A stretch of 64,000 nt of DNA from the NCBI GenBank assembly GCA_905233475.1, contig CAJOEN010000025.1, positions 1-64,000 of the forward strand. The letters run 5' to 3'. The first letter of the stretch is position 1. The number at the start of each line of letters is the position of its first letter. Source of the DNA: an uncultured Bacteroidales bacterium. Lineage in GTDB: Bacteria > Bacteroidota > Bacteroidia > Bacteroidales > P3. The notes beneath the pieces are model-generated. The model was not told the origin of the DNA. It saw only the letters and a program-made list of their open reading frames with translations, and made no database searches. Of this stretch, positions 1 through 64,000 are shown in pieces. Made by a program: the position numbers and the translations under genes.

Positions 1-588
1 CTTCCTGTGATTTTCTTCCCGACCTTCGACAATATCCTTGCGGTTTTCGTTGAGCAGACACGAAGTGGTGGTAAGCACGTCGCCACAGCCGTTGAAATCC
101 ACCGAACCGCCTTCCATAACGATATGCGGCTCGAAAGCGGGCAGGCCGAGGTATTCGGCAATGCGTGCAGGAATGAGGTTGTCCAAATCGCAAGGATATT
201 TACCGCCCCAAGCGTTGTAGTCCCAGTTTACGATGGCTTTCAGGCTGTCGTCGTTGCGGTTGAGCAGAAAAGCGGGGCCGTGGTCGCGACACCATGCGTC
301 GTTGGTTGGAAAGATATGAAACACAACATTTTGCATACTGGTACCAATTTCGGCAAGTGCCGCCTGTACGCGGTCGGCCATTTGCCGGTCGAGCACATTG
401 ATATGCACCAACTCGTTCTCCGCCAAGGTCTTTATAAATAAGTGGTACGACGGGAAAATCGTCTCAATCTTGCCCGGCCACGAATTTTCGTTGTGAGGGT
501 AGCTAAGCCATGTGGCCTCGTGTTTCGCCCATTCGGCAGGAAAAAAATATCCAAGAGAATTCGGATTTCGGATTTCGGAATTATTCAT
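1..588 (-). CDS. Agmatine deiminase / peptidylarginine deiminase family (3' part lies outside the window)
   Basis: Reverse-strand translation MNNSEIRNPNSLGYFFPAEWAKHEATWLSYPHNENSWPGK...TNDAWCRDHGPAFLL...NWDYNAWGGKYPCDLDN...EGGSVDFNGCGDVLTT matches agmatine deiminase motifs. Confidence 0.9.
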   Translation of the reverse strand, partial: MNNSEIRNPNSLGYFFPAEWAKHEATWLSYPHNENSWPGKIETIFPSYHLFIKTLAENELVHINVLDRQMADRVQAALAEIGTSMQNVVFHIFPTNDAWCRDHGPAFLLNRNDDSLKAIVNWDYNAWGGKYPCDLDNLIPARIAEYLGLPAFEPHIVMEGGSVDFNGCGDVLTTTSCLLNENRKDIVEGREENHRK

Positions 589-738
589 AATGATTTCTAT
601 ATTATATTCTCCTTGCCGCTAAAGCGGCAGAAATATTTGTATATCTTTTAAATTGCTTCTGCCTTCGGCAGAAAAAAAAAATGAATCAATGGAACTTTCC
701 TCATAAACATAAATAATCAATTTTCTACTTTCAACTAT

Positions 739-2031
739 TCAAAGTGTTTCCTCCAGTGTTCCCATTTTTGTACTGTTGGAGCCTTTTATCAGTATCGTAC
801 AGTCTTTTAGTATGTTGGATTCAAAATATTGCTTAGCGTCTTCGGAAGTAGCAAACCACATAGCCGACGGATCTTGGCTGCTCACAAAGGCAAACTCCTG
901 TCCTACAAATACTTTCATCTTAAAATCAAAACTTTGTACCATATTTAGCACCGCGCGATGTTCCTCCTCCGACACAGCCCCGAGTTCTTTCATTCCGCCA
1001 AGCATAACAACGGCGTTGGCGTAGGCCATTTTGCCAAAATTCTGCACAGCAGCTTTCATACTCGAAGGGTTGGCATTGTAGCAGTCGAGGAAAAGTTTGT
1101 TTTTTGCCGTTTCCTTGAACTGCGAGCGACAATTTGCAGGATGGTATTCCTCCAAAGCGCATTTGATGTCGAACAGCTCCACGCCGAAATACTGTCCCAC
1201 GCACACGGCGGCCATTGCGTTGGGCATGTTGTACTCACCCAAAAGTTGTGTCTGCACGGTGTAAACATTGTCGCCGTTTTCGAAATAGAATTTCATATAA
1301 GGATTGGCCCCGACAAAAGCGCCTTTGACGTCGGCAGCGGCCGACTGTCCGTAGGTGGTGCGAGACATTGCGGAGCTGCGTTCCATAAGGATGTCGTCGT
1401 CGGCATTGACAAAAACACGTCCGTTTTTCCCGGCAAGGTAGCGATACATCTCCGTCTTGGTGTTTATCACCCCTTCGAAAGAGCCGAAGCCCTCCAGATG
1501 CGCCTTGCCCACGTTGGTGATAAGTCCGAAGTCCGGTTCGGCAATACGGCAGAGGAAATCTATCTCGCCCGGGTGGTTGGCACCGGTCTCCACGACGGCA
1601 ATCTGAGTGTCCAACGGCATGGTTAGCAAGGTGATAGGCACACCGATATGGTTGTTGAAATTGCCTTGGGTAGAGTGTGTGCGGTAGCGTTTCGAGAGCA
1701 CGGCGGTAACAAGCTCCTTGGTGGTGGTTTTGCCGTTGGTGCCAGTGATGGCGAGCACAGGGATATTGAATTGGCGGCGGTGGTAGGTGGCAAGCTGCTG
1801 CATGGTAGCAAGGACGTTATCCACGAGAATGCAGCGGTCGTCGGTGCGGTACTGCGAGTTGTCGATAACACAGTACGAAGCACCTTTCTGCAAAGCCTCT
1901 GCAGCAAAGGCATTGCCGTCGAACGAGCCGCCCTTCAAAGCAAAGAACATTGTGCCACGACTTATATTGCGGGTGTCCGTTGTTATGGAGCCACATTGCC
2001 TGAATATATCGTATATTTCTTTAATTTCCAT
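739..2031 (-). CDS. murF: UDP-N-acetylmuramoyl-tripeptide--D-alanyl-D-alanine ligase
   Basis: ITGTNGKTTTKELV, NFNNHIGVPITLL, ANHPGEIDFL, DCYNANPSSM Mur ligase motifs. Confidence 0.95.
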   Translation of the reverse strand: MEIKEIYDIFRQCGSITTDTRNISRGTMFFALKGGSFDGNAFAAEALQKGASYCVIDNSQYRTDDRCILVDNVLATMQQLATYHRRQFNIPVLAITGTNGKTTTKELVTAVLSKRYRTHSTQGNFNNHIGVPITLLTMPLDTQIAVVETGANHPGEIDFLCRIAEPDFGLITNVGKAHLEGFGSFEGVINTKTEMYRYLAGKNGRVFVNADDDILMERSSAMSRTTYGQSAAADVKGAFVGANPYMKFYFENGDNVYTVQTQLLGEYNMPNAMAAVCVGQYFGVELFDIKCALEEYHPANCRSQFKETAKNKLFLDCYNANPSSMKAAVQNFGKMAYANAVVMLGGMKELGAVSEEEHRAVLNMVQSFDFKMKVFVGQEFAFVSSQDPSAMWFATSEDAKQYFESNILKDCTILIKGSNSTKMGTLEETL

Positions 2032-2257
2032 ATATCAAATACTTACAAAAAAAAAGCAAACTGACATAGTTGTGCAAAAGTACACTTTTTTTTCTTTTTT
2101 TCGTACATTATTGTAATACTTTATCCACACCTAAAGCAAAAAAAATGTTCATAACTTGGTACGTATAAGAGTTTGAAATCCAAGTTTTACAAAAAAAGGA
2201 CTTCAAGAATGTTGCATGTTTCGGCAAAAAAAACTGTTTTTTCTCGAAAAAAAAACG

Positions 2258-2265
2258 TAACTTTG
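2258..2265 (+). promoter_or_regulatory. Bacteroidota -7 box TAACTTTG upstream of the POT transporter
   Basis: TAnnTTTG consensus in an AT-rich intergenic region. Confidence 0.6.
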
Positions 2266-2341
2266 CGACACAAAAGACGGGACATTTTCCTGTTTTTGAA
2301 AAGAAAAAATAACACAAATCAATAACTTAAAACAAAAAAAC

Positions 2342-4033
2342 ATGTCAGAATTCTTAAAAAATCTATGGCTTAATCACACCACTGGAGTGATATTTTGTGC
2401 CATACTGGTCTTGGTGATTCCCTTTTTGGTTTTCTATCTGAAGAAAGCCAAGGAACACCCCAAAGGACTTGTAGCCGCCGCCCTCAGTAATATGGGCGAA
2501 CGTTTCGGCTACTACATCATGAACGCCATTTTGTTGCTGTTCATCGTATCCAAATTCGGTTTGGACGACGGCACGGCAGGCCTTATCTATTCCGTCTTCT
2601 ATTTCGGAATATATGTGCTAAGTTTGGTGGGAGGTATTATTGCCGACCGTACCCAAAACTACAACCGCACAATACAGTGGGGTTTGATTATCATGGCAAT
2701 AGGCTATGTTGCCTTGGCAATCCCATTGTTCAGCAAGGATGCCAACGGCATTATCGCCAACGGCACCGGCACATGGTGGGCAATACTGATTTTCACCTGC
2801 GTGGCTCTGCTGTTCATCGCTTTCGGTAACGGTTTGTTCAAAGGCAACCTGCAGGCTCTGGTAGGTCAGATGTACGACAACTTCGAGGCCGAAGCCGCAA
2901 AGAAAGGTCCGGAAGCCTTGGCCGAAGCCAAAGACAAACGCGACAGCGGTTTCCAGATTTTCTACGTGTTCATCAACATCGGCGGCGTGATAGCTCCTTT
3001 CGTGGCTCCCGTGCTGCGTACATGGTGGCTTAAAGTCCACAACTTTGTTTACAACGCCGACATGCCGGCTCTCTGCCACCAGTATCTTGCCGACGGACAA
3101 GCTACTACAAAATTCACCGAGACCATGAACAATTCGGTGATAGACCCGAGCGCTGTTTCCGACCTCACACAATTCAGCTCCGACTACATAGATGTCTACA
3201 ACACCGGTATCCACTACGCTTTCATAGCTTCCATGTTGGCCATGTTCATCTCACTGATAATATTCTTTGTAAACAAAAAAGGATTCCCGCAACCCGCCAA
3301 GAAAGAAGCCGCTCAGGTTGTTGAATACACCGCCGAAGAAAAAGCAAGCATGGCCAAGGAAATCAAACAGCGTATGTACGCTCTGTTCGCAGTGCTGGGC
3401 ATAGCAGTGTTCTTCTGGTTGTCGTTCCACCAAAACGGACAGTCGCTGTCGGTGTTTGCCCGCGATTTCGTTGATTCTTCGGCAATTGCCCCCGAAATCT
3501 GGCAGGCTATGAACCCGTTGTTCGTTATTATCCTCACTCCTTTGGTAATGCTTATTTTCGCTGCTTTGGCAAGAAAAGGCAAACCCGTTTCCACCCCTCG
3601 CAAAATTGCTTTGGGTATGGGCATAGCTGGTTGTGCTTACCTATTCCTGTTGTTGTTCTCCATTGTTAGCAACTACCCCTCCGGCGACGAATTCAGAGCT
3701 ATGGATGCCGCAGCAATGGCACAGGCAGGATTGGCAAAAGCCGCTCCTTGGGTAATGATTGTAACATACTTTTTCCTCACTGTGGCCGAGTTGTTCATCT
3801 CGCCTCTGGGACTTTCGTTTGTGTCGAAAGTAGCTCCTCGCCACATGGTTGGCTTGTGCCAAGGCTTGTGGCTGGGTGCAACAGCCATCGGAAACCTGTT
3901 TATCTTCGTAGGTCCCATCATGCTCAACGCTTGGCCCATCTGGCAGTGCTGGGGAGTGTTCCTCGCTGTATGCCTCGTGTCCATGTGCGTAATGTTCGGC
4001 ATGGTGAAATGGCTCGAAAGAGTTACAGAATAA
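2342..4033 (+). CDS. POT/PTR family peptide MFS transporter
   Basis: MGERFGYYIMNAILLLFI and multiple TM segments typical of POT family. Confidence 0.85.
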   Translation: MSEFLKNLWLNHTTGVIFCAILVLVIPFLVFYLKKAKEHPKGLVAAALSNMGERFGYYIMNAILLLFIVSKFGLDDGTAGLIYSVFYFGIYVLSLVGGIIADRTQNYNRTIQWGLIIMAIGYVALAIPLFSKDANGIIANGTGTWWAILIFTCVALLFIAFGNGLFKGNLQALVGQMYDNFEAEAAKKGPEALAEAKDKRDSGFQIFYVFINIGGVIAPFVAPVLRTWWLKVHNFVYNADMPALCHQYLADGQATTKFTETMNNSVIDPSAVSDLTQFSSDYIDVYNTGIHYAFIASMLAMFISLIIFFVNKKGFPQPAKKEAAQVVEYTAEEKASMAKEIKQRMYALFAVLGIAVFFWLSFHQNGQSLSVFARDFVDSSAIAPEIWQAMNPLFVIILTPLVMLIFAALARKGKPVSTPRKIALGMGIAGCAYLFLLLFSIVSNYPSGDEFRAMDAAAMAQAGLAKAAPWVMIVTYFFLTVAELFISPLGLSFVSKVAPRHMVGLCQGLWLGATAIGNLFIFVGPIMLNAWPIWQCWGVFLAVCLVSMCVMFGMVKWLERVTE

Positions 4034-4042
4034 TTCTACCCT

Positions 4043-4092
4043 TTATATACATAAAAAAGCTGGCTTTAAAGCCAGCTTTTTTATGTATATAA
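4043..4092. terminator. Perfect 50-bp palindrome, probable bidirectional terminator
   Basis: TTATATACATAAAAAAGCTGGCTTT|AAAGCCAGCTTTTTTATGTATATAA, all 25 bp pair. Confidence 0.8.
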
Positions 4093-4212
4093 GGTCGCAG
4101 TAGGAAAAAACGCCCATACTTTCTGTACATCATACCGATATTCACAAAACGAATAAGATAACCATTTGCTTATTTCCGAAAGTTTTCGTATTTTTGCAGA
4201 AATTTTTGAACT

Positions 4213-5133
4213 ATGGAACAACAACGATACATACTGCCATATACCGACTTCGGTTTCAAGCATTTGTTTGGCTCGGAGCCGAACAAGGACTTGCTTATCA
4301 GTTTCTTGAACGCTATTCTGCAAGGCGAGCAGGTAATTACCGACCTCACATACCTTAACAACGAGAAACTCGGCTCCACGCAGTGGGAACGCAAAGCCAT
4401 TTTCGACGTATATTGCAAAAACGAAAAAGGCGAGTACTTCATAGTTGAAATGCAGAACGCCTACCAGAAGTTTTTCAAGGACAGAAGCGTCTTCTACTCC
4501 ACTTTCCCCATACGCGAGCAGGCCAAACAAGGCGACTGGGATTTCGAACTGAAAGCCGTTTATATAGTTGGGCTGCTGAATTTCGTTTTCGACGAGGACA
4601 AAGATTCCACAGAGTACTTCCACCATTACGTGCAACTGATGGAGAAGAACCGCAAGAAAGTGTTTTACGACAAGTTCACCCTGATGTATCTCGAACTGCC
4701 GAAATTCAACAAGGATGAAAATGAGCTTGTTACCATGATAGACAAGTGGATGTACGTTTTGAAGAACGTATCCCGGCTTCTTGACAAGCCCGCAAGTCTG
4801 CAGGAACGCATTTTTACACGTTTCTTTGAGGTAGCCGACATAAAAAAGTTCACACCCGAAGATGTGATACAATATGAAGCCTCGCTTAAAGCATACAGGG
4901 ACAACAACAACACGCTTTCCAGTGCCATTGAAAAAGGGTACAATAAAGGTATCAAGAAAGGAATAAAAGAAGGACGGAAAGAAGGTTTAGCCGAAGGACG
5001 GAAAGAAGGTTTAGCCGAAGGACGGAACCAAGAAAAAATTTCCATAGCCAAAGACATGAAATCCGACGGCCTACCTATTGCCACCATTGCCAAATACACC
5101 GGACTTCCCCACGAAGATATAGAAAAGTTGTAA
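4213..5133 (+). CDS. Rpn family / PD-(D/E)XK nuclease family transposase-like protein
   Basis: YTDFGFKHLFGSEPNKDLLISFLNAIL...FDVYCKNEKGEYFIVEMQNA...FSTFPIREQA; C-terminal charged repeats. Confidence 0.88.
   Translation: MEQQRYILPYTDFGFKHLFGSEPNKDLLISFLNAILQGEQVITDLTYLNNEKLGSTQWERKAIFDVYCKNEKGEYFIVEMQNAYQKFFKDRSVFYSTFPIREQAKQGDWDFELKAVYIVGLLNFVFDEDKDSTEYFHHYVQLMEKNRKKVFYDKFTLMYLELPKFNKDENELVTMIDKWMYVLKNVSRLLDKPASLQERIFTRFFEVADIKKFTPEDVIQYEASLKAYRDNNNTLSSAIEKGYNKGIKKGIKEGRKEGLAEGRKEGLAEGRNQEKISIAKDMKSDGLPIATIAKYTGLPHEDIEKL
4969..5026 (+). repeat. In-frame 24-bp tandem repeat in the Rpn-like gene
   Basis: GAAGGACGGAAAGAAGGTTTAGCC x2 plus partial, encoding EGRKEGLA units. Confidence 0.9.
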
Positions 5134-5160
5134 TATTGACATTACCAAAAATTTTGTTGC

Positions 5161-5197
5161 AAAAAAAAAACGGAGCCGAAGGCTCCGCTTTTTTTAT
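5161..5197. terminator. Bidirectional rho-independent terminator
   Basis: A-tract, CGGAGCC GAA GGCTCCG, T-tract between convergent genes. Confidence 0.85.
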
Positions 5198-5212
5198 AAT
5201 TGTTAGTCTAAC

Positions 5213-5905
5213 TTAGAATTTCCAGTTGAAACCAACGCCAATGAGGCTGGGCAGAGAGTTAACGCCAAATTCTATTTCGTTAGTTTTGGAGATTTCCTTA
5301 GATCCATCTGCAGATTCGTCTGTTTCTTTACTCATGTTGTAACCTATGCTGAGCAGGTTAAGATAGCAATCCATCGAAATGTGGTCGTTCAAATTGTAGG
5401 ACAGACCAGGAATAATATTCAAACCAAAGTCAAAATATTTAGTACCGTCCACCTCTGTTGATGAAACACTTTCAATTTCAGTTTTATTTTTGTCTTGTCC
5501 CATCCAAATAGGTATCTGCAGTTCGCAGAACATGGAAAGGTTGCCAAAATCCAATACATTGTAACGTGCGAAAGGAGTGATACCGTACATTGTTGTTTTT
5601 ACTGTGTTGGTTACATCACCAGCAGCTTTGTCTTCTCCTTGAGCGGCAGGTGTTACTCTCACTCGTTTATCCTGAGAAATACCAAATGCTGCACCAATCG
5701 ACAATTTATCCATTTGGAAACCTATTTTCGGTGTGATTTCCCAAGATATTGTTTTTGGCAGATCTTGTGTTACAGAAACACCTGTTGCTGTTTGTTCGTA
5801 TTTACCGTTTTGCACGCTGAAACCAAAGTCTCCACCAACAAAAAGTTGTGCGTTTGCTACGCCCATTGTTGCCATTGCAACCAAAGTTAAAAATACTTTT
5901 TTCAT
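5213..5905 (-). CDS. Outer-membrane beta-barrel protein
   Basis: Signal peptide MKKVFLTLVAMATMGVANAQ; amphipathic strands ending in aromatic F. Confidence 0.7.
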   Translation of the reverse strand: MKKVFLTLVAMATMGVANAQLFVGGDFGFSVQNGKYEQTATGVSVTQDLPKTISWEITPKIGFQMDKLSIGAAFGISQDKRVRVTPAAQGEDKAAGDVTNTVKTTMYGITPFARYNVLDFGNLSMFCELQIPIWMGQDKNKTEIESVSSTEVDGTKYFDFGLNIIPGLSYNLNDHISMDCYLNLLSIGYNMSKETDESADGSKEISKTNEIEFGVNSLPSLIGVGFNWKF

Positions 5906-6136
5906 TTTTGTAAAAATTTTAATGTGTTAATAAATTAAATGATTTAAGTGTTTTCTATTGTATTATTTTTATTCATTATTCTTTAACAATATCCACATGC
6001 AAAATTACACCTTTCTTTTCAAAAAATCAAACTTCTCAACAAAAAAACTTTTGTGTTTAAATTCTAAATCATTGCGTATCATTGCATTCTACATAATTTA
6101 TAAACAACAAATTGTGAACTATAAATTATAGACCAA

Positions 6137-6934
6137 TCAAAATCTCAGTGCAACATAAACAGATATTGAGCTGTTTTTGGAATCAATATCGTCCTGCAAC
6201 CAGTCTCCTTTTTTATTTTGTTTCAGTTCGTTTAGAGTGTTGAAAAGGCCGTATGTGTAACGAGCTCCAAAAATAAGTCCTATATTATAGGCTTCTTTGT
6301 GCATTTCCATGTCTATACGGTAGCTAAAACCTGCTGTAACCGAGAGATCCCAACGTCTATAGTATTCAAAATCAGGAAGATTTACAGATGCATCTTCCTC
6401 TATTTGAGTGAATTTACCTCTCGGGCGAGTCCAATCCATTTCGGTTGTAAAGCCCCAATCCTTTATATTTTCAGAATATTGGTACGATTTTTCGCCGGTA
6501 AGCAGATAGCCCACCTGAGGGCCTGCCTCGATATTGAAACCCGTAAAGGGCGAAATTTTTAGCAACAGTGGCATTTGCAAGTAATATGTGGTAATGTCTC
6601 CTTCATAGTAGCCGCCAATGGTGGGCAGATTTACCTGGACATTGCCGTGCGCACCTTGCTTGGCAACAAAAATCTCGGTACCGAGGGTTAGTGTGGGGTT
6701 GAAACGTACATCAAGGAACATACCTGCGCTAAAACCCGTTGTATAGCTGTATTCCATCCTTTTTCCCTTTACAAAAGGCGAAATTGTATCGGGTATTTTT
6801 TCGGAGTACGACATGGTGTTGAGCGTGAATGCGGCTTTGGGGCCGAATTTTACTTTTATTTGGGCTTTTGCAGTGGTGATTCCGAGTGTCATCAAGGCCA
6901 CCAAACATACTGTAAAATGCGTTTTCGTCTTCAT
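6137..6934 (-). CDS. PorT-like outer-membrane beta-barrel protein
   Basis: Signal peptide; KVKFGPKAAFTLN...IEAGPQVGYLLTG pattern; terminal ALRF. Confidence 0.75.
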   Translation of the reverse strand: MKTKTHFTVCLVALMTLGITTAKAQIKVKFGPKAAFTLNTMSYSEKIPDTISPFVKGKRMEYSYTTGFSAGMFLDVRFNPTLTLGTEIFVAKQGAHGNVQVNLPTIGGYYEGDITTYYLQMPLLLKISPFTGFNIEAGPQVGYLLTGEKSYQYSENIKDWGFTTEMDWTRPRGKFTQIEEDASVNLPDFEYYRRWDLSVTAGFSYRIDMEMHKEAYNIGLIFGARYTYGLFNTLNELKQNKKGDWLQDDIDSKNSSISVYVALRF

Positions 6935-7121
6935 CGGTATATTATTTTATTTTAATTTTTAGTTTTGCAAAGATATGATTTTTTTTCCAAGTTTGCCCAA
7001 ATCCGAGCAAGTTTTTTATACATCAACTTTTTATATTATTGGTGTTAAAGATGTTATATTTCTACATATCTTTTTTTCTGTTGAATTTTCAAGTGCAAGT
7101 GTTTTTTCGCAACAAGAATCT

Positions 7122-8105
7122 TTAGTGTTTTACTGTGTAGGCTGCCGGTTTCTTCTTTATAGGTGCAAATTCCTTGAGGAATTTCTTATCCTCGTGCAGA
7201 CGCCCACGTATGTTTTCACGCAAAATCCACTTGCCATTACTGAAATACAGGGCGTTTTCCATTCCCGACGGCACATAGTACTGATACAGACCCTCCATGC
7301 CCTCGATAACCGGAGACACATCATCAAATACAATCATTTTATCTTTCTCCTCGCGCGACACGGTAACGGTAACCGTTTTTCCGTTTTTCTTTTCCTTCTT
7401 TTTTTCCTGGATCTCGTAATACTGCTCGTCGTAACGGACATTTACCGAGGCTTTTTTGGAATATTGTATCAAAACGCGGCGTATGTTGCGGTCGTGTTTA
7501 AAAACCTGAGCACCAAAAATAGGTTGCGAGGAGTTCGATTTGAAGGTGATAGGCTCTATCACTTTGCGTTGCACTATGGTATTGCCACCACTCCAACCGA
7601 TAAGCGTATAAGAAACTTTGCCGTCGTATTTTATAGTTATAAGTTCTTGATATATAGCCCCATACCAGTTATTGCCCATAAGCACCGATTCTTCGGTGTT
7701 GAACATCTCCTCGCTTTTGTCGTTAAGTATATGCACATCGTATTCATCGGTTTTGGGGTTGTATGCCTGCACCATGCCGAAACACTCGTATTCGCCGTTG
7801 TCGCGTATCACCGCCCAAGAGAATATCTTAAACTTGCCGTCATCGGCGGTAAGCACCGACACATTGCGTCCGAAATTCCATTTCCACGCAAAAGATTTTT
7901 CGCCAAGCAAAGCCTCTTCCAACAGCAACAAAGCCTGTTCGTTGGCGTTGTAACGCTCGTTGTCGGTAGATGCGTTGAAAGTCTTGTCGAAAAGCTGGTT
8001 AAGCTCCTGCTCGTAGTGGCGCATTTCGTCCTTGCTTTGTGCGTAAATTGCCGCCGGGCACAGCGTTAGCAGCAACATTAAAGTTATTACTTTTTTTATG
8101 TGCAT
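7122..8105 (-). CDS. Secreted hypothetical protein
   Basis: Signal peptide MHIKKVITLMLLLTLCPAAIYAQ; intact 327-aa ORF. Confidence 0.75.
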   Translation of the reverse strand: MHIKKVITLMLLLTLCPAAIYAQSKDEMRHYEQELNQLFDKTFNASTDNERYNANEQALLLLEEALLGEKSFAWKWNFGRNVSVLTADDGKFKIFSWAVIRDNGEYECFGMVQAYNPKTDEYDVHILNDKSEEMFNTEESVLMGNNWYGAIYQELITIKYDGKVSYTLIGWSGGNTIVQRKVIEPITFKSNSSQPIFGAQVFKHDRNIRRVLIQYSKKASVNVRYDEQYYEIQEKKKEKKNGKTVTVTVSREEKDKMIVFDDVSPVIEGMEGLYQYYVPSGMENALYFSNGKWILRENIRGRLHEDKKFLKEFAPIKKKPAAYTVKH

Positions 8106-8213
8106 TCCGTAGTTTGGTTTATTTTTTGTATTTTTGTTTTTACGAAAAACAGCACAAAAAGTTATAATATCGTTTCAAATATCTGTTTTTTAACAAAATA
8201 AACAACAAACGTC

Positions 8214-9245
8214 ATGAGTTTATCCGACACCATTTCAGTTTTTGCGGAATTGGGCAAAAAAATACAAGGCGGCCTCGACGACGGCTCGCTCGACGGCATT
8301 ATCGACATTGCTTCGCACCATAATCCGTGGCACACACACGGAAACATTCTCTTTGCCCTCGGACGCGTGGTACGCAACCTGGAGCAGCCTCGACTGGAGC
8401 AGTGGCTCGCCCCCTACCCCACCCTCGACGGGTTACACAAGCCAAAAACGGTGGCGGTGGTTATGAGCGGCGAAGTGCCTCTTTCGGGATGGAGCGATTT
8501 CCTTTCGGTGATTGCCTCGGGCAACCGCATACTTATAAAACTGAGCGACGGCGACGACGTGCTTATCCCTCATCTGGCTAAAATGTTGGTGCGCATAGCC
8601 CCTGAGTTTGAGGACTATGTGACTTTCGCCGAAGGACGCATGCACCGTTTCGACGCGATAATAGCCACCGGAGACGGCAATACCAACCGCTATTTCGAAC
8701 GCTATTTTGCACATTATCAGCACATAATAAGGCAACCGAAAAACAGTGTGGCTGTGCTCGACGGCAACGAGACCCCGGCACAACTCACGGCCTTGGCCGA
8801 CGACATTTTTATTTATATGGGAATGGGCAGTCGGGGCGTGTCGAAACTTTTTGTGCCCGAGGGCTACGATTTTGGCAGACTTATCAAAGCCGCCGAGAAA
8901 TACCGTCAGCTGTTCGACGAAAACCACTACAAAAGCAATTTGGATTACCACAAGGCTCTGCTGATGCTCAACGCCGTACCTTTTATCGACGGCGATTTCT
9001 GGATTTTGAAAGATGACGAGCCAATAGCCTCACCTGTGTCGGTAACAAACTACGGCACTTACAATAAATTATCTGAAGTTACTGATTTTCTGAAGAATAA
9101 CGCCAATAGTATCGACTGCGTGGTTTCGGGCACGGAACTGGATAATGCCATACCTTTCGGCAAAGCCCACCGCACCGAGCTTTGGGACTATCCGCAAGGC
9201 ATAAACACTATGGATTTTCTTATCAACTTAAAGAATGAACTCTAA
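8214..9245 (+). CDS. Acyl-CoA reductase (LuxC-like family)
   Basis: VVMSGEVPLSGWSDFLSVIASGNRILIKLSDGDDVLIPHLAKML, typical of Bacteroidota acyl-CoA reductases. Confidence 0.75.
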   Translation: MSLSDTISVFAELGKKIQGGLDDGSLDGIIDIASHHNPWHTHGNILFALGRVVRNLEQPRLEQWLAPYPTLDGLHKPKTVAVVMSGEVPLSGWSDFLSVIASGNRILIKLSDGDDVLIPHLAKMLVRIAPEFEDYVTFAEGRMHRFDAIIATGDGNTNRYFERYFAHYQHIIRQPKNSVAVLDGNETPAQLTALADDIFIYMGMGSRGVSKLFVPEGYDFGRLIKAAEKYRQLFDENHYKSNLDYHKALLMLNAVPFIDGDFWILKDDEPIASPVSVTNYGTYNKLSEVTDFLKNNANSIDCVVSGTELDNAIPFGKAHRTELWDYPQGINTMDFLINLKNEL

Positions 9246-9368
9246 ACTCTCCTGTTCGCCTTCGGCTTACGACAGGCGAAATATTGGCGAACACCTTTGA
9301 AAAAAAATTCAGTGAACAAATTTTGTGGATATTGTAGGTTATTTTTCAATTAATTAAAATTCAAAGAA

Positions 9369-10073
9369 ATGCAACACGGAACACTGATACTTTTTCCTGT
9401 GGGCTTGGGCGGCGACCTCAGCGCCTGCCTGCCCGAATACAATCGCCAGCTACTTAACACCTGCACAACTTTTATTGTGGAGGAGCTGCGTACAGCACGC
9501 CGTTTCCTGAAAAAAGCAGGTTACCTAACCCCTATCGACGACACCACTTTTTATGTCCTTAACGAACACACCCAGCAGTCGGAGATTGAGCATTACCTCG
9601 ACGGCATAAGCGAGGGCAAAAACATCGGTCTGCTCTCGGAGGCGGGCTTGCCCTGCGTGGCCGACCCGGGAGCAATGGCAGTGCGTATGGCGCAAAAGCA
9701 TGGCATCGAGGTGGTTCCGCTCGTAGGACCTTCGTCGCTGATGATGGCGCTGATGGCTTCGGGCTTCAACGGACAGAATTTCGCTTTTGTCGGCTACCTG
9801 CCGATTGACAAACCTGAACGTATCAAAGCTATTAAAGCATTGGAAAATAGAGCTTATCACGAGAACCAGACTCAGATTTTCATAGAAACGCCCTACCGCT
9901 CGCAACAAACGATAGAACTTTTGTCCAACATCTGCAACCCACAAACCATGATTTGTGTCGCCACCGACATAACCCTTGAAAATCAGTTTATTAAGTCGGC
10001 TACGGCTGCTTGGTGGAAAAAGCACCTGCCCGACATCGCAAAACGAAACACTGTGTTTTTAATTGAGAGTTGA
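9369..10073 (+). CDS. SAM-dependent methyltransferase, tetrapyrrole methylase superfamily (RsmI-like)
   Basis: NIGLLSEAGLPCVADPGAMAVRMAQKHGIEVVPLVGPSSLMMALMASGFNGQNFAFVGYLP. Confidence 0.85.
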   Translation: MQHGTLILFPVGLGGDLSACLPEYNRQLLNTCTTFIVEELRTARRFLKKAGYLTPIDDTTFYVLNEHTQQSEIEHYLDGISEGKNIGLLSEAGLPCVADPGAMAVRMAQKHGIEVVPLVGPSSLMMALMASGFNGQNFAFVGYLPIDKPERIKAIKALENRAYHENQTQIFIETPYRSQQTIELLSNICNPQTMICVATDITLENQFIKSATAAWWKKHLPDIAKRNTVFLIES

Positions 10074-10119
10074 GAGTTCGGTAAAAATCTTAAAAAGTTT
10101 TGATATTGAAAAAAAAGCG

Positions 10120-10127
10120 TATATTTG
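10120..10127 (+). promoter_or_regulatory. -7 box TATATTTG upstream of the tandem Cys-rich genes
   Basis: TAnnTTTG motif. Confidence 0.5.
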
Positions 10128-10172
10128 TCGTTTCAAAAAACACAAAATATAAACCATAAATTGTAAACCATT

Positions 10173-10820
10173 ATGACTGCCGGTAAAGACATCTGCAATG
10201 AGCTAAGGGCGTTGCGCCGCCACATAGCCGACGAAAACCAAATCCCTTTGGAGATGGAAGAATGCACCTACTGTGGCGAGTGTTGCGGCACCTGTCCCCG
10301 TTGCGATGCCGAGGTACGTTACCTCGAAGAAGCCCTTTCGCACCGCATTACTCTTGGCAAAGCTGTAACAGCCGACACCACCGCGCAAAAGCCCCTTGCC
10401 AAAGAAATTGCCTACACCGTTGGCAAAGTGCGTGTTACCGGAGTGGTTCTGAACTCCAAAACCAAAGAGCCGGAGCCGTTTATAAATGTGACAGTGGAAA
10501 AAGATGGAAAGCTGATTGGTGGTGCTGCCACGGATATTGACGGAAAGTATGTTTTATACATTCCAAAAGGAGAATATAAGTTCATAATCAATGGTATTGG
10601 ATTTAAAAGAATGGAGTTTTTGAGAACTATTGGTGAGAGCGATGAAGGCGGTGTATTATTAGTTGATAAAATTTATCTGGAAGAAAGAGCGACAATGGGC
10701 TTGCTTCATGTTGTAATTAAAGGAGATGCTGAGCCCAAGAGACCAAAATTGATTGACAAAGACCCCTACGGGCCAAAAGGCCATGTGGAATACGACGGAG
10801 TAAAAGTGATAGTAAAATGA
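10173..10820 (+). CDS. Cys-rich N-terminus plus CarboxypepD_reg-like domain protein (tandem copy A)
   Basis: ECTYCGECCGTCPRCDAEVRYLEEALSHRI; VTGVVLNSKTKEPEPFINVTVEKDG; no signal peptide. Confidence 0.75.
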   Translation: MTAGKDICNELRALRRHIADENQIPLEMEECTYCGECCGTCPRCDAEVRYLEEALSHRITLGKAVTADTTAQKPLAKEIAYTVGKVRVTGVVLNSKTKEPEPFINVTVEKDGKLIGGAATDIDGKYVLYIPKGEYKFIINGIGFKRMEFLRTIGESDEGGVLLVDKIYLEERATMGLLHVVIKGDAEPKRPKLIDKDPYGPKGHVEYDGVKVIVK

Positions 10821-10864
10821 CAGAAATCAAACAACTAAGCAATTAAACATTTCAACTTTCAATT

Positions 10865-11503
10865 ATGGAAAACGGTCATCATATATGCAATGAGCTAAGG
10901 GCGTTGCGCCGCCACATAGCCGACGAAAACCAAATCCCTTTGGAGATGGAGGAATGCACCTACCGTGGCGAGTGTTGCGGCACCTGTCCCCGTTGCGATG
11001 CCGAGGTACGTTACCTCGAAGAAGCCCTTTCGCACCGCATTACTCTTGGCAAAGCTGTAACAGTACAGGCGCAGAATGTAACCGACACCGCCTCGCTAAA
11101 GTCCGTCGCCAAAGAAATCTCCGACACTGTTGGCAAAGTGCGTGTTACTGGAGTGGTGAAAAACGCCAGAACCAAGGATCTGGAGCCGTTTGTAAATGTT
11201 GTGTTTAAAAAGAATGGGGAAATGGTGACCGAGACTGCAACAGATATGGACGGGAGTTTTGAATTGTGGTTAAAACCAGATAGATATGAAATCGTGATCT
11301 GTTGCATCGGATTTGCACAATATGAATTTTCAATAGATATTACAAATGTAAAAGAACTGAAAATTGGAGATATTTTTTTAGAAGAAAAAAAAGAAGTTCA
11401 TATAATCGTCGGTAGAATTAGAACAGATCCCCTTATTGATAAAGACCCCTATGGACCAACCCAAACCATTAAATATGACGGCGTAAAGGTAATAGCGAGG
11501 TGA
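10865..11503 (+). CDS. Cys-rich N-terminus plus CarboxypepD_reg-like domain protein (tandem copy B)
   Basis: Nearly identical first ~60 codons to copy A; shared C-terminal (L)IDKDPYGP...YDGVKVI. Confidence 0.75.
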   Translation: MENGHHICNELRALRRHIADENQIPLEMEECTYRGECCGTCPRCDAEVRYLEEALSHRITLGKAVTVQAQNVTDTASLKSVAKEISDTVGKVRVTGVVKNARTKDLEPFVNVVFKKNGEMVTETATDMDGSFELWLKPDRYEIVICCIGFAQYEFSIDITNVKELKIGDIFLEEKKEVHIIVGRIRTDPLIDKDPYGPTQTIKYDGVKVIAR

Positions 11504-11528
11504 ATTCGGAATTCGGAATTCGGAACGG
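11502..11528. repeat. 7-bp tandem repeat (GAATTCG)n directly after a stop codon
   Basis: gaattcggaattcggaattcgga. Confidence 0.8.
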
Positions 11529-11602
11529 AATTTTTACAGGCTCAAACGCATTGGAAACAAAAAAAACAACTATAAACTGTAAACTCTTAATTCTTAACTC
11601 AC

Positions 11603-12217
11603 ATGAATGAAGTGCCTTTTATCGGGGTTGAGCGTCACAGGCTCGGTGCCGACGGCAGGGGTGTTACCACTCTCGCCGCTTTTCATGGCTGTACGCTCCG
11701 TTGCAAATATTGTCTCAACCGCCGTTGCTTGGAGTCCGCCGAGGGGCTGCCCGCCTACACTCCCGAGCAGCTGTTCAAGCACGTGAGTATCGACAATCTG
11801 TATTTTATAGCCACAGGCGGCGGCGTGTGTTTCGGCGGCGGCGAGCCTCTGCTGCACAGCGATTTTATCTGCGAGTTCAAGGAACTTTGCGGCAAAAGCT
11901 GGAACATCACCGTAGAGACATCGCTCAACGTGCCTCAAAAAGCTGTGGCAAAGGTGGTTAAGGTGGCGGGGGAGTTTATTGTGGATATAAAAGAAAGCAA
12001 TTTGAACATTTACAACGCCTACACCAGTGGCGACGGCAGTCGCGCGTGGGACAACCTGCGGTATCTACTGTCGGAGGTAGCTGCCGCCCAAGTGATGGTG
12101 CGTGTACCGCTGATAAAGGACTACAACACCGAAAGCGACACTGCCCGGACGATGGAGAAACTCAAGGCGCTGGGAGTGGCACGAATCAACAGGTTCGAGT
12201 ATATCACCGAGAGGTGA
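11603..12217 (+). CDS. Radical SAM protein, pyruvate-formate-lyase-activating-enzyme-like
   Basis: CTLRCKYC (CxxxCxxC), GGGVCFGGGEPLLH, ETSLNVP. Confidence 0.88.
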   Translation: MNEVPFIGVERHRLGADGRGVTTLAAFHGCTLRCKYCLNRRCLESAEGLPAYTPEQLFKHVSIDNLYFIATGGGVCFGGGEPLLHSDFICEFKELCGKSWNITVETSLNVPQKAVAKVVKVAGEFIVDIKESNLNIYNAYTSGDGSRAWDNLRYLLSEVAAAQVMVRVPLIKDYNTESDTARTMEKLKALGVARINRFEYITER

Positions 12218-12243
12218 TAAATTAATGAGAATTTTAAAAATAT

Positions 12244-12274
12244 TTTGTGTTATCGAATATTTTTCATAACTTTG
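12244..12274 (+). promoter_or_regulatory. Bacteroidota promoter of the higBA-like operon
   Basis: TTTG - 19 nt - TAACTTTG. Confidence 0.7.
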
Positions 12275-12298
12275 CAAATATAATAACGTTCAAGAAGA

Positions 12299-12595
12299 AT
12301 GAGAATAATAGCGAAAAGCACACTGGTTGAGTACTATACACGCAATCCGCGGGCCAAACAACCGCTTGAAGATTGGTTTGAAATTACCAAAAAAGCTCAA
12401 TGGCAAAATACCAACGATATTCGCAAAGTCTTTAATAATGTGGATTACATGGGTAACGACAGGTATGTATTCAACATAAAAGGCAACGATTATCGTCTTG
12501 TTGTGATAATAAGGTTTGCCAATGGCATGGTATATATACGTTTTGTTGGAACTCATTCAGAATATGATAAAATCAAGGACATTAAAAATATTTGA
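12299..12595 (+). CDS. higB: Type II toxin-antitoxin toxin, HigB family
   Basis: IAKSTLVEYYTRNPRAKQPLEDWFEITKKAQW...VFNIKGNDYRLVVIIRF...VRFVGTHSEYDKI-like sequence. Confidence 0.88.
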   Translation: MRIIAKSTLVEYYTRNPRAKQPLEDWFEITKKAQWQNTNDIRKVFNNVDYMGNDRYVFNIKGNDYRLVVIIRFANGMVYIRFVGTHSEYDKIKDIKNI

Positions 12596-12598
12596 CCT

Positions 12599-12964
12599 AT
12601 GGCACAGATAAAAAGCGAAGCGGCATACCGAGCTGCATTGAAAAGAATAGACGAGTTGCTTTTTTTGACAAGCGACGACATGCCTGAGAGTGACCCCAAT
12701 ATGCTGGAATTAGATATGTTGTCCGATATGGTTGAGGAATATGAGGATGTTCACTACCCCATTGGAACACCAAAACTGTCCGACATTATCAAGTTGCGAA
12801 TGTATGAACTCAACCTTACCCAAAGTGCTGTCGCTAAATTGCTCGGAATCAGCACTCCGCACATGAGCGCCATAATGAACGGCAAAAACGAACCGTCGCT
12901 GCCCCTTGCACGCAACATCTGTCTCAAGCTCAAAATAGACCCGGCTATTGCGTTGGGATTGTAA
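12599..12964 (+). CDS. higA: HigA-like antitoxin (HTH/XRE)
   Basis: LRMYELNLTQSAVAKLLGISTPHMSAIMNGKNEPSLPLARNI HTH; directly follows higB. Confidence 0.88.
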   Translation: MAQIKSEAAYRAALKRIDELLFLTSDDMPESDPNMLELDMLSDMVEEYEDVHYPIGTPKLSDIIKLRMYELNLTQSAVAKLLGISTPHMSAIMNGKNEPSLPLARNICLKLKIDPAIALGL

Positions 12965-12972
12965 TAGTTTTA

Positions 12973-13563
12973 ATGGATAACAAAGATTTACAAACTGATA
13001 CCGAGGTCCATCCTTTGGAACCCTTTTTGCCGTCAAATGCACGGCTGTTGTTTTTGGGCAGCTTTCCTCCTCCGCGCAAACGTTGGAGCATGGATTTCTT
13101 TTACCCGAATTTCACCAACGACCATTGGCGTATCGAGGGGCAGATATGGTTCGGCGACCGCAACCATTTTGTAGATTTGGAAAACAAGTGTTTCCGAAAG
13201 GATGAGATTGTCGCTTTCCTCAAAAACAAGGGTATTGCGATGTACGACACCGCACGTGTGGTACGCCGTTTAAAAAACAATGCCTCCGACGCTTTCTTGG
13301 AAATTGTGGACCCCACCGACATTGAGGCTTTTTTGAGACAAATGCCTTATTGTAAGGCTATTGCCACAACAGGCGAAAAGGCCACCGTGGAACTGTGTCA
13401 AATTTTGGGACTCTCTCAGCGGCCTCAGGTGGGTGAAGACTTGCTGTTGGACAGTGGGTTGCGCATTTTCAGGCTTCCGTCCTCATCGCGTGCCTACCCT
13501 TTGGCTTTCGAAAAAAAATGCGAGGCTTACCGCCGAATGTTTGAAATGGTGTTTGGTTTATAA
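12973..13563 (+). CDS. Uracil-DNA glycosylase family protein
   Basis: LLFLGSFPPPRKRWSMDFFYPNFTNDHWRI...RTYPLAFEKK-like architecture. Confidence 0.8.
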   Translation: MDNKDLQTDTEVHPLEPFLPSNARLLFLGSFPPPRKRWSMDFFYPNFTNDHWRIEGQIWFGDRNHFVDLENKCFRKDEIVAFLKNKGIAMYDTARVVRRLKNNASDAFLEIVDPTDIEAFLRQMPYCKAIATTGEKATVELCQILGLSQRPQVGEDLLLDSGLRIFRLPSSSRAYPLAFEKKCEAYRRMFEMVFGL

Positions 13564-13573
13564 TTCAAGTTTC

Positions 13574-13848
13574 TTACTTGTCCCCGTAATGTCCGTAAGC
13601 TGTAAGAACGAGGACAATAACTTCTTGGTCGTGAATTTCATAAACAAGACGGTGCTTTTGCGTAATACGTCGGCTCCATCGTTCTCCATTCATGCCTTTC
13701 AAGGATTTCGGGTGTCCTGTACCCGTGCGCGGATGTTCATGTGGTTCGCTATGAGTTTTAAAGCCTTTTGGTAGGCACTTGGCTCATTTCGGCAAAGACG
13801 TACCAAATCTTGTTCGGCTTTATTAACATAGCATACTTTGTAATTCAT
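13574..13848 (-). pseudogene. YoeB/Txe-like toxin gene with a net -1 frameshift
   Basis: MNYKVCYVNKAEQDLVRLCRNEPSAYQKALKLIANH // EHPRTGTGHPKSLKGMNGERWSRRITQKHRLVYEIHDQEVIVLVLTAYGHYGDK*; 275 nt (= 3n-1). Confidence 0.8.
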
Positions 13849-14088
13849 AGACTACGGATATGTTTGTCCAACTCCTCAACACAGTATTTTCCTTCATCGT
13901 ACTCTTTTCGAGCTTCCTCCACTCTGTCAAAAAATCTTCTTCGGAGAAAATGGTGATGTCTGTTTTCTCATTTGCCAGTTTTTTTTTGCATAGCGCGTAA
14001 GCCTTTGCATAAGCGTTTCGTTGTCGGCTATTGCACCTATGCTTTGCCAAAGTTCCGTGTGCATAACGTTTTGTTGTACAGCAGTCAT
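13845..14088 (-). pseudogene. Cognate antitoxin-like gene with two net -1 frameshifts
   Basis: MTAVQQNVMHTELWQSIGAIADNETLMQRLTRYAKK // KLANEKTDITIFSEEDF // DRVEEARKEYDEGKYCVEELDKHIRSL*; 244 nt (= 3n-2); ATGA overlap with toxin start. Confidence 0.75.
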
Positions 14089-14139
14089 ATCCGTTTTTTT
14101 TATTTTATAACGAAGAAGAACTTTTTTATTGTTATATAG

Positions 14140-14269
14140 TGGGCTTCTATAAATTGCCTCGGAGAGGCAAACTCTCAATAACCTCGCATGCTAATGTAAG
14201 GTATATCAAGCAAATAAAGAACAGGCGTGTCGGAGACACGCGCTCTCAAACGAATAAATAGAAGTCCCC
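14140..14269 (+). mobile_element. MITE-like triloop-hairpin element, near-complete copy 1
   Basis: Terminal inverted repeats GGGCTTCTAT...ATAGAAGTCCCC; hairpins TTGCCTC-GGA-GAGGCAA and GCGTGTC-GGA-GACACGC; shared with copies at 36549, 40976, 53371. Confidence 0.8.
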
Positions 14270-14392
14270 TATATTGTAAATTGTTTCTTAAATATCGCTT
14301 CCGGAACAATTTCTTCAAAAGTTTTTTACTTTCAAAATAAAGTTACATTTTTTTCGTTATAATAAATTACAAATATAAAAAATGACATTATT

Positions 14393-15844
14393 ATGTATAA
14401 AGCATTGGAAAATCTGAAACCCGCTGCAGTGTGGCGTTTCTTCGATGAAATTCTGCGCATTCCGCGTCCTTCCAAACACGAGGAAAAAATAACACGTTAT
14501 CTTATCGAATACGGTGTAAACAAAGGCTTCGAGACCCTTACCGACAACGTGGGCAACGTCCTTATCCGCAAACCTGCCACCGCTGGCAACGAAAATCGTC
14601 CTTGGGTGTGCCTGCAAAGTCATATCGATATGGTTTGTGAAAAGAACAGCGACAAAATATTTGATTTTCAGAAAGATGCCATTGTTCCAGTGCTTAAAGG
14701 CGAATGGCTCTATGCCGACGGAACTACCCTTGGTGCCGACGATGGCATAGGCGTGGCCACAGCCCTTGCAATACTCGATTCCACCGATATCGAGCACGGC
14801 CCAATCGAATGCCTCTTTACCGTTGATGAGGAGACCGGACTCACTGGTGCTTCGGCACTGAAAACCGACTGGCTAAAGAGCCGTATTCTCCTCAACCTCG
14901 ACGACGAAGACCTTGGCGAGATTTGCGTCGGCTGTGCCGGCGGTATCGACACTGTTATGGAAATAGACTACAACCACGTTTCCGTAGAACCTGAAACAGA
15001 AGCCTTTACAATAAAAGTATCGGGACTTAAGGGCGGACATTCCGGCGACGACATAAACAAGGGGCTCGGTTGTGCCAACAAGTTGATAAACCGTATTTTA
15101 TGGTCGATGAGCGAGGAGCTCGGAATGCGTCTTTCTTTGCTTGACGGCGGCAACCTGCGCAATGCCATAGCCCGCGAGGCTTATGCAGTGGTAACGGTTC
15201 CTAAAGCCAATGCCGAAAAACTGCAACATGCCGTAAAACAGTTTGAAAAAGCTGTACAGTATGAGTTCCGCTCCACCGAACCCGACCTCAAAGTAAGTGC
15301 CGAAAAAGCCGAAATGCCACAGTATCTGTTGGAAAAAGACATGCAAGACAAACTGCTTAACGCACTGTATGCCTGTGCACACGGCGTTTTGGCAATGTCG
15401 CGCGAGATTCCCAATTTTGTTGAGACTTCCACCAACCTCGCTTCTATCAAGATGGACGACAAAAAGATACACATCTGCACCAGCCAGCGCAGCTCGGTGG
15501 AGAGTGCCAAACACGCCGCCGCCGCCAAAATCGAGGCAACTTTCCGACTGATAGGCGCCAAGGTTACCCACAGCGACGGCTATCCGGGATGGACACCCAA
15601 TCCCGACAGCAAAGTGCTTAAAATTGCCGACGACGCTTACCGTCGCCTCTTCAACGAGGAACCCACCATACGCGCTATACACGCTGGTTTGGAATGCGGT
15701 TTGATAGGCGAAAAATACGATGGTATGGACATGATTTCGTTTGGCCCTACAATGCGCGGAGTGCATTCACCCGAAGAACGCCTCGAAATAGCCACTGTGG
15801 AGAAATTCTGGCGTCATGTGATTGAAATACTGAAGAATATTTAG
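14393..15844 (+). CDS. pepD: Aminoacyl-histidine dipeptidase (beta-Ala-His dipeptidase)
   Basis: LQSHIDMVCEKN, LGADDGIGVA, FTVDEETGLTGA, LNLDDED, GGHSGDDI motifs. Confidence 0.93.
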   Translation: MYKALENLKPAAVWRFFDEILRIPRPSKHEEKITRYLIEYGVNKGFETLTDNVGNVLIRKPATAGNENRPWVCLQSHIDMVCEKNSDKIFDFQKDAIVPVLKGEWLYADGTTLGADDGIGVATALAILDSTDIEHGPIECLFTVDEETGLTGASALKTDWLKSRILLNLDDEDLGEICVGCAGGIDTVMEIDYNHVSVEPETEAFTIKVSGLKGGHSGDDINKGLGCANKLINRILWSMSEELGMRLSLLDGGNLRNAIAREAYAVVTVPKANAEKLQHAVKQFEKAVQYEFRSTEPDLKVSAEKAEMPQYLLEKDMQDKLLNALYACAHGVLAMSREIPNFVETSTNLASIKMDDKKIHICTSQRSSVESAKHAAAAKIEATFRLIGAKVTHSDGYPGWTPNPDSKVLKIADDAYRRLFNEEPTIRAIHAGLECGLIGEKYDGMDMISFGPTMRGVHSPEERLEIATVEKFWRHVIEILKNI

Positions 15845-15886
15845 TGGTCTGCAAACTGTAAACTAATTTCAATTTTCAACTAAAAG

Positions 15887-16900
15887 ATGAACCTTTTCGG
15901 GCTTACACTCAGCGAATTGCAGGAAATTTGTCTTGCCAACGGCTTGCAGAAGTTTGCGGCCAAGCAAATCTGCGACTGGCTGTACAAAAAGCGTTGCACC
16001 AGCATTGACGGCATGACAAACCTCTCGCTGAAAATGCGTGAACAGCTACTCAGGGAGTACACACTCGGCAGAACGCCCTACGCTGATTGTCAGGAGTCTG
16101 CCGACGGGACAAAGAAATACCTTTTTCCAGTTGAGAGCGGGAAGTTTGTCGAAACTGTGTATATCCCTGACAAAGAGCGTGGTACGATATGCGTTTCGTC
16201 GCAGGTAGGTTGCAAAATGGCTTGCAAGTTTTGTGTAACGGGCAAGCAGGGCTTTCACGGACATCTTTCGGTGGCGGACATTCTAAATCAGATAGTTGGC
16301 ATTGATGAAGCCGATCAGCTCACCAACATAGTGTTTATGGGCATGGGCGAGCCTTTCGACAACTACGACAATGTACTGAAAGCCACGCATATACTTACTT
16401 CTGAATGGGGCTTTGCCATGAGTCCGAGGCGTATCACTGTCTCCACAGTGGGCATTCTGCCGCGTATCAAGGAATTCTTGGAGCAAAGCCAGTGCCATTT
16501 GGCGGTAAGTCTGCATTCGCCCTACGGAGACGAGCGTGCAGAGCTTATGCCGATACAGAAAGCCTACGCTCACAGCGAGATAGTGCGTGTGCTCAGGAAT
16601 TACAACTGGTCGGGGCAAAGACGTTTGTCGTTTGAATACATCATGTTCCGTGGCTTGAACGACGACCTGCTTCACGCCAAAAAGTTAGCGCAACTGCTTC
16701 ATGGCTTGCATTGCCGTGTGAATTTGATACGTTTCCACGCTTCGCCAAACGTGCCTCTTGTCGGTTCCGACATGAATACAATGACAATTTTTCGTGATTA
16801 TTTGAATGACAACGGAATAATATGTACAATTCGTGCGTCGCGGGGAGAGGATATTATGGCGGCCTGTGGTTTGCTGGCAGGGAAAGGGGGCGATAGTTAG
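15887..16900 (+). CDS. rlmN: 23S rRNA (adenine(2503)-C(2))-methyltransferase
   Basis: CVSSQVGCKMACKFCVTGKQGFHGHL, MGMGEPFDNYDNV, radical SAM. Confidence 0.95.
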   Translation: MNLFGLTLSELQEICLANGLQKFAAKQICDWLYKKRCTSIDGMTNLSLKMREQLLREYTLGRTPYADCQESADGTKKYLFPVESGKFVETVYIPDKERGTICVSSQVGCKMACKFCVTGKQGFHGHLSVADILNQIVGIDEADQLTNIVFMGMGEPFDNYDNVLKATHILTSEWGFAMSPRRITVSTVGILPRIKEFLEQSQCHLAVSLHSPYGDERAELMPIQKAYAHSEIVRVLRNYNWSGQRRLSFEYIMFRGLNDDLLHAKKLAQLLHGLHCRVNLIRFHASPNVPLVGSDMNTMTIFRDYLNDNGIICTIRASRGEDIMAACGLLAGKGGDS

Positions 16901-17020
16901 GAGTTAGGAGTTAGGAGTTAGGAGTTAGGAGTTAGGAGTTAAGAGTTAAGAGTTAAGAGTTAAGAGTTAAGAGTTAAGAGTTAAGAATTAAGAATTAAGA
17001 ATTAAGAATTGATAATTGAT
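16895..17020. repeat. 18-unit heptamer array in four homogeneous blocks
   Basis: AGTTAGG x6, AGTTAAG x7, AATTAAG x3, AATTGAT x2, exact 7-bp register; rlmN stop codon lies inside unit 1. Confidence 0.95.
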
Positions 17021-17026
17021 ACAGAT

Positions 17027-17584
17027 ATGAAAAAATTGATTTTAACCGCATGTTTTGCACTGGCTTTTTCGCTGTGCGCAAATGCACAAGTAAGGTGGCA
17101 AACTATTGAAGAAGTCGGACAAACCGATGTTTCCAAAAACGAACGGATGTTTTTAGTGGATTTCAGTACAAGCTGGTGCGGATGGTGCAAGAAAATGGAT
17201 AAGGAAACTTTTGGCAACGACATGGTTATGGCCATCCTGAACCATTATTATTATTCGGTGCACTTTGATGCTGAAACACCAAAGACATTTACTTGGAATG
17301 GCAAGGAGTACGCCAATCCTAATCCCAAGGCCAAAAAAGGTTCGCCTCATAACTTTACCAGAGCCATTTTAGGAGCTCAAATCGGCTATCCGTCCATAGC
17401 TGTTTTCAACCAGAAAATGAACCTAGTTCAAGTGCTCCAGGGCTATCAAAACGCCGATGAAATGGTGAAGTTCCTTTGCTTTTTCGTTAATGATAACTAC
17501 ATGAAATACAGTTACCAGAAATATATGGCAATTTTCGACACTCAGATATTGCCCGGCATACTCGAAGAACTTAAGTTGAACTAA
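17027..17584 (+). CDS. Secreted thioredoxin-fold protein
   Basis: Signal peptide MKKLILTACFALAFSLCANAQ; DFSTSWCGWCKKMDKETF. Confidence 0.85.
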   Translation: MKKLILTACFALAFSLCANAQVRWQTIEEVGQTDVSKNERMFLVDFSTSWCGWCKKMDKETFGNDMVMAILNHYYYSVHFDAETPKTFTWNGKEYANPNPKAKKGSPHNFTRAILGAQIGYPSIAVFNQKMNLVQVLQGYQNADEMVKFLCFFVNDNYMKYSYQKYMAIFDTQILPGILEELKLN

Positions 17585-17598
17585 TTCATTATGTTACT

Positions 17599-18471
17599 GT
17601 GGCAGTGGACGTTGTTATAGACAATAGAGCAGGATTCTGTTCGGGAGTGGTGGCGGCCATACAATTGGCCGAGCAACATTTGCATCGTTCGGGAAAGCTC
17701 TATTGCTTGGGCGACATTGTTCACAACAACGAGGAAGTAGAGCGTTTGGCAGCCCAAGGACTGGAAGTAATTTCGTATCAACAGTTTGCACAACTACATG
17801 ATACCAAGGTGCTTATACGGGCTCATGGCGAACCTCCCGACACATACGCCTTGGCAAAACGTAACAATATCCAAATTATTGACGCCACCTGCCCCATAGT
17901 GCTTGCATTGCAGAAAAAAATACGCAAGGGGTATGAGGAAATGGAATCCCTTGGCGGACAGATAGTTATCTTTGGAAAGAAAGGTCATGCCGAAGTGATT
18001 GGCCTCAACGGGCAAACACGAAACACCGCAATCGTTATTAGCGATATGGCTGATACTGAACAAATTGACTTCCACAAACCTGTGCGTATGTACTCCCAGA
18101 CAACCCAAAACAAGGAAATGTACGCATACCTTATCGAAAGTGTGAAAAAGCGTTGTGCAACAGTAGGGAATGATGACGTTCTGGTTTTCAATACAATATG
18201 CGGACGTGTGTCAAACCGTGTTGTGGAACTTACTGATTTTGTGGCTTCTGTGGATATTGTAGTTTTTGTTTCGGGGCAAAACAGTTCCAATGGCAAATAT
18301 CTGTACGAACACTGCAAACAGGTGAAAAACAACACTTTGCTTGTTTCCGGAATAAACCAGCTGCTAAAGGAGTGCTTTGCAGGAGTTTCCAAAATAGGCA
18401 TAACGGGAGCCACTTCCACACCTCGATGGCTTATGGAAAAGGTTGCTAAATGGTTGAACGATAATTTGTAA
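17599..18471 (+). CDS. ispH: 4-hydroxy-3-methylbut-2-enyl diphosphate reductase
   Basis: VVIDNRAGFCSGVVAAI, LGDIVHN, IRAHGEPP, DATCPIV; GTG start likely. Confidence 0.93.
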   Translation: MAVDVVIDNRAGFCSGVVAAIQLAEQHLHRSGKLYCLGDIVHNNEEVERLAAQGLEVISYQQFAQLHDTKVLIRAHGEPPDTYALAKRNNIQIIDATCPIVLALQKKIRKGYEEMESLGGQIVIFGKKGHAEVIGLNGQTRNTAIVISDMADTEQIDFHKPVRMYSQTTQNKEMYAYLIESVKKRCATVGNDDVLVFNTICGRVSNRVVELTDFVASVDIVVFVSGQNSSNGKYLYEHCKQVKNNTLLVSGINQLLKECFAGVSKIGITGATSTPRWLMEKVAKWLNDNL

Positions 18472-18475
18472 ACCG

Positions 18476-19588
18476 ATGTATCTGAAGAATATCAAACTTA
18501 CAGGTTTCAAGAATTACGACGGTGTTGAGGCCGATTTATCCCAGAAAATCAACTGTTTTGTGGGCAACAACGGCGTTGGTAAAACCAATCTTTTGGATGC
18601 TGTTTACTACCTTTCATTCTGTAAAAGTTATTTTAATTCCATTGACAATCAGAATATTAAATACGGAGAACCTTTCTTTGCCATACATGGCACATATATT
18701 TTCCCCGATTCCGACGAGGAGCAACTTGTATCGTGCGTACTGAAGCGTGGCTCGGCTAAGCAGATGAAAATCAACAAGAAAGCATATAGCCGCTTTGCCG
18801 ACCACATAGGGAAAATTCCGCTTGTGATGATTTCGCCCTACGACCAGGATCTGATAAACTCCGGAAGCGACGTGCGCCGCAAATTCATAGACGGTATCAT
18901 ATCTCAAACCGACAAGCAATATCTTGAGCAACTGCTTAATTATCAGAAAGTTCTGGAACAACGCAATACTCTTTTGAAACAGTTCTACGAAAACCGTTAT
19001 TTTGATGAACCTCAACTTGCTTTGTGGGACGAGCAGTTGGTACGTTTCGGACAGCCGGTATATGAGAGCCGAAAAGCCTTTGTGTCGGAGTTCGAGACCT
19101 TATTTCAGCACTATTTCGGCATAATTTCCCCTTCCGACGAAAAAGTGTCGCTGGCCTACGAGTCGCAACTCGACGGTGGAGATTTCGCTACCATGCTCCG
19201 CGAGGCTTGGCAGAAAGACGCTTATACTCAGTACACTACAGTTGGCACGCACAAGGACGACCTTGTTTTTCGCATTGACGGCGATATGCAGATAAAGAAA
19301 TTCGGTTCGCAGGGACAGCAAAAGACTTTTGTGGTGGCTCTTAAACTCGCCCAGTTCGAGTATATCGCGTCCGTTCGGGGCGTTAAGCCAATACTTCTGC
19401 TCGACGACGTTTTCGACAAACTTGACCTTGAGCGTGTGAGGCAACTCGTATATCTGGTAGGCAGCGACCGTTTTGGACAGGTATTTCTTACTGATACACA
19501 GCAAGGTAGAGTGGAGTCGATATTCGAAAATACCGACATAGAACACGCTATTTTCACCGTAAAAGACAATAATATAGAACAGCAATGA
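18476..19588 (+). CDS. recF: DNA replication and repair protein RecF
   Basis: MYLKNIKLTGFKNYDG, FVGNNGVGKTNLLDAVYYLS, LLLDDVFDKLD. Confidence 0.95.
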   Translation: MYLKNIKLTGFKNYDGVEADLSQKINCFVGNNGVGKTNLLDAVYYLSFCKSYFNSIDNQNIKYGEPFFAIHGTYIFPDSDEEQLVSCVLKRGSAKQMKINKKAYSRFADHIGKIPLVMISPYDQDLINSGSDVRRKFIDGIISQTDKQYLEQLLNYQKVLEQRNTLLKQFYENRYFDEPQLALWDEQLVRFGQPVYESRKAFVSEFETLFQHYFGIISPSDEKVSLAYESQLDGGDFATMLREAWQKDAYTQYTTVGTHKDDLVFRIDGDMQIKKFGSQGQQKTFVVALKLAQFEYIASVRGVKPILLLDDVFDKLDLERVRQLVYLVGSDRFGQVFLTDTQQGRVESIFENTDIEHAIFTVKDNNIEQQ

Positions 19589-19875
19589 AACAGGCTCACG
19601 AATACACACTTCAGGACGTATTGAAAACCGTTTATCGTCAAAACGGGCTGTCCGACGCTTTTGCCGAGCAGGAAGCCATTTCGGCATACCGAGAGGTGGT
19701 GGGCGACCTAATATCAAAACTTTCACGCAAGGTAATGTTGCAGAAAGACACTCTGCACGTGCAACTTTCTTCTGCGGCTCTGCGACAGGAAATGTCGTTA
19801 CGAAAAACAACGCTTGTCGAGAAAATAGCCGAAAAAACATCAACACCCATTGTCAAGGACATTGTCTTTTACTAA
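19585..19875 (+). CDS. DUF721 (DciA-like) protein
   Basis: Small protein directly after recF; overlaps recF stop; VQLSSAALRQEMSLRKTTLVEKI. Confidence 0.75.
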   Translation: MKQAHEYTLQDVLKTVYRQNGLSDAFAEQEAISAYREVVGDLISKLSRKVMLQKDTLHVQLSSAALRQEMSLRKTTLVEKIAEKTSTPIVKDIVFY

Positions 19876-19955
19876 CTTTGGAAATGAAAAAAAAGCTATA
19901 ATTGTATCAAAAAACAATAAATTACGTAAAAATATAGTTATTGTAGAAAATATTT

Positions 19956-21572
19956 ATGATGAAACGTATATTTATAATGCTATTGTGCATTGCCCTCGTT
20001 AAAGTGTCTTCAGCGCAAAAAGATGATACTGAGCGCATTGAGGCTCTTTTGGACAAGGGTGAATGCGATAAGGCCAAGACGCTGTACGACGCTCATGTGC
20101 GCAAAGTCAAATTTACGGATTATAGCATAGAAAAGCGTATAAGCAGATGTAAGGCCGAATTTTGGTATAACGCGGGTCTTGAAAAATATGCGCAGGGCAA
20201 ATATTCCGACGCCTTTTTGTTGTACACCATGGCCGCAAAAAATGATTATGCGGCGGCGCAGTATGAGTTGGGACGCTGTTATGAGTTGGGGCACGGTACC
20301 TCAAAGGACTTGTCCGAGGCATTGGATATGTACCGTAATGCCGCCGAGCAAAACAATCCCAAAGCGCAGAACAGAATGGGAGTATTTTATTATGAAGGAA
20401 TAGGAGTTCCTGTAAATAATTCTGAAGCAGTTATTTGGTTCCGCAAAGCTGCCGAACGCGGACTCGAGGAAGCGCAATACCGTTTGGCGATTTGCTATCT
20501 GAAAGGAATGGGCGTGAACAAAAGTTATGCCGAAGCAGTGAAATGGTTCCGCAAGGCCGCCGAGCAGGGCGATGCTGAATCGCAGTACTATATGGGGCTG
20601 TGCTATTACCGCCGTTACGGGCTTCCAAGAAACTATTATGAAGCAGTGGAGTGGTTCAAAAAGGCTGTGGACCAAAACCATGTCATGGCACAGTTTTATT
20701 TGGGGCTGTGCTATTATGAGGGCAACGGCGTGAAACGTGATTATGCCACAGCTTACCATTGGTTTACAAAAGCGGAAAAAAGTGGCAACGTTGAAGCCCA
20801 ATACTACATTGGACTTTGCCATTACGAAGGCAATGGTACTAATAAAAACTATGCCGAAGCTGTAAAATATTTCACAAAGGCAGCAGAAAACGGTAATGCC
20901 GAAGCCCAATACCGACTTGCCGAATGCTATCGCACCGGCTATGGCGTGGAAAAAGACAATGACGAAGCAGTGAAATGGTACACCAAAGCTGCCGAGCAAA
21001 ATCATGCCCCGGCATGTTATAGGTTAGGAGTTTGCCACTATAACGGCTTGGGAGTGGAACAGAACCCCGCCGAGGCGGTTAAATGGTTTACCCAAGCTTC
21101 CGATAAGGATTATATGGCCGCCCAATATAGTCTGGCAAAATGTTATTCACAGGGTATTGGTGTGGAGCAGAACTACCAAGAAGCCGCCGTGCTTTTCCGT
21201 AAGGTGGCGGAACGCGGTTACTACAAAGCCCAGTACAATATGGGACTTTGCTACGACCAAGGGCTTGGAGTTGAAAGAAATATTTCCGAAGCGGCAAAAT
21301 GGTACCGCAAAGCCGCCGAACAAGGCTATGCTCCGGCACAGAGCAATCTTGCAGCATGTTACGCTTCCGGTGAAGGTGTTTCCGAAAACTTAGGCGAGGC
21401 CTTCGCTTGGTTTCAGGAGGCTGCCGAACGAGGCGATGCCGACGCACAGTACTATTTAGGCGTTTGCTACGACAAAGGCTATGGAGTGAACGAAAACCGC
21501 TTCCTGGCAAAAAAATGGTACCGCAAGGCGGCAAAACAAGGACATGAGGCGGCCCGAAAGGTTTTGGAGTGA
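19956..21572 (+). CDS. Sel1-repeat protein
   Basis: Many AxxWFRKAAEQGxAxAQYxLGxCYxxGxGV repeats. Confidence 0.95.
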   Translation: MMKRIFIMLLCIALVKVSSAQKDDTERIEALLDKGECDKAKTLYDAHVRKVKFTDYSIEKRISRCKAEFWYNAGLEKYAQGKYSDAFLLYTMAAKNDYAAAQYELGRCYELGHGTSKDLSEALDMYRNAAEQNNPKAQNRMGVFYYEGIGVPVNNSEAVIWFRKAAERGLEEAQYRLAICYLKGMGVNKSYAEAVKWFRKAAEQGDAESQYYMGLCYYRRYGLPRNYYEAVEWFKKAVDQNHVMAQFYLGLCYYEGNGVKRDYATAYHWFTKAEKSGNVEAQYYIGLCHYEGNGTNKNYAEAVKYFTKAAENGNAEAQYRLAECYRTGYGVEKDNDEAVKWYTKAAEQNHAPACYRLGVCHYNGLGVEQNPAEAVKWFTQASDKDYMAAQYSLAKCYSQGIGVEQNYQEAAVLFRKVAERGYYKAQYNMGLCYDQGLGVERNISEAAKWYRKAAEQGYAPAQSNLAACYASGEGVSENLGEAFAWFQEAAERGDADAQYYLGVCYDKGYGVNENRFLAKKWYRKAAKQGHEAARKVLE

Positions 21573-21663
21573 CATAATATGGATAACAATTGATATTTTT
21601 TTGCCGAAAGTCTGAAAAATATTTCACTCACGATTAAGCAATGATTGCAGATAAAAATTAGAC

Positions 21664-22461
21664 ATGAAAGATATTAAATATTTGACAACCACACTCTTAG
21701 CCATTGTATTACTTTCCAGAACAGTATCAGCGCAGAAAACCGACACAATGCAGTGCTTTACAGTTGGATTCAATTTTGGCACCATGCTCACGTCGGGAGA
21801 AAGGGTAATGGGCAACGGGCAAAAGACTGATATAGTGAAGAATCCTTTCCTGAACTTCGGCGTTGATGTACTTTACAAATTTCGTACAAATTGGGTGTTG
21901 GGCGTGGAAGGAGACCTTTATTTCGGAAACGACAACCTGAAAAATCGCGAACAACGCTTGTCGCATATCTATGCCGAAGGTGCAGTAATTGGCAATGGCG
22001 GAGGCGACGCAGGTGTGGAGGCCTTTAATCGTGGAATCAGCGTGATTGGCAGTATGGGGAAAATAATACCTCTCTCCAAGAAAAAGATAAATTCGGGACT
22101 TTTTCTGTCGTTAGGTGCCGGACTTACCCAAAGCCAGATTGTTTACAGTGTGCAGGCCGAGGAGGCTCCGCAACTTGATGGAGATTACTCCCGACTTTAC
22201 GACCATCAGCAACGGGGACCCGTGATTGCCGAAAATATAGGCTATTGGTTTATGAACAGCGATAAGGTGTACCTCAATTTTTTGCTTACTTTCGAAATGC
22301 AACAAAGTTTCACCCATTCCACACGCGATTATGTTATCGACAACTGCTTGGGTATCAGTGGTAAAGACAACAATTGGTATTTCACTCCGATTTATATGTT
22401 GAAACTTGTCTGGATGTTTCCAATTACTGGAAAAACTACTCAGGAGTACTATTATTTTTAG
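21664..22461 (+). CDS. Secreted/outer-membrane hypothetical protein
   Basis: Signal peptide; VGFNFGTMLTSGE beta-rich; intact ORF. Confidence 0.65.
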   Translation: MKDIKYLTTTLLAIVLLSRTVSAQKTDTMQCFTVGFNFGTMLTSGERVMGNGQKTDIVKNPFLNFGVDVLYKFRTNWVLGVEGDLYFGNDNLKNREQRLSHIYAEGAVIGNGGGDAGVEAFNRGISVIGSMGKIIPLSKKKINSGLFLSLGAGLTQSQIVYSVQAEEAPQLDGDYSRLYDHQQRGPVIAENIGYWFMNSDKVYLNFLLTFEMQQSFTHSTRDYVIDNCLGISGKDNNWYFTPIYMLKLVWMFPITGKTTQEYYYF

Positions 22462-22464
22462 CGG

Positions 22465-23712
22465 ATGATGAGATTTTTTTACACCACAGGTGTTTTTATT
22501 TACGGTTTTGGCATAAAGATAGCGTCGCTGTTCAACAGCAAGGCACGGCTTTGGGTTGAAGGCCGCCGTGGACTTTTGGCAAAGGCGGAAGCCCTTGTCC
22601 CCAATGACGGACGTCCCTGTGTTTGGGTTCACGCCTCGTCGTTGGGAGAGTTCGAACAGGCACGCCCTGTTATGGAACTTATACGTGCCGCATATCCAAA
22701 ATACAGGCTCGTTGCAACTTTTTTCTCCCCATCGGGCTACGAGATACGCAAAAACTGCGCCGACGCCGATGCGGTGCTCTACATGCCTTTGGACACGCCT
22801 CGCAATGTCTCACGTTTTCTCGACGTGCTGAAACCACGTGTGGCATTGTTCGTAAAGTACGACTTTTGGTTCAACACACTTGCCGAATTACGCAAACGCA
22901 ATGTCCCGACTTTCATTTTCTCCACCATATTCCGACCATCGCAGTATTTTTTCAAGCCCTACGGACGGTGGTTTTGTTCGCAACTTGGCTCATTCACTCA
23001 TTTTTTTGTGCAGAACGAAGAGTCGGTTGCTTTGTTGCAGAAAGCCGGTTTTGAAAATGTTACAAAGTCGGGCGACACCCGTTTCGACCGCGTTGTTAAA
23101 ATAGCGTCCACAGCTGCGGAGAATGCCTGCGTGGAACGTTTCATCGACGGCAAGACCGTTGTGGTGGCAGGAAGTTCTTGGCCGGAAGACGAAAAATTGC
23201 TTCACCATTTCTTCACAACATCACTCCATGATATTAAGTTGATTATTGCCCCGCACGAAACCGACAAGGCTCATGTGGAGCAAATAAAACGGCTTTTCGG
23301 AGAAACGGCTGTGTGCTACACCGAATTGCAGTCGGAACAGAATATCGACAGACGTAAAGTACTTATTATCAATACAATAGGTATACTTTCGAGTCTATAT
23401 AGGTATTCGCATATCGCATATATCGGCGGAGGATTTGGCAAAGGCTTGCATAATATTTTGGAGGCTGTGGTTTACGGTACGCCCGTTTGTTTCGGTCCAA
23501 ACCACCATAAGTTCCAAGAAGCCAAGGATATACTTGCATTAGGCGGGGGGGCTCTTGTGCTTACTGCCGAAGGTCTTTCGAATATTATGGATAATTGGCT
23601 CTCCGACAATGCTTTGTGGCAATCAGCTTCGGATGTATGCCTCGATTATACACGTAGCAATCAGGGTTCCGCCGAAAAGATTTTCGGCATAGTGGAAAAA
23701 TATTTGAAATAA
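22465..23712 (+). CDS. waaA: 3-deoxy-D-manno-octulosonic acid transferase
   Basis: WVHASSLGEFEQARPVMELIRAAYP, FFSPSGYE, YIGGGFGKGLHNILEAVVYGTPVCFGPNHHKFQEA. Confidence 0.95.
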   Translation: MMRFFYTTGVFIYGFGIKIASLFNSKARLWVEGRRGLLAKAEALVPNDGRPCVWVHASSLGEFEQARPVMELIRAAYPKYRLVATFFSPSGYEIRKNCADADAVLYMPLDTPRNVSRFLDVLKPRVALFVKYDFWFNTLAELRKRNVPTFIFSTIFRPSQYFFKPYGRWFCSQLGSFTHFFVQNEESVALLQKAGFENVTKSGDTRFDRVVKIASTAAENACVERFIDGKTVVVAGSSWPEDEKLLHHFFTTSLHDIKLIIAPHETDKAHVEQIKRLFGETAVCYTELQSEQNIDRRKVLIINTIGILSSLYRYSHIAYIGGGFGKGLHNILEAVVYGTPVCFGPNHHKFQEAKDILALGGGALVLTAEGLSNIMDNWLSDNALWQSASDVCLDYTRSNQGSAEKIFGIVEKYLK

Positions 23713-23722
23713 GTTTGTAGCG

Positions 23723-26134
23723 ATGAAAACAGCAATGGCGAAGAAAAGTTTTATAATAGCGGTTGCGACGTTGTTTTCCGCCATTTTGCTGCTGCATTCG
23801 TGCGGTGTGGACAAATTTATTCCCCAAGGCGAGTACCTTCTTACCAAAAACAGTGTGGAAATCGACTATTCTGCTTTGGACGAGGCCGATGCCAAGGGCG
23901 TTTCTCAAGCCATATCGGGAGTAAAAAGCTATATACGCCAGTCGCCAAACTCCAAATTGGTGCTTTTTCCAATAGCCATGCGTATTTATTGCCTGTCAAG
24001 TCCTACCGACAGCAACTGGATAAACCGTGTGATACGCAAGCAGGGTGAGGCCCCGGTGATATACAGTCAGGAACTTGCCGAACGCTCCGCAAGGCAGATG
24101 GAACTCTTGCTCGAATCCAAGGGATGTTTCGGCTCTCAGGTCGTTTACGACACTCATATTGTGAAAAACAACCGTGTAAGTGTAACTTACAAAATAAAAC
24201 CTAAGCCGCGGTACGTTATAGGCGAAGTGGGTACTGTGTGCGGCAACGCCGGTGTAAAAGCCCTGATGGACGAGCTAACGGGACAGTCGGATGTGAAAAC
24301 AGGAAACTACTACGACCAAATGGAACTTTCGGGCTTGCGCGACAGGGTGGCCACACGTTTGCAAAACCGAGGTTACTACACGGCTACCAAAGAAAGCATT
24401 AGTTTCCTGATAGACACCAATATAGGCGGCAGGAAAATGAATGTCAGCATGCTTATACGAGAAAACAGCAATGCCATCGGCGACACTACGCCCAAACCTA
24501 CATTGGTGATATATTACATAGACAACGTTTATATATATCCTGATTTAGAGAATCTTATGCCCGTAGATTCTTTGCATAACGACACTTTGCCTGTGGAGGC
24601 GAGGGTTATGAACAATGATGTTGTGTATAATTTTGTCACGAACAAAAAAATGCGTATCCGTCCCGAGACTATCTGTCAAACGCTTTTGCTGTATCCGTCG
24701 CAGATGTACCGCAATTATGCTGTGGAACGGTCGTATATGGGGTTGTGGGGGCTACGCAATTTCAAATTTGTGGATATGGATTTCGTGCCTTCGTCGCGCA
24801 CGTCGGACACCGCTGGCTATCTCGACCTCCGCATACGTTTGATGAACGCCATGCGTCGTTCAATGTCCCTCTCGCTCGAACTCAACAACACCTCCCCCAT
24901 AAACACGCAAAACACCTCAAATACAGGCAATTTCGGATTGGAGTTGGGTTTAGGTTACCAAAATAAAAATGTGTTCGGCGGTGCGGAAATATTCAATATG
25001 AAAACCTCTTTGGCTGTGGAGTTGTCGAAACTGGCCATAAACAACAACAAGGTGGATTTTTACGAACTGTTCTCCACTTTCGAGTCGGGTTTGGACATGT
25101 CGTTGGATATACCCAAGTTCATTGTGCCGTTTGCCAGTCTTTTGTCATCGCACAATGTGCGTCCACACACTTTGTTCAATTTGGGTGCAAACTATCAGTA
25201 CCGTGCTTATTTTGAAAGACTTATAGGCAACACGTCTTTCGGTTACACATGGCAGCATAGGCGTACCACAAAACATCAGTTCCTGCCGGTGGAGTTTACC
25301 TTGGTAAAATTCATCAATCAGAATGAGAGTTTTCGCCGTCAGATAGAAAATCTCAACGATTTGAGGCTCAAGTACCAATACAGCGACCACCTGATTTTCG
25401 ACATGCGTTACAATTTTGTGTACAGCACCCAGCAACTCAACACCAAGACAAATTTCTCGTACCTGTCGTTGGGGGTGGAAACCGCTGGAAATCTGCTCAG
25501 TGCGATTTACAACCTTTCGGACTTGAACGCCGACAGTTCGGGCATATACCATATATTTGACATACCGTTTTCGCAATATGTGCGTTTGGATTTCGACTGG
25601 AAACGTTATTTCTATCTTTCGTCGCGCAATACCTTTGTATTCCGTATTACGGGCGGCATAGGCATTCCTTACGGAAACTCCATATCCATGCCCTACGAAA
25701 AGAGTTTCTACGGCGGAGGCCCCACCACCATAAGGTCTTGGCACATACGCACTTTGGGACCCGGAGGCTATATCAACAACTCAAGCACTAATTTCGAGCG
25801 AGTTGGCGATATTTCGCTTACTTTCAATGTTGAAGATCGTTTCAAAATATTCGGTATCTTCGAAGGTGCGGCTTTTGTTGATGCGGGCAACGTTTGGCTG
25901 TTGCACAGGTCCGAAGAGTTCCCCGAAGGAGAGTTCCGTTTCGACAAGTTCTACAAACAGATTGCTATGGGAGCGGGCCTGGGACTAAGGGCGAACATCT
26001 CCATTCTTACCCTACGTTTGGATTTTGCCATTCCGTTGTTCAACCCGGGCGCATCCGACGGTAATCAGTGGATGTTCTCGAAACTCAAATTCAATCAGAT
26101 TGTCACCAACTTCGGTATAGACTATCCGTTCTGA
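23723..26134 (+). CDS. tamL: BamA/TamA-family outer-membrane lipoprotein (TamL-like)
   Basis: Lipobox LLHSC; POTRA plus surface antigen region; FYGGGPTTIRSWHIRTLGPGGY. Confidence 0.85.
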   Translation: MKTAMAKKSFIIAVATLFSAILLLHSCGVDKFIPQGEYLLTKNSVEIDYSALDEADAKGVSQAISGVKSYIRQSPNSKLVLFPIAMRIYCLSSPTDSNWINRVIRKQGEAPVIYSQELAERSARQMELLLESKGCFGSQVVYDTHIVKNNRVSVTYKIKPKPRYVIGEVGTVCGNAGVKALMDELTGQSDVKTGNYYDQMELSGLRDRVATRLQNRGYYTATKESISFLIDTNIGGRKMNVSMLIRENSNAIGDTTPKPTLVIYYIDNVYIYPDLENLMPVDSLHNDTLPVEARVMNNDVVYNFVTNKKMRIRPETICQTLLLYPSQMYRNYAVERSYMGLWGLRNFKFVDMDFVPSSRTSDTAGYLDLRIRLMNAMRRSMSLSLELNNTSPINTQNTSNTGNFGLELGLGYQNKNVFGGAEIFNMKTSLAVELSKLAINNNKVDFYELFSTFESGLDMSLDIPKFIVPFASLLSSHNVRPHTLFNLGANYQYRAYFERLIGNTSFGYTWQHRRTTKHQFLPVEFTLVKFINQNESFRRQIENLNDLRLKYQYSDHLIFDMRYNFVYSTQQLNTKTNFSYLSLGVETAGNLLSAIYNLSDLNADSSGIYHIFDIPFSQYVRLDFDWKRYFYLSSRNTFVFRITGGIGIPYGNSISMPYEKSFYGGGPTTIRSWHIRTLGPGGYINNSSTNFERVGDISLTFNVEDRFKIFGIFEGAAFVDAGNVWLLHRSEEFPEGEFRFDKFYKQIAMGAGLGLRANISILTLRLDFAIPLFNPGASDGNQWMFSKLKFNQIVTNFGIDYPF

Positions 26135-26239
26135 TTTTTTTTCGACAAAAAACTGTTTCTTAGTAGGTTATACACCGCAAGTATGCTGATTGCTTTGGCT
26201 GCAAACCTTTTCCCATTTCGGATTTTCATTTTTTTTGCG

Positions 26240-26247
26240 TATATTTG
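26240..26247 (+). promoter_or_regulatory. -7 box TATATTTG
   Basis: TAnnTTTG upstream of ORF at 26271. Confidence 0.55.
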
Positions 26248-26270
26248 CAAAAGAAAAAAGCAGTTTACCA

Positions 26271-27026
26271 ATGCGTAAAATACTAGCAACCACTATATTA
26301 GGATTGAGCGTACTGTTTTTGAGTACGGTCACAGCTCAAAAACACGAGTCGCAGTTAATTCGTCTCGACAAAAGCATTGAGCCTCGCAAAGATAGCCGCA
26401 TATCGCACTATTACGACAGCATAAACCAAATTTATCAACAGTATTTCAATAATGTGGTGGCTGAAGCCGAAAACTATTTGGGCAACAAGGCTCCTGACGG
26501 CACCCTTGCCAACGTCCTCACCGACGAGCTCTTTCGTGAAGCCGCCATTGCCATGTCGCTAATTGAAAGCAGCGTTGTTCCCGACCTTGCTTTGCTGAAT
26601 TTTGGCGGCATCCGCGAACCCATACCGGCAGGAACTATCACCGTTGGCAAAATTTTTAGTGTACTGCCGTTCGACAACAACTACATGGTGCTTATCGACA
26701 TCAAAGGTAGCGAACTTAGAAAGATGTTTTTCAACAACTTACGCAAGATAGAAAATGCCCAGTCATTTTCCAATGTACGCCTTGTGCACAAAGGAGGCAT
26801 TATCGATTCCGTAACCATCGGTGGTAAACCTATAGACGACAACCGTTTATACCGAATGGCCACCATCAATTTTATAGAAAACGGAGGTGATAAGATTTTA
26901 GAAAACGTAGCCACCTCACATGTTTACACCGATAGCCAACCTTTTCGCACACGGGTAATCGAGTATTTCAAAGCCCAGAAAAAAATCAAAAGAATAAAGG
27001 ATGGCAGGGTTGTAATTCTCAAATAA
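26271..27026 (+). CDS. 5'-nucleotidase C-terminal domain protein
   Basis: VPDLALLNFGGIREPIPAGTITVGKIFSVLPFDNNYMVLIDIKGSEL; likely start MRKILATTILGLSVL. Confidence 0.88.
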   Translation: MRKILATTILGLSVLFLSTVTAQKHESQLIRLDKSIEPRKDSRISHYYDSINQIYQQYFNNVVAEAENYLGNKAPDGTLANVLTDELFREAAIAMSLIESSVVPDLALLNFGGIREPIPAGTITVGKIFSVLPFDNNYMVLIDIKGSELRKMFFNNLRKIENAQSFSNVRLVHKGGIIDSVTIGGKPIDDNRLYRMATINFIENGGDKILENVATSHVYTDSQPFRTRVIEYFKAQKKIKRIKDGRVVILK

Positions 27027-27035
27027 CGCAACAGG

Positions 27036-27854
27036 ATGAGAAACAGAATATTATCACTAACAATTTCTTTCATAGCATTGGCACTTTTTGCCACATGCAA
27101 GAGTTCCAAAACATACACCGTTACCATACTTCACACCAACGACACCCACAGCCAAATCGAGCCTTACATCTCCTCCAACGACACTTTGGGCGGAGTTCTG
27201 CGCCGCGAGCAGGCCATTTGGGAGGAACGCCTCAACAGCAGAGGCATAGTGCTGCTCCTCGACGCCGGCGATTTCCTGCAAGGCACACCATATTTCAACC
27301 TCTTCGGGGGCGATGTTGAGATAGAAATGATGAACCTTATGAACTACCATGTCGCCACCCTCGGCAACCACGAGTTCGACAACGGTTTGGACAGCCTTGC
27401 GGCAAAACTGAAAAAGGCCCGATTCTCTGTCGTATGCTCAAACTACGAATTTGATTGCCCCGAACTGATGAACATAATTGATAAATTTGTAATCATCAAA
27501 TGCGAAGATTTGAAGATAGGAATTTTCGGCCTCACCACCTCCCTTGATGGTCTGAATTTCTCGTCCATAGTGGAAAAAACAACCTATCTTGACCCTGTGG
27601 AAACCTCAAAAAAAATGGTTATAGAGCTAAAAAAACGTAATTGCGACCTTATCATCTGCCTCTCGCACCTCGGCTACGACCCCGAACCCGGCCGTCCGAT
27701 GTGCGATCCGATTATTGCACAGCAAGTTAATGGTATCGACCTGATAATCAGCGGACATACGCACAAAGTGGTGGACACGGTTATCAACAATACCCATATT
27801 GTGCAAACTGGCGAAAAGGGCATGAACCTTGGCAAGGTGGTTATAACAAAATAA
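27036..27854 (+). CDS. 5'-nucleotidase N-terminal metallophosphatase domain protein
   Basis: VTILHTNDTHSQIEP, LDAGDFLQGTPYFNLF, TLGNHEFDNG, ISGHTHKVV. Confidence 0.92.
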   Translation: MRNRILSLTISFIALALFATCKSSKTYTVTILHTNDTHSQIEPYISSNDTLGGVLRREQAIWEERLNSRGIVLLLDAGDFLQGTPYFNLFGGDVEIEMMNLMNYHVATLGNHEFDNGLDSLAAKLKKARFSVVCSNYEFDCPELMNIIDKFVIIKCEDLKIGIFGLTTSLDGLNFSSIVEKTTYLDPVETSKKMVIELKKRNCDLIICLSHLGYDPEPGRPMCDPIIAQQVNGIDLIISGHTHKVVDTVINNTHIVQTGEKGMNLGKVVITK

Positions 27855-27861
27855 TAACATT

Positions 27862-28221
27862 ATGAATAATATCAATTTAGACAAACTTATAGTCATTGGC
27901 GACCGTGTGTTGATAAAGCCGGCCAACGCCGCCGACAAAACCAAGTCGGGACTGTACCTGCCCGCAGGGTATCAGGAGAAGGAGACTATTCAAACAGGCT
28001 ACGTGCTGAAATGCGGTCCGGGATACCCCTTGCCCTCGTCGGACAGCGACGAGTCGTGGAACCCTAACAGCAACAAAAACAATTATTTACCTTTACAGGT
28101 AAAAGCTGGAGACCTTGCCATTTTTATGCAAAAAGCCGCTACCGAAATAAAATTCAACGGCGAAAAGTTCTTCATAGTACCTCAAAACGCCATACTTATC
28201 GTTGAACGCGAAGAGTTTTAA
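27862..28221 (+). CDS. GroES-like co-chaperone family protein (divergent paralog)
   Basis: LDKLIVIGDRVLIKPANAADKTKSGLYLPAG...KFFIVPQNAILIV. Confidence 0.75.
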   Translation: MNNINLDKLIVIGDRVLIKPANAADKTKSGLYLPAGYQEKETIQTGYVLKCGPGYPLPSSDSDESWNPNSNKNNYLPLQVKAGDLAIFMQKAATEIKFNGEKFFIVPQNAILIVEREEF

Positions 28222-28236
28222 AAAAAGCCGTCCGTT

Positions 28237-30216
28237 ATGAAGCAATTCTTTGCAAAATTACTGTCGCACATATCGTTAGCTTACAAAATCGTGGCTATTA
28301 TAGCAACAGCCTTGCTAATACTTCTGTTTTTTCCAACGGAAGAAAAAGCGAGTTATGATTTTTCCGTAGATGGATTTTGGAAAAGCAACGACCTGTTTGC
28401 CCCTTACGATTTTCCAATACAAAAATCGCAGGAAGAAATTGAAAAAGAGCGCTTTAACGCAAAAAAGACAGGGATGATGTTCTTCCGTACCGACACTTTG
28501 GCCGAAGCCCAAACTTTGTTTAAAGTAGAAATCCTTACAAGCGACCCTTATAAAATAAATCGTGTAAAGAGATATTTATCAGACGTTTATAAGCGTGGGT
28601 TAATCGAAATGCCAGAAGGGACGGACATACGTGGACACAATATGGTACTGCTTGCCGGAAACATAGGGCATGAGTGCTCTTTCGATGATTTTATCACTGT
28701 AAATCAATGCGTTGAAGAAATCAAGTCCATAATCGGCGACACCCTTCTTGAAAAAAGTATTGCTAAAGCACTCTCCCCCAACATTATTTTCGACAAAGAC
28801 CGCACACGCTTGGAGCAGGAGTCGATGCTGGCACAGGTGTCCACCACCGAAGGCATGGTGTCTGCCGGCGAGCTGATAATCAGAAAAGGCGAGAAAATTT
28901 CGCCCGAAAAAGCACGTGTGATTTCGTCGTTGGAATACGAGGAGCAGCAGAAAAGGAATGAATATTACTCGGCGTTCAACCACAATTTGGGACAGTTTCT
29001 GCTCACCATAATAGCCCTTGTAACGCTGTTTTTATTCCTGCGTTTGATACGTCATCCTTTGCTTTCGGACAACAAAAAAGTAACTTTCGTGCTTTTTGTG
29101 ATACTGCTGATGGCCATTCTCACCTCACTGATAGTGCGCGTAAATCCCGACTGGACGCTGCTTGTGCCTTTGTGCATGGCTCCGATACTTATGCGAGTGT
29201 TTTTCGACATTCGTGTGGCACTGTATATACATTTGGTTAATACTTTGATATTAGCATCTTGGGTTCCAAATAGTTATGAATTTATCTATTACCAAATCAT
29301 AGCAGGAATGGTGTCCATCATCAGTGTGAAGAATTTTGAGCAACGTTCAAAGTTCTTTATTGTAAGTCTGTCGATATTTGCCACATACTCACTTGTTTAC
29401 GTTGCGGGATTACTGTCGCAGGACACGAATCTCGAAAATATCAACGGCACCCGTTTCCTGATATTCTTTATGAACGCCATGCTTACGCTTTTGGCCTACC
29501 CGCTGATATACATTTTTGAAAAAGTTTTCGGTTTTGTAACCAAGCTCACGCTGATAGAGCTTTCAAGCACCACCAACAAAGCCCTCCGCGACCTTGCCGA
29601 CAAGGCACCGGGGACTTTCCAGCACTCTGTGCAGGTGGCCAACATCTCCGAGGATTTGATTCACGAAATCGGCGGCAACGCCCTGCTTGCCAAAGTGGGA
29701 GCCCTGTACCACGACATCGGCAAGACCGAGAGTCCGCAGTTCTTTACCGAAAACCAGAGCTCCGATTTCAACCCCCTCAACGATTTTTCGAACATCGAAA
29801 GTGCGCATATCATCATAAAACACGTAACCGACGGCGTGCAGCTTGCACAAAAGAAATACCGTCTGCCCGAGGTTATTGTGGATTTCATCCGCACACACCA
29901 CGGCACCTCGAAAGTGGGCTATTTCTACAACAAACAGCTCAACGAAAATGGCGGCAGTCCCGTCGACGAGGCCGATTTCATGTATCATGGCCCGAGGCCT
30001 TACTCGCGAGAAACGGCGGTGGTTATGCTCGTGGATTCTGTGGAAGCCGCCATCAAAAGCCTCAAAGTGCATAACGAAGAAAATATTTCCAAAATTATCG
30101 ACAGTATCATCGGCGACATCGACAAAATTAAACAGCTGCTGAAAAAACGTATGGTCAGCATTTACCACGTGCGCGTGGAATATCCAGTAGTAGAAGCAAA
30201 AAAAGAGTCTAAATAA
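28237..30216 (+). CDS. 7TM-HD domain phosphohydrolase (PgpH-like)
   Basis: APGTFQHSVQVANISE, LYHDIGKTESPQFF, IRTHHGTS. Confidence 0.92.
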   Translation: MKQFFAKLLSHISLAYKIVAIIATALLILLFFPTEEKASYDFSVDGFWKSNDLFAPYDFPIQKSQEEIEKERFNAKKTGMMFFRTDTLAEAQTLFKVEILTSDPYKINRVKRYLSDVYKRGLIEMPEGTDIRGHNMVLLAGNIGHECSFDDFITVNQCVEEIKSIIGDTLLEKSIAKALSPNIIFDKDRTRLEQESMLAQVSTTEGMVSAGELIIRKGEKISPEKARVISSLEYEEQQKRNEYYSAFNHNLGQFLLTIIALVTLFLFLRLIRHPLLSDNKKVTFVLFVILLMAILTSLIVRVNPDWTLLVPLCMAPILMRVFFDIRVALYIHLVNTLILASWVPNSYEFIYYQIIAGMVSIISVKNFEQRSKFFIVSLSIFATYSLVYVAGLLSQDTNLENINGTRFLIFFMNAMLTLLAYPLIYIFEKVFGFVTKLTLIELSSTTNKALRDLADKAPGTFQHSVQVANISEDLIHEIGGNALLAKVGALYHDIGKTESPQFFTENQSSDFNPLNDFSNIESAHIIIKHVTDGVQLAQKKYRLPEVIVDFIRTHHGTSKVGYFYNKQLNENGGSPVDEADFMYHGPRPYSRETAVVMLVDSVEAAIKSLKVHNEENISKIIDSIIGDIDKIKQLLKKRMVSIYHVRVEYPVVEAKKESK

Positions 30217-30229
30217 AACCAACTGAGAC

Positions 30230-32497
30230 ATGTACAAAATTTTATCAAGAACCGAATTATCGGCCGACACCTTCCAATACGAAGTGCTTGCGCCACGCAT
30301 CGCCCAATCGGCTTTGCCCGGACAGTTCCTTATCGTGAAAATGAAAGAGAACTCCGAACGCATCCCCTTGACTATCAGCGATTACAACATCGAAAAAGGA
30401 ACAGTGGTGCTGGTTTTCAAGGCCGTTGGCAAATCCACACGCGAAATGGCTCAATATCAGGCTGGCGACAGTTTCCTCGACGTTGCCGGTCCTCTCGGCC
30501 GCAGCTCAGAATTTGTACATATCCCGCTCGACGAGCTGAAACAGAAGAGATACGTCTTTATCGGCGGCGGAGTGGGTATCGCGCCCATCTTCCCCCAAGT
30601 TAAATGGCTTCATAATCACGGCATTACCGCCGACTGCATAATCGGTGCCAAAACCCACGACCTGCTCGTTTACGAAAAGGAGCTGGCACAGATGAGCAAC
30701 CTCGCCGTTGCCACCGACGACGGCACATCGCAATACAAAGGGTTGGTTACCAACGTATTGCAACAATTCATCGACGAAGGTCGCCACTACGACGAAATTG
30801 TGGCCATAGGCCCGATGGTGATGATGCGCGCCGTGGCACGTATGGCATCGCAATACAACATAAAATGCACCGTAAGCCTCAACTCCATTATGGTCGACGG
30901 CACGGGAATGTGCGGCGCCTGCCGCGTGATAGTGGGCGGAAAAACCATGTTCACCTGCGTGGACGGCCCCGAATTCGACGGCGCTCTGGTGGATTTCGAC
31001 AATGCCATGAAACGTCAGGCCATGTACGACAACATAGAAACGCGCAAAGAGCTTGAGGCAGAGGAAATTGCCGTAGGCCACACCTGCCATATCGGCGGAA
31101 TTGCCGAAGAGACGCGCGACAAATCGAAACGTGTCCCCATCGCCGAGCAGCCGCCGCTGGTGCGTGCCAAGAATTTCGACGAAGTGTGTCTCGGCTACAG
31201 CGCCGACGAAGCCATAGTAGAAGCCCAACGCTGTCTGCAATGCAAAAAGCCGCAGTGCGTTGAAGGCTGTCCCGTCAACATCAACATACCTGCCTTTATC
31301 GGCCGCATTGCCGAAGGCGATTTCACCAAAGCCGCACATATCATCAACCAAGACTCGGCGCTGCCGTCGGTATGCGGTCGCGTATGTCCGCAGGAGACGC
31401 AGTGCGAGGGCAAGTGCATCATGGGCAAACGTTTCGAGCCCATCGCCATAGGCAAACTGGAACGTTTTGTAGGCGACTACGCCCGCGAAAACGACATACA
31501 GTTCGACCCGCCGGCAAGCAAAAACGGACACAAGGTGGCCATTGTAGGCAGCGGCCCGTCGGGCATCACCTGCGCCAAAGACCTGCTGATGATGGGCTAC
31601 GACGTCACCATTTTCGAGGCTCTGCACGAGTTCGGCGGAGTGCTGGTGTACGGCATACCGTCGTTCCGTCTGCCCAAGGACACCGTGGTACGCCATGAGA
31701 TAGAAAACGTGCGCAAGCTCGGTGCCAAATTCGAGAACAATGTGGTGGTGGGACGCACCGTCTCCATCGACGAGCTGATGGACAAAGAAGGTTTCGAGGC
31801 CGTGTTTATAGGCTCCGGCGCCGGACTGCCCAACTTTATGAACATTCCCGGCGAGAACCTCTGCGGAGTGGTCTCGGCCAACGAGTTCCTCACCCGCAAC
31901 AACCTGCTTTTCGCTTACCGCGACGGCTACGACACCCCCAACTACGTGGGCAAGAAAGTGGTGGTTGTAGGCGGCGGCAACGTGGCAATGGACGCCGCCC
32001 GCACGGCCTTGCGTCTGGGCGCCGAAGTGCATATCGTCTATCGTCGTAGCGAAGAGGAACTGCCAGCACGTGTCGAGGAAGTGCATCACGCCAAGGAAGA
32101 AGGCATACTTTTCGACCTGCTGTGCAATCCCGTCGAGATATTGGGCGACGAAAAAGGCTGGGTGAACAGCATACGCTGCATACGCATGGCCTTGGGCGAA
32201 CCCGATGCCTCGGGACGTCGCAGACCCGTGCCGGTGGAAGGCTCGGAGTTCATTATCGATGCCGACATGGTGGTGATGTCCATAGGCACATCGCCCAACC
32301 CGCTGATTTCCAGCACTACTTCCAGCTTGGAGACCAACAAATGGAACTGCATCGTGGCCGACGACAACGGCCAGACCTCGCGCAAAGGCATCTTTGCCGG
32401 CGGCGACGCCGTAAGCGGTGCCGCTACCGTTATCCTTGCCATGGGAGCCGGCAAAAAAGCCGCCAAAGCCATCGACGAATACATCAAAACGCTGTAA
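30230..32497 (+). CDS. NfnAB-type fusion: ferredoxin-NADP/DHOD-B-like electron-transfer domain plus NADPH-dependent glutamate synthase small-subunit-like domain
   Basis: MVDGTGMCGACRVIVGGKTMFTCVDGPEFDGALVDFD joined to CLQCKKPQCVEGCPVNINIPAFI...VAIVGSGPSGITCAKDL. Confidence 0.92.
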   Translation: MYKILSRTELSADTFQYEVLAPRIAQSALPGQFLIVKMKENSERIPLTISDYNIEKGTVVLVFKAVGKSTREMAQYQAGDSFLDVAGPLGRSSEFVHIPLDELKQKRYVFIGGGVGIAPIFPQVKWLHNHGITADCIIGAKTHDLLVYEKELAQMSNLAVATDDGTSQYKGLVTNVLQQFIDEGRHYDEIVAIGPMVMMRAVARMASQYNIKCTVSLNSIMVDGTGMCGACRVIVGGKTMFTCVDGPEFDGALVDFDNAMKRQAMYDNIETRKELEAEEIAVGHTCHIGGIAEETRDKSKRVPIAEQPPLVRAKNFDEVCLGYSADEAIVEAQRCLQCKKPQCVEGCPVNINIPAFIGRIAEGDFTKAAHIINQDSALPSVCGRVCPQETQCEGKCIMGKRFEPIAIGKLERFVGDYARENDIQFDPPASKNGHKVAIVGSGPSGITCAKDLLMMGYDVTIFEALHEFGGVLVYGIPSFRLPKDTVVRHEIENVRKLGAKFENNVVVGRTVSIDELMDKEGFEAVFIGSGAGLPNFMNIPGENLCGVVSANEFLTRNNLLFAYRDGYDTPNYVGKKVVVVGGGNVAMDAARTALRLGAEVHIVYRRSEEELPARVEEVHHAKEEGILFDLLCNPVEILGDEKGWVNSIRCIRMALGEPDASGRRRPVPVEGSEFIIDADMVVMSIGTSPNPLISSTTSSLETNKWNCIVADDNGQTSRKGIFAGGDAVSGAATVILAMGAGKKAAKAIDEYIKTL

Positions 32498-32553
32498 CAA
32501 AACAAAAAAGTAAATAAAAAAAGTAAAAATAAATAAATAATAGTAAAATAAAC

Positions 32554-32747
32554 GCGTGCTGAAAGCACGCCGTCCTATTAACCCCTCACAAGCGAAGCGC
32601 AGTGTGGGGACCCTCACAAGCAAAGCACCGTGTGGGGACTCGCACAAGCGTAGCGTAGTGTGGGGATAGGGAAAAAGAAGTAAACAAAAACAGTGCCGAA
32701 GGCACTACATCCTAATAACCCCTCACAAGCGAAGGGCAGTGTGGGGA
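32554..32747. repeat. Composite hairpin repeat cluster
   Basis: GCGTGCTGAAAGCACGC and AGTGCCGAAGGCACT hairpins plus four CCCCTCACAAGCGAAGCGCAGTGTGGGGA-like units. Confidence 0.9.
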
Positions 32748-32760
32748 TAAAAAAAAGAAT

Positions 32761-33555
32761 ATGAAACAATACCTTGACCTGCTCCGTCATGTGATGGACA
32801 ACGGCACCGACAAGATGGACCGCACGGGCACCGGCACACGCAGCGTGTTCGGCTACCAGATGAGGTTCGACCTCAACGAGGGTTTCCCCCTGCTGACGAC
32901 GAAAAAGCTGCACCTGCGCTCGATTATATACGAGCTGCTGTGGTTCCTCAAAGGCGACACCAACATAAAATACCTGCACGACAACCGCGTAACCATCTGG
33001 GACGAGTGGGCCGACGCCGACGGCAACCTCGGACCCGTGTACGGCAAGCAGTGGCGCTCGTGGAGATGTCCCGACGGCCGCAGCATCGACCAGATAACAC
33101 AGCTCATCAACCAGATAAAGAGCAACCCCAACTCGCGACGCCTGCTCGTATGCGCGTGGAACGTGGCGGACATCGACAAAATGGCCCTGCCGCCATGCCA
33201 TATCCTGTTCCAGTTCTACGTGGCGCAGGGAAGGCTGTCGTGCCAGCTGTACCAGCGTTCGGCCGACATCTTCCTCGGCGTGCCGTTCAACATAGCGTCG
33301 TACGCACTGCTTACCATGATGATAGCACAGGTGTGCGGCCTCAAATACGGCGATTTTGTGCATACTTTTGGCGACGCGCATATCTATAGCAACCACTTCG
33401 AACAGGTGAAACTGCAGCTCACCCGCGAGCCGCGGCCGCTGCCCAAGATGCTTATCAATCCCGACGTTAAGGACATCTTCAGCTTCGACTACCCCGATTT
33501 CACCCTCACCGACTACGACCCGCACCCGCATATCAAAGGCGATGTGGCAGTGTAG
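32761..33555 (+). CDS. thyA: Thymidylate synthase
   Basis: [55 protein letters not shown]. Confidence 0.97.
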
Positions 33556-33563
33556 GATAGTTG

Positions 33564-33607
33564 GGAGTTAGTAATGAGTAATGAGTAATGAGTAATGAGT
33601 AATTGAT
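33564..33607. repeat. 7-bp tandem repeat (GTAATGA)n downstream of thyA
   Basis: agtaatgagtaatgagtaatgagtaatgagtaattga. Confidence 0.9.
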
Positions 33608-33658
33608 TGAAAATCAATGGTCTTTGCAATAAAAAACTTGTTGAAACCATTAAAAATT

Positions 33659-33724
33659 GCTCCGTAGGAGCTTTCTTTAAATAACAAAGTATAACAAAAC
33701 AATGGGGGGTTACTCCGTAGGAGT
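33659..33724. repeat. Two triloop hairpins with compensatory closing pairs
   Basis: GCTCCGTAGGAGC and ACTCCGTAGGAGT. Confidence 0.75.
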
Positions 33725-33752
33725 TCTCTTTTGGGGATTATAAAACTGCCTT

Positions 33753-34883
33753 ATGAAAGCATTGAAAAAGCATTATGAATCTGAAAGACACAACACTGCA
33801 TTTCTTTATACTGCATCTGTCGTGCTTATTGTCTTGATGTTCGTTGCAAACCCAGGCGTAATTGGACAAGAGAGAAAAAAATATTATCGCGACAGCCTAA
33901 TAAGTATATCCATAGACAAATATCTGTCAAGGGAAAGAAAATATCAGAAATATCGTTCAAAAAAAGAAAAAATCACTTTCGACGTATCGTCCTTACCTGA
34001 AACATATCTCTATGATTTTCCCGACAGTTTGTATTATAAGTATCAAGATATTGTTGAATGGGTTAATTCCCAAAACCCTACTATGATTAAAAGATACAAA
34101 CGCAGTAAAAGAGGTGTCCCAACAATAGATTTTGGCTGGAATATAGACGGAGATGGACGGCTACGCATATCATTTGGACAGAAATATATATCCATAAAGA
34201 AAAAGATGCTAGAAATAACACGTTGCGGGGAATGTGGCGCCAGTTTTTTTTATAAGTTTTCGGAAAGCACTAAACAATGGGAATTGGTGGATGCTAATCC
34301 GGCAGAAGATTTCATGTTCCCCCAATATCCGGATTCCATACAAGACCCGGAGTTAACATACCATGCCCCGTTATATTTAAAAGCATATAACATCATAATG
34401 AAAGACTTTGTCAACAAGAACGAAGTACTGCTGTTGGACACTGTATTTAACTACAGCTTTTTCACCATGCCAAATAAAGATTTCTTTGAGGACACGACAG
34501 ATTATTATTCCACAAAAGATTGTTGGCAGAATCATTATTTAAAATCTTCTGACGTGAGCAATGCACGCGCCCCCAAAAAAGCATATTTCTTTTCAGCATT
34601 TCATCACAACGACACTGCAAGTGCAAAATACATTATATGTTTCTACCAGCCATTCAATTGCAATAATTATGTAAGTTTGGATGCCGAAATCTTTCCCGTT
34701 AAAGTAAAGCATCCCAAAGGGAATGGTTTCCATTGGTCCAATATTTTTATAGAGAATGGGGAGAAATGCTTTTGGTTCGATGTTATCAGACAACAAACAA
34801 CTTCGATTTACTATAGATTTTGGTTTTTTAGTGGATCCTACAGTTTATACAAATATGAAAAAAACACTTGCATTCACGAATAG
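33753..34883 (+). CDS. Hypothetical membrane/secreted protein
   Basis: N-terminal hydrophobic segment (AFLYTASVVLIVLMFVANPGVI); intact 376-aa ORF; no recognised domain. Confidence 0.65.
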   Translation: MKALKKHYESERHNTAFLYTASVVLIVLMFVANPGVIGQERKKYYRDSLISISIDKYLSRERKYQKYRSKKEKITFDVSSLPETYLYDFPDSLYYKYQDIVEWVNSQNPTMIKRYKRSKRGVPTIDFGWNIDGDGRLRISFGQKYISIKKKMLEITRCGECGASFFYKFSESTKQWELVDANPAEDFMFPQYPDSIQDPELTYHAPLYLKAYNIIMKDFVNKNEVLLLDTVFNYSFFTMPNKDFFEDTTDYYSTKDCWQNHYLKSSDVSNARAPKKAYFFSAFHHNDTASAKYIICFYQPFNCNNYVSLDAEIFPVKVKHPKGNGFHWSNIFIENGEKCFWFDVIRQQTTSIYYRFWFFSGSYSLYKYEKNTCIHE

Positions 34884-35062
34884 GGTACTTCAGCTTAAGA
34901 AATATCCAATCGTTTCTATCGATTGAAAAACAGAATATTTCGGCATAGCTTAATTTCAATAACGTCCACGACAAATAAAAATCATCCGCATATCATTTTC
35001 ACTAATCACAGTTCACCATTCACAGTTCACACAAAAATACAACAACGAAAAACTATAGAGCA

Positions 35063-35611
35063 ATGAAAAAACATTTTGCACTGATATTGCCAATTCTTAT
35101 GGCGATGGTTTGCCACACTCATTCTATGTATGCAAATACCGAGGCTACACCTCGCAACCCCTATCAGGAGGAATCTCAAATAAGAAAAATAGAGATATAT
35201 GGCGTCAGTCTTCAAACTGGTTACAAAATTCCCACCACAATAAAAAATCTTAAACAACGCACAGAATATAGTTCAACAATATATAATATCGACTTGCTAG
35301 AAGATTTATTCGAAGACTACAATAGTTGCGACGAATATCTTACCTCTCGCGACACAATAGTTCCACGAAGAAATTTATGCCATGCTTGTGTAAAAATATA
35401 TTTCTCATTCAGAAAAGTTACACTTTATTTCAGAGAGGACGCCTGCTATTATTATAAAGGACAATGGTACAAACCAAATTATTTGTTGTATTACAGCATA
35501 TTCTGCATTTTTGAAAAGGATTCTATTGTGTATGGCTCAATACTTGAGAAATGCGAAGAAGAATTTTACAATAATAAAACAGGAAAAACTGGCAACGAAA
35601 ACAATCTTTAA
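35063..35611 (+). CDS. Hypothetical secreted protein
   Basis: Signal peptide MKKHFALILPILMAMVCHTHSMYA. Confidence 0.6.
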   Translation: MKKHFALILPILMAMVCHTHSMYANTEATPRNPYQEESQIRKIEIYGVSLQTGYKIPTTIKNLKQRTEYSSTIYNIDLLEDLFEDYNSCDEYLTSRDTIVPRRNLCHACVKIYFSFRKVTLYFREDACYYYKGQWYKPNYLLYYSIFCIFEKDSIVYGSILEKCEEEFYNNKTGKTGNENNL

Positions 35612-35801
35612 ACTATTAATAATAAGCAGTTTGTGCATCCTTTATTCGTGCAATTGCGACGCTTCTCACCCAGAGACTTTGCAAAACAATACAAAACCAA
35701 CAAATTGCATTGACAAAGCAGATTCTTTGGCAAAAGACACTATTATACAAACATGGATAAAGGATTCTCTTGGCTGTATGCGACTTAGAAAAATCGAATA
35801 G
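35511..35801 (+). CDS. Small putative lipoprotein (start uncertain, overlaps previous gene)
   Basis: FKLLIISSLCILYSCNC lipobox-like segment. Confidence 0.45.
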   Translation: MKRILLCMAQYLRNAKKNFTIIKQEKLATKTIFKLLIISSLCILYSCNCDASHPETLQNNTKPTNCIDKADSLAKDTIIQTWIKDSLGCMRLRKIE

Positions 35802-35839
35802 AAAAAAAACAATTGCGGATTTAATAAGCTTTAATAAAA

Positions 35840-36946
35840 ATGAACCGTTTGCCTGTCATTTTACTGTTATTGGTATCAAACGTCTTGATTGCACAAAAGA
35901 TACAATTTCCGTATTCGTACAAAAATGAATTTCAGGAGATACACGAAGACGACAAAGTCATAAAAATTTTGGATTCCAATCTGAAATTCATAGAATATTT
36001 CAATCCCGACTTCCATGAGTTTTTCACACCATCCGATACCGCTTACAGAGATTATTTTGTATCGGGAGAAAATGTCTATATGATTGATTCGTTGGTTATT
36101 ACAAACCACAGCTCTTATTCAATGGACTCTCAGATAGAGGGTGTGTACAAAACAAGAATAAACGGGGAAAAATTCATTATAGTGGACTTTTATGACGGTT
36201 TTCAGTTAGGTACTATGGTACAACCGCTATATTTCATTTTCAAGGAAGAGAAAGGCTCTTTTGCGTTGCAATCGGTGTATATAATTGAAAATGTGAATGC
36301 TTACGACAGTGTGGTAACAGAGTCCTTGCAAATGTTCTACGAAAACGGAAAAATAAAAATGAAAGGCATAAATTTGGTACTTTTGCGAGATCCAAATTGG
36401 CTCACTCTTCAAATACACAATGCATTATTCGAAGGTATCGTTACAAAAGACTCTCGCCACTCGCTATTCTCTCTATTAGGCCAGCCCGAGGAGATAACTG
36501 ATGTATCGAGATACCAAACCGATTGCAAAGAATGGTTAAAATACACAAGGGGGCTTCTATAAATTGCCTCGGAGAGGCAAACTCTCAATAACCTCACATG
36601 CTAATGTGAGGTATATCAGGCAAATAAAGAACAGGCGTGTCGGATGACATACCATGTTTGCGGTGATACGGCTTATTTGCAGGGAATTTATTTTCCACAA
36701 AACCCTGATGTAAAAATCATTTACAATGGAGAAATTATCGACGGAAAAATGACTATTGACGATTTTTGCAGAAAATTCAATATCAACAAGGAATATGTTT
36801 TCAGATTTTTGTTTGTCAACACCTCATGTCCTTTTGTTGATGAAGGATTTGCGTCGGTCATCATGTTATACATCAACGGCATCTATTCCGAATGTATATT
36901 TGACAGCAATCAAAGACTGGTTTACATAGGTTTCCCAACTCTTTAA
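35840..36946 (+). pseudogene. Hypothetical secreted protein apparently split by hairpin element copy 2
   Basis: ORF 35840-36562 (signal peptide MNRLPVILLLLVSNVLIAQ) and ORF 36644-36946 are in the same frame, separated by a 96-bp element that introduces TAA. Confidence 0.6.
36549..36644 (+). mobile_element. Triloop-hairpin element copy 2 (3'-truncated)
   Basis: GGGGGCTTCTATAAATTGCCTCGGAGAGGCAA...CCTCACATGCTAATGTGAGG...AACAGGCGTGTCGGA. Confidence 0.9.
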
Positions 36947-37058
36947 TTTCATCCCCATAAAAAAAATTCTGAATATCCGCATATCACTTATCACAGTTCA
37001 CTGGTCACTAATCACAGTTCACTCAAAAATTTCGCTTATCAAAAAAAAAAAAAAATCG

Positions 37059-37066
37059 TACCTTTG
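37059..37066 (+). promoter_or_regulatory. -7 box TACCTTTG upstream of lolA
   Basis: TAnnTTTG motif. Confidence 0.6.
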
Positions 37067-37140
37067 CAAGTAATTTTTTTTCATAAAAAAACGGGTAAAG
37101 CGTTATTAATCAATTTCGCAAACTACAAAACGCAAAAAAA

Positions 37141-37761
37141 ATGACAAAAAAAACAACAGCACTGCTTATTGCATTTTTTGCTACGGCAGCTTTTGCCGAC
37201 GAAACCGCGGTTCTTGCCAAAATAAAAGCCGCCAACGCCCAAATTAAAAGCATTGAAAGCTCTTTCAACGAGGCTAAAACCCTGAAAGCCAACGGCAAAA
37301 CAATCGAAAAACAAGGCACATTCTATTTTGTGGCCGACAGCAAGTTAGCCATGCAATACACCCAACCTACAGGCGATAAAACCGTTATCAACGGCAAAAA
37401 TATGCTTATTGTACGCGACGGCAAAGCACGTACTTTCAACACCGATAGAAACTCCCGCATGCGCAACCTCTCCACCATACTACTCTTTGCCGTACACGGT
37501 GAAATAGAAACTCTATGCAAGGCTGTTTCGGCCACCTACGCTACTGCGGATAAAGGCGATTGCTACGTGGTAACCGTCAATGCCACAAAAAAATCGTCGA
37601 AAGGCTACTCAAAGATAGAAATAACGTACAACAAAGCCGACGGCCTTATCCGCCAGATGATTATGACCGAAAACTCCGGCGACGTAACCACCTACACCCT
37701 GTCGGGTGCCGTAAAAAACAAAGCCATAGCCGATACCTACTTCTCAACAGCAAAGAAATAA
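37141..37761 (+). CDS. lolA: Outer-membrane lipoprotein carrier LolA family
   Basis: Signal peptide; IKSIESSFNEAKTLKANGKTIEKQGTFYFVADSKLAMQYTQP. Confidence 0.85.
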   Translation: MTKKTTALLIAFFATAAFADETAVLAKIKAANAQIKSIESSFNEAKTLKANGKTIEKQGTFYFVADSKLAMQYTQPTGDKTVINGKNMLIVRDGKARTFNTDRNSRMRNLSTILLFAVHGEIETLCKAVSATYATADKGDCYVVTVNATKKSSKGYSKIEITYNKADGLIRQMIMTENSGDVTTYTLSGAVKNKAIADTYFSTAKK

Positions 37762-37762
37762 G

Positions 37763-38623
37763 ATGCTCCAAACCGACAATATCCGATACCGCAACCTTGA
37801 GGTAAACAAAGGAGTTTACATACCACAACCCGAGACCGACTTCCCCGAGGACAACCCCTACAAAAAGCTGTACCCCGCCAAGCACCTCCGCGAGCTGGTG
37901 TTCGACGAAAACTACACTTACCTCGACAAAAGCCTGAGTTTCTGGTTACAACGCTGGATAGGCTACGCCTTTTTGGTGGATTTTTTGATCCCGTTGGTAA
38001 ACCACACCAAATTCGGCCTGCGCATACGCGGGCGCAATAACCTCAAGAAATACCGCAAAGAGCTGGAAAACGGCGCCATCACCATCTGCAACCACTGCTA
38101 CCGCTGGGACGCCCCCTGCGTTATCAACGCATTGCATTTCAAAAAGATATGGATTCCAGTATACGGCGACAACCTCAACGGCAAAGACTATTGGCACATA
38201 AAGCACGTGGGCGGCATTCCCGTGCCCGACAATATGGGCGGACTCAAGAAATTCAACCAAGCCTTCGACGAACTGCACGAGAAAAAACAATGGTTCCACG
38301 TGTTCCCCGAGGAGAGTCGCTGGAATTTCTACAAGCCGCTGCGTCCGTTCCGCAAAGGAGCCTTTTCGATGGCATACAAATACAACATGCCCATTGTGCC
38401 TATGTGTATCACTTTCCGCGAACGCAAAGGCATATACAAACTGCTGGGCAAGGCCAGCGAGCCGCTGCTCACCATCACCATAGGCGAACCCATTTTCCCC
38501 GACTGCAAGGCGCAACGCAAGGACGAGGTAAACAGACTTTTACACCTGAGCCACAATATTTTGCAAAAAATGGCAGGCATTACAAAAAACTCTTGGCCGG
38601 CATTTATCAACGAAGAAGAATAG
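37763..38623 (+). CDS. 1-acyl-sn-glycerol-3-phosphate acyltransferase family
   Basis: NHCYRWDAP (NHxxxxD variant), FPEESRWNFYKPLRPFRKGAFSMA. Confidence 0.85.
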   Translation: MLQTDNIRYRNLEVNKGVYIPQPETDFPEDNPYKKLYPAKHLRELVFDENYTYLDKSLSFWLQRWIGYAFLVDFLIPLVNHTKFGLRIRGRNNLKKYRKELENGAITICNHCYRWDAPCVINALHFKKIWIPVYGDNLNGKDYWHIKHVGGIPVPDNMGGLKKFNQAFDELHEKKQWFHVFPEESRWNFYKPLRPFRKGAFSMAYKYNMPIVPMCITFRERKGIYKLLGKASEPLLTITIGEPIFPDCKAQRKDEVNRLLHLSHNILQKMAGITKNSWPAFINEEE

Positions 38624-39250
38624 ATGAAAGCAATAATATTCGACCTTGACGGAACTCTTTACGACAACAGCAATTTGCCGTTGCGACTGATACTGCACTG
38701 CCTTACCTCCGTTTTTACCCTGAAAGCGGAACGCACCGCACGGGCACAATTTTCGGGACAGTATTTCGGCAACAGCGAGGAATATTTCAAAATGCTTTTT
38801 AAACGAATGTCGGCAATAAGCGGTAAATCAACGGGATACGTAGAACGGTGGTATCACGGCAAGTATATGCCAACCATGTGCAAAGTACTTGAAAAACACT
38901 ATCATTACAAGGATGGCGTTCCCGAAAAACTTGCCCGTTTGCGCGAACAGGGCATAAAATCAGCCGTTTTTTCGGACTACGACCATATAATTGAGCGGCT
39001 TAGAGCCCTGGACATCAACCCCGAGTGGTTCGACGTTTGTATCGACGCCCCAGCGGCAGGCGGACTTAAACCCTGTCGAGAATCCTTCATAAACATAGCC
39101 GAAATGCTTGATTGTGAGCCTAATGACATACTCGTTATCGGCGACCGCGACGACACCGACGGACAAGGTGCCCGCAACAGCGGCATGCAGTTCCTGCTGG
39201 TGAAGAAAAAAGCCCCCTTTTTGCATGATATTCAGAAACTAATGATGTAA
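38624..39250 (+). CDS. HAD-family hydrolase
   Basis: AIIFDLDGTLYDNS, KSAVFSDYD, LVIGDRDDTDGQGARNSG. Confidence 0.9.
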   Translation: MKAIIFDLDGTLYDNSNLPLRLILHCLTSVFTLKAERTARAQFSGQYFGNSEEYFKMLFKRMSAISGKSTGYVERWYHGKYMPTMCKVLEKHYHYKDGVPEKLARLREQGIKSAVFSDYDHIIERLRALDINPEWFDVCIDAPAAGGLKPCRESFINIAEMLDCEPNDILVIGDRDDTDGQGARNSGMQFLLVKKKAPFLHDIQKLMM

Positions 39251-39270
39251 AAACATAAAACACACTTAAT

Positions 39271-41016
39271 ATGAAAATTACAGAAGACCATCTGAACCCA
39301 TTTGTGCCGAACACACTGCTCGACATAGCCGGCGGACTGCTTTACCGTAAACTTAAAAAAGTTAGCAAAGACCCGCGCAAAGCAAGTGAAAAGACTCTGC
39401 GTCAGATTCTTACCTACGCCAAAGACAGTGTTTACGGCAAGGAACATCATTTCGAGGAAATTCTTAAAGCCAAAGACGATGTGGAACTCTATCGTCTCTA
39501 TCGCGAAAACGTGAAACCCAATGAGTATGAAGACCTTCGTCCATACGTGGACCGTCACAAAAACGGCGAAGCCGACATACTTTTCCCGGGCAAGCCCGTA
39601 CTTTACGCCACAACCTCCGGCGCCACAAGCAAACCCAAATGGATTCCCATCACCCAAGAGTATATCGACAACATCTACAGCAAGATGAACAAGGTGTGGC
39701 TGTACAATTTCCACCGCAACTGCAAGCATGTGTGGGAAGGCCCCATCGTCTCTATCGTAGGCAAATACATCGAAGGTTACGCCCCCGACGGCACCATGTA
39801 CGGCTCCGTGTCGGGTTACACCCAGGCCAAATGCCCCAGCTTTGTGAAGAAACTCTACGCCTCGCCGTCCGACATTTTCTATATCGAGGACTACACCGCA
39901 CGTAACTACGCCATTATGCGTATGGGTATCGAACGCAACGTGCACCTGTGCGTTACCGCCAACCCCAGCACTATGGTCGAAATGCAGAACAACGTGAACC
40001 GCTACCTCGACGACTATATAGACGACATCGAACACGGCACCATGAGCAAAAAGGTGAACATCCCGGACAAAATCCGTGCCGCCGTTCAGCCTTACCTCAA
40101 ACCAAATCCCGACCGTGCCAATGAATTACGTGAGTTGCGTGCCAAATACGGCACAGTACTACCTAAGCATTTCTGGCCCGAACTTCAGCTACTTACCACT
40201 TGGAAATGCGGAAACACCAAAGTCTATCTCGAGAAATTGGAAGGCTGTTACCCCGAAGGCATGCTACATCAGGAATTCGGCTATTTCTCGTCGGAATGTC
40301 GTTTCGGTATTGTGCTCGACGACTCCATCAACACCACCCTTTTCCCGCACTACCACTACTACGAGTTCGTTCCCGAAGAGGATTTCGGCACCGACAACCC
40401 ACGTTTCCTGCAGCTGCACGAACTTGAGGTTGGCAAACGCTACTGCCCATACTGCACAACCTTTGCAGGTCTGTACCGCTACAATATGAACGACATAATC
40501 GAGGTTAGCGACTATTTTGTAAACACTCCGCGTGTGCACATGGTGCAGAAAGTGAACGGCATAGTTACCATGACCGGCGAAAAGCTCTACGAGCCCCAGT
40601 TTATCGAAGCCGTGCGCAACGCCGAAAAAGAGACCGGACTGAAAACCAAGTTCTTCATCGGTTTCGCCGACCTCAGTATCTCGGCTTACCATTTCTACTA
40701 CGAGTTTGAAAATCAGGAGACTACCGTCGAGCAAGCCAACGAGTTCAACAAAATTGTGGACGACAACCTAAAAAAATCAAACATCGAATATCAGGCCGAA
40801 CGAGACAGTTTCCGTTTGAAAGACCCGATAGCGCACCTGCTCGAGGAGAACAGCTTCGAGAAATTCAAAGAAGCCACCCTCAAAATCACCGGTGCCGACG
40901 CCAGCCGTTTCAAACTAAACCTGCTTTTGCAGGACGAAGTGCGCCACGAACGCATGAAACAGTTCGAAAAGAAGGGGGCTTCTATAAATTGCCTCGGAGA
41001 GGCAAACTCTCAATAA
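39271..41016 (+). CDS. GH3 auxin-responsive promoter family protein; C-terminus supplied by hairpin element copy 3
   Basis: YATTSGATSKPKWIPITQEYID; ends FEKKGASINCLGEANSQ* where GASINCLGEANSQ* is element-encoded. Confidence 0.88.
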   Translation: MKITEDHLNPFVPNTLLDIAGGLLYRKLKKVSKDPRKASEKTLRQILTYAKDSVYGKEHHFEEILKAKDDVELYRLYRENVKPNEYEDLRPYVDRHKNGEADILFPGKPVLYATTSGATSKPKWIPITQEYIDNIYSKMNKVWLYNFHRNCKHVWEGPIVSIVGKYIEGYAPDGTMYGSVSGYTQAKCPSFVKKLYASPSDIFYIEDYTARNYAIMRMGIERNVHLCVTANPSTMVEMQNNVNRYLDDYIDDIEHGTMSKKVNIPDKIRAAVQPYLKPNPDRANELRELRAKYGTVLPKHFWPELQLLTTWKCGNTKVYLEKLEGCYPEGMLHQEFGYFSSECRFGIVLDDSINTTLFPHYHYYEFVPEEDFGTDNPRFLQLHELEVGKRYCPYCTTFAGLYRYNMNDIIEVSDYFVNTPRVHMVQKVNGIVTMTGEKLYEPQFIEAVRNAEKETGLKTKFFIGFADLSISAYHFYYEFENQETTVEQANEFNKIVDDNLKKSNIEYQAERDSFRLKDPIAHLLEENSFEKFKEATLKITGADASRFKLNLLLQDEVRHERMKQFEKKGASINCLGEANSQ

Positions 41017-41070
41017 CCTCACATGCTAATGTGAGGTATATCAGGCAAATAAAGAACAGGCGTGTCGGAG
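40976..41070 (+). mobile_element. Triloop-hairpin element copy 3 (3'-truncated)
   Basis: Same ~94-bp core as copy 2, ends ...GGCGTGTCGGAG. Confidence 0.9.
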
Positions 41071-41079
41071 TTTCACACA

Positions 41080-41116
41080 AAAGGAACAGAAACTGCTTGT
41101 TTCTGTTCCTTTTTTC
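41080..41116 (+). terminator. Rho-independent terminator
   Basis: GGAACAGAAA ctgcttg TTTCTGTTCC TTTTTT. Confidence 0.85.
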
Positions 41117-41323
41117 ATTAGTCTCCGATTTTTTTTTGTACAAAAATAATATTTAATTCTGCAAATATACAAAAAAAAATTGACTTTTTTACGCTGACAG
41201 AAAAAAGTTCGTTTTTGTGACGATAAGCGAGAGGGTAAACTACCTCTGCCCTTTCAGGATTTTTACTCCCCACTGCACATCACTGGTTGGATTAAGATGG
41301 CAGGTGCACGGGAAAAAAAACAC

Positions 41324-42430
41324 TTATTCTCCGTTTTTGAACAGAAACTCCGGACTTACGGCCTTGAACGAGAGGCGTCCGGCCTTGGCTTCGCGAAACA
41401 CTATGCCCTCGCGCAGGGAGTCCTCGTTGAGTGCGGATTTCCCGTTGGCCATCGTCAGCACATCATTCACCGTCTTGCCCATAAGGTTCTCGTTTTCCGA
41501 CAGAACAGGGACAAACTTCATTCCCATTCGTTCCACCTCGGCCTTGGCAGTGAGGGAGTCGCGGCGACCTTCGGGGGTAACGAAATTGAAAACATACAGG
41601 TCATACTCACGCACTTTGTACTTGTTGCTCTGCACGTCGGGACCGATGCACTCGCCCTGCAGCGCCACCCAGCGGTATTGCTTGTGGTATTCCAGCCACT
41701 GAATCAGCATTTTGCGGATATTGTATTTCTCTGCCACCACCCAATAGCTTCGGCCGTCGGGCTTGGGGATACGCATATTGCGCGAGCATACGATAAACTC
41801 ATCTCTCTTGAAAAACAGAGATTTACGTCTTACCAGAGCAAAAGTGCCGCTCTGTCCGTCCACTTTCTCCGTAGCCACCCAGCGCAGGTCCTGCTCCAGT
41901 ATCTCCGGACAGTTCTGAATGCGTTCCTCGTCGGTTTTGCTGATGAAAGAAGGAAATTCCACGTTGCCTTTCTTGGGTGCCACGAGTTTGCGGAACCACG
42001 CATGACGCATAAGCCATTTGGGATAATGGCGTTTGGAGGTGACAACGTTGCGTTCCTTGTCCATAGGCGGCTCGTACTTCGTGATGCCAAACAAATCGGT
42101 TACGTCGTCGCCTACGTTTATTTCTTTCAAAGTCTTAATCTGTGGGGTGGTGAGAGGTAGCACAAGACCCTGCGAATAGACAGGCAGTCCATTGCCATCC
42201 TTAAACTTCTGTGTCTTGATTCGGAAGTTGTACTTTCTCAGAAACTCCCACTGTTCCGTCTGTGGGAAAACACTGTCGGGTTCGCAAAAAACGCACATGT
42301 CGCCGTGCTTGAAACCATCGGCCTTGCTTACCATACATGTCCACCCATCAACGGTAGCCAACTCCACCCTGTCTTTGCCTGCAATAGGCTCAACGCCCTG
42401 AATCAGTCTAATACTTGCTAATTTTCTCAT
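41324..42430 (-). CDS. ATP-dependent RNA ligase, DraRnl/Rnl5-like
   Basis: N-terminal OB-like LASIRLIQGVEPIAGKDRVELATVDGW; motif I TEKVDGQS; REGIVFRE; SFKAVSPEFL. Confidence 0.85.
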   Translation of the reverse strand: MRKLASIRLIQGVEPIAGKDRVELATVDGWTCMVSKADGFKHGDMCVFCEPDSVFPQTEQWEFLRKYNFRIKTQKFKDGNGLPVYSQGLVLPLTTPQIKTLKEINVGDDVTDLFGITKYEPPMDKERNVVTSKRHYPKWLMRHAWFRKLVAPKKGNVEFPSFISKTDEERIQNCPEILEQDLRWVATEKVDGQSGTFALVRRKSLFFKRDEFIVCSRNMRIPKPDGRSYWVVAEKYNIRKMLIQWLEYHKQYRWVALQGECIGPDVQSNKYKVREYDLYVFNFVTPEGRRDSLTAKAEVERMGMKFVPVLSENENLMGKTVNDVLTMANGKSALNEDSLREGIVFREAKAGRLSFKAVSPEFLFKNGE

Positions 42431-42584
42431 AGTTTGGCTTTTAAAAGTTATATATTCAATTCGTTATAACGTCAAAAAATCCGAAATGTTGTGTTAGGGA
42501 ACGACAAAAAGCAAAAATCTTTGTCGCAATGGAAAAAAAGTTGGACACGAATAACACGGATCTTACAAATAATGATTTGTGGTG

Positions 42585-42606
42585 CTTCTATTTATTCGTT
42601 TGAGAG
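42585..42606 (-). repeat. 22-nt remnant of the hairpin element right end
   Basis: CTTCTATTTATTCGTTTGAGAG, exact reverse complement of 14243-14264. Confidence 0.85.
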
Positions 42607-42828
42607 TGTTATTATTTCTCCGCACTTCGTTCTATCGAAACAGCCACTGGCTGTTTTTTCACCATCTCCGAGGCATTTTTTAGAAACCACCTTGTGTATA
42701 TTACTGCAATTCGTGGCCGTATATTTGATACAGTCGAGTTTTGACTCCCCAAAGTTCCCCTGTTTAAGGGTGTTAGGGGAATTTTAAAAAAACTTGTGCC
42801 GAGGTTTTGCCATTTCGAAAAAAAAACG

Positions 42829-42836
42829 TATTTTTG
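42829..42836 (+). promoter_or_regulatory. -7 box TATTTTTG upstream of pdxA
   Basis: TAnnTTTG motif. Confidence 0.55.
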
Positions 42837-42910
42837 CAGTTTGGCAGTCGGACTACAGGCAATGCAACCTGCCGTTTCCGACCATGTTACACAAATAAAA
42901 CCAACGCACC

Positions 42911-43936
42911 ATGCAAGAAAAAATAAAATTAGCCATAACCCACGGCGACATCAACGGAGTGGGATACGAAGTAATTCTGAAAACCTTTGCCGACAGCCGT
43001 ATGCTGGAGCAATGCACCCCCGTGCTTTACGGTTCGTCGAAGATAGCCACCTACCACAAGAACCTGCTTGCGCAAAACGACCTGAATTTTGTGAACGCTC
43101 GCGATGCCAAGAGTCTGCAACACAATAAGTTCAACATCATCAACATAACCAATGATGAGATAAAAATTGACGTGGGCAAATCCACCGAAATTGCCGGACA
43201 ACTGTCGTCGCTCGCCCTCGAACGCGCCTGCGAAGACCTTATAAAAGGCGATGTGGACGTGCTTGTTACCGCTCCCATCAACAAAAAGAACATACAGTCG
43301 CAGACGTTTGATTTCCCCGGCCACACCGAATACCTCTCGCAGAAATTCGGCACAAAAAGTCTTATGATGATGGTGTGCGACCGCATACGTATCGGCATAG
43401 TTACCAACCACCTGCCCTTGCGTGAGGTACCCAATGCCATTACCAAGGATTTGCTTCTGGAAAAGATTTGCATTATGGACCAGTCGCTGAAACGCGATTT
43501 TGGAATTACCCGTCCCAAGATTGCCGTGCTTGCCCTCAACCCCCATGCCGGCGACAACGGCGTTATCGGCGACGACGACCAGCGCGTGGTGGCTCCAGCC
43601 ATTCAGGAAGCCATAGACAAAAATATGCTGGTTTACGGCCCCTACCCCTCCGACGGGTTCTTCGGTTCTTCGGAGTTTAACCATTTCGACGGCGTTCTGG
43701 CACTCTACCACGACCAAGGTCTGATTCCTTTCAAACTGATGTCGTTCACCGAAGGCGTGAACTTCACCGCCGGACTGCCATACATACGCACATCGCCCGC
43801 CCACGGCACCGCCTACGAGATTGCCGGAAAGGACAAAGCCTCCGAACAATCGTTCCGCAGCGCCGTGTATCTGGCTTGCAACATATTGCGTAATCGCAAG
43901 GAGTACGACGCTCTTATTGAAAACTCCTTGAAATAA
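42911..43936 (+). CDS. pdxA: 4-hydroxythreonine-4-phosphate dehydrogenase
   Basis: ITHGDINGVGYEVILK, VTAPINKKNIQ, PGHTEYLSQ, ALNPHAGDNGVIG, YHDQGLIPFKL. Confidence 0.96.
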   Translation: MQEKIKLAITHGDINGVGYEVILKTFADSRMLEQCTPVLYGSSKIATYHKNLLAQNDLNFVNARDAKSLQHNKFNIINITNDEIKIDVGKSTEIAGQLSSLALERACEDLIKGDVDVLVTAPINKKNIQSQTFDFPGHTEYLSQKFGTKSLMMMVCDRIRIGIVTNHLPLREVPNAITKDLLLEKICIMDQSLKRDFGITRPKIAVLALNPHAGDNGVIGDDDQRVVAPAIQEAIDKNMLVYGPYPSDGFFGSSEFNHFDGVLALYHDQGLIPFKLMSFTEGVNFTAGLPYIRTSPAHGTAYEIAGKDKASEQSFRSAVYLACNILRNRKEYDALIENSLK

Positions 43937-43958
43937 ACTTTTTTAACACCCTACGACC

Positions 43959-46757
43959 ATGAAAAACAAGCTGTTACTGCTCGACGGTATGGCAATAACT
44001 TATCGTGCCTACTACGCACTGAGCCGCAACCCACGTATCACCTCCAAAGGTCTGAACACATCGGCAATAATGGGATTTACATCCACGCTTTTCGAGCTGA
44101 TACAAAGTCAGAAACCTACGCATATCGCTGTGGCTTTCGACCTGCCCGCCCCCACTTTCCGCCACAAGCGTTTTGCCGAATACAAGGCCAACCGCGACGC
44201 CATGCCCGAAGACATACAGCTTGCCCTGCCGTATATCCGCGAGATAATAACGGCTTTCAACATCCCCATCGCCACCTGCGAGGGCTACGAGGCCGACGAT
44301 GTGATAGGCACCCTCGCTCACAAAGCCGAACAGCATGGTTTCGAGGTGCTTATGGCCACTCCCGACAAGGATTTCGGACAGCTCGTCACCGAAAATGTGA
44401 AGATTTACAAGTTCGGGCGTATGGGACATAAGGACGAAATTATGGGCGTACCCGAAATTCTTGCCAAATTCGGCATACAGCGCTGCGAACAGGTTGCCGA
44501 CATCCTCGGACTTTGGGGCGACTCCATCGACAATATCCCCGGCATTCCCGGCGTGGGCGAGAAAAAAGCCACGCAGCTCGTCAACGAGTTCGACAGCGTG
44601 GAAAACCTCGTGCAGAACTACAGCAAGATAAAGAACGACAAACTGCGCGAACTTGTGGGGCAATACACCGAACAGGCCCTGCTTTCGAAAGAGCTTGCCA
44701 CCATAGCCCTCGACGCCCCCATCGATTTCGACGAGGAAAGCATGCTGCTCACCGCTCCCGATTTCGAAAGACTCAAAGAGCTATTCAACGAGTTGGAATT
44801 CCGCAACTTAGCCAACCGTATATTTACCCACTACAGCACCACCTCTCCCGAACTCATCACTCTGATGCAAAGTCCTTCTCCACAGGCTAATACCACCGCC
44901 AAAAAGTCGTCTCAGCCCACCCTTTTCGACAATCCCGACCAACTTGACCTTTTCGGTAGCCAACCAAACGACACCCCTACCACGACAGAAGAAAAGAGAT
45001 ACCGTTCTATCTCCTCGGCAGAAGAAATCGAACAACTAATCAACAAACTGAAAGACAGTAGTTTGTTTTCCATCCATTTCTTGCAGATTTTGGACAGGAC
45101 AATAGGCGTGGCACTTGCAGGGGAAGGCATAGAAACGACTTTAATTGACGTAAGTAAAGACGCTGGTTTAGAAATTATTAAACCTTTGCTTGATGCCGAA
45201 AAACCGACAAAAATCTGTCTGGACCTGAAACAGACTAAAAAACTGCTTCACGGCTACGGCATGGAGTTGCACGGCGATATGTTCTGCACCACCATCGCCC
45301 ATTACCTTCTGCACTCCGAATCGCGGCACACCGCCGACTATATCTTCCGCAGCTACCTCTCGCAGGAGATTTTCGACATCGACACCTTCACCAAAAAGGT
45401 TACCAAAAACGACGTAGAGGCTTTTGTCGCCGAAAACCGCACCACCCTTGACAACGCCGCATGCCACACCGCCGAACTGCTCCTGCAGACCTATCCCCTG
45501 CTCGACAACGAGCTTAAGGAGACAGGTGCTGAAAAGCTTTACCGCGAGGTGGAAATCCCGCTTGTGGACGTTCTTCTGAGCATGGAAAACGAGGGCGTGC
45601 GCATCGACACCGACTACCTAAAGAATTATTCTGAACAACTGCAGAAAGAACTACAAAACATTGAAAAACAGATTTTCGAATACGCCGAAGGCTCGTTCAA
45701 CATCAACTCGCCGAAACAGCTGGGCGAAGTGCTTTACGAAAAGCTGAAGATTGTGGACAAGCCGCCGAAAACAGCCACAAAACAGTATTCCACCGCCGAG
45801 GACGTGCTACAGAAACTCGCCGACAAGCACGCCATTGTGCCTCTGATTCTGGAATACCGCTCGCTGACGAAACTCATAGGCACCTACCTCGACTCCTTCC
45901 CCAAGCTCATCTCCCCCACCGACCAGCGTCTGCATACCATTTTCAATCAGACAGTTACAGCTACGGGGCGACTCAGCTCCAGCAATCCCAACCTGCAAAA
46001 CATACCCATCCGCACCCAGCGCGGGCGCGAGATACGCAAGGCTTTCGTGCCCCGCAACGAGGAATACACCCTGCTTGCCGCCGACTACTCGCAGATAGAG
46101 CTTCGCATTATCGCATCCCTTTCGGGCGACGAACATCTGAAAGCGGCTTTCGTGCAAAACCTTGACATCCACGCTTCTACGGCAGCCAAGATTTACAAGC
46201 TGCCCATCGAGGAGGTTAGTGCCGACCTGCGGCGCAACGCCAAATCGGTGAACTTCGGCATCATTTACGGCATCTCCGCTTTCGGTTTGGCCGAACAGCT
46301 CGGCATACTGCGCAAAGAGGCGCAAGAGCTTATCGATGAATACTTCGTGCAGTACCCCGACATCAAGAAATACATCGACAACTGCATCGCCACCGCCCGC
46401 GAACAGGGCTACGCACAGACCATGCTTGGACGGCGCAGGCCATTGCCCGACATCAACTCACGAAACAACAACATACGAAGTTTTGCCGAACGCAACGCCG
46501 TGAATATGCCCATACAAGGAACCTCGGCGGATATGATTAAAATAGCCATGAACAACATCTACAGGGAGTTCGTGAAACGCGGCCTTAAATCGAAGATGAT
46601 TCTACAAGTGCACGATGAGCTTGTGTTCGACGTTTTCAAACCGGAATTGGACGAGGTAAAAGCCATTGTTACCAAAATGATGGATACCGCCCTGCCCCTT
46701 TCGGTACCAATAGAATTGGGCATAGAAACCGGAAACAATTGGTTGGAAGCACATTGA
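43959..46757 (+). CDS. polA: DNA polymerase I
   Basis: 5'-nuclease domain, DYSQIELRIIASLSGD, RRNAKSVNFGIIYGISAFGLA, QVHDELVFDV. Confidence 0.98.
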   Translation: MKNKLLLLDGMAITYRAYYALSRNPRITSKGLNTSAIMGFTSTLFELIQSQKPTHIAVAFDLPAPTFRHKRFAEYKANRDAMPEDIQLALPYIREIITAFNIPIATCEGYEADDVIGTLAHKAEQHGFEVLMATPDKDFGQLVTENVKIYKFGRMGHKDEIMGVPEILAKFGIQRCEQVADILGLWGDSIDNIPGIPGVGEKKATQLVNEFDSVENLVQNYSKIKNDKLRELVGQYTEQALLSKELATIALDAPIDFDEESMLLTAPDFERLKELFNELEFRNLANRIFTHYSTTSPELITLMQSPSPQANTTAKKSSQPTLFDNPDQLDLFGSQPNDTPTTTEEKRYRSISSAEEIEQLINKLKDSSLFSIHFLQILDRTIGVALAGEGIETTLIDVSKDAGLEIIKPLLDAEKPTKICLDLKQTKKLLHGYGMELHGDMFCTTIAHYLLHSESRHTADYIFRSYLSQEIFDIDTFTKKVTKNDVEAFVAENRTTLDNAACHTAELLLQTYPLLDNELKETGAEKLYREVEIPLVDVLLSMENEGVRIDTDYLKNYSEQLQKELQNIEKQIFEYAEGSFNINSPKQLGEVLYEKLKIVDKPPKTATKQYSTAEDVLQKLADKHAIVPLILEYRSLTKLIGTYLDSFPKLISPTDQRLHTIFNQTVTATGRLSSSNPNLQNIPIRTQRGREIRKAFVPRNEEYTLLAADYSQIELRIIASLSGDEHLKAAFVQNLDIHASTAAKIYKLPIEEVSADLRRNAKSVNFGIIYGISAFGLAEQLGILRKEAQELIDEYFVQYPDIKKYIDNCIATAREQGYAQTMLGRRRPLPDINSRNNNIRSFAERNAVNMPIQGTSADMIKIAMNNIYREFVKRGLKSKMILQVHDELVFDVFKPELDEVKAIVTKMMDTALPLSVPIELGIETGNNWLEAH

Positions 46758-46802
46758 TAGTTCGGAATTCGGAATTCGGAATTCGGAGTTCGGAATTTTG
46801 AA
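46758..46802. repeat. 7-bp tandem repeat (TTCGGAA)n after the polA stop
   Basis: agttcggaattcggaattcggaattcggagttcggaatttt. Confidence 0.85.
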
Positions 46803-46805
46803 TTT

Positions 46806-46985
46806 GTAGAGACGATGTGTACATCGTCTAAAATGTAGAATGTGTACATCGTCGGAATGATTGAATAACAATGTAGAGACGTGCCGTGGCGCGTCCCCGA
46901 TAATTAGGAATTATTGTAGGAACATTATATTATGGCGTATTTATATCGTTCAATCGTAGAGACGTGCCGTGGCGCGTCCCCGATA
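46806..46985. repeat. GTAGAGACG repeat cluster
   Basis: GTAGAGACGTGCCGTGGCGCGTCCCCGATA identical at 46873-46902 and 46956-46985; related GTAGAGACGATGTGTACATCGTC at 46806. Confidence 0.9.
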
Positions 46986-47070
46986 GTAGAAACGTCATAT
47001 TATGGTGTCCGAACGTTTGGGCGTCATACAAATAAAAAAATCGGTGCAAAAATATACATAAAATAAAATC

Positions 47071-48090
47071 ATGAAGAAGAAAATAATAATATTGATAGCT
47101 TTTGCTTTTACGGCTCAGATTGCTTTTTCACAGGAATGCCGTTTCGAAGGCAAGATAATCACTTCGGAACTGATGGGCAAAGGTTCCAAAATAGAGAGCG
47201 TAACTTACTACAAGGACGGCAATTCGGTATGCTACATTGCTTATATGAAAACCCGAATACTTTCCAAAAACGGCATTCTGTACTCCATTGACTACTCTGA
47301 CGCACGGCCAACGGTGTCTGTAATGACCACACAAAATCATGACATTCAGAAACAGGAACAAAGCTCGGTAAATCTTGAAAAAGAGGTTATTAACGGCCAT
47401 AGTTGTGTCGTAGTGGAGAAAAATGTAGAAAGGACGGCAGGTTTATTCACAATGAAAAAGACATCACAAAGTTGGATAGACACCTCGTTCTGCCTCGAAA
47501 ACTCCGAATCTCCTTCAGGCAAAGGTCTAACCGTAAAAAAAATTTCCACTATGGAGATGAATGAACGGAAAAACACTATTACATCCGAGTTGGTCTCGGT
47601 GGTGGAATGTCCCGTTGCCGACAGCCTGTTTTACCTTCCCGATGCCACTGAGGCGCGTTACATCTACGCCGGCGATGTTATTGCGGCTTTGAAAAACCCC
47701 TCCGACACCGCCCTTTTGAAAAAGATTGCCGACGTTGAGCCACAACAGAAGTCCGAATGGAAGCACTGTACCGAAATTGACGATGACACGTTTACCAAAA
47801 GCGTAAAAAAGGACATCTCTGTGGTGGACTTTTCGGCAGTATGGTGCAAACCGTGCAAAATGCTACAACCAATTTTGGACAATATGGCTTACAAATACCA
47901 AAAACGTGCAAAATTCTTCACTATAGATATAGATAAATCGCCAAAAACCGCCAAGCAATTGGGTATCAAGGCAGTACCTATCGTAATTGTCTTCAAACAC
48001 GGCGTGGAGACAGGTCGAATAGAAGGTTTCTACCCCGATATTGAGAAACAAGTAGAAAAATTTATTACCGAAGCCGAGACGAAAAAATAG
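47071..48090 (+). CDS. Secreted protein: N-terminal beta-rich unknown domain fused to thioredoxin
   Basis: Signal peptide; C-terminal VVDFSAVWCKPCKMLQPILDNMA thioredoxin. Confidence 0.85.
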   Translation: MKKKIIILIAFAFTAQIAFSQECRFEGKIITSELMGKGSKIESVTYYKDGNSVCYIAYMKTRILSKNGILYSIDYSDARPTVSVMTTQNHDIQKQEQSSVNLEKEVINGHSCVVVEKNVERTAGLFTMKKTSQSWIDTSFCLENSESPSGKGLTVKKISTMEMNERKNTITSELVSVVECPVADSLFYLPDATEARYIYAGDVIAALKNPSDTALLKKIADVEPQQKSEWKHCTEIDDDTFTKSVKKDISVVDFSAVWCKPCKMLQPILDNMAYKYQKRAKFFTIDIDKSPKTAKQLGIKAVPIVIVFKHGVETGRIEGFYPDIEKQVEKFITEAETKK

Positions 48091-48144
48091 TATATTTCTG
48101 CGTTCCTAACTTGGCTAAGGCGGTGTTCTCTTTTTGGGGAATAG

Positions 48145-49014
48145 TTATAAGGCAATGCGTAAGCCGAAGCAGTTGCTGTGATAGTCGGGATTGTGCTTGC
48201 CACGCTGCGACACTCGGGAATTTCTCTCAAAATCGTACCAACCGCCACCACGTACAACGCGAACAGAGCCAGAATCCGCCCCTCTCGGATTTTTTTCTGC
48301 GTCGGCAGTATATGTCGAACACCAATCGTTGCACCACTCCCAAACATTGCCATTCATATCGTACAGGCCAATCTCGTTGGAGGCTTTGCTTCTTACAGGA
48401 TGGGTACAGCAGTTGTTGTTCATAACTGTGTCCCATTTCCAATCGCTATCATTGCCTTGCAGATACCTGTCGCCACTGTTTTTCCAATACCACGCAACAT
48501 CATCCAAGCAGTTACTGCCGCTATATCTGTACCCACGGCTGTTTCTACCTCCACGAGCGGCATACTCCCATTCCGCCTCGGTCGGCATACGAAAACGTTT
48601 GCCTGTGAGGGCGTTCAATCTATTTATAAAATCATCACAGTCGTACCAAGTTACATTTTCGACAGGATAATCGGCTCCTTTGGTATTGTAATAACTCGGA
48701 TTGCTACCCATCACAGCCTGCCATAGTTCCTGAGTCACCTCGGTCTCAGCAATATAAAAATCACCGAGGGTTACAATGTGCTGAGGTTTTTCAAGGTTAT
48801 AAGCGACTGTATCACTGTCGGGTGCTCCCATTTGGAAAGTGCCGCCCTTAACCTTAATCATCCCAAACGAAACTCCGTTTACGGTTACGACGCTTCTTCC
48901 AGCAATAAAACTTTTGCCGTGTCCTCTTCCATTAATTTCATCTTCACAAGATGTGATGACAAATCCCACTAAGAGCACTGCCACAACAGGCATTTTTTTT
49001 AGTATCCTTTTCAT
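48145..49014 (-). CDS. Formylglycine-generating-enzyme (SUMF1)-like lipoprotein
   Basis: Lipobox VITSC; GGTFQMGAPDSD; RMPTEAEWEYAARGG; NVWEWCNDW; VVRGGGW. Confidence 0.92.
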   Translation of the reverse strand: MKRILKKMPVVAVLLVGFVITSCEDEINGRGHGKSFIAGRSVVTVNGVSFGMIKVKGGTFQMGAPDSDTVAYNLEKPQHIVTLGDFYIAETEVTQELWQAVMGSNPSYYNTKGADYPVENVTWYDCDDFINRLNALTGKRFRMPTEAEWEYAARGGRNSRGYRYSGSNCLDDVAWYWKNSGDRYLQGNDSDWKWDTVMNNNCCTHPVRSKASNEIGLYDMNGNVWEWCNDWCSTYTADAEKNPRGADSGSVRVVRGGGWYDFERNSRVSQRGKHNPDYHSNCFGLRIAL

Positions 49015-49201
49015 TTTTTGTTGCGTTTTATTTGTCGATAATAGACAAGTTATTTATATACAACTACTTATAAACATTTCTAAAAATATTTTGTCTTTTG
49101 TTCGGATTGCAAATATACATTTTTTTAACGCTTTTCGCAAAAAAAAACACCCACATTTTAAATGCAGGTGCCAAACAAAAACATTTATAGAACACACAAA
49201 A

Positions 49202-50230
49202 TTATTTTATCAAAAAGTCGAATTTGTCGAGGTTTTTCAATGCTATGCCTGTACCACGTGCCACAGCGCGCAGGGGGTCTTCGGCAATGTGTACTTTAAG
49301 TTTGGTGCGTTCGGCTATACGGGCGTCCAAGCCGCGCAACAACGAGCCGCCGCCAGCCAAATAAATGCCCGAGTCGAAAATATCGGAAGCCAATTCGGGA
49401 GGAGTTTCGCTCAAAGCCTCAAGTATGGCACTTTCGATACGGCTGATGGATTTGTCCAAAGCATTGGCCACCTCCTTGTAGGAGACGAGACGTGTTTCGG
49501 GAATACCTGTAGCCATATTTCTTCCGCGAGCCACAAAATCTTCGGGAATATTGTCCTTAAGTTCGCTCACAGCCGAGCCTACCTGTATTTTTATCTGTTC
49601 CGCTGTGCGCTCGCCAATCATAAGATTGTGCATTTTACGCATATATTCGCAGATATTGTCGTTGAACTCGTCGCCGGCTATGCGCACCGATTTGTTACAT
49701 ACGATGCCGCCAAGGGGAATAACAGCTATTTCGGCGGTACCACCTCCGATGTCCACAATCATGTGTCCCACAGGTTCGGTAACGTCAATGCCTATACCAA
49801 TTGCTGCGGCCATTGGCTCGTGAATCATACGAATTTCCTTGGCACCTGCCTGTTCTGCCGATTCGCGCACTGCACGTTGCTCCACGTTGGTTATACCCGA
49901 AGGTATGCAGATAACCATCTTCAAAGCGGGGGCAAGTATGCTCCGAGTTACATCGGCCATTTTAATAAACTCACGTATAAGATGTTGCGCCATCTCAAAA
50001 TCGGCAATAACGCCACCTTTCAACGGACGTATGGTGCGTATATGGTCGTTTTCATGACCTATATACATAGCCGCTTTTGTTCCTACGGCAATAATTTTAT
50101 TTTCTTTGTTGGTGTCTATTGCGACCACAGAAGGCTGGTCTATCACTATCTGGTCGTTGTACATAACGATGGAGTTAGCTGTTCCCAAGTCCATCGCAAT
50201 TTCTTTGTTGAATATTGAAAATAATCCCAT
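49202..50230 (-). CDS. mreB: Rod shape-determining protein MreB
   Basis: MDLGTANSIVMYNDQIVIDQPSVVAID; IVDIGGGTAEIAVI. Confidence 0.96.
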   Translation of the reverse strand: MGLFSIFNKEIAMDLGTANSIVMYNDQIVIDQPSVVAIDTNKENKIIAVGTKAAMYIGHENDHIRTIRPLKGGVIADFEMAQHLIREFIKMADVTRSILAPALKMVICIPSGITNVEQRAVRESAEQAGAKEIRMIHEPMAAAIGIGIDVTEPVGHMIVDIGGGTAEIAVIPLGGIVCNKSVRIAGDEFNDNICEYMRKMHNLMIGERTAEQIKIQVGSAVSELKDNIPEDFVARGRNMATGIPETRLVSYKEVANALDKSISRIESAILEALSETPPELASDIFDSGIYLAGGGSLLRGLDARIAERTKLKVHIAEDPLRAVARGTGIALKNLDKFDFLIK

Positions 50231-50341
50231 TTTGTGTTTTTGTTCTATTATATTTTTTTTAAATTCTTCCTTTGTTACGTCAATAATCTGATTAGGTTAC
50301 AAAAAAGTATATTTTTTTTCACTTTTTTTGCCAAAACCAAA

Positions 50342-51865
50342 TTAGTGCTTAAAATGGCGTTTGCCTGTTATGGCCATTCCCATGCCGTGTTTTTCGCAGT
50401 AGTCGATGGAATCTTGGTCGTGGATGGAGCCTCCCGGGTGTGCCACTGCCACTATACCTGCTTCGTGGGCAATCTCCACGCAGTCGGGGAAGGGAAAGAA
50501 AGCGTCGGATGCCATAACCGCACCGTTGAGGTCGAAACCAAAGTTGCGAGCTTTCTCTATAGCCTGTTTCAGAGCGTCCACACGCGAAGTCTGGCCTGTG
50601 CCACCTGCCAACAGCTGTCCGTTTTTGGCAAGAATTATGGCGTTGGATTTGGTGTGTTTCACCAATATGGTGGCAAAAACCAAGTCTTTGGCGGTGGATT
50701 GGGAGATTGGGGTCGAGGTAACACTGTTACACATCTCCTCTACGGTAGGCACAACGGTATCCTTATCCTGCACCAAAACGCCGTTGAGCACCGAGCGGAA
50801 CACGCGGTCGTTGTATTTGGTGTTGTTGCGTTTCAGTATTATACGGTTTTTCTTGGATTTGAGGATAGCAAGGGCTTCGTCGCTATATTCGGGAGCTATG
50901 CATACCTCGAAGAAAATCTTGTTCATCTCTTCGGCCACCTCTTTCTCTATGTTGCGGTTGGTGATGAGTATGCCTCCGAAAGCCGACACGGGGTCGCCGG
51001 CGAGGGCATCCTTCCAAGCGTCCAAAACCGTTGGCCGTGAGGCTATTCCGCAAGCGTTGTTATGCTTTAGTATGGCAAAGGTGGTGTCGCTGAAATCGTC
51101 GATAAGATTTACGGCGGCTTCTATGTCCATAATGTTGTTGTAGGAAATTTCCTTGCCGTTGAGTTTGGTAAAACAGGCGTCGAAATCGCCGAAGAAATAG
51201 CCTTTTTGGTGGGGGTTTTCGCCGTAGCGTAGGACGTTGGCACGATTGCTGTCGTATTTAAAGACAGGCAGCTCGGCCTCGCGGTTGAAGTAGTTAAAAA
51301 TAGCGGTGTCGTAATGCGACGAAACGCCAAAAGCGTAGGCTGCAAAACGGCGGCGCTGTTCGAGGGTTGTGCTGCCTTCACCGTTGCGATATATATCAAG
51401 AAATTCGGCGTAATGCTCCATAGCGGGGACTATCATCACATCGCCGAAATTTTTGGCGGCGGCACGTATGAGCGATATGCCTCCAATGTCGATTTTTTCT
51501 ACGATGTCCTGCTCCGAAGCACCCGACTCCACAGTTTTTTCAAAAGGATATAAATCAACTATTACAAGGTCTATTTCGGGAATTTCGTACTCCTTGAGTT
51601 GTTCGCCGTCGGAATACATGTCGCGACGGCTGAGGATACCGCCGAACACCTTGGGATGCAGGGTTTTAACACGTCCGCCCAAGATGGATGGGTAACCTGT
51701 GAGCGACTCCACCGTCTGGACTCCGACACCCAGACTGCGGATAAAATCGCAGGTACCGCCTGTGGAATAGATAGTTACTCCGTTATTGCCAAGTTCTTTG
51801 ACGATGGCTTCGAGACCATCTTTATGAAATACTGATATTAGTGCACTGTTGATGTGTTTATTCAT
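50342..51865 (-). CDS. purH: Bifunctional AICAR formyltransferase/IMP cyclohydrolase
   Basis: ALISVFHKDGLEAIVKELGNNGVTIYSTGGT; RYGENPHQKGYF; KHNNACGIA; likely start MNKHINSALISVF. Confidence 0.95.
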   Translation of the reverse strand: MNKHINSALISVFHKDGLEAIVKELGNNGVTIYSTGGTCDFIRSLGVGVQTVESLTGYPSILGGRVKTLHPKVFGGILSRRDMYSDGEQLKEYEIPEIDLVIVDLYPFEKTVESGASEQDIVEKIDIGGISLIRAAAKNFGDVMIVPAMEHYAEFLDIYRNGEGSTTLEQRRRFAAYAFGVSSHYDTAIFNYFNREAELPVFKYDSNRANVLRYGENPHQKGYFFGDFDACFTKLNGKEISYNNIMDIEAAVNLIDDFSDTTFAILKHNNACGIASRPTVLDAWKDALAGDPVSAFGGILITNRNIEKEVAEEMNKIFFEVCIAPEYSDEALAILKSKKNRIILKRNNTKYNDRVFRSVLNGVLVQDKDTVVPTVEEMCNSVTSTPISQSTAKDLVFATILVKHTKSNAIILAKNGQLLAGGTGQTSRVDALKQAIEKARNFGFDLNGAVMASDAFFPFPDCVEIAHEAGIVAVAHPGGSIHDQDSIDYCEKHGMGMAITGKRHFKH

Positions 51866-52024
51866 ATAATGTGTGTTTATAATGTTTCTGGCCGAAAAAT
51901 ATTGAAAATAGGACAAAATTTCTCCATAATTGGAAATAAACAGCTATTTATCAATACATTAAGTCCTGTACTTACAACAAAGTCCTGTTGCAAAGGTAAG
52001 TTTTTTTTTTCAAAAAAACAAGTA

Positions 52025-52174
52025 ATGGCACAAGTTTTTTCAAAAAAGGAAAATGACTATTTTCACCGTCATGTACAACGGATGGATACCGTCACCAAGA
52101 AAGTATTTTACGACAAGCTCAAGTTGGTTTATGCGGAATTGCTAAAATGTAACAAGACAGAAGAGAATCTTTAA
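52025..52174 (+). pseudogene. Fragment of an Rpn/PD-(D/E)XK-family gene
   Basis: YFHRHVQRMDTVTKKVFYDKLKLVYAELLKCNKTEENL aligns to YFHHYVQLMEKNRKKVFYDKFTLMYLELPKFNKDENEL of the gene at 4213. Confidence 0.8.
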
Positions 52175-52216
52175 AAACGCAGTCCCTATCCCCTCTTAAT
52201 TCCTCACTTAAAAAAA

Positions 52217-52513
52217 TTAGATATTTATCAGCTTTACTCCCATTGCCTGTTCCAGCTTTGTAAGTGTCTCTAAAGACAAGTTTTCCGTTCCCTTTAATAT
52301 TTTCGACACGTACTGTTGTGTGCAGTCCATACGCTCGGCCATCGCACTCTGCGTCAAATGCTCCTGCTTCATATACGACAGTACTTTCACGGCTATGTGC
52401 TTCGAGTGCCGCAGCCACGCCTTGTTGCAGCGCCGCCATTCCGCCTCATTCCTCCATTTCGAGGGTGTATCGCTTGGGGGACTCTCCAAATATTCCGATG
52501 TCTTTTGTTTCAT
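52217..52513 (-). CDS. XRE-family HTH regulator
   Basis: YMKQEHLTQSAMAERMDCTQQYVSKILKGTENLSLETLTKLEQAMGVKL. Confidence 0.88.
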   Translation of the reverse strand: MKQKTSEYLESPPSDTPSKWRNEAEWRRCNKAWLRHSKHIAVKVLSYMKQEHLTQSAMAERMDCTQQYVSKILKGTENLSLETLTKLEQAMGVKLINI

Positions 52514-52569
52514 GGCTTTTTCCCCTGATTTGTTCTACATTTCGTTTTATAAAGTCCATCGGACTTTCT

Positions 52570-53141
52570 TCATGCTGTTTCGTTCAAATAATCCTCAAAT
52601 CCGTTAGCGTCAATTGCTCCCTGCTCTATTAGCAAGTTTCTCACCTGTTCCATTTTCTTCAGTTCCTTCAGCGTATGTTCTCTCTCCTGCATAGTATGTG
52701 TTAGTTTGATGGCACCACCCGTTATGGTGTAGCACCCCGGATCCAGCTTGATAGCATACAAACGCAACCACGAGGCATGTTCCGCTCTTTGCCACAAACG
52801 TGCCTTTTCCCTGCCAAGCACCATCTCTGCGTCCGACTGTTCCCCAACGGACGGAACAGCTTGTCAAGGTCAGCATATGGAGAAATATCAAGTATCAGGC
52901 ATTCCAACTCGTTACTGTCATCTATTGTGTCATAGATGGTTTGATCCACATCCGTAATCTTGAAATACGACTCCGAATCGGCCATGTTTTCTATGAAGAA
53001 CTCCCACAGCCATTCAGGGTCGTCCCACTGATTGAATACCTTACGGAGCGAATTATCATCTTCTCCATCGTACCTTACAGCCAATAGAGTGTTGTTTTCC
53101 AATATTTTGTCGAATGTCATAACGTGTTTTATTTGAGACAA
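52570..53141 (-). pseudogene. Unknown partner gene of the XRE regulator, broken by one net -1 frameshift
   Basis: MSQIKHVMTFDKILENNTLLAVRYDGEDDNS...DLDKLFRPLG // SDAEMVLGREKARLWQRAEHASWLRLYAIKLDPGCYTITGGAIKLT...; 572 nt (= 3n-1); one extra G in GGGG restores the frame. Confidence 0.75.
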
Positions 53142-53370
53142 ATATACAACCTTTTTTTGAAATTATACAACTAAAAGTTGTATTTTAACATTATTTCTTT
53201 CATTTTCAAGATAATAATTTCTCATTGCTTTTAATCAACCTATGGCGAAACGTCTGCGTTAAACATTATCGAACATCCGCACTGTTCCTTCCTCATAATT
53301 ATTCTGCTGTTGAAGAGCAAAGAAATAATCCTATGTCTTTTCCAAAGAAAAAAGTTACTTTTTTTATTAA

Positions 53371-53463
53371 GGGGGCTTCTATAAATTGCCTCGGAGAGGC
53401 AAACTCTCAATAACCTCACATGCTAATGTGAGGTATATCAGGCAAATAAAGAACAGGCGTGTC
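53371..53463 (+). mobile_element. Triloop-hairpin element copy 4 (3'-truncated)
   Basis: GGGGGCTTCTATAAATTGCCTCGGAGAGGC...AACAGGCGTGTC. Confidence 0.9.
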
Positions 53464-53647
53464 TGTGCAAAAGAGACAAAACACAAAAATAATTTAGTGC
53501 AAAAATAGAAAAAATGCAACATAACGGATTTTTTTTCTCAAATCGAACAACACCAACGCCCCCTTCTATATCCAATTGCAAAAAAAATCGTAAATTTGCC
53601 TTGCACACAAACAAAATCCAAAAAATACATAACACACAATAACACAG

Positions 53648-54244
53648 ATGTTTCCTGCTTCAAAAACACTAATTTCCATTGTCTTTGTCGTGATTTCTGC
53701 GGCAGTATTCTCCCATTCTTACGCTCAGGAGGAGGCCGCACGCAAGCATATCGTCTCCGCTTTTGCGGCCATCAACAAAGGCGATTGCCGCGAGGCGAAG
53801 AAACAATACAACACTTGGAAATCCCAAACAGGAGAGACCAACGCCGACATCGAGACAATGATACGCGAATGCTTTACCCAAAATCCCGAGAAAGACCCTG
53901 AATACGAGTCGGTTCCAGGCACCTCGCTTTGGATAACCAAAAAGCCTGTGGCAGTAAAAACCACTTTCGACAATGCCAAAATAATTTGTAAAGAACTCGA
54001 CTATGGCGGTTTCGACGATTGGCGGCTGCCTACTACAAATGAGTTGTTCCAGATTTTCGCCGCTGGCAAGAACCACGGACGCAAATTCGGAGGCGACTCC
54101 AAAAACCACGTGCTACGCAACGGCGGAACCTACCACGGTTACGACATTATGCACTCCGACGGCACCACATTCCACCACGACACCAACCCCAAGGACGATA
54201 TGCCTTTCGACTGCTTCTGCGTGCGCGACACCAACAGCAATTGA
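53648..54244 (+). CDS. DUF1566-domain secreted protein
   Basis: Signal peptide; LDYGGFDDWRLPTTNELFQIF; DCFCVRD. Confidence 0.8.
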   Translation: MFPASKTLISIVFVVISAAVFSHSYAQEEAARKHIVSAFAAINKGDCREAKKQYNTWKSQTGETNADIETMIRECFTQNPEKDPEYESVPGTSLWITKKPVAVKTTFDNAKIICKELDYGGFDDWRLPTTNELFQIFAAGKNHGRKFGGDSKNHVLRNGGTYHGYDIMHSDGTTFHHDTNPKDDMPFDCFCVRDTNSN

Positions 54245-54274
54245 CATCATGCCGAAAAAATGAAATAAAAATCG

Positions 54275-54282
54275 TAACTTTG
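54275..54282 (+). promoter_or_regulatory. -7 box TAACTTTG upstream of the RidA gene
   Basis: TAnnTTTG motif. Confidence 0.6.
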
Positions 54283-54316
54283 CAAAGCAATTAAAAACCA
54301 ATAAACACATATAATA

Positions 54317-54694
54317 ATGAATAAAGTAATAAATACCGACAAGGCTCCCAAAGCCATTGGACCTTACAGCCAAGCAATTCTGGCAGGCAACACACTGTAC
54401 ATCTCCGGTCAGATTCCAATCAACCCCGAAACAGGTAAAATCGTTGAGGGCGGCATTACCGAACAAACCGAACAGGTTATGAAAAACATCAAAGCCATAC
54501 TCGACGAAGCCGGTTTCACTTTCGCCGACGTTGTGAAAAGCACCTGTCTGCTAAGTACGATGGACAATTTTGCCCCCATGAACGAGGTTTACGGGAAATA
54601 CTATCCGCAAAACTGCCCCGCTCGCGCCGCCTATGCCGTACAGAAACTCCCAATGGGCGTTATGGTGGAAATTGAAACGATAGCAGTGAAATAA
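54317..54694 (+). CDS. RidA family deaminase
   Basis: APKAIGPYSQAILAGNTLYISGQIPINPETG...VEIETIAVK. Confidence 0.95.
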   Translation: MNKVINTDKAPKAIGPYSQAILAGNTLYISGQIPINPETGKIVEGGITEQTEQVMKNIKAILDEAGFTFADVVKSTCLLSTMDNFAPMNEVYGKYYPQNCPARAAYAVQKLPMGVMVEIETIAVK

Positions 54695-54738
54695 TTGTTC
54701 AATTGTTTACTGTTTAATTGTTGAATTGATTTTTTAAT

Positions 54739-54776
54739 AAATTGTAGAGACGTGGTGCGCCGCGTCTCTACAATTT
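54739..54776. repeat. GTAGAGACG inverted repeat
   Basis: AAATTGTAGAGACG-TGGTGCGCCG-CGTCTCTACAATTT. Confidence 0.85.
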
Positions 54777-54828
54777 TCAATAAACGCAAAAATAAAATAA
54801 TTCCGAAATCCGAATTCATAATTCCGAA

Positions 54829-55305
54829 TTGAATATGAAAATATTAATGGTTTGTTTGGGCAACATCTGCCGTTCACCCCTTGCCGAAGGCATTTTACGC
54901 AAAAAGACACAAATGGCGGGCATTGACGTGGAGATAGATTCCGCTGGTTTTGAAAGTTGCAACGTGGGCGACTGTCCAGACTACCGCACTTTGGAGAATG
55001 CCAAACGCAATGAGCTGGACATCAGAGATATACGCGCACGATTATTCCGCACTGCCGATTTCGACCGTTTTGACAAAATATACATCATGGACGACAACAA
55101 CATGCGCATGATACGGCGTTTTGCACGCAACGACAACGATATGCGTAAAGTGGACTACATTCTCAACGCCGTGTATCCGGGAAGCAAGAGCTGCGTAGCC
55201 GACCCATATTATTCGGGGAGCGACGCTTTCCAACGGGTGTACGACCAACTCGACGAGGCTTGCGAAATTATCTGTAAAAAACTGAAAAACAACGAAAAAC
55301 TATGA
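54829..55305 (+). CDS. Low-molecular-weight protein-tyrosine phosphatase
   Basis: VCLGNICRSPLAEGIL; ADPYYSGSDAF. Confidence 0.93.
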   Translation: MNMKILMVCLGNICRSPLAEGILRKKTQMAGIDVEIDSAGFESCNVGDCPDYRTLENAKRNELDIRDIRARLFRTADFDRFDKIYIMDDNNMRMIRRFARNDNDMRKVDYILNAVYPGSKSCVADPYYSGSDAFQRVYDQLDEACEIICKKLKNNEKL

Positions 55306-56378
55306 TAGACGGAATTTTTTCAACCATCACACGCTGCATACTGCACAAGGTGAACGCAAAACCCGAATCCGACGACGACAAAGCTCCCGCAACTCCCGAC
55401 GACCATCAGGGTTACATACTGTCGGACAGCGAGATAGACATCGACAAGGAGCACCACGACATTATGCGCGACTTCTTCCTCAACGCTTTCAAAGCCAAGG
55501 AGTACTACACACTGACATCGGAAACGGACACTCTTTCAGAAAATGTGATATACCGCTGTGTTTCAGATATTTTCGACATGAAAGACAGTTTTCCTTACAA
55601 GTCGAAGGACATTGTACGGCACATGTACGAACAAAGCGACGACCGCACTCAAATCGGATACGTATTTGTGGTACTTTTCAATGATTTGGCCATAGATGGC
55701 TGCAAAACCGATGCTGTGGGCATTTTCAAGATGGATACCCGTAGCCGTTTTATGAAAATCTCCTTCGACGACAACGACGGCTTTGGCATTGACTACGACG
55801 AAGGTATAAACCTCGACAAAGTGGAACGCGGTTGCCTCATTTTCAACACCGAACGCGACAAAGGCTACATTGTGGCCATGAGCGAGAACCTAGGGCGCAC
55901 CTCGCGCTACTGGATAGACGGAGTGCTCAACGCCGCCCAGCGCAAGGATGAGTATTACAAGACCCAAAACGTAATCTCTTTATGCAAAGACTTTGTAACC
56001 AAGCAGTTGCCCAAAGAATACGAGGTCTCCAAAGCCGACCAAGCCGCAATAATGAACAAAACAAAAGAGTATTTCGAGGAAAACTCCGATTTCGATATTG
56101 AAAGTTTCACACAAGAAATTCTTCCCGACCCGCAGGTGGCCAACGATTTCAAGCAATTCTCCCATCAGCAGAGCGACGAACTCGACCTCAAAATCGACCA
56201 AGGATTCCAGATTTCCGAAGGTGCGGTAAAAAAGCAGTCGCGCATGTTCAAAAGCGTCATTAAACTCGACAAAAACTTCCACGTTTACGTGCACGGCAAC
56301 AGCAAATATATAGAAAAAGGTTTCGACAATGAAGCTAATTTGCAGTACTACCGACTGTTTTTCAAAGAAGAAGAGTGA
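55302..56378 (+). CDS. Nucleoid-associated protein (NdpA/YejK-like)
   Basis: 37-kDa NA protein features: KVNAKPE, YKSKDIVRHMYEQ, RYWIDGVLNA. Confidence 0.7.
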   Translation: MIDGIFSTITRCILHKVNAKPESDDDKAPATPDDHQGYILSDSEIDIDKEHHDIMRDFFLNAFKAKEYYTLTSETDTLSENVIYRCVSDIFDMKDSFPYKSKDIVRHMYEQSDDRTQIGYVFVVLFNDLAIDGCKTDAVGIFKMDTRSRFMKISFDDNDGFGIDYDEGINLDKVERGCLIFNTERDKGYIVAMSENLGRTSRYWIDGVLNAAQRKDEYYKTQNVISLCKDFVTKQLPKEYEVSKADQAAIMNKTKEYFEENSDFDIESFTQEILPDPQVANDFKQFSHQQSDELDLKIDQGFQISEGAVKKQSRMFKSVIKLDKNFHVYVHGNSKYIEKGFDNEANLQYYRLFFKEEE

Positions 56379-56462
56379 TTCATAACATTTTTCAAATCAG
56401 ATTATTACAAAGGCAATTCATTATTTTTGATGAAAAATGTTGTTCGGGTGGATTTTTTTTCG

Positions 56463-56470
56463 TACCTTTG
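56463..56470 (+). promoter_or_regulatory. -7 box TACCTTTG upstream of tRNA-Met
   Basis: TAnnTTTG motif 13 nt upstream of the tRNA. Confidence 0.6.
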
Positions 56471-56483
56471 CACTCGCAAAAAC

Positions 56484-56557
56484 GGCGAGGTAGCTCAGTT
56501 GGTTAGAGCGTCGGATTCATAACCCGGAGGTCACGAGTTCAATTCTCGTCCTCGCTA
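56484..56557 (+). tRNA. tRNA-Met (CAT)
   Basis: GGCGAGG..GCTCAGTTGGTTAGAGC..TTCATAA..CGAGTTCAATTCTCG..CCTCGCT cloverleaf. Confidence 0.95.
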
Positions 56558-56569
56558 CAGAAAGCAAAC

Positions 56570-56606
56570 GAAACGGTTTCAAAAATTTTGAGACCGTTTT
56601 TTTTTG
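56570..56606 (+). terminator. Terminator after tRNA-Met
   Basis: AAACGGTTTCAAAA/TTTTGAGACCGTTT followed by T-tract. Confidence 0.7.
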
Positions 56607-56686
56607 CGCCATAAATATTTTGTTTGGACACACAATTTTTCGGCACAAAAAAGGTTTATGTAGATGGATTTTTTTCAAAACAAAAG

Positions 56687-57454
56687 ATGAAAGTTACGTT
56701 TTTAGGTACAGGAACCTCGCAGGGAGTACCGGTGATAGCCTGCGGTTGCCATGTGTGCGCCTCGGACGACAGCCGCGACAAACGCCTACGCACCTCGGCA
56801 CTGGTGGAAGTTTCGGGCAAGAACATACTTATCGACATTGGTCCCGACTTCCGCGAACAAATGCTGCGCACCCGCACAACCCACCTCGACGCCATTCTTA
56901 TCACCCACCACCACCGCGACCACGTGGCAGGCATCGACGACATACGTTCTTTCAATTACGTACAGAACCGCCCTATGGACATTTTTTCGCACAGCATAAC
57001 TCTCGACGTACTTCAGCGCGACTACCACTATATCTTTGAAAAACACCAATTTAGCGGCTTGCCCGAAGCAAAACTCCACCCTGTGGACAAATCGCAGTCC
57101 TTCAAGGTGGCAGATGGAATTGAGGTAATACCTATACATGTGATGCACAAGGACTTACCCATTCTGGGCTTCCGCATAGGCGATTTTTCATACATAACCG
57201 ACGCCAATTTTATCTCCAGCGAGGAAATGACAAAATTGCAAGGCACTAAAACACTGGTAATAAATGCTTTACGTAAAGAAAAACACTTTTCACATTTCTG
57301 TCTGACAGAAGCGCTTGAGGTTATAAAACAAATAAATCCTACAACGGCTTACCTAACTCACATGAGCCATCAAATGGGGCTACATGCCGAAGTTTCCAAG
57401 GAGTTGCCCCAAAACGTACGCCTCGCCTACGATGGACTTTGTATAGAGCTATAA
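56687..57454 (+). CDS. MBL-fold metal-dependent hydrolase
   Basis: FLGTGTSQGVPVIACGCHVC, ITHHHRDHVAGIDDIRSFN. Confidence 0.9.
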   Translation: MKVTFLGTGTSQGVPVIACGCHVCASDDSRDKRLRTSALVEVSGKNILIDIGPDFREQMLRTRTTHLDAILITHHHRDHVAGIDDIRSFNYVQNRPMDIFSHSITLDVLQRDYHYIFEKHQFSGLPEAKLHPVDKSQSFKVADGIEVIPIHVMHKDLPILGFRIGDFSYITDANFISSEEMTKLQGTKTLVINALRKEKHFSHFCLTEALEVIKQINPTTAYLTHMSHQMGLHAEVSKELPQNVRLAYDGLCIEL

Positions 57455-57465
57455 AACAATACGTT

Positions 57466-58587
57466 ATGAGCGACCAGCACCTACACATAATAAGTTTCGA
57501 CATCCCCTACCCTGCCAACTACGGCGGCGTTATCGACGTGTACAACCGCATAAGGCTGCTGTCCGACGCGGGGGTGAAAATACATCTGCACTGCTTCGAG
57601 TACGGCCGCAGCCATTCCGAAGAGCTGAGAGCCATGTGTTTTTCGGTAAACTATTACAAGCGAGACACTTCGGTGCACAACCTCTTCCGCAGAACTCCAT
57701 ACATCGTTTGTTCGAGGCATTCCAAAGAATTGATAGACAATCTTTTGCAGGACGACTATCCAATCCTTATAGAAGGGCTGCACTGCTGCGATGTACTGAA
57801 CGACAGTCGTTTGACCCAACGCAACACTATTGTGCGGATACACAACATCGAGCACGAATACTACCAACTTTTGGCAAAACAGGAACGCAACACACTGAAA
57901 AGCTTGTATTTACGTTCCGAAGCACGAAAACTGAGGAACTATGAAAAAATCCTTGCCAAAGCAAAGCATCTGATAACGGTAAACCAAAAGGAAAACGATT
58001 ATCTCAACACCAAATTCGGCAACGCCACGCTGATACCTTCGTTCCACGAGTTCGACGAAATTTGTTCGCAACAAGGCACTGGCAGCTACATTCTCTACCA
58101 TGCCAATCTCTCTGTACCGGAAAATAGTTCCGCTGCCAAGTGGCTGACTAACAATATCTTCTCCCACACCGACTACAGCGTAAAAATTGCAGGGTTAAAT
58201 CCGCCGAAAAATCTTAAAAAGTTGATTTCCAAATATAAAAACATACAACTAATTGAAAATCCGTCGGAAAATGATATGCGGGTGCTGGTGCAGAACGCAC
58301 ACATTATAATAATGTACACCCACCAGCCCACAGGACTGAAACTGAAACTGCTGCACTCGCTGTTTTCGGGACGTTTCTGTCTGGCAAACAGCAACATGGT
58401 GGCAGGCACAGGACTGGAGCAGGTATGTCAGATTGCCGACACTCCCGAAGAATTCCGAAGCAAATTGTCGGAGCTTTGCACCAAAACTTTCAGCAACTAC
58501 GAGATAGAGCGTCGCAATATGCTTATCAACAACCTTTATTCCAACTACATGAACCGAGACAGGCTTATGAAGATAGTTGAGAGTTGA
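57466..58587 (+). CDS. Glycosyltransferase
   Basis: HIISFDIPYPANYGGVIDVYNRIRLLSDAGVKIHLHCF; GT-B-like layout. Confidence 0.75.
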   Translation: MSDQHLHIISFDIPYPANYGGVIDVYNRIRLLSDAGVKIHLHCFEYGRSHSEELRAMCFSVNYYKRDTSVHNLFRRTPYIVCSRHSKELIDNLLQDDYPILIEGLHCCDVLNDSRLTQRNTIVRIHNIEHEYYQLLAKQERNTLKSLYLRSEARKLRNYEKILAKAKHLITVNQKENDYLNTKFGNATLIPSFHEFDEICSQQGTGSYILYHANLSVPENSSAAKWLTNNIFSHTDYSVKIAGLNPPKNLKKLISKYKNIQLIENPSENDMRVLVQNAHIIIMYTHQPTGLKLKLLHSLFSGRFCLANSNMVAGTGLEQVCQIADTPEEFRSKLSELCTKTFSNYEIERRNMLINNLYSNYMNRDRLMKIVES

Positions 58588-58748
58588 AAGTTGAAATACC
58601 TCAGACTACTTAGAAACACAAATAAAAACAAAAAACTCTGATTTTCAATCGACAGCAGTCAAGAAAAAAAGTTATTTTGGTTATTAAAAAAAAATATGTA
58701 TCTTCGTAAAACGCAAACAAATATAATTTTTAATACAAAACACTCATT

Positions 58749-59765
58749 ATGAACAATATAGATTGGGGCAATCTGCCTTTCGGTTACGTAAAAACCGACT
58801 ACAACGTCCGCTGCTACTTCCGCAACGGAGAATGGGGCGAAGTGGAAGTTTCGTCCGACGAAAACATCAACATACACATGGCTGCTTCGAGCCTGCACTA
58901 CGGTCAGGAAGCCTTTGAAGGATTGAAAGCCTACCGCTGCAAGGACGGCAAAATCCGCATGTTCCGTCCCGAGGCCAACGCCGAACGTCTGCAAAGCACC
59001 TGCCGAGGCATTATGATGCCCGAGCTGAGCACCGAGAAATTCGTGGAAATGTGCAAAAAAGTGGTGAAACTCAACGAACGTTTCATTCCTCCCTACGGCA
59101 CCGGCGCCAGCCTCTACCTGCGTCCTCTGCTGATAGGCACAGGTATCACCGTAGGTGTGAAACCCGCCGACGAATATCTGTTTATGATTTTCGTCACCCC
59201 CGTGGGACCGTACTTCAAAGGCGGTTTCAAGGCCAACCCTTACGTTATCACTCGCAAATACGACCGTAGCGCCCCCCTCGGAACCGGCGTTTACAAAGTG
59301 GGCGGCAACTACGCAGCTTCGTTGCGCGCACACGTAGAAGCTTGTCACGGCGGCGAATACGCTTGCGAGTTCTACCTCGACGCAAAAGAAAAGAAATATG
59401 TAGATGAAGCCGGCGCCGCCAACTTCTTCGGCATCAAGGACGGAGCTTACATCACTCCTAAATCGACATCCATACTGCCCTCCATCACCAACAAGAGCCT
59501 TATGCAACTGGCCGAAGATATGGGCATGAAAGTGGAACGCCGTCCCATAGACGTGGAAGAGCTTGCCTCGTTCCAAGAAGCCGGAGCTTGCGGCACAGCA
59601 GCCGTGATAAGCCCCATCGAACGTCTCGACGACCCCGAAACCGGCAAGAGCTATGTGTTCGGCAAAGAACCCGGCCCGTGGAGCACAAAACTGTACAACG
59701 CACTGCGCGCCATACAGCTCGGCGAAGCCGAAGACAAACACAACTGGAACACTATCGTGGAATAG
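58749..59765 (+). CDS. ilvE: Branched-chain amino acid aminotransferase
   Basis: HYGQEAFEGLKAYRCKDGKIRMFRPEAN; KVGGNYAASL; FGIKDGAYITPKS. Confidence 0.95.
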   Translation: MNNIDWGNLPFGYVKTDYNVRCYFRNGEWGEVEVSSDENINIHMAASSLHYGQEAFEGLKAYRCKDGKIRMFRPEANAERLQSTCRGIMMPELSTEKFVEMCKKVVKLNERFIPPYGTGASLYLRPLLIGTGITVGVKPADEYLFMIFVTPVGPYFKGGFKANPYVITRKYDRSAPLGTGVYKVGGNYAASLRAHVEACHGGEYACEFYLDAKEKKYVDEAGAANFFGIKDGAYITPKSTSILPSITNKSLMQLAEDMGMKVERRPIDVEELASFQEAGACGTAAVISPIERLDDPETGKSYVFGKEPGPWSTKLYNALRAIQLGEAEDKHNWNTIVE

Positions 59766-59806
59766 TTAGTAATTACTAATTACTAATTTATAGTTATTGA
59801 CTGATA

Positions 59807-59841
59807 AAAAAAGAGCACTCCGACGAGTGCTCTTTTTTTTT
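59807..59841. terminator. Bidirectional terminator
   Basis: AAAAAAGAGCACTC CGAC GAGTGCTCTTTTTTTTT. Confidence 0.85.
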
Positions 59842-59880
59842 GTACATTGTTTTAGACATTCTTTCAAGCCACTTTTTTAA
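59807..59880 (-). ncRNA. Candidate ~75-nt small RNA
   Basis: Minus-strand TATCTTTG (59884-59891) with upstream TTG box, then the terminator at 59807-59841 with no ORF between. Confidence 0.3.
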
Positions 59881-59947
59881 CCACAAAGATAGGCAATTTA
59901 TCTTCTAAAACACAACGCATTTACATACAATTATTTACAAAGAATTC

Positions 59948-60054
59948 TGCCAATTTTCTTGGGTATGAAGAAAAGTCCTGTGGACTTTTCGATAGCGAAG
60001 CGGAGAACAAAAAAGAAAAGTCCACTGGACTTTTCGATAGCGAAGCGGAGAACG
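59948..60054. repeat. ~107-bp direct repeat, left copy
   Basis: TGCCAATTTTCTTGGGTATGAAGAAAAGTCCtgtGGACTTTTCGATAGCGAAGCGGAGAAC... x2 internal units. Confidence 0.92.
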
Positions 60055-60078
60055 AAAGAAATGCCTTTATCCTACTAT

Positions 60079-61386
60079 TTACTCATTGGCAACAAAATGT
60101 TCAACACAATACAGTGGGACATTCTCCATCCAGTATTGATCAATGTATGGTTTCATTGAAAAGCGCAAACCTTTGAAGTTCTGTTTGGCGAAATCTTCCT
60201 TCACAAACCGAGCCAGCGACTTGCTTTTCACATTCTCCTCGGCTTTCACTTCAATTGGAATAACACGCTTTTCGGTCTGCACCAAAAAATCGATCTCTAC
60301 CGAGGAATTATCCTTGCTGTAATAGTAAATATCACAATCGACGGATGCTTTGAGTTGCTGAAGGACATAGTTTTCGGAAAAAGCCCCCTTGAATTCCTTG
60401 AAAACGTCATTGTTTGCCAACATCACACTTGCCTTCGCATTGGCCAACGCCCCAAGCAGCCCCACATCGAGCATATACAGTTTAAAAGCAGCGAAATCCT
60501 CGTAGAAACGCAATGGTTCTTCGGGCTTGCTGCAACGATGAATCTTGTACACAAGTCCCGCATCCACAAGCCATTGTATCGCCCCCTCCAGTTCGCGGGC
60601 ACGACCTCCGCTTTTCACCGCACCATATATAAACTTTTTGTTTTCCCTTGCAAGCTGAGCAGGAATGCTGTTCCAAACCATGCGTATACGTTCTGTATCG
60701 CCGCCGGCATGTTTTGCCATATCGTTGGCGTATGCCGATATTATTCTGTTCTGCAACTTGCGCACGTTGAAAATATCGCCTTTCTCCACATAATCAAGTA
60801 CCACTTCGGGCATTCCGCCAACATAATAATACTGCCTGAGCAGTTCCAGCAAAACGGAATCCAGAGTCGCCAACGATGACCAGTCTTCGCTTGCAACCAT
60901 TTCGGCAAGATTATCCTTGCCCATTGCCACAAGGAACTCCTCGAAAGTCATGGGGTAGAGTTTCAGCACATCCACCTTCCCGACAGGATACGACTCATCG
61001 GGGCGGTGCGTTACGCCAAGCAACGAGCCAGCCACAACCACATGAATATCCCTTGCGTTTTCGCAGAAATATTTGAGCGACGCCACACCTTGAGGTGCCT
61101 CCTGAATTTCGTCCAAAATAACAAGCGTCTGTCCTGCCTTTATCCGTTGGCTTGTTACCGCTTCTATCTCGCGCAGGATGCGTGCTGTGTCGAAATCCTT
61201 TTGAAACAGCTTGTCGGTGAACTTGTTGTTATGACAGTTGATATAAACGGTGTTCTTATACTCGTTTCTTCCGAACTCCCGCAAAATCCAAGTCTTCCCA
61301 ACCTGCCTTGCACCCTCCAAAATCAAAGGCTTGCGCGATGGGTCCGACTTCCATTTCAATAGCGATTTATAAAACGTCCTTTTCAT
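60079..61386 (-). CDS. ATP-binding protein (AAA, DUF4143 type)
   Basis: RKPLILEGARQVGKTWILREFG; LVILDEIQEAPQG; VVAGSLLGV; C-terminal EIDFLVQTEKRVIPIEVKAEENVKSKSL. Confidence 0.92.
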   Translation of the reverse strand: MKRTFYKSLLKWKSDPSRKPLILEGARQVGKTWILREFGRNEYKNTVYINCHNNKFTDKLFQKDFDTARILREIEAVTSQRIKAGQTLVILDEIQEAPQGVASLKYFCENARDIHVVVAGSLLGVTHRPDESYPVGKVDVLKLYPMTFEEFLVAMGKDNLAEMVASEDWSSLATLDSVLLELLRQYYYVGGMPEVVLDYVEKGDIFNVRKLQNRIISAYANDMAKHAGGDTERIRMVWNSIPAQLARENKKFIYGAVKSGGRARELEGAIQWLVDAGLVYKIHRCSKPEEPLRFYEDFAAFKLYMLDVGLLGALANAKASVMLANNDVFKEFKGAFSENYVLQQLKASVDCDIYYYSKDNSSVEIDFLVQTEKRVIPIEVKAEENVKSKSLARFVKEDFAKQNFKGLRFSMKPYIDQYWMENVPLYCVEHFVANE

Positions 61387-61416
61387 GATTTTTTTTCAGT
61401 TACATTTTTCAAACTG

Positions 61417-61424
61417 CAAAGTTA
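61417..61424 (-). promoter_or_regulatory. -7 box TAACTTTG upstream of the ATPase gene
   Basis: TAnnTTTG on the minus strand. Confidence 0.6.
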
Positions 61425-61452
61425 CACATTTTTAGTGAAATATCCAAATCTC

Positions 61453-61535
61453 TTGCCAATTTTCTTGGGGAATAATTGATGATTTTTGCCGATTTTATTG
61501 GGGAATAATTGATGATTTTTGCCAATTTTCTTGGG
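61453..61535. repeat. 33-bp tandem repeat, ~2.5 units, upstream of the ATPase promoter
   Basis: TTGCCAATTTTCTTGGGGAATAATTGATGATTT starts at 61453, 61486, 61519. Confidence 0.9.
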
Positions 61536-61626
61536 TATGAAGAAAAGTCCAGTGGACTTTTCGATAGCGAAGCGGAGAACAAAAAAGAAACATCCAGTGA
61601 ACTTTTCGATAGCGAAGCGGAGAACA
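61520..61626. repeat. ~107-bp direct repeat, right copy
   Basis: Same orientation as 59948-60054, about five mismatches by eye. Confidence 0.92.
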
Positions 61627-61653
61627 ACAACGCTCTCACTGTAGAAATATGTG

Positions 61654-61751
61654 GCGTGCTTTCAGCACGCTTGTTTTTGAGGGGGGGGATACCTTTTATC
61701 CCACTCTGCGTTCCTTGAGTGGGGTTATTGTGAACTCGTGCCGCTGGCACG
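61654..61751. repeat. Composite hairpin repeat, opposite orientation to 32554-32747
   Basis: GCGTGCTTTCAGCACGC, CCCACTCTGCGTTCCTTGAGTGGGG, CGTGCCGCTGGCACG. Confidence 0.8.
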
Positions 61752-62131
61752 AATTAAGTTTCTTTTACTTCATTCACAATATACATCTTTGAAAAAGCAA
61801 GCCCCTCAGATAAGACCGTCTATTTATTTGCTTACTACATATACTTTTATGTGGTTTTTCAAAAGTTTTCTCGGACACCAATAAAATTTTATTGAGTGAA
61901 TTAATTGTTTCCACCATCAGGCTCGCCTCCTCCACCACCTTGCCTGTAATGGTAAAAAGGGTGGTTTGGCGGAAAGCGCAAAAGCTATTGCCAACAAAGC
62001 GATGATTGGGAATTTCTTTTTCATTTTGTTCCGGATTTTAAATTTACATTATAACGCAGTTTGTGGTGGTGATATTGTACAACAGGCAAGGCATTTACTC
62101 TACTTTGCCGCTGATACTCAGCATATACGGA

Positions 62132-63196
62132 CTATTTTTTGGATAAAGATAGATAATATTTAACCAAGTGGACAATATTATTGCCGTGTGCTATTATTTT
62201 TCCTTTGCCGTTGATAAGAAAACTGTACGGCACGGAATCGATTCCGAACAACTTCTGAGCCATGCTTTTGTTCATCGGCACCAGCTCGCACAGGTCGGTC
62301 CAAGGCACCTTCTCGGCAGTTTGGGCGGCAATCCACTTCTCGCGGTTGTCGTCCACCGAAACCGAAAGAATATCAAGTCCTTTGTCGTGAAACTCGTTGT
62401 AGAGCGGGATTAGCTTGTCGCGTATTTCCTTGCGGCAAGGTCCGCACCACGAAGCCCAAAACGTTACCAGAACATACTTTTTGCCTTTGGCGAATTGCAG
62501 CACATTAACCTTATTGCCGTTTTTGTCAGCAAGAGTGAAATCCGGAATTTTGGCACCGGTGGATATATACTTTTTCATCATCGCCTTGCTTTTCATCAAC
62601 TTGTAGTGATAGGTGTTTCGTGCCTCGCCAGAGAATTTTTCCATCTGACGGCAGAAAGACTTGTAGTCGACATCGTCGAAGAAAATATCGTAATAAAGGA
62701 ACGGTGCGTATATGGAGCCAGGGTTGGACTCTATATAGTTTATTGCAGGACCGTCCCATGTTTCGCTACCGATATGTTCTTGAAAGCAGTCGCCGCATTC
62801 GATACGAAAAGCAGAGTCGCTTACAGAGCCTGTAATTGCAGGTTTTAGATATGGTATATTGTATTTTGTGGAATTCCTAAGATTCATTGTTATGGCATTG
62901 TTTTCCAAATAGAAATGGAAATTAACCACTGGCTCGTCGTCTTTGTAGTTCATGCTAATTTTTGCAAGGCATGGACTCGGCACACTTCCTTTGAACACGA
63001 AAGTTCCGTTCGGTGAAATCGCAGTGCTGTCGATGAGCTCCGTTCCGTTGTTGGAAAACACAGTGAGATATAGCATATTGCCAAAAACGCTTTTATTTTC
63101 GGTTCTGCCGTTTATTGTAAAATTAGCGTTTTGGGCGGAAACTGTTCCGAAAATGCACAATAATGCAATGATTGTTGTCTTTAATAAGATTTTCAT
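62132..63196 (-). CDS. TlpA/DUF4369-type thioredoxin-like protein
   Basis: FTINGRTENKSVFGNMLYLTVF; VLVTFWASWCGPCRKEI; likely start MKILLKTTIIALLCIFGTVSA. Confidence 0.9.
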   Translation of the reverse strand: MKILLKTTIIALLCIFGTVSAQNANFTINGRTENKSVFGNMLYLTVFSNNGTELIDSTAISPNGTFVFKGSVPSPCLAKISMNYKDDEPVVNFHFYLENNAITMNLRNSTKYNIPYLKPAITGSVSDSAFRIECGDCFQEHIGSETWDGPAINYIESNPGSIYAPFLYYDIFFDDVDYKSFCRQMEKFSGEARNTYHYKLMKSKAMMKKYISTGAKIPDFTLADKNGNKVNVLQFAKGKKYVLVTFWASWCGPCRKEIRDKLIPLYNEFHDKGLDILSVSVDDNREKWIAAQTAEKVPWTDLCELVPMNKSMAQKLFGIDSVPYSFLINGKGKIIAHGNNIVHLVKYYLSLSKK

Positions 63197-63279
63197 GATT
63201 TTAACAATTAAATAAAACAAACTCAAAATATTATATAATGGGGGGTCTATGTTTTTTTACACAGAACCCCCAATACAAA

Positions 63280-63999
63280 TTAATAAGGACGTTTTTCTCT
63301 ACATTCAAAAGAACACCACAAATGACCAAGCCTATGTTCTACTCTTGGGAAACCACCAATTCTTGTACAATCCCTCGAACTTCTCTCCATACTTCTTATG
63401 CACTCTTTTGCTATACTTCCGATAGCGTCTGAAACTAATTCTTTAATAACTAATACTGCTATTCTCCCAACAATTTCACCAATGCCAGCTGATAGCGACG
63501 TGCTAGCGCCAGTTGCAAATCCCATAAATTCTGCTAACAGAGTTTCTGATACTTCTATTGATGTACCTGATAATTCCAATTCTCCAACTTTTAAGTCAAA
63601 AGAAATCTTATGCTCATCTTCATTGAACAAAATGTTTGTTAAAAAGACAGAATCCGTGAAATCATCATAACCAATTTGCACTTTGTTGTCATTTATCTGA
63701 GTGAACGTGTAGGTTGCCTCTTCATCGTAAAAACATATGCCTGAAAATGTCGTGTTGTCCACATCAGTGTATGATTTTACACAAAAGTCTGCCTTTGCGT
63801 AATAATAAGTGGTAACATAACACTCTTCATCCAGCACTGTAAATTTTGCATCATAGTTTTGCATAAGTTCGTTGAGTTCATCCTCCGACAAATTCTTATT
63901 GTTTATAGATGACAACACCTCTTTACAGTGTTTGCTCTCTTTGTTTTCTTCCTTTGTGCAGGCGGCGAAAATGCTTACGCCAGCTATTATTGCTATGGC
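63280..63999 (-). CDS. Putative lipoprotein (N-terminus outside the window)
   Basis: Frame open to the window edge: AIAIIAGVSIFAACTKEENKESKHCKEVL..., lipobox FAAC. Confidence 0.65.
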   Translation of the reverse strand, partial: AIAIIAGVSIFAACTKEENKESKHCKEVLSSINNKNLSEDELNELMQNYDAKFTVLDEECYVTTYYYAKADFCVKSYTDVDNTTFSGICFYDEEATYTFTQINDNKVQIGYDDFTDSVFLTNILFNEDEHKISFDLKVGELELSGTSIEVSETLLAEFMGFATGASTSLSAGIGEIVGRIAVLVIKELVSDAIGSIAKECIRSMERSSRDCTRIGGFPRVEHRLGHLWCSFECREKRPY

Positions 64000-64000
64000 T

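Follow-up and report, generated by a model that had tools for sequence, protein, structure and literature searches.

A 131-bp IS5-type MITE in a Bacteroidales genome that probably carries a three-hairpin unit of a second, Y1-linked mobile system

Two groups of described elements stand closest to the one analysed here. The first comprises the IS5-family MITEs BrickBuilt, MITE239 and MITE464 of Porphyromonas gingivalis, which are short and non-autonomous, live in Bacteroidales hosts and have terminal inverted repeats (TIRs) in common with resident IS5-family elements (PMC4596501). All of this also holds for a 131-bp element found in the window, the 64,000-nucleotide stretch of DNA from an uncultured Bacteroidales bacterium that was analysed as a whole. 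The TIR sequences of the Porphyromonas MITEs are nevertheless different from those of the 131-bp element and, whereas BrickBuilt contains internal 23-bp tandem repeats, the element described here contains a three-hairpin unit of which copies are also found outside the MITE. We call it the A-B-C unit, after its hairpins.

The second group is formed by the REP/BIME/REPIN sequences and their transposase TnpA_REP (RAYT). Like the A-B-C unit, these are dispersed palindromic units, many per genome, and pairs of them face each other across a Y1 HuH transposase gene, inverted pairs being the REP arrangement (PMC6006769). By contrast, the canonical REP foot 5' GT[AG]G is absent from the feet of the unit's hairpins, and the unit consists of three linked hairpins with a conserved linker, CTCAATAACC. 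The Y1 proteins found with the unit also differ from RAYTs, carrying Y---Q--HH where the RAYT motif is of the Y--NP type. This motif, together with a length of about 148 aa, is the signature of TnpA_Y1 subclass 1.2, whose members are Bacteroidetes proteins of about 150 aa with D/NHuH and Y---Q--HH (PMC6006769). As described, subclass 1.2 is generally without terminal IS200 secondary structures, shares no IS properties and has no REPs listed (PMC6006769), whereas here hairpin units flank many Y1 genes. A first assignment of the Y1 genes to subclass 2.6 / RAYT group 5 was prompted by this group's flanking 'atypical secondary structures', which have genomic copies, and by its occurrence in Bacteroidetes (PMC6006769). 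However, that subclass has 179 aa and the motif YIH[QN]NP, while the Y1 proteins here are shorter and lack the motif; since their Y motif mismatches subclass 2.6 and matches subclass 1.2, the genes were moved to the latter. In the open-licence PubMed Central literature, we found no description of a REP inside a MITE, or of such a Bacteroidales IS5-type MITE.

Judging from sequence comparison, the element is probably a non-autonomous IS5-family MITE that carries one A-B-C unit, the REP-like, Y1-linked component of a second mobile system. Its identity as an IS5-type MITE is well supported.

The MITE, its copies and its probable IS5-family partner

Read directly from the sequence, the complete element occupies window positions 14139-14269 and has the following parts:

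14135..14138, no strand: left copy of the target duplication TATA, 4 bp
14139..14269, + strand: complete MITE copy, 131 bp; full-length homologues at other places of the genome are 86-98% identical to it
14139..14155, + strand: left TIR, of the IS5-family left-end type, pattern GGGGRCTTCTATWWATT
14154..14170, + strand: hairpin A, 7 bp, TTGCCTC-GGA-GAGGCAA, loop GGA
14171..14181, + strand: conserved linker CTCTCAATAA, from two alignments (A1, A2)
14182..14201, + strand: hairpin B, 8 bp, CCTCGCAT-GCTA-ATGTAAGG, loop GCTA
14225..14241, + strand: hairpin C, 7 bp, GCGTGTC-GGA-GACACGC, loop GGA
14253..14269, + strand: right TIR, of the IS5-family right-end type, resembling IS right ends ...GAATAAATAGAACCCACC
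14270..14273, no strand: right copy of the target duplication TATA, 4 bp

One A-B-C unit is thus bracketed by IS5 ends, of about 17 bp on the left and about 20 bp on the right. The TIRs, inverted and imperfect as had been proposed in the preliminary description, are 17 bp long; they read GTGGGCTTCTATAAATT on the left, where the consensus among other copies is GGGGGCTTCTATAAATT, and AATAAATAGAAGTCCCC on the right, with TATA on both outer sides. The two GGA-loop hairpins, A and C, are present as that description had them, and so is hairpin B, which is perfect in other copies and has one mismatch and one G-T pair here. As single-stranded DNA, the element folds with a z-score of -2.8. Two other early statements had to be revised. 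The copy had been called near-complete, but it is complete, with a length of 131 bp; and the reading frame that is open across it had been considered as coding, but it is not a gene, for it lacks a start codon and is disrupted by small indels in homologous copies.

The element is multicopy and has no transposase of its own. A BLAST search of its own genome (G000) with the element found 41 places, and the TIR pattern matched 70 times against 4 for a control pattern. Clustered, these matches give 49 places; two of them belong to an IS end, which leaves about 47 TIR-bounded places. Identical 4-mers border 11 of the 15 two-ended copies, compared with a mean of 2.2 when the sides were shuffled; the copy at C27:25225, whose edge cannot be fixed exactly within a run of G, was excluded from this count. 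The duplicated 4-mers are TATA, ATAA, TTAA, TTTA, ACAA and TGTT. Both the proposed multicopy mobile element and the tentative idea that the AT-rich flanks are a target duplication are borne out by these data. Complete forms are of 131 bp and of about 175 bp (C1:357-530), the latter with an additional module of about 44 bp within hairpin C.

Three further copies lie in the window, each with its right end lost in assembly:

36549..36644, + strand: second MITE copy
40974..41070, + strand: third MITE copy
53371..53463, + strand: fourth MITE copy

In all 28 single-ended copies of the genome, the missing end is the one with the higher contig coordinate, whatever the strand of the element, and the break comes after about 90-100 bp; several contigs terminate about 97 bp into the repeat. 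Since the higher-coordinate end is missing on either strand and contig orientation is arbitrary, the truncation was produced by the assembler and not by decay. Truncated copies were accordingly rejected as biology, and with them the decayed partial copies of the preliminary description. Internal deletions in minus-strand copies were rejected as the same artefact; counted from the low-coordinate end, the break falls at about 95-97 bp. Some caution is needed in general, as short-read bins truncate such repeats so as to mimic decay. Two of the copies touch reading frames. The one at 36549 terminates the ORF 35840-36562, and the sequence downstream (to 36946) may be the remainder of the same gene, neither part of which has a Pfam or NCBIfam match; the one at 40974, at the 3' end of the ORF 39271-41016, provides the last codons and the stop of that ORF.

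A partner transposon with matching ends, which the preliminary description had proposed to look for, is seen as IS5-family ends at contig breaks and as complete IS copies in relatives. The ends of contigs C1 and C20 hold 97 bp of non-MITE sequence, namely GGGGACTTCTATAAATT followed by 80 bp of IS left end, which matches a complete IS of a relative (G081) at 89% identity over 81 bp. Complete elements with the GGGGACTTCTATAAATT left end occur in relatives and encode an IS5-family DDE transposase; that of a close relative matches NF033581 (IS5 family, 265 bits), PF01609 and DUF772. Their right ends read ...GAATAAATAGAACCCACC, and the same kind of end (GGTGGGTTCTATAAATTC) is found at the end of C12 and the start of C5. 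A complete partner element in this species would be expected to end in GGGGACTTCTAT / GGTGGGTTCTAT. Several IS copies of the relatives have 4-bp duplications (TAGA, TTAA, TTTA, TAAA), a length shared with the MITE copies. Since the IS5 transposase gene is not assembled in the own genome, where tblastn found only a 49% fragment, we infer the trans partner in this strain from the IS ends. The earlier view of a non-autonomous element moved in trans agrees with these matching ends, the mobilising enzyme presumably being the IS5 transposase. Two other short elements of the genome, at C8:29110-29221 and C40:36881-36990 (L103, L104), have related TIRs of the TTCTATAAATT type and different interiors, and probably belong to this IS group as further MITEs.

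The three-hairpin unit as a separate family

The A-B-C unit is composed of three hairpins, with GGA or GAA loops, and the linker CTCAATAACC, and the same order of hairpins is present in relatives without TIRs. Fifteen such TIR-less units from relatives, with no MITE and no Y1-flank sequence among them, were aligned (A1). In this alignment 98.5% of the cells are paired and 13 of 22 base pairs are changed on both sides; two-sided changes are seen in 33 cells and one-sided (G-U type) changes in only 2. The stems, for which a covariance-model check had been suggested, covary strongly. The resulting model R1, free of MITE and Y1-flank sequences, detects the core of the element at 14154-14241 (71 bits, E 1e-15) as well as the flanks of both Y1 genes of the genome. 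In total, it finds 81 cores in the genome, 44 within TIRs and 37 bare. Three of those without TIRs are located in the window:

32554..32643, + strand: three-hairpin unit without TIRs, covariance model
32691..32771, + strand: three-hairpin unit without TIRs, covariance model
61654..61752, - strand: three-hairpin unit without TIRs, covariance model

Units are present in 101 of the 190 genomes of the family and are confined to four of its twelve genera (g1, g3, g6, g7), each of which has Y1 genes too. The preliminary description had seen a mobile element built of structured hairpins. Structure and mobility both stand, but the hairpins do not belong to the transposon ends; they form a separate family-wide unit, which exists without TIRs as well and flanks Y1 genes.

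Some units vary in their composition. In several (L061, which is C1:357-530, L032, L057 and L195), a fourth hairpin module of about 39-44 bp (TGAAGAAA..CC-AGT-GG..TTTCGATAGCGAAGCGGAG) is lodged in hairpin C or in the hairpin B loop; it also stands alone, in near-tandem, at window positions 61560-61640. In hairpin C it has CGGAG on either side, as if inserted. At L053 (G005:C2:269368-272396), the linker CTCAATAACC is kept with wholly different stems (CGACGCT-GAA-AGCGTCG; CCGCAGGTCG..CGACCTGCGG), which suggests several unit subfamilies within one genome. Elsewhere in that genome, L209 (G005:C12, positions 74-164 of the locus) is a 91-bp near-perfect palindrome made of repeated GTCCGCTT. The four smallest contigs of G000 (C57-C60) have N at both ends and no readable frame.

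Units around Y1 transposase genes

Both Y1_Tnp genes of the own genome (C16:70391 and C48:14089) are flanked by units that face each other. Forty Y1 loci of other genomes show a 20-fold higher unit density up to 700 bp from the gene (64 units in 55 kb) than farther out (18 units in 318 kb; p 3e-37), with no detectable unit at 17 of these 40 genes. The nearest upstream unit lies on the strand of the Y1 gene in 14 of 15 cases and the nearest downstream unit is inverted in 14 of 17, at near-constant distances of about 70-105 bp upstream and about 155 bp downstream of the Y1 domain. As expected of a REPtron, the units are oppositely oriented around the Y1 gene and also dispersed in the genome. An exact-match search for CTCAATAACC beside Y1 genes found none; the units there carry varied linkers and were revealed by hairpin scanning and the covariance model. 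The D/NHuH and Y---Q--HH signature was present in all 42 Y1 proteins checked (147-167 aa). In 14 of 16 rows, the strong units are found with a single Y1 clade (support 100/100), which holds both Y1s of the own genome. Among the 190 genomes, 71 have both core and Y1 gene, 75 neither, 30 the core only, some of these being incomplete bins, and 14 Y1 only (p 1e-14, by a statistic that ignores phylogeny). Other Y1 genes, at L187 (G001:C50) and L208 (G002:C70), stand among arrays of different short hairpins, GTTCCCC-TAAA-GGGGAAC and ACAGCCT-GAA-AGGCTGT, which are possibly their cognate repeats.

Covarying hairpins with a conserved single-stranded linker would also fit a structured non-coding RNA, regulatory or mRNA-stabilising, that was packaged by chance in the MITE. 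We regard this as improbable, given the strong and oriented association with Y1 genes and the scarcity of one-sided changes in A1, which favours selection on DNA palindromes. In addition, the unit stayed below the Rfam gathering threshold for every family. The close, near-constant spacing could instead mean that the unit serves an IS200/IS605-like element, which carries the Y1 gene, as its transposable end and is not a dispersed REP-like unit. The ends of IS200/IS605 elements are not inverted repeats of each other, whereas the flanking units face each other; furthermore, the units vastly outnumber the Y1 genes (81 to two in the own genome), and we consider this explanation unlikely as well. 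A REP-like unit, processed as DNA by Y1 enzymes, is what the association itself suggests.

Origin and spread of the combined element

TIR and unit are joined at the same junction in 11 genomes of the sister genus g3 (control 0). The element there aligns end to end with that of G000, and a clear 4-bp duplication is seen in 6 of the 10 loci read. The combination was not seen in the three other genomes of the own genus; its occurrence in 11 sister-genus genomes indicates an established element. MITEs often arise by internal deletion and the ends do match IS5, but a plain deletion derivative with the hairpins as ordinary subterminal IS5 sequence is very improbable. In the IS copies of relatives, the left TIR is directly followed by other sequence, namely a promoter and the beginning of the transposase; moreover, the unit exists 37 times without TIRs in G000, and units occur in 101 of 190 family genomes at large.

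Under the preferred reading, an IS5-type MITE with a captured Y1-linked unit, a co-resident IS5-family DDE transposase would recognise the ends and move the element into A/T-rich 4-mers. By origin, the A-B-C unit would be REP-like, a hairpin element of DNA that subclass 1.2 Y1 (HuH) transposases recognise in single-stranded form. A single unit may have become enclosed by IS5 ends prior to the divergence of the two genera, or have been transferred between them later, and would then have spread via IS5 transposition. We give roughly even credence to the broader proposal that subclass 1.2 Y1 transposases have their missing DNA substrates in the three-hairpin units and that the MITE is a chimera of two systems. 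A Y1-type hairpin unit would then have gained IS5 ends and would spread by a second, unrelated transposition chemistry, while still being a possible Y1 target.

Subclass 1.2 enzymes have been described as relatives of IS200 transposases, generally without IS-like or REP-like DNA partners, and a defined, covarying, oriented hairpin unit beside their genes would be a direct candidate target. Furthermore, the MITE would be an example of a complete REP-like unit that was enclosed by IS5 ends and multiplied by a different transposase, and such capture may provide a route for palindromic repeats to spread between genera.
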